A stretch of DNA of 42,382 nt from Candidatus Moraniibacteriota bacterium (lineage in GTDB: Bacteria > Patescibacteriota > Minisyncoccia > Moranbacterales > UBA1568): contig JAHFON010000007.1 of assembly GCA_023261695.1 (NCBI GenBank), forward strand, positions 1 to 42,382. Direction: 5' to 3'. A model generated the notes under the pieces. That model was not told the DNA's origin. It saw nothing but the letters and a program-made list of their open reading frames with translations, and searched no databases. Position numbers and translations under genes: made by a program. This document shows, in pieces, positions 1 through 42,382 of this stretch (positions are counted from its first letter, which is position 1; every line of letters starts with the position of its first letter).

Positions 1-260
1 AGAACAGTTTTATAGGTGGGCACATTCTTGATTTTTGAGGTTGTTGTTTTAGAGGACTGTGCTCCGAATCCATCATCTTCATTTTCAAAATCCCATCCCT
101 CGTCATTCTCACCTTCACCATTATCCGCAGATACGGAAGCAACTAATGGCTGATGATGAAACGTTTGGAAAAAATACGCCGTGGCGACCAGTACCATCAC
201 CACGCATAAAAAAGTAGTAATGCGAGATATAACGTGATGAAAATGAATATGTTTGATCAT
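1..260 (-). CDS. Partial CDS running off the left window edge; N-terminal membrane-anchored hypothetical protein
   Basis: Reverse-strand reading from ATG at 258-260 gives MIKHIHFHHVISRITTFLCVVMVLVATAYFFQTFHHQPLVASVSADNGEGENDEGWDFENEDDGFGAQ... with no stop to position 1; not in the ORF track because it is truncated. Confidence 0.7.
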   Translation of the reverse strand, partial: MIKHIHFHHVISRITTFLCVVMVLVATAYFFQTFHHQPLVASVSADNGEGENDEGWDFENEDDGFGAQSSKTTTSKIKNVPTYKTV

Positions 261-278
261 AACCGTTTCCTAAAACAT

Positions 279-674
279 TTAGGATGTTTTCGTGGTACGC
301 GTACTCTTGGGTTTCGCTGTCTGTGTGATATCGACGTTGCTGGAACTGGCCACCGGAACAAGTTGTTCTACCGTCGTGGTGGTTTGTTTTTGATTTTTCT
401 GTATGAGAGAGGGCTGATTTTTCAGCAATTCTTCATATTGTTTTTTGGCCATCTCCATACTCTGCTTTGACGCAGTCCGGCTTTGCAAAACGCTTTCCAA
501 ATAAAGTTTTCGCGCCTGATCAAGATCGCGCACATTATTAAGAAATTGTTCCCGGTCAAAACCGCTCTTCGCTAAACGTTTGTTTTCTTCAGCGGCCAAA
601 ACGGCGAAATACGCTCCCCCAAAGAGAATAATGAAAATCAGTATGACGATAACGCGTATTTTTGTTTTTCCCAT
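279..674 (-). CDS. Hypothetical membrane-anchored coiled-coil protein
   Basis: 131-aa ORF with N-terminal TM helix (IRVIVILIFIILFGGAYFAVLAA) and charged helical body; same strand as and just upstream of the truncated gene. Confidence 0.7.
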   Translation of the reverse strand: MGKTKIRVIVILIFIILFGGAYFAVLAAEENKRLAKSGFDREQFLNNVRDLDQARKLYLESVLQSRTASKQSMEMAKKQYEELLKNQPSLIQKNQKQTTTTVEQLVPVASSSNVDITQTAKPKSTRTTKTS

Positions 675-791
675 AAATTATGCAACTATGCCTTATCCAA
701 AGCACAGATAATATATCACATTTTTCACTTCTCGTCACGATAATGGAAGCGCTTGCGCTTTGTCATAGCCCTGATACAGTATAGTTGATAT

Positions 792-1952
792 ATGCACGTA
801 CTCTCCATTGAAACATCCTGCGATGAAACTGCGGCGGCTGTCATAAACTTGACTGACGCTCAAGCCACCGTACTCGCCAATGTGGTTTCTTCGCAAGCCT
901 CACTTCACGCCAAGTGGGGCGGCGTCGTGCCGCAACTGGCCGCGCGCGAGCATATCAGAAATATCGTCCCCGTAATTGAAGAGGCGCTGACGCGCGCCAA
1001 CCTAAAACCGCAAGATATAGATCTCATCGCTGTCACTCAAGGGCCCGGGTTGATGCCTGCCCTGCTCATCGGTGTGAGTGCCGGAAAAACACTGGCTTTT
1101 GTCTGGAAAAAACCGCTCATCGGCATCAATCATCTGGAAGGACACATCTACGCGAATTTTTTAAATTCGCCAACTCCTTTGCTCAAGGCGCGCCAATCTG
1201 TCTTACTTGAGCAGCGGCCTCGGACTGAAAACTCCAAAAAAATATTTCCTCTCGTTGCGCTGATTGTTTCCGGCGGACACACGCAACTGGTATTGATGCG
1301 AAAACATTTCAGTTACACATTGCTCGGCGAAACGCAAGACGACGCGGCGGGCGAAGCGTTCGACAAAATAGCGAGGCTTCTAAACCTTGCTTACCCGGGC
1401 GGACCAGAAATCGCGAAACGCGCCGATGCTTTCTGCAAAAACATTCTTCAAAATTCAGAAGCTAAAAACTACAAACTAAAAACCAAAAACTTCCCCTTCC
1501 CCCGGCCGATGTTGCAAAGTAACGATTTCAATTTTTCTTTCTCCGGACTGAAAACCGCCGTCCTGTATTTTTTGAAAAAACATCAAACCAGAATGCAAGA
1601 CGAAAAATTTATTGATGAAGTCTGCTATGAATTCCAGGAAGCAATCGTGGATACGCTGGTAAGTAAAACTAAAAGAGCTCTCAAATTTTATAAGCCGCAC
1701 GCTTTGGTCATCGCCGGCGGCGTATCAGCCAATGTTAGATTACGAGAACAGATGCGGGCTCTCATCAACAGAGATTTTCCTGATACACAATTCCTCACAC
1801 CGGAATTTTCTTACTCGCTGGACAATGCCGCGATGATCGGGGCCGCCGCCGCGATGCGCTTTGAATATATGAACGAAAAACAGAGAGAAAAACTTCTGTC
1901 TTCCGCGCCAGTTCTTGATCCCAATGCCAATCTGCCGCTTTCTTCCATTTGA
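792..1952 (+). CDS. tsaD: tRNA N6-adenosine threonylcarbamoyltransferase
   Basis: MHVLSIETSCDETAAAV, GPGLMPALLIGVSAGKTLA, HLEGHIYAN, SGGHTQLVLM, DDAAGEAFDKIAR, GGVSANVRLR: TsaD/Kae1 motifs. Confidence 0.97.
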   Translation: MHVLSIETSCDETAAAVINLTDAQATVLANVVSSQASLHAKWGGVVPQLAAREHIRNIVPVIEEALTRANLKPQDIDLIAVTQGPGLMPALLIGVSAGKTLAFVWKKPLIGINHLEGHIYANFLNSPTPLLKARQSVLLEQRPRTENSKKIFPLVALIVSGGHTQLVLMRKHFSYTLLGETQDDAAGEAFDKIARLLNLAYPGGPEIAKRADAFCKNILQNSEAKNYKLKTKNFPFPRPMLQSNDFNFSFSGLKTAVLYFLKKHQTRMQDEKFIDEVCYEFQEAIVDTLVSKTKRALKFYKPHALVIAGGVSANVRLREQMRALINRDFPDTQFLTPEFSYSLDNAAMIGAAAAMRFEYMNEKQREKLLSSAPVLDPNANLPLSSI

Positions 1953-2016
1953 AAAGGCCGCCCCCTCGTGTTAGTCTGTGCTTATACAGAATTGCTTTTT
2001 GTGTTTTTTGTTTGTT

Positions 2017-4674
2017 ATGGATACACATCAAATTTCCAAAACTTATAACGCGCAAGAGTGGGAAGACAAGCTCTATGCCAAGTGGGAGGAGAATGGTTTA
2101 TTTCAGCCCGATACTTGTCAATCCCAAAAGCGTTATTCCAACATTCTGCCGCCACCCAATGCCAATGGGGAGCTTCACATCGGGCATATTTCCGGTTATA
2201 CCGTGATGGATATTTTTGGCCGTTTTGAGCGAATGAAAGGCAAGAAAACGCTTCTTCTGCCCGGCAAGGATCACGCCGGCATCCAAACACAAGTGGTTTT
2301 TGAAAAAAAACTCCGCGCCGAAAAAAATCTCACGCGCCGCGATCTCGGCCGGGAAAAATTCTACGACGCCGTTTACGCATTCTGCACAGAGCGCGCGAAT
2401 TATATGCGCGCACAGGAAAAAAAGATCGGGCTTTCCGCAGACTGGTCGCGCGAGAAATTCACGCTTGATCCGGAAGTCTCGCGACGCGTACTGGAAACAT
2501 TTGTGCAAATGTATAAAGACGGAATAATTTATCGCGGCAAACGCATCATCAACTGGTGTCCGCGTTGCGCCACCGCTCTCTCGGATATTGAAGTCATCCG
2601 CACAGAAACCGCGGGGAAACTTTATTTCATCAAATACCCTATTAAAAATTCCGGCCAGTTCGTAACCGTCGCCACCACCCGTCCAGAAACTATGCTCGGC
2701 GATACGGCTGTGGCTGTCCACCCCGATGACACGCGCTATACCGATCTTATTGGAAAGACGCTTATCCTGCCGTTACAAAACAGGGAAATACCCATCATTG
2801 CTGACCGGAGGATAGATTCAACCTTTGGAACCGGCGCGGTCAAAATCACCCCCGCTCACGATCCGCTCGATTGGGAAATCGGAAAAGATCATTCCTTGGA
2901 CGCTTTGCAAGTCATTGATGAAAAAGCCTCTATAAGCTCACTCGGAGGAATGTACGCCGGACTTTCAGTCAAGGATGCCCGCAAGAAAATTCTCTATGAT
3001 CTCGCGCGCCTCGGACTGCTCGAAAAAGAAAACGATCACGCGATCAATCTTTCACAGTGCGAGCGTTGCAAGACGACCATTGAACCGCTAGTTTCCGAAC
3101 AATGGTTCATCAATGTGGATGCGCCAAAATATTCACTGAAGAAAAAATCCATTGAAGCGCTTCGGTCTAACGCGATTGCGTTTCATCCGGAAAATATGCG
3201 GGATCAAATGATTCATTGGCTGGATAATCTGCACGACTGGTGCATCTCAAGACAAATCTGGTGGGGACACCGCATCCCGGTGTGGTACTGCCTGGCGTAT
3301 GACAAAGGACAATGCCAACTGAAATGCAAAGATCCGATTGTTTCCGTAAGCCGTCCTTCCCTCTGCCCGATTTGCGGGAGTGAAGATTTAAAACAAGACG
3401 AAGACACACTGGATACCTGGTTCTCGTCAGGGCAGTGGCCATATACCGCATTGGGTTATCCGGAATCCGATGACTCCAAAATATTTTATCCGACCGATAC
3501 TATGATAATGGGACGCGATCTGCTCTTTTTCTGGGCTTCCCGTATGCTAATGTTCGGACTCTATCGCACCCGAGAGACACCCTTCAGACATTTATATTTT
3601 ACCGGACTGGTGCGCGACAAAGAAGGACAAAAAATGTCAAAGTCCCAGGGCAACGGCATTGATCCCTTGGCAATGATCGAAAAATACGGGGCCGACGCTC
3701 TGCGTATGGCGCTCGTCATAGGCGGAACGCCGGGCAACGATATTCGTATGTACGATGAAAAAATCGAAGCCGCCCGCAATTTCACGAACAAACTCTGGAA
3801 TATCGGACGTTATGTCAATGCGACGATAATCAAAAATCAGGTGTCGGAAGTTCCGGCAAATCCGGAGCCAAAAAATCCCGCCGATCATTGGATTCTTTCG
3901 CGCTTGCAAGAAGTCAACGGCGAAGTGACGCGGCTTTTGGAAAATTATCAGCCCTCTTTAGCCGGAGAAAAACTGCGCGATTTCACTTGGGGAGAATTCG
4001 CGGATTGGTACGTGGAAATTCACAAGATAACCAAGAACGACAAAGTGCTGTGTTATGTTTTTGAAATTCTTCTCAAGCTCTGGCACCCATTTATGCCCTT
4101 CGTCACAGAAGCCGTCTATCAAACGTTTCATCCCGACGCCAAAACTTTTTTGATGATTGAAAATTGGCCGGATAATCTGGCTCTTGAAATAAACTCTGCT
4201 GACGCAAATAGATTTCAATCCGTTATCGGCATCATTCAAAAGATCCGCGCCACGCGCGCTTTCTACAAAATAAATCCCACACAACAACTCTCCCTTTCGA
4301 TAAAAGAAGGCGTTCGGGAATGGACGTTGATCCGAGACAATAATGAGATTTTCCAACGTCTCGCGCGTGTTTCCGACATTCACGTTATCAACCTAACTGA
4401 CCCAGCTCCCGAAAAAAGCCTCCGGATCAGTTTTGGGGTTCTGGATGTTTATATCAAATTAGAAGGCGTAATAGATTTCAAGGCCGAGCAGGAACGGCTC
4501 GGAAAAGAAAAGAAGGAAAAAGAAAAATATATCTCCTCTCTGAAAACAAAATTGGAAAATGAAAACTTTATTGAACGCGCCAAACCAGATATCGTCCAAG
4601 CGGAACAAATGAAATTAGAAGAAGCGTGCAAGCAACTTTCTGATCTGGAACAGCATATTGCTTTGCTCCGCTAA
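2017..4674 (+). CDS. valS: Valine--tRNA ligase
   Basis: HIGH motif (GELHIGHISGYTVMDI), KMSKSQGNGIDPL, editing-domain TTRPETMLGDTAVAVHP, C-terminal coiled coil. Start moved from 1978 to MDTHQISKTYNAQEWE. Confidence 0.96.
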   Translation: MDTHQISKTYNAQEWEDKLYAKWEENGLFQPDTCQSQKRYSNILPPPNANGELHIGHISGYTVMDIFGRFERMKGKKTLLLPGKDHAGIQTQVVFEKKLRAEKNLTRRDLGREKFYDAVYAFCTERANYMRAQEKKIGLSADWSREKFTLDPEVSRRVLETFVQMYKDGIIYRGKRIINWCPRCATALSDIEVIRTETAGKLYFIKYPIKNSGQFVTVATTRPETMLGDTAVAVHPDDTRYTDLIGKTLILPLQNREIPIIADRRIDSTFGTGAVKITPAHDPLDWEIGKDHSLDALQVIDEKASISSLGGMYAGLSVKDARKKILYDLARLGLLEKENDHAINLSQCERCKTTIEPLVSEQWFINVDAPKYSLKKKSIEALRSNAIAFHPENMRDQMIHWLDNLHDWCISRQIWWGHRIPVWYCLAYDKGQCQLKCKDPIVSVSRPSLCPICGSEDLKQDEDTLDTWFSSGQWPYTALGYPESDDSKIFYPTDTMIMGRDLLFFWASRMLMFGLYRTRETPFRHLYFTGLVRDKEGQKMSKSQGNGIDPLAMIEKYGADALRMALVIGGTPGNDIRMYDEKIEAARNFTNKLWNIGRYVNATIIKNQVSEVPANPEPKNPADHWILSRLQEVNGEVTRLLENYQPSLAGEKLRDFTWGEFADWYVEIHKITKNDKVLCYVFEILLKLWHPFMPFVTEAVYQTFHPDAKTFLMIENWPDNLALEINSADANRFQSVIGIIQKIRATRAFYKINPTQQLSLSIKEGVREWTLIRDNNEIFQRLARVSDIHVINLTDPAPEKSLRISFGVLDVYIKLEGVIDFKAEQERLGKEKKEKEKYISSLKTKLENENFIERAKPDIVQAEQMKLEEACKQLSDLEQHIALLR

Positions 4675-4728
4675 AAAAATTTAGTCCCGTAAGAACTAAC
4701 GATATCGTTTGGATTGAACCTGAAAGTA

Positions 4729-4876
4729 CTTTCCCAGCCAGTTTTCTTTGAGGAGGCTTTTTCATCCGAAGCGGGCAGGGTTTTTTGCTTTTAGCAAAAA
4801 GAGCGAGGATGAAAACTGAACGAGTAAGTTCGCTGGACGAACGAGAGTACTCCGAAAAGAAAACTGGTTAGGAAAG
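4729..4876 (+). other. Structured intergenic element E1 (candidate ncRNA or palindromic repeat element)
   Basis: Closing inverted repeat CTTTCCCAGCCAGTTTTCTTT (4729-4749) / AAAGAAAACTGGTTAGGAAAG (4856-4876): 19 of 21 positions complementary, central 12 bp perfect. Internal hairpins TTTTGCT-TTT-AGCAAAA and GTTCG-CTGGA-CGAAC, and stem TTTTTCATCC/GGATGAAAA. Shares motifs with E2. Confidence 0.7.
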
Positions 4877-4918
4877 GTGTAATGATGTTCAAAAATCTAA
4901 CATTTTTTATTCTAATCT

Positions 4919-5410
4919 ATGTCATTTATAACTATCATTTTATTCGGCGGACTTGCGGCGAGTTTTTCTCTAATCATAGAAATTTTGACAAGCGTTCTCT
5001 TCCCTGTATCGCAGACAATCGCACTTGGTCTTTCTCCCGCGCTTTCTTTCACAACTTTTCTTGCTTTCTTGAGCATCGCCGGCATTGAAGAATTATCCAA
5101 ATACATTTTTCTTAGACAATACGCGAAACGTTTTCTTTCTGACTTTCCATCAGCCATAACGAAAAGCGTATTGCTTGGAATCAGTTTTGGATTGGGCTTC
5201 GCCGCTTTGGAAATATTTCTTATTTGGTATAATCTCACGCGACTGCCGCTTTGGGCGCTTTTTGGTTCGGCTGGTCTGCACATATTTACCAGCGTAGTTT
5301 TCACCGTCTTTCTGTTCTCCGTTGCCCAAAAACGTTTCACACGCGAAACGCTAATCGCGCTGGCTATTTTTTCTCATCTGCTCTATAATGTACTCGTATT
5401 TTCCCAGTGA
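4919..5410 (+). CDS. PrsW-like intramembrane metalloprotease family protein
   Basis: Multi-TM ORF with GIEELSKY (EExxK), GLGFAALE, and His-containing TM helices (LHIFTSV, SHLLYNVL) typical of PrsW. Confidence 0.75.
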   Translation: MSFITIILFGGLAASFSLIIEILTSVLFPVSQTIALGLSPALSFTTFLAFLSIAGIEELSKYIFLRQYAKRFLSDFPSAITKSVLLGISFGLGFAALEIFLIWYNLTRLPLWALFGSAGLHIFTSVVFTVFLFSVAQKRFTRETLIALAIFSHLLYNVLVFSQ

Positions 5411-5524
5411 AAATTACGCAAAAAAAATACGTGGTTTTGGTCTGCTTGCGTATTTGTGTAAAGTGCTATATATTTAACTGGAAATGATAATTTATTTAAT
5501 ATCATAAGCACTAAATAATATCTT

Positions 5525-6055
5525 ATGCTAAAACAAAAACGCTCGTTTTTTGAACGTCTCACCGGCGCCAAAGACATACAGGGCGGAGACTATCGCGAGT
5601 CAGTACCTATTTATAGCGAAGAAAAAGAAACTACAATTACTATGAACGAAACATCTCCCGCTTTCGCGGCGCGCAACGAAGAATCTTGGACGCCCTCCAC
5701 TTTCTCCCAATCCAATGATAGCGGCGAGGGACAACTTACGATTGACGTCTATCAGACTGAAAACGACATCGTCATTAAATCAACTATTGCCGGAGTCAAG
5801 CCGGAAGATTTGGACGTTTCAATCAACAACGATATGGTAACGGTCAAAGGCGAACGTAAAAATGAGGAAATCGTTGAAAATGGCAACTATTACTATCAAG
5901 AATGTTATTGGGGATCTTTTTCCCGTTCCGTTCTCCTGCCGGTGGACGTCATTCCGGAAAAAGCCGACGCCTCATTGAAAAACGGTATCTTGACCATTCG
6001 TCTGCCCAAGGCTGACACAACCAGAGTCAAAAAAATCCAAGTGCGCGGTTTTTAA
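5525..6055 (+). CDS. Hsp20/alpha-crystallin family small heat shock protein
   Basis: LTIDVYQTENDIVIKSTIAGVKPEDLDVSINNDMVTVKGER...GSFSRSVLLPVDVIPEKADASLKNGILTIRLPKA: alpha-crystallin domain. Confidence 0.92.
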   Translation: MLKQKRSFFERLTGAKDIQGGDYRESVPIYSEEKETTITMNETSPAFAARNEESWTPSTFSQSNDSGEGQLTIDVYQTENDIVIKSTIAGVKPEDLDVSINNDMVTVKGERKNEEIVENGNYYYQECYWGSFSRSVLLPVDVIPEKADASLKNGILTIRLPKADTTRVKKIQVRGF

Positions 6056-6132
6056 GTTTCTCACACAATTGTTGGGAAGTTTTCTGACTTGTTTTTTTGG
6101 TGTGTTTTGTTTTCGTTTTCCCTTTTTGTTTC

Positions 6133-7422
6133 ATGAAAACCTTCGTTATTCGCCGTACCCTTGTTCTCGCTTCCAAAATATTCGGCTTGGGAGTTTTGAG
6201 TGTTGCTGTTTTTTCCCCTAGCATAACTTATGGTATCACCCCTGATTCCATCATCCTTCAAGCAGGAGATTATAAGGAGACTATTTATTCCGATAACATT
6301 CCGTCTTTCATACGCTTGGATACACGTACGGTTTACTCTACAACTCTGCGTTCCGAAATAGAAAATACCGCTTTCTGTCCGACCCAAAAAATTTTCTGTG
6401 CGTTTTCACTTTCCCGATTTCTCAATCAACATATTCATACCACCGCCACAAAAAAAATTGACGATCCCGCCTTAGAAACATTTATCAAAGAGTTCGCCGA
6501 CAAGGTTGTCCAGGATCCGGTTGACGCAAAATTTTCCGTTCTTGACGGCCGCGTCATCATCGCCGAGCCGGAAAAACCCGGCGCTCGGCTCAAAGAAAAA
6601 GAAAGTGTCACGCTTCTGAAACGCGCCTTAGAAAATTCCGAAGCTGGAACCGTTAAAATTTCTTTACCCACTGAAATCGCGCAACCGAAACTCGTCGCCA
6701 GCGACCGAGAACGGCTCGGACTGAAAGAACTTGTTGGCGAAGGACATACCAATTTCCAAGGTTCTCCCAAAAATCGCATTTACAATATCAAACGCGCCTT
6801 GGAACAATTTCAAAATATCATCATTAATGCCGGCCAAGAGTTTTCCTTCGTAAATTATTTAGGCGAGGTGGACGGCGAACACGGCTATCTTCCAGAACTC
6901 GTTATCAAAAATAATCGTACCGAACCGGAATTTGGCGGCGGCATCTGCCAGGTGTCCAGCACCATTTTCAGAGCCGCTATTTACAGCGGACTAAAAATCA
7001 CACAACGCCGTAATCACGCTTATCCCGTAAGATACTACAGGCCTTATGGTATGGACGCTACCGTCTACATCCCCAAACCGGATCTCGCTTTCATTAACAA
7101 CACGCCCGGAGCTATTCTCGTACAATCAACTATCGAAGGCACCGAGCTCATTTTTCGTTTCTACGGCACCAAAAACGGTCGCATCGTAACTATTGACGGG
7201 CCACATATCTTACAAAGCAATCCGGACGGCAGTATGAAAACCGTCTTCAGCCAATTAGTCACAGATGCCGCTGGGACAAATCTTATTAACGACAGTTTCT
7301 GGAGCAACTACAAATCGCCCAGTCTTTTCCCGCATCCCGGCGAAGAGCCGATTTACACAACGAAACCGAAAGGTTGGTCTGAAAGGCAATGGAGTGAATA
7401 CCAGAAAATCCATCCGAGATAA
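6133..7422 (+). CDS. VanW family protein
   Basis: GQEFSFVNYLGEVDGEHGYLPELVI...GGGICQVSSTIFRAAIYSGLKITQRRNHAYPVRYY: VanW signature. Start taken at MKTFVIRR. Confidence 0.88.
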   Translation: MKTFVIRRTLVLASKIFGLGVLSVAVFSPSITYGITPDSIILQAGDYKETIYSDNIPSFIRLDTRTVYSTTLRSEIENTAFCPTQKIFCAFSLSRFLNQHIHTTATKKIDDPALETFIKEFADKVVQDPVDAKFSVLDGRVIIAEPEKPGARLKEKESVTLLKRALENSEAGTVKISLPTEIAQPKLVASDRERLGLKELVGEGHTNFQGSPKNRIYNIKRALEQFQNIIINAGQEFSFVNYLGEVDGEHGYLPELVIKNNRTEPEFGGGICQVSSTIFRAAIYSGLKITQRRNHAYPVRYYRPYGMDATVYIPKPDLAFINNTPGAILVQSTIEGTELIFRFYGTKNGRIVTIDGPHILQSNPDGSMKTVFSQLVTDAAGTNLINDSFWSNYKSPSLFPHPGEEPIYTTKPKGWSERQWSEYQKIHPR

Positions 7423-7428
7423 TTTCCA

Positions 7429-7457
7429 TTGACCATTCTATTATTTTTTGCTACAAT
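7429..7457 (+). promoter_or_regulatory. Sigma70-type promoter for the tRNA cluster
   Basis: TTGACC (7429-7434), 17-bp spacer, TACAAT (7452-7457), about 59 bp upstream of tRNA-Lys. Confidence 0.75.
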
Positions 7458-7515
7458 CGCTTTGCGTTTTGCTTTCACAAACGTTTTTTGTTTGCTTGAA
7501 AAAAAGTTTTTCGCC

Positions 7516-7588
7516 GGGCGCATAGCTCAGTTGGTAGAGCAGTGGCCTCTTAAGCCAACGGTCGTAGGTTCGAATCCTACTGCGCCCA
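7516..7588 (+). tRNA. tRNA-Lys(CTT)
   Basis: Cloverleaf: acceptor GGGCGCA/TGCGCCC, anticodon loop CTCTTAA, T arm GTAGGTTCGAATCCTAC; CCA not encoded. Confidence 0.93.
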
Positions 7589-7610
7589 CAGAGAAGCTGG
7601 TGTTGGATCT

Positions 7611-7682
7611 GCCCCGATAGCTTAATGGATAAAGCGGGACTCTTCTAAGGTCTTGATGGGAGTCCGATTCTCTCTCGGGGCA
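7611..7682 (+). tRNA. tRNA-Arg(TCT)
   Basis: Acceptor GCCCCGA/TCGGGGC, anticodon loop CTTCTAA, T loop TCCGATT; CCA not encoded. Confidence 0.92.
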
Positions 7683-7720
7683 CATACGGAAAAACAATTT
7701 GATTTTTATAGAACCCACGG

Positions 7721-7794
7721 GGGTGACTATCGTCTAATGGCAAGACAGCGGTTTGTGGTACCGTGAACGAGGGTCCGATTCCCTCTAGTCACCC
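7721..7794 (+). tRNA. tRNA-His(GTG)
   Basis: Acceptor GGTGACT/AGTCACC with G-1:C73, anticodon loop TTGTGGT, T arm GAGGGTCCGATTCCCTC. Confidence 0.93.
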
Positions 7795-7809
7795 CCGTGG
7801 GGTTTATCG

Positions 7810-8577
7810 TCAATTTTTTATTTCGTAAGTCAAATCCATCCTCACTTTTCCGGATTTAACTCCAGGCTCAATAACCGGAGCCACTTTAGTTTGAGAAGAA
7901 ACCTCACCAGCTCCGCCAAAACCCGTGGTAAAATCTGGCTGGATACCGCCACTCTCTTCTTCAAAAATAGAAATTAAACGCCCAACTCTGAAATTTCCCG
8001 CTCTGGCAATCTCCTGCGCTTTCTTTTGCGCTTTGCCTATAGCCTCCGCGCGCGCTTTCTGTTGCGCGTCACTATCATCATCCACCACAAAATCAATGCC
8101 AGAAACCGTATTGGCGCCTTTCTCTGTGATGCCAGACAAAATATTCCCCAGCTTCTCCAGATCGCGCACTTTAATGGTCAGCGTTTGCGTCAATGTGTAA
8201 CCGGAAATTGACGGGGGCGGACAAGCTGATCGGTCGGCACAATTTGGATAAGTATAACGCGGCGAAAGCGCGTACTGGCTCGTTTTTAAGTCTTTTTTAT
8301 CCACGCCCTGCTCTTTCAAAAAAGCGTTGATGGTGTTCATTTTTTCCGCATTCTGTTTCTGTATGTCAGCCACATTGTTTCCGCCTTCCGTCACGACACT
8401 TGCGGTAAATGTTGCTATATCAGTTGCGACTTCCGTATTCGCCTCGCCCACTACCGTAAATGAATTCTGGTTCGTCAGATTGACCGATCGGCCATACTGA
8501 TAAACGTAGGCCGCCACTGAAAGTGAAAGCAGGACCAAAGCCGAGACTTTGAGACGCTTGATAAAATCATCAGACAT
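7810..8577 (-). CDS. SIMPL (DUF541) domain-containing protein
   Basis: FTVVGEANTEVATDIATFTASVVTEGGNNVADIQKQNAEKMNTINAFLKEQGVDKKDLKTSQYALSPRYTY...GYTLTQTLTIKVRDLEKLG: SIMPL family; N-terminal TM. Confidence 0.9.
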   Translation of the reverse strand: MSDDFIKRLKVSALVLLSLSVAAYVYQYGRSVNLTNQNSFTVVGEANTEVATDIATFTASVVTEGGNNVADIQKQNAEKMNTINAFLKEQGVDKKDLKTSQYALSPRYTYPNCADRSACPPPSISGYTLTQTLTIKVRDLEKLGNILSGITEKGANTVSGIDFVVDDDSDAQQKARAEAIGKAQKKAQEIARAGNFRVGRLISIFEEESGGIQPDFTTGFGGAGEVSSQTKVAPVIEPGVKSGKVRMDLTYEIKN

Positions 8578-8733
8578 ATTTGCAATATTAAAAATAATAC
8601 TTCACAATGCGCAGTATACACTATTTTCTGTGGGTTACAAACCGCGTCATACTTCAGATTACCACTATGTTTTTGTATTTTTCCGTGTTGACGTCTTGTG
8701 GGCTTTGAGCTAGGTTGAGAGTTGTATTCTACC

Positions 8734-8806
8734 GCGCTCGTAGCTCAGTGGATAGAGCATCTGGCTTCGAACCAGAGGGTCGGGGGTCCGATTCCCTCCG
8801 AGCGCA
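8734..8806 (+). tRNA. tRNA-Arg(TCG)
   Basis: Acceptor GCGCTCG/CGAGCGC, anticodon loop CTTCGAA, T arm GGGGGTCCGATTCCCTC. Confidence 0.92.
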
Positions 8807-8845
8807 CTATTTACAAAATTGCATTTCAGATTAGAATTTAGTATT

Positions 8846-11800
8846 TCATTTTCTCGCTGAAAGAGTCACCGTCCCATGACGTTCAAGCGTACCCCAACGG
8901 GCAAGTTTGCCTTTTATCGCGGCGAAGACCACTTTGATCGCGACATAATACATCAGCTGTCGATAGAAGAAACGCTGAAGCGGCATCCACCAAAGCAGAC
9001 TCCATTGTTCTTTGCGCTCCAAGAAAAATGGGACGAGAGCGGTCAGCATATCAATCGCCAGAAAGAGCACGTAGAAAAATAAGATCCCCTGCAGAGTGTG
9101 CGGCGCGTCGAAACCAACCGGATGCTGATATTTCTGCCAACCCACCCACAAAAGGGAAAATATAAGCGCCAGATCCATAAACGGCGAGATCAACGGAAAA
9201 AAAACTTGAAAAACAAAGACGTTCGGCACCGCAAAAAATCCGAGAGATCCGTAACGCGGGCGAAAAAGCGTGTCGCGATGCTTCCAGGCAGTTTGTAATG
9301 TTCCGAACATCCAGCGAAAACGCTGTTTGATAAAATTATGCACTGTGTCTGGAGCTTCCGTAAACGCGAACGCTTCGTCATCATAGGCCACGCGATAGCC
9401 GGAACGCAGAAGCGTAAACGTCAGATCGGCGTCTTCTGCCAGCGTATCGGAAGAAAATCCTCCTGTTTCCACGATAGCATTCCGCCGCCAAGCTCCCACC
9501 GCTCCGGGTACGACCGTCACGCAGTTCATCATCTCAAAAGCGCGCCTATCAAAATTTTGACTCGTAATGTATTCCAACGCCTGCCAACGAGTCAAGATAT
9601 TCACCCGATTTCCCACTTTGGCGTTACCCGCTACTGCCGCTATTCGTGTATCAACGAAACGCCGGATGAGTTTCGAGATCGTATCTTTCCGAAAAAGCGT
9701 GTCGGCATCCAAAGTAATGATGATCTCCTTCTGTTCATCTGTATGGCTGATACCGAAATTGAGAGCTTGCGCCTTGCCGGAGTTAGATTGTGTAAAAAGT
9801 TTGACACGCGGATGATGTTCAAAGACTTCATACAATCTGATAAAGGTATCGTCTGTTGAGCCGTCATCTACGACAATCACCGTCACATCCGGATAGGTTG
9901 AATCAAGAATAGCCTGCACCGTGCGCACCACCACTATGCCCTCATTGTAAGCCGGAATAACTACCGCCACGGATGGCAAAAAATCAACGAGTGCTTCCCC
10001 GTGTCTTTTGAAGCGCGTGTACGCCCATTGCGCTGTGGCGAGCGTGCCGAGAAAAATCAAACGGATGATTCCGAGTACGATGCCTATGCTGAACATAAGC
10101 GACAGAAAACGGTTGAATCCCGTCACTACCCAAAACCCCGCGCCGTTGAAACGGGCCAGTTGCTGTTCTCGCGCGCTGACTTGCGGCATCATTTCATCAC
10201 GGGAAACTCCGAGCAAATCCGCAATCGTTACCAATTCAAATCCTTGCGCTTGTAAATTTTCAATAATTTTGGGAAGTGCGGCGATAGTTTGATCGCGGTT
10301 ACCGCCGCCGTCATGGAGCAAGACTACATTGCCGTCTCCTAGAGTGGCTCCGCCTATGACACTGGATACGATCGTATCCACCCCGGGACTATCCCAGTCA
10401 CGCGGATCAATATGCATACCCACCGTATAGTAATTCAGCGCGGTGGTAAATTCCAATGGCGCAATTTGATCAGGAGTAGCCGGCTCAACATCTTCCGCGT
10501 ACGGCGGACGGAAAAGCAATACTTTGCGCCCTAAAATGCCTTCAAATAATCTCTCTGTGGCATTCAATTCCGCCCGAAATTGCCCCTCTGTAATTTTTGT
10601 AATATTGGGATGAGTGTAGGTATGATTACCGATTTCATGACCTTCATCCATTGTACGGCGCAAAAGAGACGGGTGAAGATTGGCATTGACCCCTACCACA
10701 AAAAATGTCGCCGGCACACGATACTTTTTGAGAATACTCAATACTTGCGGCGTATATTTGGCATCCGGGCCGTCATCGAAAGTCAAAGCGATTTTTTTCT
10801 GATTATCTCCGCCCCAACGCGTAATGACATAAGCCGATGGAAAAGCGGTAATTTTTTCTTCCACAATAAATCCAAAAGCATTATCGTAGAAAATATCGCG
10901 TTTGCCATCAGCCGGAACGGCCGTCACGCGCAAAATTTCTCCCTTGCCTTCATAATCAATATCATAACCGGAGCGCAACATTTCCAGCGACTGCGCGACA
11001 GACTCATCCAGTTTTCTTTTCTGCTGTGTCAAAACATTCCAAACTGCCGGATCTTCCGATCCCAGTCTCCACAACGCGTACCCCGCCGGACCGCCGAGTT
11101 TTTGCGCCGCTACGATTTGATTGAACGCCGACACGGCATCCAGAAACCAGACATGATGAAGCGTATCGTTTTCGTCGTAATAATCAAAAGTCGGTGTCAA
11201 TGAATCTTTATCAAGCGTCACGGTCGCGTCGGATTCTTCGGCTGTCCGGATCGCCTCCTGAAAAGTCGCCTCTGTACCAACGGCGGCCTCACCTTTCCAA
11301 TCGTATCCGTACGCCCCCAAAGCTACGATATATTTTTCGGGCGGCGCTTGTTTGAAACGGTCTGTCAAAGATTCCACAAACCAGCTTTGCGAAGTTACCG
11401 CGCCGGCAGAAGTGTCATACACCGAGTGCTCATCGTACGCCATCAGGATTAGAAAATCCGCGTATTGAGAGAGTTTCTTGGCGTCAAATTCAGGATCGTC
11501 CAGCGGAATATTCTGCGATACTTGCAATCCCAAAGGATGCAACTTGCCGTAGAGCTCGGACATAAATTGCACCAGATCGGCTTGCCTGTGCAAAGGAACG
11601 TCTTCAAAATCAATGCTGATGCCTTTGAAATTATTTTGCTTCAAATATTCCGCTATGGCGTCTATGAGTTTCCCGCGCGCGACAGGATTGATGAGCATAC
11701 GCGCCAAACGAGCGCTGTCCCAATCTTGAGTTGCGTTATCAAAATTATTGATGAGCGGCACGATAGGCAGATCTGAACGCACGGCGCGAATATACTGCAG

Positions 11801-12277
11801 TGTTTCATTTTGACGGCTCTCATCGTCTAGCACGACATTGCCCGCGTCGTCAGCCAGATGCAGCCACTCCGGTACCAGCACGTCCAATTTCCCGATATTT
11901 TGCTTAAAAGAAGTAAAACTATTATCATCCCAATTCACATAAAACCCATACACGGGCGCGCTCTTTTTTTGAAAAGTTTCTTGTTTCGGAGTGGATTTTT
12001 GTCCGATGTTAAGTGAGGTGATAAAACTTTTAGCATCAAAGGGCGCGTATTCAGAAAGCGGCGCGGTGCTCCGCGGTACATTAGGCGCGCCTCTTAATGT
12101 GAGTAGAGGCTTGGTTAGAATGAGCGAGGGCAAATTTGGACGGACAATGATGCTGGCAATCATAATAACCAAGAGACTTGCCAAAAACACGCCCACGGAA
12201 AAAATAGTCCTTCTGGAATAACGGGAGCGCCGTCCCCCTTTATCATAAAAAATCGGATGTGCTGAAAATATTGGCAT
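8846..12277 (-). CDS. Trifunctional fusion: GH18-like glycoside hydrolase + NodB-type polysaccharide deacetylase + processive family 2 glycosyltransferase
   Basis: N-terminal TM; GH18-like FKGISIDFEDVP and ...AGYALWRLGSEDPAVW; CE4 IALTFDDGPDAKYTPQVL...HEIGNHTYTHPN; GT2 VVIPAYNEGIVVVRTVQAIL...VVDDGSTDDT...LDADTLF...EDADLTFTLL...QRFRW; C-terminal TM helices. Confidence 0.92.
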   Translation of the reverse strand: MPIFSAHPIFYDKGGRRSRYSRRTIFSVGVFLASLLVIMIASIIVRPNLPSLILTKPLLTLRGAPNVPRSTAPLSEYAPFDAKSFITSLNIGQKSTPKQETFQKKSAPVYGFYVNWDDNSFTSFKQNIGKLDVLVPEWLHLADDAGNVVLDDESRQNETLQYIRAVRSDLPIVPLINNFDNATQDWDSARLARMLINPVARGKLIDAIAEYLKQNNFKGISIDFEDVPLHRQADLVQFMSELYGKLHPLGLQVSQNIPLDDPEFDAKKLSQYADFLILMAYDEHSVYDTSAGAVTSQSWFVESLTDRFKQAPPEKYIVALGAYGYDWKGEAAVGTEATFQEAIRTAEESDATVTLDKDSLTPTFDYYDENDTLHHVWFLDAVSAFNQIVAAQKLGGPAGYALWRLGSEDPAVWNVLTQQKRKLDESVAQSLEMLRSGYDIDYEGKGEILRVTAVPADGKRDIFYDNAFGFIVEEKITAFPSAYVITRWGGDNQKKIALTFDDGPDAKYTPQVLSILKKYRVPATFFVVGVNANLHPSLLRRTMDEGHEIGNHTYTHPNITKITEGQFRAELNATERLFEGILGRKVLLFRPPYAEDVEPATPDQIAPLEFTTALNYYTVGMHIDPRDWDSPGVDTIVSSVIGGATLGDGNVVLLHDGGGNRDQTIAALPKIIENLQAQGFELVTIADLLGVSRDEMMPQVSAREQQLARFNGAGFWVVTGFNRFLSLMFSIGIVLGIIRLIFLGTLATAQWAYTRFKRHGEALVDFLPSVAVVIPAYNEGIVVVRTVQAILDSTYPDVTVIVVDDGSTDDTFIRLYEVFEHHPRVKLFTQSNSGKAQALNFGISHTDEQKEIIITLDADTLFRKDTISKLIRRFVDTRIAAVAGNAKVGNRVNILTRWQALEYITSQNFDRRAFEMMNCVTVVPGAVGAWRRNAIVETGGFSSDTLAEDADLTFTLLRSGYRVAYDDEAFAFTEAPDTVHNFIKQRFRWMFGTLQTAWKHRDTLFRPRYGSLGFFAVPNVFVFQVFFPLISPFMDLALIFSLLWVGWQKYQHPVGFDAPHTLQGILFFYVLFLAIDMLTALVPFFLERKEQWSLLWWMPLQRFFYRQLMYYVAIKVVFAAIKGKLARWGTLERHGTVTLSARK

Positions 12278-12363
12278 ACAACGAAAGATTATATATCCAG
12301 AGTATGCCGTTTCGCGTTATAAAACAAGAACTCCCGACTAACGCTATACCCGCCTCTAAAAGC

Positions 12364-12390
12364 AAAACGCGCCCGAGAAAGGCGCGTTTT
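12364..12390 (-). terminator. Rho-independent terminator
   Basis: AAAACGCGCC-CGAGAAA-GGCGCGTTTT perfect 10-bp stem just downstream of the stop at 12397, flanked by GCTTTT on the minus strand. Confidence 0.8.
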
Positions 12391-12396
12391 CCGCTT

Positions 12397-13302
12397 TTAT
12401 TGCCAGTATATCTGCGAAGTAGTAATCACTTTTTTCCAAGGGCCGTCCGGAACGGCGCTAAACGGCACGAATTGCCAATCTACATGATCAATATCTGAAA
12501 GTCCGAGTATATCGTGAACGGCAGGTGAAACATCCAGGCCAGCGTTATTATTAGTTTTACTTTTTGGCAGCGCTTTACCAAACACATAATCTACATCATC
12601 TTCTTTGAAGGGACCGACATCTTGCCACTGCGCGTAAGCGACTTTATCACCCTTGATAATTTTTATCCATTGATTCTTAAGCATTGATTCGTCGTTTTTC
12701 CATTTTTGCGACTTGGCCCAGGGAATCACATTAGCCACTTCCTCTCTGCGATCACCCTTGCTGTTGAAATCATTATAAGGAAGCGCGAAATAAAAAGGAT
12801 TTTCTTTGGGCGCAAAGTCGGACGGAAAATAACCGCTTCGATTACGAGGACTGTCAACGCCGCCGAAATGCCTGACCCATTGTTCGTCCCAGGCGCTCGG
12901 CAGATTGGAAATATTTTTGTTATCCTTTCCTGCTTCCTCGCCGGCCCAAAAGTAAGTCACGGTGATATTTTTGTGAAGAGGGTACGTACTTCCTGCTTCC
13001 ACTGCGCCAGATGTCGCGACAGCTTGCGCGTCTTTGGCTTGTGTTGGCGAAACAGGTATCTCTTCGTCCGTAACTGCTGTTTGCGGCAATATTACGGCAA
13101 CACCTTCAGCGCTCTCTTGCGGAGACGCGGTTATATTTTGTGGTTCAATTTCTTTTTGTTTGGACTTATTTTGACTCTCAATGACTATAGCTTTGGAACC
13201 GAGGGCTTTCTTGACTGCCAAAGTATAGAATACGCCTGTCAAAGAAAAAATGCTCAGTAACGCGACAACCACGAGCGTATGTTTTTTTTGTATACGTACC
13301 AT
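12397..13302 (-). CDS. Secreted/membrane-anchored protein with probable double-psi beta-barrel (RlpA-like) C-terminal domain
   Basis: N-terminal TM; ITVTYFW...AYAQWQDVGPFKEDD...NNNAGLDVSPAVHDILGL resembles the DPBB pattern (x-D-x-GPF ... D-x-S-x-A-x-x-x-L-G). Confidence 0.5.
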   Translation of the reverse strand: MVRIQKKHTLVVVALLSIFSLTGVFYTLAVKKALGSKAIVIESQNKSKQKEIEPQNITASPQESAEGVAVILPQTAVTDEEIPVSPTQAKDAQAVATSGAVEAGSTYPLHKNITVTYFWAGEEAGKDNKNISNLPSAWDEQWVRHFGGVDSPRNRSGYFPSDFAPKENPFYFALPYNDFNSKGDRREEVANVIPWAKSQKWKNDESMLKNQWIKIIKGDKVAYAQWQDVGPFKEDDVDYVFGKALPKSKTNNNAGLDVSPAVHDILGLSDIDHVDWQFVPFSAVPDGPWKKVITTSQIYWQ

Positions 13303-13384
13303 GAAACTTATTTTCTATTTTCAATGGTTAACCGCTTTACCACAAATCCAAGAGCCTTCAGTATAGCAAAATTAGAAAAAACAG

Positions 13385-13921
13385 TCAATCGGCATGTTGG
13401 TCCAGATACTGTTTAATAAAATCACTGGGCTTCTGCCACCATTCGGGGCGCGTGCGCTGGTCGCCTTCTTTCCAATAACCAGGCAATACCTCATCTCGCC
13501 AAGGCCCAATGTAAATAGCGAAATGCAAATGCGCCGGCCAAAATCCATTTTCCGGCGTATTCCCCTCGCCGATAAATCCAAGCGGCTCGCCTAAGTCTAC
13601 TTTTTCTCCGATGAGCTTGAAACATTTTCCCAGGTGAGCGTATACCGAATAAAAAACCCTGCGTGTTTTAGCTTGCTTATGACGGATGATGATAATATTT
13701 CCCCAGTTGCCTTTTTCTCCAGTCCCCGGGTGAAAGGCGGAATAGACTACCCGGCCGCGTCCGATAGCCCTCACGTCAGTCCCCGCCTCCGCCAGACAAT
13801 CTTCGCCCAAGTGCAGTCCCCACACAACGCCGTTATACACAGAGCGCTTGCCAAACGGCGCGCCATTCACCTGATAATCATCAATAGGAAAAATGAGTTT
13901 GGGAGTTGTGAGATAAGCCAT
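13385..13921 (-). CDS. M23 family metallopeptidase
   Basis: HLGEDCLAEAGTDVRAIGRGRVVYSAFHPGTGEKGNWGNIIIIRH...VYAHLGK...GEPLGFIGEGNTPENGFWPAHLHFAIY: LytM/M23 motifs. Start taken at MAYLTTP. Confidence 0.85.
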   Translation of the reverse strand: MAYLTTPKLIFPIDDYQVNGAPFGKRSVYNGVVWGLHLGEDCLAEAGTDVRAIGRGRVVYSAFHPGTGEKGNWGNIIIIRHKQAKTRRVFYSVYAHLGKCFKLIGEKVDLGEPLGFIGEGNTPENGFWPAHLHFAIYIGPWRDEVLPGYWKEGDQRTRPEWWQKPSDFIKQYLDQHAD

Positions 13922-13990
13922 ATAACAGCGCAAAAGCTTCCTCCTATGATGTCACAAATCAATTTTTTTATCAAGAAAAAGGGAAAAAAC

Positions 13991-15208
13991 CTACTCGTAT
14001 CGCAGGGCTTCAATCGGACTAAGATTAGCCGCCCTGCGCGCCGGATAAAATCCGAACGCGATCCCCACGGCCGCCGATACGCCAAAAGCAAGCAGGATAG
14101 ATGATAGAGACACCTGCGTCACAAGACCGGCAAACCGAGATACTGCCAACGAAGCCAGCCAGCCCAAAAGAATACCGACTAATCCTCCAAAAAATGTCAG
14201 CGCCACCGCTTCTGAAAGAAACTGGAGATTGATATACAATCTTTTTACGCCGACCGCCTTGCGCAAACCGATTTCCCGCGTACGCTCTGTTACTGTGGTC
14301 AGCATCATATTCATAATACCTATACCTCCGACCAGCAATGAGATACCGGCAATGGAAGCCAGCAAAATAGTAAATGTCCCTGTGATATTTGAAGCCGTGG
14401 CAATAATATCATTCTGATTTATAATATTGAAATCGGCGGACGCTGGTTCTGTGATATTGTGCCGATGGAGAAGAATTTGGGTAACTTGCTCTTGCACGGC
14501 CGTCATAACATCCTGATTCACGGAAGCGATACTGATAGTATTCACATAATTATCCCCAGAAAGGAAATGTTGCGCGCTCGTGATCGGTATATACACAGAT
14601 TCATCCGGATTGCTGAAGCCGGAGCCGCCTTTAGCCTGCGCGACTCCGATCACTTGAAATTCAACGTTTTTTATACGAATAAATTGCCCGATAGGCTCCG
14701 TGTCATTGCCAAATAAATCAGACTTAGCCGTCGCTCCCAGCACGGCGACTTTCGCGGAAGATTTAATTTGTGACGCCGTAAAAAATGCGCCGGTGTCCAT
14801 TTTGATATTTCTCACCGTCAAATAATCCGGAGCGGTTCCGATAACAGATGTGTTGGTGTTATTGCCCTTGGCGGTAATCTGATAGCGCCGCGTCACATCC
14901 GGCGCTATAGCCAGGATATTCTCCCCTTCAATTTGTATCGCGCTCACATCTTCTTGAGTCAATGTTTGAGCGCTCCCTTGTCCGCCGCTCACTCCGCCGC
15001 TCCGTTGAGCTCCCGGCCGGACTATTATCAGATTAGAACCTATGGCCTCGATACTGCTTTGTATAGAACTCTGCGCTCCCTGCCCAATGGAAATCATCGT
15101 AATCACTGAAGCAATACCGATAACGATACCCAAAATCGTCAGACTGGATCGGACTTTGTTTGCCGAAAGCGACGCAAATGTCTCTTGTAGTATGTCTTTA
15201 TAAATCAT
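13991..15208 (-). CDS. ABC transporter permease, MacB/FtsX type
   Basis: N-terminal LSANKVRSSLTILGIVIGIASVITMISIGQGAQ; C-terminal GGIGIMNMMLTTVTERTREIGLRKAVG and FYPARRAANLSPIEALRYE. Confidence 0.93.
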   Translation of the reverse strand: MIYKDILQETFASLSANKVRSSLTILGIVIGIASVITMISIGQGAQSSIQSSIEAIGSNLIIVRPGAQRSGGVSGGQGSAQTLTQEDVSAIQIEGENILAIAPDVTRRYQITAKGNNTNTSVIGTAPDYLTVRNIKMDTGAFFTASQIKSSAKVAVLGATAKSDLFGNDTEPIGQFIRIKNVEFQVIGVAQAKGGSGFSNPDESVYIPITSAQHFLSGDNYVNTISIASVNQDVMTAVQEQVTQILLHRHNITEPASADFNIINQNDIIATASNITGTFTILLASIAGISLLVGGIGIMNMMLTTVTERTREIGLRKAVGVKRLYINLQFLSEAVALTFFGGLVGILLGWLASLAVSRFAGLVTQVSLSSILLAFGVSAAVGIAFGFYPARRAANLSPIEALRYE

Positions 15209-15882
15209 ATGGTTGCATCACTTTCAATAGCTCCATCGCGAATAGAGATAATGCGGCGCGCGTACTTCGCTATATCTATCTCGTGCGTGATAAGAATGAT
15301 TGTATGTCCCGCCAGGTTCAATTCTCGTAGTGTTTCCATAACAACTTGGCTGGTTTTTGTGTCTAAATTCCCCGTCGGTTCGTCGGCTAGAATGATCGCC
15401 GGATTGTTGATAAGCGCTCGTGCGATGGCGACGCGCTGAATCTGTCCTCCGGAAAGCTGATTGGAAAGATTGTACAATTTACCCTCTTCCATGCCAGCAG
15501 AAAATAAAGCTTCCCGCGCCCTCTGTTCACGCTCCTTCCCTGTCGTATCTGTGTACAAAAGCGGCAACATCACATTGCGAAGTACCGTCGCCCGCGGCAA
15601 AAGATTGAAGGACTGGAAAACGAAGCCGATCTTATCTCGGCGCAATTCTGATAACTCATCATCGCTCAATTTTGAGACTTCTTTTCCATCCAAAAAATAT
15701 TGCCCGCTAGTCGGTGTATCCAGCGCCCCCAGTATGTGCATCAATGTCGATTTTCCCGATCCGGAAGGACCAATGATAGAAACAAATTCCCCTTTCTCTA
15801 TCTGAAACGATACTTCTTTCAACGCGACTGTTTCAACGTCTCCATTTAAATAAATTTTGGAAAGTTTTTCACATTTAATCAT
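15205..15882 (-). CDS. ABC transporter ATP-binding protein, MacB/LolD type
   Basis: Walker A GPSGSGKST, signature LSGGQIQRVAIARAL, Walker B IILADEPTGNLD; 4-nt ATGA overlap with the permease gene. Confidence 0.96.
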   Translation of the reverse strand: MIKCEKLSKIYLNGDVETVALKEVSFQIEKGEFVSIIGPSGSGKSTLMHILGALDTPTSGQYFLDGKEVSKLSDDELSELRRDKIGFVFQSFNLLPRATVLRNVMLPLLYTDTTGKEREQRAREALFSAGMEEGKLYNLSNQLSGGQIQRVAIARALINNPAIILADEPTGNLDTKTSQVVMETLRELNLAGHTIILITHEIDIAKYARRIISIRDGAIESDATI

Positions 15883-15887
15883 AACAT

Positions 15888-17045
15888 TTACCTGCCTCCG
15901 CCAAAAAGCCTGAATCCGCCCGGCTGACCAGAAGAACCAGTAGTTGTCTTGGTCGGATCGATAGTTTGAGTGATTACCTTCTCCCCAGCATTGATACCAC
16001 TAATTATTTCCGTCTCCTTGCTATTGGACGCGCCAACTTCCACCGTATGCCGTTTCGGCGTCTGACCATCCAACGTTTCGACATAAGTCGTCGTACCCTC
16101 TGTCTTTATGGCGCCGTTTGGAACAATGATGACATCTTGCTTTACATCGGTGACAAGCGAAGCCGAAACACTCATCTCCGGCCTGATTCTCGGATCGAGC
16201 GTGTCAAAACCGATAGTAACCTTGTATGTCACAACTCCTTGAGTAATCGTTCCGAGCGCATCCATTTTCTCAATCTTGCCTGAAATATTCAGTCCATCAA
16301 TAGCGTCAAATTTGAGCACGGCTTTCTGTCCGATACTCACGTTCGGAATATCCACTTCGTTCACCTCCACTTGCGCCTTGAGCGTCCCGAGGTCTCCGAT
16401 AATGATCGGGGTTTGTCTTGAAGTACCGCTTGAAACCTTAGCCAAGTCATCACCATTCTTGATATTGACCGCGTTCACCGTTCCATCTATCGGAGACACG
16501 ACTTTTCTTTTTCCGGCGATAGATAATTGATTGCCGTAATCAGCTTGAGAAGCGGCCAGATCTTGCTGCGCCGATACAATGCCCAGTTCTGCGACGTCAA
16601 CTTTTTTATTCAAAACATCTTTCTGGGCTCTCGATTTTCCGCTACCGCTTTTCTTGGCATCAGACAAATCCGCCTTTGCCTGCTTGAGTTGCACTTTCGC
16701 GGATTTAAAGGCCTGTTTGGATTGGTCAAGGGAGGCGATAGATTTCGCGACACTTACCCCAAGTTGATCATTATCAATAATAAATAAAAGTTGCCCTTTC
16801 TTCACATGATCACCGACCGCGACAGAAAGACCGGCAACGGTTCCGGTAATGGTCGGGTCAACATTGGCGATCTGATCAATAGCAACATTGCCGCTTCCCG
16901 CAACAGAGGTCATCAGAGCGCCTTTCTCTGCGGTTACCGTCACATATCGCACCAAAGAAGTTTTTGTTTGCGACCGGCTGTACCAATAATATCCTCCGGA
17001 TGCCAAAAGAATAGCAACAACGATAAAAGATTTTTTCAGTTTCAT
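15888..17045 (-). CDS. HlyD/MacA-type periplasmic adaptor-like protein
   Basis: N-terminal TM, biotinyl-lipoyl-like TGTVAGLSVAVGDHVKKGQLLFIID, barrel segments, Gly-rich C-terminus. Confidence 0.88.
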   Translation of the reverse strand: MKLKKSFIVVAILLASGGYYWYSRSQTKTSLVRYVTVTAEKGALMTSVAGSGNVAIDQIANVDPTITGTVAGLSVAVGDHVKKGQLLFIIDNDQLGVSVAKSIASLDQSKQAFKSAKVQLKQAKADLSDAKKSGSGKSRAQKDVLNKKVDVAELGIVSAQQDLAASQADYGNQLSIAGKRKVVSPIDGTVNAVNIKNGDDLAKVSSGTSRQTPIIIGDLGTLKAQVEVNEVDIPNVSIGQKAVLKFDAIDGLNISGKIEKMDALGTITQGVVTYKVTIGFDTLDPRIRPEMSVSASLVTDVKQDVIIVPNGAIKTEGTTTYVETLDGQTPKRHTVEVGASNSKETEIISGINAGEKVITQTIDPTKTTTGSSGQPGGFRLFGGGR

Positions 17046-17057
17046 AATCCAATTATT

Positions 17058-17540
17058 TCAATTGCTCCCGAACACACGAATGAGATCGGCATTGATAGTA
17101 CCATTATCGCCGGGCCTGCCGACCACGACTATCTTATCTTCGCTCTTCAAATCACCAAATTGCACAGTCTCGCGCCCCCATTTAATGAGCGTTTTGTCTG
17201 TAACGACAACCGTGTTCTCTTTCTCGTCCCTGTCCTTGACGACAATTGTATCTCCGGAAATAGAAATAATTGTGCCCGACACGCCATAAGCGTTGCGGAA
17301 ATCGCGTCCACCAAATCTGTCATATCCGAAGCTCTCCATCATATCGCGCCTGCCTGACATCATATCGCGCCGATCGAGAAAATTACGTTCATAATTTTCT
17401 CCCCAAGCATACGAGAAACGCGCCTTGTGAAAACCGACTGCCAGTCCACCAGCGAAACTGACAATAGCAACCAACAAAACACCAACTACCATTGCCGCAA
17501 TTTTAAAGTTTTTTGATCGCACCATTTCTTGAGCACTCAT
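17058..17540 (-). CDS. DUF5666-like secreted protein
   Basis: N-terminal TM then GTIISISGDTIVVKDRDEKENTVVVTDKTLIKWGRETVQFGDLKSEDKIVVVGRPGDNGTINADLIRVFG (OB-like repeat typical of DUF5666). Confidence 0.6.
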   Translation of the reverse strand: MSAQEMVRSKNFKIAAMVVGVLLVAIVSFAGGLAVGFHKARFSYAWGENYERNFLDRRDMMSGRRDMMESFGYDRFGGRDFRNAYGVSGTIISISGDTIVVKDRDEKENTVVVTDKTLIKWGRETVQFGDLKSEDKIVVVGRPGDNGTINADLIRVFGSN

Positions 17541-17563
17541 AATATTTGCGTAATTATCTTGTT

Positions 17564-17965
17564 TTAATAACTAAAATGCCGCTTGCCCGCGTTAGAAAAA
17601 TACATGCTGAAAGAAAGGAAAAGTGTAAACATCGGGACCAAGATTAAGAGCGCGGGAAGTATTGGCATTGTTTCCAGCAGAGCGAATAAAAATGTATTCC
17701 AATTACGCGCGACAATTGCCGCGTCGGAAAACATAAGAGAAAACAGATACCAAAAATCTGATTTTAGAATCGCTGTTGCAAAAACCATCCAGACAAAAAC
17801 AAGCATAGCAAACGACCCTGACAACCCAATATACGAGAATATCAATCGGCGACGCTTGACACGCGCAATTTTTTCAAGAGATATGGCATATAAAATCCTA
17901 TGCTCCAAACCAACCTCCGGATTGGCTGACTGAATATTCTTGAATAAAGAATTGAGAGTATTCAT
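17564..17965 (-). CDS. Small membrane protein; possible anti-sigma factor by position
   Basis: 133 aa, cytosolic N-terminus plus TM helices, immediately downstream of the ECF sigma gene. Confidence 0.5.
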   Translation of the reverse strand: MNTLNSLFKNIQSANPEVGLEHRILYAISLEKIARVKRRRLIFSYIGLSGSFAMLVFVWMVFATAILKSDFWYLFSLMFSDAAIVARNWNTFLFALLETMPILPALLILVPMFTLFLSFSMYFSNAGKRHFSY

Positions 17966-17982
17966 ACCTTATATAATATATA

Positions 17983-18564
17983 TTACGAATGAACACCATC
18001 TTCGGACGCAACGCCCGAAAGCATAGATGTTTTAAGCTTTTCTATGGCTCTATTGTGGCGGCTTTTTATAGTGTTGTACGGTTCCGCAAGAATCTGGGAA
18101 ATTTCCTGAAGCGAAAAATCTTCCCGATAAGCCAGTATGAGCAATTCCCGATACAGCTTTGGAATCTTAAGAAGGGCGCGCTCCAATTCTTTGACTATCT
18201 CTTTTCTTTCCAGAATCTCATCCGGAAGCTTCGCGTTTCCGCTTAAAGTTTCTTCAAGCACATTCTTTCCCTCATTGTCTTCGAATGACGAAAGTGGAAT
18301 GGTTTTTTTCTTTTTCAAAAAATCATAGGCGGTATTTTTGGCGATAGCGAACAACCAAACCTTGAAGCTTTGATTCTGGTCAAAACGTTTTATGTGCTTC
18401 CAGGCCTTGATGAAGGTTTCTTGGGCTAGGTCTTCGGCAACCGCCCGGTCACGCGTCATTTGAAAAATAAAATTATAGACTGACGGCAAATACTTTCGAA
18501 CCAATGGCGCGAAAGCGTCTTCATTGCCCTGTTGGTATGCCAGTATGCAATCCGTGTCATCCAT
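17983..18564 (-). CDS. RNA polymerase sigma factor, ECF/sigma-70 family
   Basis: LVRKYLPSVYNFIFQMTRDRAVAEDLAQETFIKAWKHIKRFDQNQSFKVWLFAIAKNTAYDFLKKK (region 2) and LPKLYRELLILAYREDFSLQEISQILAEPYNTIKSRHNRAIEKLK (region 4). Confidence 0.93.
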   Translation of the reverse strand: MDDTDCILAYQQGNEDAFAPLVRKYLPSVYNFIFQMTRDRAVAEDLAQETFIKAWKHIKRFDQNQSFKVWLFAIAKNTAYDFLKKKKTIPLSSFEDNEGKNVLEETLSGNAKLPDEILERKEIVKELERALLKIPKLYRELLILAYREDFSLQEISQILAEPYNTIKSRHNRAIEKLKTSMLSGVASEDGVHS

Positions 18565-18592
18565 AACGTTTCCTATGCGCGTTTTAGAAAAA

Positions 18593-18901
18593 CTACTTTT
18601 TATCAGGATTCTTCTCTCCGTCCAGTTTGCGCAAGAGATCCCGCATCAGAAATACGCTCGCGAGTAAAAACCCCGCCCCGACTAATCGCAAACCTTTGCT
18701 CAATGCAATTATGTTAAAAGCCGGATCCGCGTAGAATCCGATGATTTCCGCGAGTGTCAGGCACCCCGCCGCGATGACAAAACATTTGTATGAGAGATCC
18801 AGTTCTTTTTCCACGCGCCACACAATGCCTACGGAAAACACAAGGATAAGCATAAAAATTATTACTGTCACTAAGTCTATCGCCACCAATATAATATTCA
18901 T
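18593..18901 (-). CDS. Small multi-TM hypothetical membrane protein
   Basis: MNIILVAIDLVTVIIFMLILVFSVGIVW... several hydrophobic helices; start shortened from 18994. Confidence 0.6.
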   Translation of the reverse strand: MNIILVAIDLVTVIIFMLILVFSVGIVWRVEKELDLSYKCFVIAAGCLTLAEIIGFYADPAFNIIALSKGLRLVGAGFLLASVFLMRDLLRKLDGEKNPDKK

Positions 18902-18903
18902 AA

Positions 18904-20325
18904 TCAACGTATTACCCCCTTTCTTTTTGCCAAAAATCCGGCTTTGATAAATTGCCGTTCCGTGATATGCCGCAGAGCCTGCAAATACATCCAATATTCT
19001 CTAATAAACATAAACAACCAGAGCAGAAGCAAGACCAGTAAAATTAACGTTATCCATCCCAGATTGCGCATAATTTCAGCATATGTGATAGACGCTTCTC
19101 CGCCCAATCGTATAAGCGGCAATTCCGTTATTAAAACGCTGTCCTCCCGGCTAACATTAACATTATCAAAAAGAACCTCGGTTCTCACGATGTATTGCCC
19201 GGCCGCTATATACATTGGCATTTCCAGCAATTTCCAAATTTCCCGCTCTTTGGAGAGCAATTCTTCGTTTGTAACGGAGACCACTGCGTTACCCTCGTCA
19301 TTTACGATACTGAAACGAAAAGGGATATTGGTATTATGATATCGTTTGGCCAGATGCTTAATCAATAAAAAGAGTTTAAGCGCCTCGCCCTGTCTCACTG
19401 TTCTGTTATCATTCTCCACTGAAAAAGAAAATCTGATTGGTAATTCCCTGTCTGATTGCGCGATGCCCTCTTCCGGGGTTGGAATTATAGAAACCTCTTG
19501 TTTTGAGCTTTCTCCAATTTTATCATCTTTTTTCTTGATACCGAATTTCAAGGATGCCATAGCCTGCCGAGCGACGTCGCTAGGATCAATAGCCGTTACC
19601 GTAAATGTTTGATTGCCGGAATTAAGCTCCGAGGGCGGCTTCCACTCCCAATATCCGTTGGCGTTGGCAAAAAACTCTGCCGCAAAACCGTTCGCGGAAC
19701 CGATAACCACTTGGATAATCGCGTTTGACATATTGGTCGTGCCGGAAAATACCGGTCGGCGATCATTCACGCGCGGCATTCCATCATACGAATCTACCCC
19801 TCGCCCTCCGAATGAAAGAATGCTGACTTGCGGCGCGGTAGCCGTAACAGTACACCCGGCCGGCGTTGTCACTGAAACCGGAACAGACTCCGCAAATCCC
19901 GGTCCCATAGGTCCGTTGGCAGTGACAATGTATTCATAAGTAGTGGCAACCGTCACGTTCAGATCAGTATATTCTGATGCTGTTAATCCGGTAACGAGCG
20001 GCAGACTGTTCCGGTCAATATCATAAGTATAAGTATTCGCGTCATCCACCCAGTTAAGCGCGATACTCAAAACTCCAGTGACACTATTGCACTCTGCCGT
20101 AGCAGTTACCACTGGTTGCGCCGGAGAACCCAGAACTGTCGCCGTAATAACCAGAGTATCGTCCGCCAAAGCGTTGTATTTTTGCCTCAAATCGTAAGAT
20201 AAAAATCCCGGATCAAAAAAAGCCGCCAAAAAATACACTCCGAGAAAAACGGAGGTTAAAACGGTATGAATTTTCAAAAGCTTCCGCAATCGGATATTTC
20301 GGATACGCTGTTTCTTATTTTGCAT
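18904..20325 (-). CDS. Surface-exposed Ig/FnIII-like domain protein with C-terminal TM anchor
   Basis: FnIII-like NWVDDANTYTYDIDRNSLPLVTGLTASEYTDLNVTVATTYEYIVTANG; Ig-like PVFSGTTNMSNAIIQVVIGS...FTVTAID; C-terminal TM ITLILLVLLLLWLFMFI and basic tail. Start at MQNKKQRIRN. Confidence 0.65.
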   Translation of the reverse strand: MQNKKQRIRNIRLRKLLKIHTVLTSVFLGVYFLAAFFDPGFLSYDLRQKYNALADDTLVITATVLGSPAQPVVTATAECNSVTGVLSIALNWVDDANTYTYDIDRNSLPLVTGLTASEYTDLNVTVATTYEYIVTANGPMGPGFAESVPVSVTTPAGCTVTATAPQVSILSFGGRGVDSYDGMPRVNDRRPVFSGTTNMSNAIIQVVIGSANGFAAEFFANANGYWEWKPPSELNSGNQTFTVTAIDPSDVARQAMASLKFGIKKKDDKIGESSKQEVSIIPTPEEGIAQSDRELPIRFSFSVENDNRTVRQGEALKLFLLIKHLAKRYHNTNIPFRFSIVNDEGNAVVSVTNEELLSKEREIWKLLEMPMYIAAGQYIVRTEVLFDNVNVSREDSVLITELPLIRLGGEASITYAEIMRNLGWITLILLVLLLLWLFMFIREYWMYLQALRHITERQFIKAGFLAKRKGVIR

Positions 20326-20360
20326 ACTCTGTATATAGTATATCACGTCAGTCTGAACCC

Positions 20361-20395
20361 AAAAAACCAAAAGCGCCCCGTCAAAGACGGGGCGC
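20361..20395 (-). terminator. Rho-independent terminator for the DUF378 gene
   Basis: GCGCCCCGTC-AAA-GACGGGGCGC (20373-20395) followed on the minus strand by TTTTGGTTTTTT. Confidence 0.8.
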
Positions 20396-20417
20396 AAGCG
20401 GACACTATTACACGCAA

Positions 20418-20633
20418 TTACATTGCTTGCGTTGGAGCGCACGCTCTGCAATTATTCTTGTGCGAGAAAATCTCGTACACCGCCGCAACACCAACCAGCA
20501 CATAAATCACCCTGGAGATAAGCTCCATCTGTCCGCCGAAAAGCACTCCCAGGTCCCAACCAAACAAACCGAGCACGAGCCAATTCAATCCTCCGATAAC
20601 CAAAAGAATGAAAGTTATTGTATGAATGCTCAT
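20418..20633 (-). CDS. DUF378 domain-containing membrane protein
   Basis: ITFILLVIGGLNWLVLGLFGWDLGVLFGGQMELISRVIYVLVGVAAVYEI: characteristic DUF378 sequence. Confidence 0.88.
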   Translation of the reverse strand: MSIHTITFILLVIGGLNWLVLGLFGWDLGVLFGGQMELISRVIYVLVGVAAVYEIFSHKNNCRACAPTQAM

Positions 20634-20776
20634 AACGTTTATATTTATATATCAAGTTAGTTAATTATTTAATACATAAGGCGCGACCATCGACCATGTC
20701 ACGCAATTTACTTTCCAATCCAATGAGTTAATTATACACCCTAAAAAAACCTAAATTGAAAAAATTGCAAGAGACT

Positions 20777-20805
20777 AAAAAACACCCTGTCAAGGTGTCT
20801 TTTTC
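20777..20805 (-). terminator. Rho-independent terminator
   Basis: Minus strand GACACC-TTGACAG-GGTGT-TTTTT downstream of the 20835 stop. Confidence 0.65.
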
Positions 20806-20834
20806 CAGCTGTCAAGATGTTTTCAAGAAAATAG

Positions 20835-21635
20835 TTATCCGCCAAACGCTTGTTTTAGCTCTGTTAAAGCATTTTTTAACGCCGCGTCAAAATCAGCAAT
20901 GGCCTTTTTCACAGCCGTACGTCGCGTTTCAGCTAAAGCCTTCACCTGCGCGCCCACCTTGTCCGTATCTTTCCTGTCGGTTTTGAGCGCTTCGCGCGCG
21001 GTTTTGAGGCTCGTTTTGAAATTGGAACGAATAGTAATCGTAGTTTCCCCATTATCACAATCAGTTTTCACTTTAGCCACCGCCGCATCCACCGCAGTCT
21101 TGAATGTATCACGGGCGCTTTTCAAAGAATCTTTGCGTCCGACAATCGCCATATCCACTCCTTTACGGAACACCGAAATCGCCGCATCCACCGCATTGCG
21201 ACGTGTATCAACGGCGTCTTCCGCGGCTTGTTTGAATTTCACCACCGCGTCTTTCTCTCCGTCGGTATCAGCTCTGTCCTCAAGTCTCGCGTACCACTCA
21301 TTTCGCTTTTCATCCGCTCTAGAACGATGCTCCGTCAAATCGGCATCCCGATTATTGCGAAGTTCGTCTTGTCTGCTTTCTTGTCCATTCACGAAATCTG
21401 TCACTTTGGTTTGACGCTCCGCCAGACGTGAAGCGATAGCATCAGCCTTGTCGGAAAATTTGTTGCAAAATTCCTCCGTATTCTTGGCTTTCGGTAAAGG
21501 TAAATCAAACTTGGGCAATTTTGGCGTCAGATCAATACCAATGCCGGACGGCCAGAAAGCCTCCGCAGGGACGGCAAAAAAAACTAAAAGAGCAGCCGAT
21601 ACTCCAGCTAGCGTCAACTTAATATATCGATTCAT
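20835..21635 (-). CDS. Secreted charged coiled-coil protein
   Basis: Signal peptide MNRYIKLTLAGVSAALLVFFAVPAEAFWP then long Asp/Lys/Arg/Ala-rich helical sequence. Confidence 0.65.
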   Translation of the reverse strand: MNRYIKLTLAGVSAALLVFFAVPAEAFWPSGIGIDLTPKLPKFDLPLPKAKNTEEFCNKFSDKADAIASRLAERQTKVTDFVNGQESRQDELRNNRDADLTEHRSRADEKRNEWYARLEDRADTDGEKDAVVKFKQAAEDAVDTRRNAVDAAISVFRKGVDMAIVGRKDSLKSARDTFKTAVDAAVAKVKTDCDNGETTITIRSNFKTSLKTAREALKTDRKDTDKVGAQVKALAETRRTAVKKAIADFDAALKNALTELKQAFGG

Positions 21636-21969
21636 CATAGGTTTTTCCCAAGTCATTAACAACGGTATTTCCCTCTTCTAGCGAGCCGAGTTCGGATGTC
21701 GCTTCGCTCTCCATAGCGGTCCGATCATCACTGGCATCGGCGCCTATGTTTTGAGCTATATCATCCAGGTTCGCGGGTGTTTTTGTCTTATCAGTTGGAG
21801 TTTCACCAACGCCAGACGGCTCTTGTTTGGTATTCATAATTTTATCAGAAGTTTCCGAGGTTTTCTGTGTCGGCGCAATTCTTTCTTGCGATTTCCACAG
21901 CCACACAAAAGCTCCCAACACAAAAACCAAGGCCGCTCCCAATACCCATACAATATATTTGTTAGTCAT
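21619..21969 (-). CDS. Hypothetical membrane-anchored protein
   Basis: N-terminal TM YIVWVLGAALVFVLGAFVWLW, low-complexity Thr/Glu/Asp tail; overlaps the next gene by 17 nt. Confidence 0.55.
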   Translation of the reverse strand: MTNKYIVWVLGAALVFVLGAFVWLWKSQERIAPTQKTSETSDKIMNTKQEPSGVGETPTDKTKTPANLDDIAQNIGADASDDRTAMESEATSELGSLEEGNTVVNDLGKTYDESIY

Positions 21970-21987
21970 AAAACGTGTTTGCTATAA

Positions 21988-22824
21988 TCAATCCGCCCAC
22001 ACCACAAACGTGAAAAGTTTCTCACTTTTTCCCAGATCGCGTTCATAAAATGCGCCTCTGCCCTTTCTGTCTTTGCGTATTTCTTTGCCCCATTCTTTCG
22101 GATTAGCCGTGTCAATATCCCTATTACTGACGCGCGCCGACACAGAAAACAATCTATTTAACAACGTAGTAAAGCTATCCGTATGCGTGTAAATGATCCC
22201 CAATTCATCATAGTCATGCTGATTCGGATGCTCATTATCAAGCGTCCCATTAGTACCGGCAGTACCAGTCGGATCACTCGTATAATCCATACACGTACCC
22301 AGGTTGAAATCGTTAAAGTTCTCGTTCTGATGATCCAGCCCCAGCGTGTGTCCTACTTCCTGACACATCACAAAATTGCGCCACGCGGACGGATTGTATT
22401 TTGAAGTATTGAAATAAGTGTCGTTCACTTTGACGGTGCCTTTGGTGATATGACTATCGCTGTTTGCCCAGATTGACGCGACACCGAGCCAGCCATTATT
22501 TCCGTACTTTGCGTTGCATACCTCCACGCGCCCACTCGTCGCGCGACACTTTCGCACATCCGTAGTAGTACCACCAGCAACAATATTTGTATCTAATACC
22601 GTGGATTGACTCCAATCGCCAGATGTCGTACCCAAATACGCATCCCATTGCGATGATACATTGTCACCAATTTGTAAAGTAAACGGATTTGCCGTGCGAG
22701 CCCAATGGTAATTGCCCCAAGAATGACTGGCGGAAGCATTCATCACAAACACCCCAGAAAAAAGAAGCAAGACCAACAACCCCAAAGCCTTTGCCTTCAG
22801 AGAACCCGCCCCTTGCAACAACAT
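21988..22824 (-). CDS. Matrixin-like metallopeptidase
   Basis: MCQEVGHTLGLDHQNENF zinc-motif region plus downstream GTCMDYTSDP Met-turn-like segment; N-terminal TM/signal. Start set to MLLQGAGSLKAK (22851 is a TTG). Confidence 0.75.
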   Translation of the reverse strand: MLLQGAGSLKAKALGLLVLLLFSGVFVMNASASHSWGNYHWARTANPFTLQIGDNVSSQWDAYLGTTSGDWSQSTVLDTNIVAGGTTTDVRKCRATSGRVEVCNAKYGNNGWLGVASIWANSDSHITKGTVKVNDTYFNTSKYNPSAWRNFVMCQEVGHTLGLDHQNENFNDFNLGTCMDYTSDPTGTAGTNGTLDNEHPNQHDYDELGIIYTHTDSFTTLLNRLFSVSARVSNRDIDTANPKEWGKEIRKDRKGRGAFYERDLGKSEKLFTFVVWAD

Positions 22825-22952
22825 ATACGTTACATTAAAGATAAACCTCAAGCCTGTTTATATACTAACACTTCGCTAAAAATTTTGCAAAAGCCTGCCG
22901 TCATCTATGATAATTACTACAAGGTTATGTACTTTTGAGGTATACTGGACAA

Positions 22953-24416
22953 ATGCTGACTATGCGACATATTCAACGACTCGTATTTTGGACGTTTGTA
23001 GGCGTGTTTTTCATTAGCGCTTTCGCGGTAGTTTTTTATACGTTCGGTTACCGCTTCAATTTTGAACGCGGTATTTTCATTTACACCGGCTCCATATCCA
23101 TCAAATCAAATCCGCAAACGGTAACTATTCGGATTGATGATAAACCCGTTCCGGAACAAAGTCTGGGAATCCTCAACAACGCTATCCTTATTTCCGGACT
23201 GAAGCCCGGAGAGCATTTTGTCAAAGTTTCCGCCGATGGTTATCTGCCGTGGTCCAAAAAGGCTATCGTCCAAAGCGGCCTCTCCACTGACTTTTGGAAT
23301 GTCCTGCTTGTCAAAAATGACTCCCCGCCGCAAAAAATTCCAGAGATAAACTCCGCCCTAAAAATATTCCCCGCGCCGGATCAAAATCTTTTCGCCGTAG
23401 CCGGAATAAAAAATGACGAGTTCATAGTGGATACTTTGAACACCGACACATTGATAAATGATCAGGTATTTTCTTTTTCTCAAGCCTCTCTTCCTTCAGA
23501 TGAAGAAAATATAGAATGGTCTCCGGATAACCGTAAGCTCATCATTCCGCTTGAACATAATGAAGCACGCGCTTATTTCGTCGTCAACATCAATGACAAG
23601 AATATAGCCACTCTGCAAACGCTCACACCCAACAAACGCTCGCTATTTAATCCTCGCTGGGATCCTACCGCACGCAATTTCATTTTTTACCTGTCAGGCA
23701 ACACTCTTTATCGCGCCGACACCGAAACGCTGGAGGCTACGCCGCTTTTTATCAAAGAAAATATACTTGCCTACGATATTTCTGGAAATAATATCTACTA
23801 CTTGAGCCGTGATAACGGCATCATCTATCGCATTTCTGCTAATACGGATATTCAGCCGGTCCAAATCACCACCACGCCTATTGATGTAAATCCCGAGAGC
23901 GATTATTCGCTCGTGGTATACGATGATAATCGCTTAGCCGTCAGAGAGCGTCAGAACGGAAAATTTTGGATTTATAATAAGCTGTCCGCTGACGAAGTAA
24001 TTTTCAAAACGCTTTTGGAAAACGGGGCCAGAGGCGCGCAATTTTCTGACGACGGGAAAAAACTCCTTTTTTTCACCGACAATGAAATTGCCGTGTATTT
24101 CACAAATGATTGGAAAACTCAGCCCGTGCGAGAAAAGGACACAACTCTGCAGGCGGCTCGTTTTTCAAACTCCATCAAAAATGTCCAGTGGACCAAAGAC
24201 TATGAACATATCATATTCACCACGGGTGAGAACGCTAAAATCATAGAGTTGGATAATCGCGACAGAAGAAACATAGAGTCAATCGCCTCATTCTCATCCC
24301 CCATCTTTCAAGTGCTTTCCCGCTTTGAAAATAACCGCGTCTACTTCACGCTGGAAACGGGCGAGCTTGATTTCATTGAATTTCCGACGCAACCAAATAA
24401 TCTTTTCGGTTTCTAA
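22953..24416 (+). CDS. PEGA-domain protein with WD40/TolB-like repeat region
   Basis: N-terminal TM; SISIKSNPQTVTIRIDDKPVPEQ...LISGLKPGEHFVKVSADGYLPWSKKAIVQSG (PEGA); later segments such as EENIEWSPDNRKLIIPL and NVQWTKDYEHIIFT resemble beta-propeller blades. Confidence 0.78.
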   Translation: MLTMRHIQRLVFWTFVGVFFISAFAVVFYTFGYRFNFERGIFIYTGSISIKSNPQTVTIRIDDKPVPEQSLGILNNAILISGLKPGEHFVKVSADGYLPWSKKAIVQSGLSTDFWNVLLVKNDSPPQKIPEINSALKIFPAPDQNLFAVAGIKNDEFIVDTLNTDTLINDQVFSFSQASLPSDEENIEWSPDNRKLIIPLEHNEARAYFVVNINDKNIATLQTLTPNKRSLFNPRWDPTARNFIFYLSGNTLYRADTETLEATPLFIKENILAYDISGNNIYYLSRDNGIIYRISANTDIQPVQITTTPIDVNPESDYSLVVYDDNRLAVRERQNGKFWIYNKLSADEVIFKTLLENGARGAQFSDDGKKLLFFTDNEIAVYFTNDWKTQPVREKDTTLQAARFSNSIKNVQWTKDYEHIIFTTGENAKIIELDNRDRRNIESIASFSSPIFQVLSRFENNRVYFTLETGELDFIEFPTQPNNLFGF

Positions 24417-24946
24417 CGCTTCGCCCACTGCGGAGCGCGGCGGGCTTTCTTGAGTCCGGGTTTCTTGCGTTCCACTACGCGCGCATCGCGAGTCAGAAAA
24501 CCCAGAGCTTTAAGCGTGGGACGTAAAAGCGGGTCAGATTTGATCAAACAGCGAGCTACCCCCAGTTTCACCGCATCGGCCTGGCCGTGCAAACCTCCGC
24601 CGCGCGCCACAACAGATACGCGAAATGCATTGGCTAAACCGGTAGCCCGAAGCGGGGTAAAAGCGACATTCTCCAAAATGGCTGTACCAAAATATGCGCG
24701 TGACGACCGTTTATTAACCATCATTTCTTCCGCTCCTTCGGCGTTCGGATACAAACGCACTCGCGCTACGGCAGTTTTGCGGCGACCCACAGCGTATACA
24801 TAACGTTCCGAAGCTGGAGGCTGGGATGAAACAGCCGCGACTGCAACGGGCTTTTTTTTCTCTGATGTCTTTTTAGTTGCCTTGGGCGTTTCTTTTTTCT
24901 TAACGACTTTTTTGACCTCCGGTTTTTGAGTTGCCTTCGTTGCCAT
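24413..24946 (-). CDS. rpsI: 30S ribosomal protein S9 with Lys/Ala-rich N-terminal extension
   Basis: YVYAVGRRKTAVARVRLYP...GGGLHGQADAVKLGVARCLI...LGFLTRDARVVERKKPGLKKARRAPQWAKR. Confidence 0.96.
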   Translation of the reverse strand: MATKATQKPEVKKVVKKKETPKATKKTSEKKKPVAVAAVSSQPPASERYVYAVGRRKTAVARVRLYPNAEGAEEMMVNKRSSRAYFGTAILENVAFTPLRATGLANAFRVSVVARGGGLHGQADAVKLGVARCLIKSDPLLRPTLKALGFLTRDARVVERKKPGLKKARRAPQWAKR

Positions 24947-24955
24947 AGTTTAAAT

Positions 24956-25390
24956 TTATACGTGAGTGATATGAATAATTTTCGTCTTGTGGTCGGCGTC
25001 CTTGTGGATCAGTAGACGTTTCAACATTCTATCGCGCAAGGAATTTTTCGGAAGCATATTGTAGACCGCCTGCCAGAGCACTTTGCGGGAGTCTTTTTTC
25101 ATTTGATCTCCCAGAGCTATGGAACTGATACCGCCCGGATAACCACTAAAACGGTGATAAATTTTTTGCTTCAGTTTGTTTCCGGTAACCGCTATGCTGT
25201 CAGAATTGATAATCACGACAAAGTCTCCGCCATCAATATGCGGCGCGTAATTTACTTTGTGCTTGCCCATCAATATGCGAGCGATCCCAGTGGCCAAACG
25301 GCCGAGGATTTTACCGTTCGCGTCAAAAAGATGGTACTGCCGATCAATTATTGTTCTCTTGCTTTGCGCCATAAGTTTATACAAATTCAA
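24956..25390 (-). CDS. rplM: 50S ribosomal protein L13
   Basis: LFDANGKILGRLATGIARILMGKHKVNYAPHIDGGDFVVIINSDSIAVTGNKLKQKIYHRFSGYPGG. Confidence 0.96.
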   Translation of the reverse strand: MNLYKLMAQSKRTIIDRQYHLFDANGKILGRLATGIARILMGKHKVNYAPHIDGGDFVVIINSDSIAVTGNKLKQKIYHRFSGYPGGISSIALGDQMKKDSRKVLWQAVYNMLPKNSLRDRMLKRLLIHKDADHKTKIIHITHV

Positions 25391-25742
25391 TAATAGCCAT
25401 CTTGGCGGAGTCGCTCTTGCGCCGATCCAGTTTCACCACGCGCACATATCCGCTCTTACGTCCGTCAAAACGCGCGCTAAAATCGCTAAAAAGTTTTTTG
25501 ACTGCGACCAAAGGAAGCAGACACCGCAATTCGCGAATCAGAGTCACGCGCAACAAAGTATCTTCTCTTCCGGCCTTCGCCTTGTTAACAATCTGATCAA
25601 TAAAATTTTTCATTTCTTTCGCCTTGGCTTCCGTGGTGGTAATGCGCTCGCGCAAAACTAAACTTCCCAGAAGGGTCTTCAATAATGCTCGGCGCTGATC
25701 TTTCTCGCGGCCAAAAACACGGCCTTTATGCTGATGTTTCAT
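25377..25742 (-). CDS. rplQ: 50S ribosomal protein L17
   Basis: MKHQHKGRVFGREKDQRRALLKTLLGSLVLRERITTTEAKAKEMKNFIDQIVNKAK. Confidence 0.95.
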   Translation of the reverse strand: MKHQHKGRVFGREKDQRRALLKTLLGSLVLRERITTTEAKAKEMKNFIDQIVNKAKAGREDTLLRVTLIRELRCLLPLVAVKKLFSDFSARFDGRKSGYVRVVKLDRRKSDSAKMAIIEFV

Positions 25743-25744
25743 AT

Positions 25745-26566
25745 TTATGCTTCGGCTTTCTTTTTCTTCCTGACAATTTTCTTAACCGGCTTCTTGTCTT
25801 CTGTATCTTCCGCGACTGAAACAACATTTTCTGTTTCAGGCATGGCCTTTTCTGACACTTCTGCCGGCGATCCCTCCACTTCTGCCAGAGAAGAGAATTG
25901 GGAAACGAGAATGGCCACACCTTTGGCATAAGCCTCCGCTGGAGTAATACTGCCATCGGTAACAATTTCCAACGTTACTTTGTCATAGTCAGTGCGCTTG
26001 CCGACGCGCATATTTTCAATTTCGTAATTTACACGCTTGATAGGCGTATAAATGGCATCAATGGCGATCACTCCTATTTCACGGCCATTTTGTTCATCGC
26101 GCTCGCGGACTTCTACCGGCACATAACCAATGCCTCTGTCAATTTCAATCTCAATTTCCAGCGCTGTTTTTTTGTCGGTTATCGTTGCGATCGTCTGATC
26201 GGGATTGACAATCTCCACACCGGACGGCACCTTGATGTCAGCCGCGGTCACTGCGCCTTCGCCTTTACTTTTCAAAGTCACTTTGACTGATTCGTCTCCA
26301 TACAACTTGAAACGCACTTGTTTTAAATTGAGAATTATCTGAACGACATCCTCCATCACTCCGGCGATGGTGGAAAATTCATGGGAAACGCCTTTTATCT
26401 TCACGGATTTGGCGGCGGCGCCGTCCAGAGAAGAGAGCAGAACGCGACGCAACGCGTTGCCCAGCGTCGTTCCGTAACCCGGATAACAACCCATAATCTC
26501 AAACTTGCCGTGATTTTGACCGATAGCCGTATATTTCGGCTTTTGCGGAGAAGTAATGCTGTGCAT
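25745..26566 (-). CDS. rpoA: DNA-directed RNA polymerase subunit alpha, apparently lacking alpha-CTD
   Basis: GCYPGYGTTLGNALRRVLLSSLDGAAAKSVKIKGVSHEFSTIAGVMEDVVQIILNLKQV...ITPAEAYAKGVAILVSQFSSL then an acidic/Lys-rich tail. Confidence 0.95.
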   Translation of the reverse strand: MHSITSPQKPKYTAIGQNHGKFEIMGCYPGYGTTLGNALRRVLLSSLDGAAAKSVKIKGVSHEFSTIAGVMEDVVQIILNLKQVRFKLYGDESVKVTLKSKGEGAVTAADIKVPSGVEIVNPDQTIATITDKKTALEIEIEIDRGIGYVPVEVRERDEQNGREIGVIAIDAIYTPIKRVNYEIENMRVGKRTDYDKVTLEIVTDGSITPAEAYAKGVAILVSQFSSLAEVEGSPAEVSEKAMPETENVVSVAEDTEDKKPVKKIVRKKKKAEA

Positions 26567-26598
26567 ACTTTTAAGTGTGTGATTAGATATTAAATAAA

Positions 26599-27231
26599 TT
26601 ATTTAGAATAATATTCAACAACCATCTGCGCATCAATACGCACCCCCGCATCGTCACGGGACGGCAGAGCCAGCATCTTGCCCGAGAGTTTTTCTACATC
26701 CAATTCAAGCCAATGCGGAACATCTTTTTTGTTTTTTAAAATTTCCAATTGATTTTTGAAAAATTGTTTGTCGCGTTTGTTGGACTTGAGAACAATCAGA
26801 TCGCCCACACAGACTTTGAAAGAAGGAATGTTAACCCGCTTGCCGTTCACTTCAAACATTTTATGACTCACCAGCTGTCTGGCCTGAGCACGCGAAGAAG
26901 CCAATCCGAGACGATACACGACATTGTCCAAACGGCGCTCCAACCGAGACAAAAGTTGATCCCCGATGATGCCAGGGACTTTACGCGCTTCATCAAAATG
27001 ATGGCGAAATTGGCGTTCCATTACACCATAAAGCCGCTTGATTTTTTGTTTCATCGCAAGCTGACGTCCGAATTCACTTCCGCCGCCGCGCGTCGGAGCG
27101 TGTCCGTGAATACCTGGCACGTATGGGCGCCGTACCATAGCGCATTTCTGCGACACACAGCGATCACCTTTGAGAAAAAGCTTTTCTCCGGCACGACGAC
27201 AGAGTTTACATTTAGAATCAATGACAGCCAT
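26599..27231 (-). CDS. rpsD: 30S ribosomal protein S4
   Basis: KQKIKRLYGVMERQFRHHFDEA...LLSRLERRLDNVVYRLGLASSRAQARQLVSHKMFEVNGKRVNIPSFKV. Confidence 0.95.
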   Translation of the reverse strand: MAVIDSKCKLCRRAGEKLFLKGDRCVSQKCAMVRRPYVPGIHGHAPTRGGGSEFGRQLAMKQKIKRLYGVMERQFRHHFDEARKVPGIIGDQLLSRLERRLDNVVYRLGLASSRAQARQLVSHKMFEVNGKRVNIPSFKVCVGDLIVLKSNKRDKQFFKNQLEILKNKKDVPHWLELDVEKLSGKMLALPSRDDAGVRIDAQMVVEYYSK

Positions 27232-27256
27232 AGTTTGAATAATATCAATAACTTGA

Positions 27257-27694
27257 TTAGATGCGGCGCGGGCGGCGCGGGCGGCAACCGTTATGCGGCA
27301 TCGGAGTCACATCTTTAATACTCGTCAGATTAAAACCATTGTTGGACAACGCCCGAATGGAGGCCTCGCGTCCGCTCCCGATGCCTTTGACGCATACATC
27401 CAATTCCTGAATCCCGTACTTTTTCACTTTTTCAGTAATGTCGGCCACTACCTGCGTTGCCGCGTACGGAGTGGATTTTTTAGCGCCTTTGAAACTCAAA
27501 TGACCGGAGCTGGACCATCCCAAGACAGCGCCACTCAAATCGGCAATCGTAATAATCGTATTATTATAAGTGCACTGAATGCTCGCGCGGCCTTTCAAAA
27601 CTTGGCGCTTGGATTTCTTGGCCTTTTTTGCAATGGCCGCTTCGTCCGTCACGGACGCTTCGGTCTTTTCAATTTTTTTTACTTCTTCCGGCAT
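27257..27694 (-). CDS. rpsK: 30S ribosomal protein S11
   Basis: GRASIQCTYNNTIITIADLSGAVLGWSSSGHLSFKGAKKSTPYAAT...GIGSGREASIRAL...DVTPMPHNGCRPRRPRRI. Confidence 0.96.
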   Translation of the reverse strand: MPEEVKKIEKTEASVTDEAAIAKKAKKSKRQVLKGRASIQCTYNNTIITIADLSGAVLGWSSSGHLSFKGAKKSTPYAATQVVADITEKVKKYGIQELDVCVKGIGSGREASIRALSNNGFNLTSIKDVTPMPHNGCRPRRPRRI

Positions 27695-27729
27695 ATTTTC
27701 TGATTTATATCTTTTAATTAGCCTTCGCC

Positions 27730-28131
27730 TTATGTCTTGTCGGCATTTTTCTTGCGGCCACTACCAGACGTCTTGCGAACATTCCCGCGGACCGTGCGAG
27801 TATTGGTCTTGGTGCGCTGTCCGCGCGTGGGCAAGCCCTTCTGATGACGCGTACCGCGATAACAACCTATTTCTTTCAGCCGCTTAATATTGCTTTTGAC
27901 AATGTGGCGAAGTTCGCCTTCCACGCGATATTTTTTTTCAATCGCCTCGCGCAAATGGTTAGCCTCTTCGGCGGTCAGGTTTTTCGTACGGGTATCCGAG
28001 CTGATGCCCAATTCTTTTAAAATTTTCTGGCTAGTCGACAAACCAATGCCATAAACATAGGTCAGCGCGATTTCGATTCTCTTGTTGTCTGGAATGTTGA
28101 TGCCGGCTATTCTAACCATGACTTTGAGCAA
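27730..28131 (-). CDS. rpsM: 30S ribosomal protein S13
   Basis: [33 protein letters not shown]...[25 protein letters not shown]. Confidence 0.96.
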
Positions 28132-28149
28132 TAATTATAATTTCTTCAT

Positions 28150-28266
28150 TTAACCCTGACGTTGTTTATGCTTGGGAGACGCAGAGCAAATCACAAACAC
28201 TCTGCCGCGGCGCTTGACAATCTTGCAATGAACGCAAATTTTTTTGACCGAGGCTTTGACTTTCAT
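28150..28266 (-). CDS. rpmJ: 50S ribosomal protein L36 (38 aa, below ORF-track cutoff)
   Basis: Manual reverse-strand translation: [38 protein letters not shown]; located between infA and rpsM. Confidence 0.95.
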
Positions 28267-28272
28267 AGTGAA

Positions 28273-28494
28273 TTATTTATTGCGAAGTACAATCCTGCCC
28301 TTGCTCAAATCATACGGGCTCATCTCAAGAGTCACGCGATCTCCCGGTAAAAGGCGAATATAATTGACGCGCATCCTGCCGGAAATATGGGCCAGTACTT
28401 CGTGATTATTATCCAATCGGACACGAAAGGTGGCATTCGGCAACATTTCCAAAACTTCGCCCTCCACCCGAATCAATTCTTTGTTACTTGCCAT
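28273..28494 (-). CDS. infA: Translation initiation factor IF-1
   Basis: [70 protein letters not shown]. Start at MASNKEL. Confidence 0.95.
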
Positions 28495-28663
28495 ATATTG
28501 TTTTTTGGAAACCGCATTCATTCAGTGTAAAAAAGAAGTCTTTAACAACGAAAAAACAGAGAAGTCTTTTCTGGTCAGCAATCAATCCTCATTCCTGAGA
28601 TGCATCTCTTGCAAACCCTCTCTTTTTTTCTTTATGCTATGCGGTTTTTCAAAATGTAGTATT

Positions 28664-28692
28664 ATTGTAGTGTAGTCTCAAATTTTTGTCAA
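28664..28692 (-). promoter_or_regulatory. Consensus sigma70-type promoter of the infA/r-protein operon
   Basis: Minus strand TTGACA (28687-28692), 17-nt spacer AAAATTTGAGACTACAC, TACAAT (28664-28669). Confidence 0.82.
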
Positions 28693-28727
28693 ACTAATAT
28701 TCTAGCAAGCAATCAAAAAGCCTTTTT

Positions 28728-29255
28728 TCAAAAAAGTTCCACCTCGTCAAAAAATTTACGATATGTGTCCAGACATTTTTGGGCGTCTTCCAAAGAAATG
28801 GCGAAGTCGGTCTCATACACGATGCGATTGCGAATCTGGTGAGCTTCCACGAGAGCGTCCTTCGTTTCCAACTGCCCATCGTGAATGCCGGAAATCTTCT
28901 CGGCCATCGTAGTCCCCTTGTATCCGATACCGGAAAGAATCTCGTCCGCAAAAGCGTCGGCTTCCAGCACGGCCACCTTATACTGCGATGGGTTATCATC
29001 TTTCAGACGTGACAATATTTTTTCCCAGCGACCAATAATCGTAGAGCGCCGCAAGAACGGGCGTTCCGCGCCAAAAAATGTTTTCTTGAGATTTACGGAA
29101 ACTCCCCGCAATATGAGCAATATAACCACATCCACCAGCAGAACCATAACATACACGAAGAAAAAAAATTTTACTGCCGCCACCAAATAAGAATGCGCGA
29201 AAAATTGGGCGACACTCTGTCCGACACCGTACAAACTGACAATGTCAATGTTCAT
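28728..29255 (-). CDS. Conserved-looking hypothetical membrane-anchored protein
   Basis: MNIDIVSLYGVGQSVAQFFAHSYLVAAVKFFFFVYVMVLLVDVVILLILRGVSVNL... TM then soluble helical region; start shortened to avoid gatA overlap. Confidence 0.7.
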   Translation of the reverse strand: MNIDIVSLYGVGQSVAQFFAHSYLVAAVKFFFFVYVMVLLVDVVILLILRGVSVNLKKTFFGAERPFLRRSTIIGRWEKILSRLKDDNPSQYKVAVLEADAFADEILSGIGYKGTTMAEKISGIHDGQLETKDALVEAHQIRNRIVYETDFAISLEDAQKCLDTYRKFFDEVELF

Positions 29256-29262
29256 ATTCCAA

Positions 29263-30726
29263 TTAGTTAGATTTTTGGGAAGCAAACTGCCGTTCCAAAG
29301 CGTCCGCCGCGCGCAAAAGCGTTTCTTCGTCAAACCACTTGCCCATCAGTTGTCCGCCGATCGGCAAATTTTTGCCGGCTTCTTCAATAACGCCTATCGG
29401 AAAAGATATGGCCGGCACACCGGCCAAATTCGCGGTAACCGTGTAAATATCCGAGAGATACATTTTGAGAGGATCAGCCGTCTTTTCGCCAAAACGAAAT
29501 GCCGCCTCCGGAGTCGTTGGTGAAAAAATCACATCCACTTTCTGAAAAGCGTCCGCAAAATCTTTTTTAATCAGCGCCCGTACTTTTTGCGCTTTCCTAT
29601 AATACGCGTCGTAATAACCGGCTGAAAGCGTATGCGTACCGAGCATAATACGCCGCTTCACTTCTCTGCCAAAACCGTAGCGCCGCGTATCCAAATATGT
29701 TTCCAAAAGACCGCTAGTTTCTTGGGTCGAATCTTTTTGATCATTGATGTTCAAACCATACTTTATGCCGTCAAAACGCGCCAAATTGGAACTCACTTCT
29801 GATGGCATCAGTATGTAGTATACCGGCAAAGCGTACTGGCTGTGCGCAAGAGAAATCTCATGAACGCTGGCGCCCAGAGCCTTGAAATGTTCCAGCGCCG
29901 TGTCCGTCGCCTGTCTGATCCGCGGATCAAGCTCTTTTGAAAAATATTCAGTGGGCACGCCGATGCGCAAGCCCGCCACATCTCCCGTCAAATATTCTTC
30001 AAACGGTTTGCCGTTCCAACTCTGCGTCGTCGCGTCCCGCGCATCCAAACCGGCAATCCGAGAAAAAACGATGGCGGCGTCCTCCACGCTGGCCGCAAGC
30101 GGTCCAATCTGATCCAAACTGGAAGCCATCGCCATCAATCCGAAACGCGACACGCGTCCGTAAGTAGGCTTCAGTCCGACAATACCGCAAAATGCCGCCG
30201 GCTGGCGAATAGAACCGCCGGTATCCGAACCCAATGACCACACGGCAAGACCCGCCGCGACCGCCGCCGCCGATCCTCCGGATGATCCGCCGGGAACGCG
30301 TTCCGTATCAATGGGATTTTTTGTTTTCTGATACGCGCTGGTTTCCGTTGAAGAGCCCATTGCGAATTCATCCATATTGGTTTTCCCCAATATAACCGCA
30401 CCGGATTTTTTCAGTCTTTCAATCACCGTCGCGTCATAAGGCGCGATATAGTTGTCAAGAATTTTAGAACCGGCGGTCGCGCGTTCACCCGCGATACAGA
30501 TGTTGTCTTTGATAGCGCCCGGGATGCCGGCGAGCAAATCAATTTTTTCTCCCCGCTTCAGACTCTCGTCAACACTCGCCGCTTTCTCAAGCGCGGACTC
30601 TCGCGACACGGTCAAATACGCCCCCAGTTCGCCATCTTTTTGCTCAATGGCTGTGAGATATTTTTGCGCAAGCGTCGTGGCCGTTACCGCGCCGGATACC
30701 AGTTGATTGTGCAATTCACGAATCAT
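29263..30726 (-). CDS. gatA: Asp-tRNA(Asn)/Glu-tRNA(Gln) amidotransferase subunit A
   Basis: GAIKDNICIAG, KTNMDEFAMGSSTETSAY, VPGGSSGGSAAAVAAGLAVWSLGSDTGGSIRQPAAFCGIVGLKPTYGRVSRFGL: amidase signature. Confidence 0.96.
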   Translation of the reverse strand: MIRELHNQLVSGAVTATTLAQKYLTAIEQKDGELGAYLTVSRESALEKAASVDESLKRGEKIDLLAGIPGAIKDNICIAGERATAGSKILDNYIAPYDATVIERLKKSGAVILGKTNMDEFAMGSSTETSAYQKTKNPIDTERVPGGSSGGSAAAVAAGLAVWSLGSDTGGSIRQPAAFCGIVGLKPTYGRVSRFGLMAMASSLDQIGPLAASVEDAAIVFSRIAGLDARDATTQSWNGKPFEEYLTGDVAGLRIGVPTEYFSKELDPRIRQATDTALEHFKALGASVHEISLAHSQYALPVYYILMPSEVSSNLARFDGIKYGLNINDQKDSTQETSGLLETYLDTRRYGFGREVKRRIMLGTHTLSAGYYDAYYRKAQKVRALIKKDFADAFQKVDVIFSPTTPEAAFRFGEKTADPLKMYLSDIYTVTANLAGVPAISFPIGVIEEAGKNLPIGGQLMGKWFDEETLLRAADALERQFASQKSN

Positions 30727-30741
30727 ATTACAAACTACCAA

Positions 30742-31029
30742 TTAAAAAACCGATTTCACCTTCAAAAACCCGTCTTTGGAATCCGGAAAATTCTTTTTGA
30801 TGGCTTCTTTTCCGGAATTTCCAAAATCTAAAGCGCGATCCTCGCGCGCCACATTTGTAATTCCTACGATGTCACCGGCAGACGCAGTGTCATCTATAGC
30901 CGCCGCTTCCAATTCATGAAAAAAATCCAACACGGCGGAAAGCTCCCTTTGATATTTCGGAATCTCATCTTCCGTGATTCCGATGCGCGCTAACAACGCT
31001 ATATGTTTTACTTCTTCTTCGGACAACAT
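30742..31029 (-). CDS. gatC: Asp-tRNA(Asn)/Glu-tRNA(Gln) amidotransferase subunit C
   Basis: MLSEEEVKHIALLARIGITEDEIPKYQRELSAVLDFFHELEA; adjacent to gatA. Confidence 0.93.
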   Translation of the reverse strand: MLSEEEVKHIALLARIGITEDEIPKYQRELSAVLDFFHELEAAAIDDTASAGDIVGITNVAREDRALDFGNSGKEAIKKNFPDSKDGFLKVKSVF

Positions 31030-31053
31030 AGTCAAATTGAATTGAATTTTCAG

Positions 31054-33718
<2,665 letters not shown>

Positions 33719-33719
<1 letters not shown>

Positions 33720-34306
33720 CACTTCCAATTAGTCAGATTAATCTCCGTATAAACACATTTCTTGGCAACCGTGCAGTTTGTAAAAGTGCCATTATTACCG
33801 ACATCCGCTAATGCGAACATCCCGCTTGCTCCTCCGCCCCAATACACAAAACTCCTTACAGTCGCAGTGTTAGTGCCATTGTAATCTACATATAAATAAC
33901 GGGAAAAACGCCCGGAACCGCCGCTGTGTTCATAAAATCCATTGCTATATTGCAAGCTATACCACGATAGAACTCCCAAAGAAGAGTTACAATTCAAATT
34001 ATTTATGGGATCGTTATAATCAATGCGGCAGTGTTTGTTACCGGAAAATTTTGCAAAACCATCGGCATCGGCGATAAAAGAATTATCACGCACATTGCGC
34101 ACCAATTCCACACCCTCCTGGGCCAATTCCACGGCAATAATTGAGTCCCGATTTTCAAAAGAATTCTTCAAACTTTTGGCCATCAGCGCGCTGATAGACA
34201 ACAATCCGACAGTTAAGACAAAGCCAGCCAAAAGAACTTCTCCGAGTGAAAAGCCGGCGGGAGTTTCTGTCTTAAAAAATTTTCTGAATATAAACATAAA
34301 ATACAT
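33719..34306 (-). CDS. Type IV pseudopilin (PilV-like)
   Basis: AGFSLGEVLLAGFVLTVGLLSISALMAKSLKNSFENRDSIIAVELAQEGVELVRNVRDN. Confidence 0.8.
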
Positions 34307-34321
34307 AACAGAAAATAGAAA

Positions 34322-34831
34322 CTACGGCGTGGAAGGACAGGATGTTAGCCGATCGGTGATTAGGCCACCGGAATAAATGCAGACGAAATAACTTTTTCCA
34401 CCCTTGTTAAACTGCACACCTGATGGAAAACCAGGGCTCAAATTAGCATACGGAACGGAAAAATAAAGCGTACCACTACTAGAAACAGTTACCCCGTTTT
34501 TCAAATTGTGCGTAGTTATAACAGTTGAGTTACATACAGACCCCGAAGTGGCCTTAGAATTGTAAGTCAGCGTGTAGCTTGATCCATTCCAATTCACCCC
34601 AAAACCACATGGGATAGTGTTTGGAGTGGCCAGCTTTCCGGTCAGAGCATAAGTCTGCGCCTCCCGCAATACTCCGACAAATTCCCGCGCGTTGGTTTCA
34701 AGTTCTTTATTCACACGACTGGTGCCAAACAATCCGGTGACAACTCCGGTCATAATAGCAATGATGGCCATCACCACCATAACTTCCACAAAAGATGAAG
34801 CGCGCAGATTTTTAGGAATAATTTTCATCAT
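34322..34831 (-). CDS. Type II/IV pseudopilin (GspH/FimT-like)
   Basis: RASSFVEVMVVMAIIAIMTGVVTGLFGTSRVNKELETNAREFVGVLREAQTYALTG. Confidence 0.8.
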   Translation of the reverse strand: MMKIIPKNLRASSFVEVMVVMAIIAIMTGVVTGLFGTSRVNKELETNAREFVGVLREAQTYALTGKLATPNTIPCGFGVNWNGSSYTLTYNSKATSGSVCNSTVITTHNLKNGVTVSSSGTLYFSVPYANLSPGFPSGVQFNKGGKSYFVCIYSGGLITDRLTSCPSTP

Positions 34832-34909
34832 TTGTTTTTACATCCCACCCGCTGCCGGCAGTTGATACCGGCTGATGAGTCAATTCTTTTTTCTAATTCT
34901 ATCAGAAAA

Positions 34910-35704
34910 CTACAAAATAAAGAAGCGAAAAAGAGACGGGAAGATACGTTCTAAAAAAAGTGTCACGATTGTCCCGCTAATCAGAAACGGCGCAAAGGCT
35001 ATCTGGCTTTTCAGGTTCTTGTCTCCATAAGCTATCGCCAATAAACCGGCGATCGCCCCCAGCCCGAAAGACAATGTCAGCAAAGGCAATATCAGAGGCA
35101 CTCCGACTACTGACCCGGAGACAAATCCCAGCCACACATCTCCCCAACCCATCCATTTCTCCCGCGACCAAAAAACCAGCAAGAAAAAGAATCCGGCCAC
35201 AACAGCTCCGCCCAAGAATCCGTACCATAACCGCGAAACGAAAAACGGCTCCGGAGCAAGAACAAAGTGGGCAATCAAAAAAACATAAATCAAAAGCGCG
35301 CTTATAATCAACATATTCAACGGAACCTCCATATACTTGAGATCGTAAACCGCGATAACGATGAAACAGCTCAAAATTCCCAAAAGCCACGCCGTTTCCA
35401 GCCACGACAGCATACTGCTTTCAGAAAAAAAGAAATATCCCGTTAAAGCGAATAAAACTCCCGTAAGCATTTCCACCAACGGATACTGCCAAGAAATTTT
35501 CGTTTCGCAATCTCGACAAAGCCCTCGCAAAAGCGCGAAACTGATCAGTGGAATGTTGTCGTACCAACGAATCTGATTTTTGCAGGAACGGCAAAACGAC
35601 TTCCCCAAAAGCGTTTCGGCATCACGCAAACGAAACGCCAAAACGTTGAGAAAACTCCCGACTATCAGTCCAAAGATGAAAAAAGAAATCACAAACGTAA
35701 TCAT
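34910..35704 (-). CDS. pilD: Prepilin peptidase (A24 family)
   Basis: GLIVGSFLNVLAFRL...FCRSCKNQIRWYDNIPLISFALLRGLCRDCETKISWQYPLVEMLTG...AVYDLKYMEVPL...GWGDVWLG. Confidence 0.95.
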   Translation of the reverse strand: MITFVISFFIFGLIVGSFLNVLAFRLRDAETLLGKSFCRSCKNQIRWYDNIPLISFALLRGLCRDCETKISWQYPLVEMLTGVLFALTGYFFFSESSMLSWLETAWLLGILSCFIVIAVYDLKYMEVPLNMLIISALLIYVFLIAHFVLAPEPFFVSRLWYGFLGGAVVAGFFFLLVFWSREKWMGWGDVWLGFVSGSVVGVPLILPLLTLSFGLGAIAGLLAIAYGDKNLKSQIAFAPFLISGTIVTLFLERIFPSLFRFFIL

Positions 35705-35798
35705 AGCCCCATTATACTCCAAAAAAGAAAAAAGACCAAACCATCTTTTGTTCTTCAATCGCTATGAACTATGATATGAACTTCAAATAAATAACAAC

Positions 35799-35826
35799 AA
35801 CCCCCGCCTCATTTGAGGCGGGGGTT
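35799..35826 (-). terminator. Strong GC hairpin after the pilin gene (terminator, attenuator or mRNA stabiliser)
   Basis: AACCCCCGCCTC-ATTT-GAGGCGGGGGTT, 12-bp perfect stem; U tract weak on the minus strand (GTTGTTATTT). Confidence 0.65.
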
Positions 35827-35857
35827 CTCTTGCTCCTGATATTACGGAAAAATCAAA

Positions 35858-36235
35858 TTAGCAACCCGAAGGAAAAGAGGCTCCATTTACTGTTAGCGAA
35901 GTGGTATCACATGCCGCTGGTACTGAAGTATTATCAGCTGCTGCTGTAATAGTGAATGTTCCAGCATTAGTCGGACCGCAACTAGATGATCCTATAGAAT
36001 AGGTTACTTTGGTACTGTTTGTATTTGCCGTGGCAACATCTGCAACCAAAGTATCACTATCACAACTAACCAGAAAACCCGCTACCGATCCTGACGCCTC
36101 GGCCTTAAAAGCGGCTATTTCCGCTTTCACTCTCGCGCCGCTCAAACTCACCAACACAATGGACGCCAAAATACCGATGATGGCGATCACGATCAGAAGT
36201 TCAATCAGCGTAAAACCTTTTAATGTCTTTTTCAT
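35858..36235 (-). CDS. Type IV pilin
   Basis: [50 protein letters not shown]...; preceded by AAGGAGGTGA. Confidence 0.92.
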
Positions 36236-36286
36236 ATATTTTTTATTCACCTCCTTAAAATAATTATTTGTTACTATTTTGTATTA

Positions 36287-36700
36287 TTAGCACCCCGGCG
36301 GAAAATGCGGTCCGGTTTCGTTAGCTGTGGCAGAGCTACAACCTGCATCTATTACAGCTTGCGATTCAGGGTAAGCTACAATCGAAAACAGGTTATCCAT
36401 AAGCGGACCACAACTTGTACCAGGAATTTGAAGGCCAGAAGCCGTTGTCGTATCCCACTTAGTATTTGGAGTATTCGCGGGCACAATCGGGGGGCCATCA
36501 TCACACTGAAGGATAAATGTACGCACAGCAGACGCCACATCTGCTTTGAATGCTGTCTTTCGCGCATTGATACGGGCGCTTTTACCAAAAACCATTAGCG
36601 CGATGGCCACCAAAACAGCAATGATGGAGATCACGACCAAAATTTCAATCAGAGTGAAACCCCCACCTCCTGACAATCTGTATCTGCCAGTTTTTTTCAT
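36287..36700 (-). CDS. Type IV pilin, paralog of 35858-36235
   Basis: MKKTGRYRLSGGGGFTLIEILVVISIIAVLVAIALMVFGKSARINARKTAFKADVASA...; preceded by AAGGAGGTGA. Confidence 0.9.
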   Translation of the reverse strand: MKKTGRYRLSGGGGFTLIEILVVISIIAVLVAIALMVFGKSARINARKTAFKADVASAVRTFILQCDDGPPIVPANTPNTKWDTTTASGLQIPGTSCGPLMDNLFSIVAYPESQAVIDAGCSSATANETGPHFPPGC

Positions 36701-36774
36701 ATACTCACCTCCTTCATAATATTTGTTTTTATTTTTCAAACTTATCTTTATTTTACGCCTGTCGCGCGAAATTG

Positions 36775-36803
36775 TCTATATCCATCATTATTTATAAAGT
36801 CAA
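36775..36803 (-). promoter_or_regulatory. Sigma70-type promoter upstream of the tandem pilin genes
   Basis: Minus strand TTGACT (36798-36803), 17-nt spacer, TATAGA (36775-36780), between pilC stop and the pilin start. Confidence 0.7.
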
Positions 36804-36832
36804 GGCTTTTTGGAAAATTACCCAAATCTGAT

Positions 36833-38041
36833 TTACAACTGTCCGGCGATGGTATAAATCGGCAAAAGAATACTCACGACCAGAAAACCCACTCCTATAC
36901 CGAGTCCCACAATCAATACCGGCTCAATCAGCGCAGTCAAATTTTTGGTCATCGTATCCACCTCTTGGTTATAAAACTCCGCCGTACCCTTGAGTACCCG
37001 CGCCAGAGTACCGGTTTCTTCGCCGATACGGGTCATCTGCGCGACCAGGGAAGGCATCTCCGGATAATGCACGAACACCGCGCTCATCAAATTGCCGTTT
37101 TTCACTTCATTGGCCGCTTTTAATATAATCCCTTCAAACACGCTGTTACCCACGACTTCACTGACGATCGTGAGCGCCCGCACAACGGGAATGCCGCTAT
37201 TGAGAAGCGCGCTCAAATTTTCCGCGAAACGCGCGACGTAGATATTGCGCGCCAGCTGTCCTATGACGGGAATCCTCAACACCAGTACAGACCATTCGCT
37301 CCGTCCGGCGGGCGTGCGGAGATAATAGATAAAAGATCCGATGGCCGCCAGTATGACAAAGGCCACAGCCCACCAATACTGGCTCATAAAATCCCCCACG
37401 CTAATAAGAAGACTGGTGTGCCACGGAATAGACACATTGGAATCTCTGATAAGGCTGGAAATTCTCGGCAAAATAAACGAGATTACTAAAAACCCCACGA
37501 TAAAAGCCACACCCAAAACAAATACCGGATAATAAAGCGCGCTCTTGATCCTGGATGTCAATTGGTAGTTTTTATCAATATTGCCTGCCACGAAACTGAT
37601 AGATTTCTGCAAACTGCCTGAAATTTCTCCGGCGCGAATCATATTAATGGTCAACGGACTGAAAATATCCCTATGCTTTTCAAGCGCCTCGGAAAAAGGC
37701 ATACCGTCTTCAACGTCATCGGCAATTTCTCTGATCACCATTCTGAAATATTTGTTGTCAAATTCTTCTTCAATGGTGTTCAATGAAGAAGCCACCGGCA
37801 CGCGCGCGTCAATCAGCGTCGCCAGTTGGCGAAAAAATACCATCAAATCTTTCTGTTTGACGCCTTCCAGAATTTTATGAAAGCTTTGCAAAAAAGCCTG
37901 TGCGTTTTTCTGCTGTTTAATGGTAATGGGCGTGAGGCCGTTTTTTCCAAGAACCTGCGCGGCCGCTTCCCAGCTGATAGCTTCCACCACTCCCTCGCTC
38001 ATCTGTCCGGCGTCATTTTTCGCTTTGAATAAAAATTTCAT
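36833..38041 (-). CDS. pilC: Type IV pilus inner-membrane platform protein
   Basis: DLMVFFRQLATLIDARVPVASSLNTI...IRAGEISGSLQKSISFVA...MTRIGEETGTLARVLKGTAEFYNQEVDTMTKNLTALIEPVLIVGLG. Confidence 0.95.
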   Translation of the reverse strand: MKFLFKAKNDAGQMSEGVVEAISWEAAAQVLGKNGLTPITIKQQKNAQAFLQSFHKILEGVKQKDLMVFFRQLATLIDARVPVASSLNTIEEEFDNKYFRMVIREIADDVEDGMPFSEALEKHRDIFSPLTINMIRAGEISGSLQKSISFVAGNIDKNYQLTSRIKSALYYPVFVLGVAFIVGFLVISFILPRISSLIRDSNVSIPWHTSLLISVGDFMSQYWWAVAFVILAAIGSFIYYLRTPAGRSEWSVLVLRIPVIGQLARNIYVARFAENLSALLNSGIPVVRALTIVSEVVGNSVFEGIILKAANEVKNGNLMSAVFVHYPEMPSLVAQMTRIGEETGTLARVLKGTAEFYNQEVDTMTKNLTALIEPVLIVGLGIGVGFLVVSILLPIYTIAGQL

Positions 38042-38079
38042 ATCGTTTATTAATAAATATAATTATGTTGAAAAAAATA

Positions 38080-39159
38080 TTACTCTTTACTCATAAGCAT
38101 CTGGAGATACTCGCGCTTCTCGGCATAGATAAAGGCGTCATTGACGGAAACCAAACCTCTGCGTACCAGATCGGCTAAGGCCCGATCCAAAGATACCATA
38201 CCTTCTTTTAATCCGGTTTCAATCACTGAATCCAACTGATGAATTTTGTTTTCGCGGATGAGATTCTCCACCGCGTTGTTCTTGAGCATAATTTCCACCG
38301 CCGGAATACGTCCGCCGCCCGTCTTCGGAAGCAGTCTTTGCGAGATAATACCCAAAAGCACGCTGGCCAACTGCGAGCGGATCTGATTCTGCTGATGCGA
38401 CGGAAATACGTCAATAATGCGGTCCACGGTTTGTGCGGAATCGTTGGTGTGCATCGTCGCGAAAATAAGATGTCCGGTTTCGGCGGCGGTCATCGCCGTA
38501 CTGATCGTTTCCAAATCGCGCAGTTCCCCCAGGAGTACGACGTTCACGTCTTCGCGAAACACCGCCCGCAGAGCGTCAGGGAAATTTTTCGCGTCGCGGC
38601 CGATTTCGCGCTGATTGATAATGCAACGATCTTGATTATAAACAAATTCTATCGGATCTTCAATGGTAATAACGTGTTTCTCAAAGTTGTGATTGATGTG
38701 GTCAATGATAGCCGCGAGAGTCGTGGATTTACCGTGTCCTACCGGCCCGGTTATCAGCACTAGTCCTTGAGAATAATCAGCAAAGCTGTATAAAGAACTG
38801 GGGATATTCAATTCTTCCAAATCACGCAAACGATCCATAATAAAACGCATCGTCACGCTGACATAACCTTTCTGAAAAAAAACGTTGGTGCGAAAACGCA
38901 CCCGATCGTCAAAATTATATGAGAAGTCCGTGTGCCCGACGTCAATGAGCTCTTGTTTCTTATTTTCAGTCAGCAAGACGTCGGAAAGCGCCTTGGTGTC
39001 ATCCGGAGTCAACACTTTTTCTTGCGTAATGGGGTGCAACTTGCCGTCAATGCGCAACGTCGGATAACGCCCCACCACCAAATGCAAATCAGAAGCTCCC
39101 TGTTGTCCCACAAGAAGCAATAGATTCTTCAACCGTTGTTCCGTATGTAATACTTCCAT
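38080..39159 (-). CDS. pilT: Type IV pilus twitching motility ATPase
   Basis: GLVLITGPVGHGKSTTLAAIIDHIN...ITIEDPIEFV...FPDALRAVFREDVNVVLLGELRDLETISTAMTAAETGHLIFATMHTNDSAQTVDRIIDVFP. Confidence 0.95.
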   Translation of the reverse strand: MEVLHTEQRLKNLLLLVGQQGASDLHLVVGRYPTLRIDGKLHPITQEKVLTPDDTKALSDVLLTENKKQELIDVGHTDFSYNFDDRVRFRTNVFFQKGYVSVTMRFIMDRLRDLEELNIPSSLYSFADYSQGLVLITGPVGHGKSTTLAAIIDHINHNFEKHVITIEDPIEFVYNQDRCIINQREIGRDAKNFPDALRAVFREDVNVVLLGELRDLETISTAMTAAETGHLIFATMHTNDSAQTVDRIIDVFPSHQQNQIRSQLASVLLGIISQRLLPKTGGGRIPAVEIMLKNNAVENLIRENKIHQLDSVIETGLKEGMVSLDRALADLVRRGLVSVNDAFIYAEKREYLQMLMSKE

Positions 39160-39212
39160 TTTTCTTTTTGTATTTAACGTCGTCCTCTCCCGCCATTATA
39201 TCACAAAATTTC

Positions 39213-40892
39213 TTATTCAGCGTCCACTAGGAGCTTCCCTTCCGTCACGAGTTCAATCTCCGCCAGAGTCGTAATGCCTTTGAGCGCTTTGAGAATGCCG
39301 TCCTGTTTCATATTCATCATCCCCTGGCGAGCGGCCGCTTTTTGAATTTCAGTTTCATTGACTTTGTGATCAAAAATCATATCCCGCAGTTCATCGTTAA
39401 CGGCTATCACCTCGTAAATAGCCACTCGGCCGCGATAGCCGGACTGGTTGCAATTTTCGCAACCTTTGCCCTGATAAAAAATAATCGGCTGTTTCGGATC
39501 AAGCCCATAATCAGCCACTTCTTTGGGATTGATCGCGTTAAACAATTCTTGGATATGATTTTTTTGAAATTCCGTCAAAGGAAATTCCACGCGGCAATCT
39601 TCGCAAATGCGCCGCACCAAACGTTGCGCCGCCACCGCCTCCAAAGACGATGCCAGCAAAAAAAATTCCACCCCCATATCTATCAGACGCGGGATGGCCC
39701 CGATAGCGTCATTGGTATGCAACGTGGAGAGAATCAAATGCCCCGTCAGCGCGGCGTGAATGACGAGTTCCGCCGTCTCATTGTCACGCACTTCTCCTAC
39801 CATAATAACATTGGGGTCCTGGCGCAGGATGGAACGCAAACCGCTTGCGAACGTATAGTCTATTTCCGGCTTAATTTGGCTCTGATTAACACCCTCAATA
39901 TAATACTCAATCGGGTCTTCCAAAGTAATGATATTGCGCTCTTCTTTGTTCAATATCTGAAGAAACGCGTACAGTGTGGTTGACTTTCCCGATCCGGTAG
40001 GACCGGTGATCAGAATGATCCCGAACGGCTTATGAATGGCTTCTTCAAGAATAGAGCGGTTTCTTCCGCATAGTCCGAGTTTTTCAATATCAGAAAGACC
40101 GGTGCTCTTGTCCAGCATACGCATAGCTATTTTTTCTCCATCCAAAACCGGCAAACTTGAGACACGCAAATCCACGACGCGTCCGTCTTCGCTCTCAAAA
40201 CGAAAACGGCCGTCTTGCGGTTTGCGTTTCTCGTCAATTTTGAGATTGGATAAAATTTTGATACGCGAGATCACGGCCCGTCCGACTTCCAGCGGAAACA
40301 CGAGTTGGGAACGGAGAATGCCGTCCACGCGAAAACGGACGCGAAAACTTTCATCAATCGGTTCGATATGAATATCGCTGGCTGATCCGTCCAGCGCGTG
40401 CCTGACAATCACATCCACCAGTTTAGCAATCGGGGTATCCTGAAAAGTTTCAACTCCCTGGTTGCTTTTCTTTTCTTTTTTTATTTCCGCGATATCCTCG
40501 GATTCTTCTTTCAAAGAAACGATGGCCTTTTTCAAAGCCATATCCGTGCCGGTGTAATATTGCATAATATCGGAAAAAGTTTTCTCCGATGCAAGGTATA
40601 TTTTAATATTCTTGTGCTCTTTTTCAGACAAAAAACGCAGAACATTGAGCGCTTCAAGGTTCTGCGGATTGACCATAGCGATACAAATGGTATCTCCTTC
40701 TTGGCGAAACGGCACCATACGGTACATTTTCGTCGTATCTTCAGAAATAAGCGCGAACAAAGTTTTATCTATTTCTTTCGGCGCTTTCGGCAAAAATGAC
40801 AACCCCAGCGCTTTGGCCTGCGCCGAAAGAACTGACACATCATCAGTTCTAATTATGGGATTTTCTTTTTTTTTGGATGTTTCCTCGGACAT
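39213..40892 (-). CDS. pilB: Type IV pilus assembly ATPase (GspE/PilB)
   Basis: ILITGPTGSGKSTTLYAFLQIL...ITLEDPIEYYIEGVNQSQI...LRSILRQDPNVIMVGEVRDNETAELVIHAALTGHLILSTLHTNDA; tetra-Cys CEDC/CENC. Start at MSEETSKKK, not 41000. Confidence 0.95.
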   Translation of the reverse strand: MSEETSKKKENPIIRTDDVSVLSAQAKALGLSFLPKAPKEIDKTLFALISEDTTKMYRMVPFRQEGDTICIAMVNPQNLEALNVLRFLSEKEHKNIKIYLASEKTFSDIMQYYTGTDMALKKAIVSLKEESEDIAEIKKEKKSNQGVETFQDTPIAKLVDVIVRHALDGSASDIHIEPIDESFRVRFRVDGILRSQLVFPLEVGRAVISRIKILSNLKIDEKRKPQDGRFRFESEDGRVVDLRVSSLPVLDGEKIAMRMLDKSTGLSDIEKLGLCGRNRSILEEAIHKPFGIILITGPTGSGKSTTLYAFLQILNKEERNIITLEDPIEYYIEGVNQSQIKPEIDYTFASGLRSILRQDPNVIMVGEVRDNETAELVIHAALTGHLILSTLHTNDAIGAIPRLIDMGVEFFLLASSLEAVAAQRLVRRICEDCRVEFPLTEFQKNHIQELFNAINPKEVADYGLDPKQPIIFYQGKGCENCNQSGYRGRVAIYEVIAVNDELRDMIFDHKVNETEIQKAAARQGMMNMKQDGILKALKGITTLAEIELVTEGKLLVDAE

Positions 40893-40906
40893 GTGCGCCT
40901 GATTGC

Positions 40907-41026
40907 AGGCCTTACGCGTTTGAGCGCAGTTCGCGACGCAAGCGAGGAACGGAGTAAGCTGTATGCGACATACAACGGTGAGTACCGGAGCTTGCAACAA
41001 AGAAATGTGCCAAACACGTAAGGCCT
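40907..41026 (+). other. Structured intergenic element E2 (candidate ncRNA or palindromic repeat element)
   Basis: Closing inverted repeat AGGCCTTACGCGTTTG (40907-40922) / CAAACACGTAAGGCCT (41011-41026), 15/16 complementary; further pairing GCGCA/TGTGC; internal hairpin GTATG-CGA-CATAC. Shares ordered motifs with E1 on the + strand. Confidence 0.7.
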
Positions 41027-41030
41027 AAGC

Positions 41031-41816
41031 TTATTGAAATGGATTAGGTTTGCCGGTTTCGCCCTTTTCCAATGTTGACATAGAATTGGTTATCTTGCTA
41101 AGCAAAGTATTGACATTCGAAAAATTAAATTTGGACTGCGAAAAAATGGGATTCTCAAGCGCCGACACTATGGGTCTCGGAGGCAAATAACCGTACTCCG
41201 CTTCAAATGTCCCGGTCAGCCTATCTGTCACCGCAACTTTTCCAGCCTCCGTTTTTTCTAAATTTTCTATGGAAAAAAAGTGTATTTGCTGAAACCGTTC
41301 TATTTGCGCCATCTGGTCAAAAAACGCCTTGATATTCGTGTAAGACCCGATAACGGTTCCCTTAAAAACAAACGTCTTGACCGTGATCGGGGGAGCTACA
41401 TCTGGAACATTGGAGTCAGCAAGCGTTCTCCCTCCGGCGACAAACGATTTCGCGGCGGGCGCGATCAGCGGCGCTTCAGCTTCTTTTGCTACTGGCAAAG
41501 GCTTAAATTCCATTTTACTGATGGCTAAACCAGATCGGGGAGCTAAAAAATTAAATGCGTCTATCACTTGCTCCTGACTCAGTGTTTTGGGTAAATACCG
41601 ATAGATAAACTGCTCCGTTTTCTGTTCCGTGTCCAATACATTATTCAAAGACTTTATATTCGCCACAATTCCGTCCATATCCGCTGCTTTGGATTGCCTG
41701 TCTGAAATTTCCGCATTTTTCTCCATCACCGTGTCAAAGTCCGGTTTGATATAACCGATGCCTAAAATAAGTATCACGACTACGAAAAAGGGAAAAAGTA
41801 ACATTTTTAATCGCAT
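41031..41816 (-). CDS. pilO: Type IV pilus assembly protein PilO-like
   Basis: N-terminal TM, coiled coil, VKTFVFKGTVIGSYTNIKAFFDQMAQIERFQQIHFFSIEN; position between pilN and pilB. Confidence 0.75.
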   Translation of the reverse strand: MRLKMLLFPFFVVVILILGIGYIKPDFDTVMEKNAEISDRQSKAADMDGIVANIKSLNNVLDTEQKTEQFIYRYLPKTLSQEQVIDAFNFLAPRSGLAISKMEFKPLPVAKEAEAPLIAPAAKSFVAGGRTLADSNVPDVAPPITVKTFVFKGTVIGSYTNIKAFFDQMAQIERFQQIHFFSIENLEKTEAGKVAVTDRLTGTFEAEYGYLPPRPIVSALENPIFSQSKFNFSNVNTLLSKITNSMSTLEKGETGKPNPFQ

Positions 41817-41845
41817 AATTTATATTTGTTAGAAAAAATAAAAAA

Positions 41846-42373
41846 TTAGTTAAGCTCGGCTTTCAAAGAAAAAGCCACGCGCCCCTCCGGTGTGACTGTA
41901 AGCAAATTCACCTTGACTACTCCAAAAGTATTGTCTGATTTGAGACTGATGATTTGTTGCGCGACAGACTTGAAACTATCCGCCTCTCCGGCCACTTCTA
42001 CGCTCTTCTCCACATTGTTATAACTGTATTTGGTTAACCTGACACTGGGAACAACCAGTTGTTGCAACTGATTCAGCAAGTTTTGAGGATCAACCGCGTG
42101 ACCTTCCAGCTGTTGTCCAATGAGTGTCAGGCGCTGATCAAAATACCCCACCCGATCAACTTTTTCGCCGCTTAATTGCCCGAGGTGTTCTGCCAGTGTC
42201 GCGTCAAAACCGGAGATCCGATCATCCAAGACTGTAATATACCAGCGCAACCCGCCAAAACCGGCTACCACTAAAAATAAAATGACGACGATGAAAATAA
42301 AATATTTATCAAAGGCCTTTCTGGGCCTGCCCATTCTTTCCAGCGTTGATGAAGCAAGATTAATTTCAGCCAT
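41846..42373 (-). CDS. pilN: Type IV pilus assembly protein PilN-like
   Basis: MAEINLASSTLERMGRPRKAFDKYFIFIVVILFLVVAGFGGLRWY... N-terminal conserved INL motif and TM; adjacent to PilO. Confidence 0.7.
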   Translation of the reverse strand: MAEINLASSTLERMGRPRKAFDKYFIFIVVILFLVVAGFGGLRWYITVLDDRISGFDATLAEHLGQLSGEKVDRVGYFDQRLTLIGQQLEGHAVDPQNLLNQLQQLVVPSVRLTKYSYNNVEKSVEVAGEADSFKSVAQQIISLKSDNTFGVVKVNLLTVTPEGRVAFSLKAELN

Positions 42374-42382
42374 TGTTTTATT

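Follow-up and report, generated by a model that had tools for sequence, protein, structure and literature searches.

The hairpin that separates pilO from pilB in this Moraniibacteriota genome, here called E2, is probably a copy of a non-autonomous mobile element of ∼124 nt that is patchily distributed in the Patescibacteria and polar with respect to replication. Rather than a device specific to pil, E2 is an ordinary representative of an unusual and apparently undescribed family, for which the pilO-pilB junction is an accidental address. Few bacteria are as small or as hard to study as the Patescibacteria, and this family joins replication polarity, one-ended hugging of gene boundaries and pairing-preserving change of the stem, features that together constrain its movement or maintenance in a testable way. 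Many operon joints, one of them in a pilus operon, also receive structured sequence from the family, and housekeeping proteins can gain in-frame peptides, as with ksgA.

The hairpin at the pilO-pilB junction

E2 occupies positions 40905..41028 (+) of the window, the whole 42,382-nt stretch of DNA that was analysed, and matches the covariance model of the family (R1) with 129.7 bits (E = 7.8e-28), a score obtained with E2 itself among the training sequences. R1 denotes the better-paired strand of the family, which is the + strand of the window and lies antisense to the pil operon. On this strand the outer stem (helix 1) is formed by AGGCCTTACGCGTTTG (40907..40922) and CAAACACGTAAGGCCT (41011..41026), and is paired in 91.3% of cells across 145 aligned copies. 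The 5' arm is followed by a 1-base bulge (A) and the GCGCA-GTTC strand of a conserved subterminal helix (40923..40932, +), some positions of which are G.U wobbles in many copies (alignments A2 and A3). Further in, GCAAGC (40938..40943, +) pairs with GCTTGC (40990..40995, +) as helix 3, which has compensatory double changes in all 6 of its 6 pairs among the 145 copies, and the apical stem-loop TGTATG-CGA-CATACA (40960..40974, +; helix 6) is paired in 90.7% of cells. The inner pairings proposed in the initial annotation are therefore correct, and they are conserved family-wide with compensatory changes. The pil-sense strand of E2 folds at -54 kcal/mol (z = -6.3), a value equalled in 0 of 200 shuffles, and both strands of this copy fold equally well. 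The single mismatch between the arms is C.A on the + strand and G.U on the pil-sense strand, as had been noted, and this holds for the copy in the window.

The element leaves little of the spacer on either side, and the distances first reported agree with the sequence. The four nucleotides GCTT (41027..41030, -; pil sense) separate the end of the 3' arm from the pilO stop codon (41031-41033), and GCAATCAGGCGCAC (40893..40906, -; pil sense) makes up the 14 nt before the pilB ATG (40890-40892). Pfam backs the names PilO, PilN and PilB: pilO (41031..41816, -) matches PilO at 3.1e-6, and pilB (39213..40892, -), a T2SSE/MshEN ATPase, matches T2SSE at 1.8e-128 and has its start ATG at 40892, the same start position as in relatives. 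An N-terminal extension of PilB, by an open reading frame reaching a TTG at 41000, was considered and rejected; the extension falls entirely within E2 and has no homologue in relatives. An intrinsic terminator was likewise rejected, as E2 has no T-run and a terminator scan gives none at the element, and a promoter scan of the pilO-pilB junction found nothing exceeding chance.

Distribution of the hairpin family

The genome (860 kb, or 0.86 Mb, in 43 contigs; 100% complete), of the Moraniibacteriota type of Patescibacteria, contains two copies of the family, E2 and a second at C6:6689-6812 that matches it at 92% over 98 nt. This second copy (L061 6689-6812, contig C6 of G000) sits directly past the T-run of a hairpin resembling an intrinsic terminator, where the gene is antisense to R1. 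A nucleotide search gave matches in 23 of 95 genomes. The R1 covariance model, built from 25 copies, detected members in 35 of the order's 131 genomes, several of them with at least 27 candidates; across the phylum, 42 of 380 genomes carry the family, representing 36 of 314 genera. Each member is a single hairpin of ∼124 nt, present in 1 to about 40 copies per carrier genome; the upper figure comes from genome G048, in the contig parts examined. Carriers confirmed by the model are recorded as Moraniibacteriota, Magasanikbacteria, Kerfeldbacteria, Sungiibacteriota, Spechtbacteria, Parcubacteria and Peregrinibacteria. The sole match outside the Patescibacteria, of 49.5 bits, is in an Elusimicrobia metagenome bin (L263 4872-4977) and is possibly mis-binned or transferred. 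Pattern matches in cyanobacteria, Rhodobacteraceae, SAR324 and Thermotogales were rejected as members, as all fail the R1 model.

Viral spread was searched for with one degenerate pattern against IMG/VR, which returned no match; a near-identical pattern catches just 28 of 145 known copies. Among the 4227 families of Rfam 15, none matches E2 at gathering score (the best is a chance miRNA, 19 bits against the 79 required), and a scan of the whole window with Rfam 15 returned tRNAs only. On the basis of Rfam 15 and open-access papers, as distinct from the whole literature, the family appears undescribed.

Conserved fold and strand preference

The family fold is real and supported by covariation. 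In the 145-copy alignment, which was fitted to the covariance model, 91.9% of cells are paired, both sides have changed in 42 of 44 pairs, and double-change cells number 1576 compared with 470 after shuffling. The covariation score of 0.618 falls to 0.08-0.13 when the pairings are slid, with a drop in the paired fraction to 33-46%. Structure-free MAFFT alignments, made before any fitting, already contained compensated pairs at 29/39 and 31/44 positions.

The two strands of the family are not equivalent. The RNAalifold consensus fold reaches -57.9 kcal/mol for R1 versus -36.8 kcal/mol for the other strand. At a two-pair subterminal site the pairs alternate U.G / C-G / U-A and G.U / G-C / A-U, so that R1 is paired in 128 and 135 of 144 copies and the other strand in 48 and 102 of 144. 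R1 carries G.U over A.C in 104 versus 21 copies, and still in 77 versus 39 when the conserved wobble-rich positions are left out. Covariation and wobble bias thus favour R1 as the likely folded strand. Since the window copy folds equally on both strands, this preference is a statement about the family.

Insertion and persistence of copies

The initial annotation had offered two origins for E2, an insertion at an operon joint or a processing or regulatory hairpin that sets PilB levels relative to PilN and PilO, and had proposed a comparison of the junction in close relatives. In 20 relatives pilO and pilB are retained next to each other, with short, unrelated spacers and without the element. 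Other loci give similar contrasts: one stop-codon site is filled in G001 and G010 and empty in G004, G008 and G005 (26-31 nt spacer), and another locus is filled in G005 and empty in G001, G004, G011 and G006. In G065 an element lies in frame within ksgA (L156 3060-3185, contig C79) and adds ∼40 codons, whereas ksgA of G048 is uninterrupted. Because relatives keep pilO-pilB without the element and other loci give filled and empty pairs, E2 is an insertion, a reading that the second copy in the genome and the dispersed family also bear out.

The regulatory origin fares differently. A stable hairpin so close to both the pilO stop and the pilB ATG could influence 30S access or mRNA decay, and would in that case act in cis to tune PilB output. 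Against this, no other pilO-pilB junction examined has the element, copies of the family lie beside rpsS, rplT, rplC, ksgA, tRNA genes and many other unrelated genes, orientation tracks replication instead of the gene (see below), and the better-paired family strand of E2 is antisense to the pil transcript. A control of PilB levels is therefore a highly improbable raison d'être for E2, although an incidental, putative effect on pilB expression is conceivable.

Nothing beyond the hairpin is common to the copies, orthologous loci aside, and their flanks are not shared as those of a larger transposon would be. The flanks contain no target motif, being A+T-rich and G-depleted on the R1 strand, and repeat lengths at the element ends equal those of a flank-swapped null, giving no indication of target-site duplication. 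One orthologous copy is common to G001, G004 and G008, indicating that copies can persist; this long-term retention is evidence against recent movement. Some orthologous spacers of G065 and G048 (L157/L128 and L171/L098) differ in length by near multiples of ∼125 nt with no match to the model, and these differences suggest decayed copies.

Orientation and position of copies

Copies of the family are oriented with respect to GC skew, and hence to replication. In G048, R1 is on the strand of negative GC skew in 36 of 40 copies (p = 1.9e-7), and in other genomes, both copies of the present genome included, 38 of 43 follow the skew (p = 2.5e-7), for a total of 74 of 83. The copies counted are only partly independent, and GC skew serves as a proxy for replication. 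Where skew and gene direction disagree in G048, skew wins in 9 of 12 cases. Read conventionally, this GC skew gives R1 the same identity as the nascent lagging strand, that is, as the leading-strand template.

The 3' end of R1 lies at gene boundaries. Based on gene calls from an ORF heuristic, it is within 10 nt of a boundary in 90 of 121 copies, compared with 18.4 expected if each spacer is treated as uniform, while just 8 of 121 have the opposite (5') end so near. Of the copies with a gene on the 3' side, 114 of 139 are antisense to it, and in 78 of these 114 the R1 3' end falls -10 to +9 nt from the stop codon (141 copies in the set). Sense-oriented copies place this end 4-8 nt before the start codon of rpsS, rplT, lexA, miaA and others, names that were read from N-termini, and further landing places are tRNA ends and terminator ends. 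The edge rule applies to each of the four gene arrangements and is thus not explained only by a need to keep the next gene's ribosome site. By flank reading, four copies (L130:2852, L135:6419, L104:17173 and L174:2078) are 0-6 nt from tRNA genes, three abutting the 5' end of a tRNA-Leu-like gene and one a tRNA 3' end.

This arrangement bears on the idea that the copies were spread via a structured RNA made from the R1 strand, such as a SINE-like retroelement or an antisense ncRNA. R1 does show RNA-like covariation, wobble pairs and internal loops that are purine-rich and conserved. Because most copies are antisense to their 3' neighbor, however, an RNA transcribed from R1 would depend on a promoter of its own, and the junction scan finds none above chance. 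Reverse transcriptase genes do not track the family either: RVT_1 is present in 14 of 35 carriers and 53 of 96 noncarriers among the 131 genomes of the order, showing no association, and is not found in the copy-rich G048. We consider spread through RNA unlikely.

Divergence of arms and core

In pairs of copies whose cores are 85-90% identical, the outer arms average 50% identity and are often near the 42% background, yet within each copy the two arms stay mutually complementary. Non-orthologous copies with near-identical cores can accordingly have outer stems that are unrelated and still self-complementary. With the most master-like bin left out, diverged arms show about 86% pairing versus 57% for arms combined across copies. 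In recent sets (G031, the present window and G005) the arms remain near one master sequence. Several orthologous loci have arms that resemble each other more than random pairs do, with cores at the random-pair level, and in one old orthologous trio core conservation is 0.93-0.99, equal to or above that of the flanks. A re-making of the outer arms at each insertion was considered and is not needed, because an arm is shared by recent copies such as the G031 set and similar arms are seen at several of the orthologous loci. Most simply read, arms come with the element and then drift with pairing kept, and cores are constrained or homogenized. The kept pairing may reflect either selection on the hairpin or hairpin-templated correction.

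Old copies with drifted arms but retained pairing, together with the well-conserved core of the old trio and the replication-polar orientation, might also be expected of a DNA site with a function for the host, such as a polar hairpin serving replication, priming or segregation, that spread by its usefulness. Such a site should not be missing from some three quarters of the order's genomes, vary from 1 to about 40 copies, or number just two in the present genome, and we regard a host function of this kind as improbable.

Comparison with known repeat systems

The element is reminiscent of REP sequences, integron attC sites and Rickettsia palindromic elements (RPEs), yet fails defining features of each. 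Hairpins of attC sites and of IS200/IS605 and REP elements are understood to act as shape-recognized ssDNA in step with replication. REPs lie mostly downstream of coding regions, with some inside ORFs, and their GTAG termini often provide a TAG stop (PMC3733652). The family resembles REPs and REPINs in being dispersed palindromes, and REPs too crowd the 3' ends of genes. It differs in size and tag: a REP measures 20-40 nt and bears GTAG or CGTC at the stem foot, compared with one hairpin of 124 nt here, and GTAG occurs near the stem foot in only 4 of 141 copies on R1 and 11 of 141 on the other strand.

An attC site comes after its cassette's ORF, is folded from the strand antisense to that ORF, and is recognized by structure as an ssDNA hairpin. 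Of 30 sedentary chromosomal integrons, 25 have the bottom strand, the one that folds, on the leading-strand template (PMC5371416), the same polarity as shown by R1. Neither strand of any of 141 copies contains the R boxes RYYYAAC...GTTRRRY, however, and the neighbors are housekeeping genes in conserved synteny instead of the cassettes of an attC array or CALIN. Integron integrase (TIGR02249) is above cut-off in 0 of 131 genomes of the order.

IS200/IS605 elements involve hairpin recognition and couple insertion to replication, and their single-strand Y1 enzymes work on lagging-strand ssDNA (PMC6006769). Replication-coupled orientation is common to the family (74 of 83 copies). The differences are the lack of a Y1 HUH transposase and of a conserved flank motif, and a better-folding strand on the leading- instead of the lagging-strand template. 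Within the order, Y1/RAYT (TnpA_REP) transposases occur in 14 of 35 carriers versus 59 of 96 noncarriers (131 genomes), showing no association with the family, and no Y1 transposase (PF01797) is found in the present genome. With attC R boxes, integrase and REP tags absent and Y1 not tracking the copies, the family may work like these systems without belonging to them.

RPEs, palindromes of ∼150 nt found in the small genomes of parasites, insert into genes and keep the reading frame (PMC10969869), as the element in ksgA of G065 does. Compared by description, RPEs are known mainly inside ORFs, in contrast to the present family, most copies of which are at gene edges with a fixed replication polarity.

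Bacterial MITEs (ERIC, CREE-NEMIS and others) are non-autonomous, intercistronic hairpin repeats of ∼100-150 nt (cf. PMC10969869) and so share size, placement and lack of autonomy with the family. A conventional double-stranded MITE that is mobilized by a DDE transposase and duplicates a TA target would also account for the inverted terminal arms and for the TA near both ends in 37 of 141 copies. The terminal repeats of MITEs are conserved, however, whereas here the arms vary and the interior is conserved, the reverse of a transposase-bound TIR; target duplication does not rise above the flank-swapped null; and neither strand-specific wobble nor replication orientation is predicted. No transposase gene is in or near the copies and no autonomous partner was found. 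The MITE interpretation seems quite doubtful to us.

Proposed mode of movement

Orientation and strand bias point to a mobility that would act on one strand, folded as ssDNA at the replication fork. We propose that a protein encoded elsewhere recognizes the R1 strand as a hairpin, by the shape of the fold and by its core sequence, and that the element is inserted next to gene edges, with no detectable target duplication. After insertion the arm sequence would drift while pairing is kept by selection or hairpin-templated correction. At pilO-pilB the element would have filled a short spacer, and any putative effect on PilB output would be a side effect. More tentatively, the family might represent a new class of shape-recognized, replication-polar ssDNA mobile hairpins, essentially restricted to the Patescibacteria, in which one specific end targets gene boundaries (stop and start codons, tRNA ends and terminator ends) and the mobilizing enzyme would be unrelated to RAYT, integron integrase or reverse transcriptase.

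Some genomes across the order (e.g., at G050:C2:245985, G051:C39:8118 and G065:C60:19) encode an extra tyrosine recombinase that is nearer to integron integrases (E about 1e-33 to 1e-40, below cut-off) than the common Xer-like match is, and that does not track the hairpin family.

The window contains a further, separate hairpin, E1 (presumed at about 4729-4876), which folds at -61.6 kcal/mol (z = -5.5) and ends ∼6 nt before an ATG. It was rejected as a member of the E2 family, with an R1 score of just 4.7 bits, and had no match among the loci examined. The tip of E1, as in the E2 family, reads GAGTAAG...GAGTAC.
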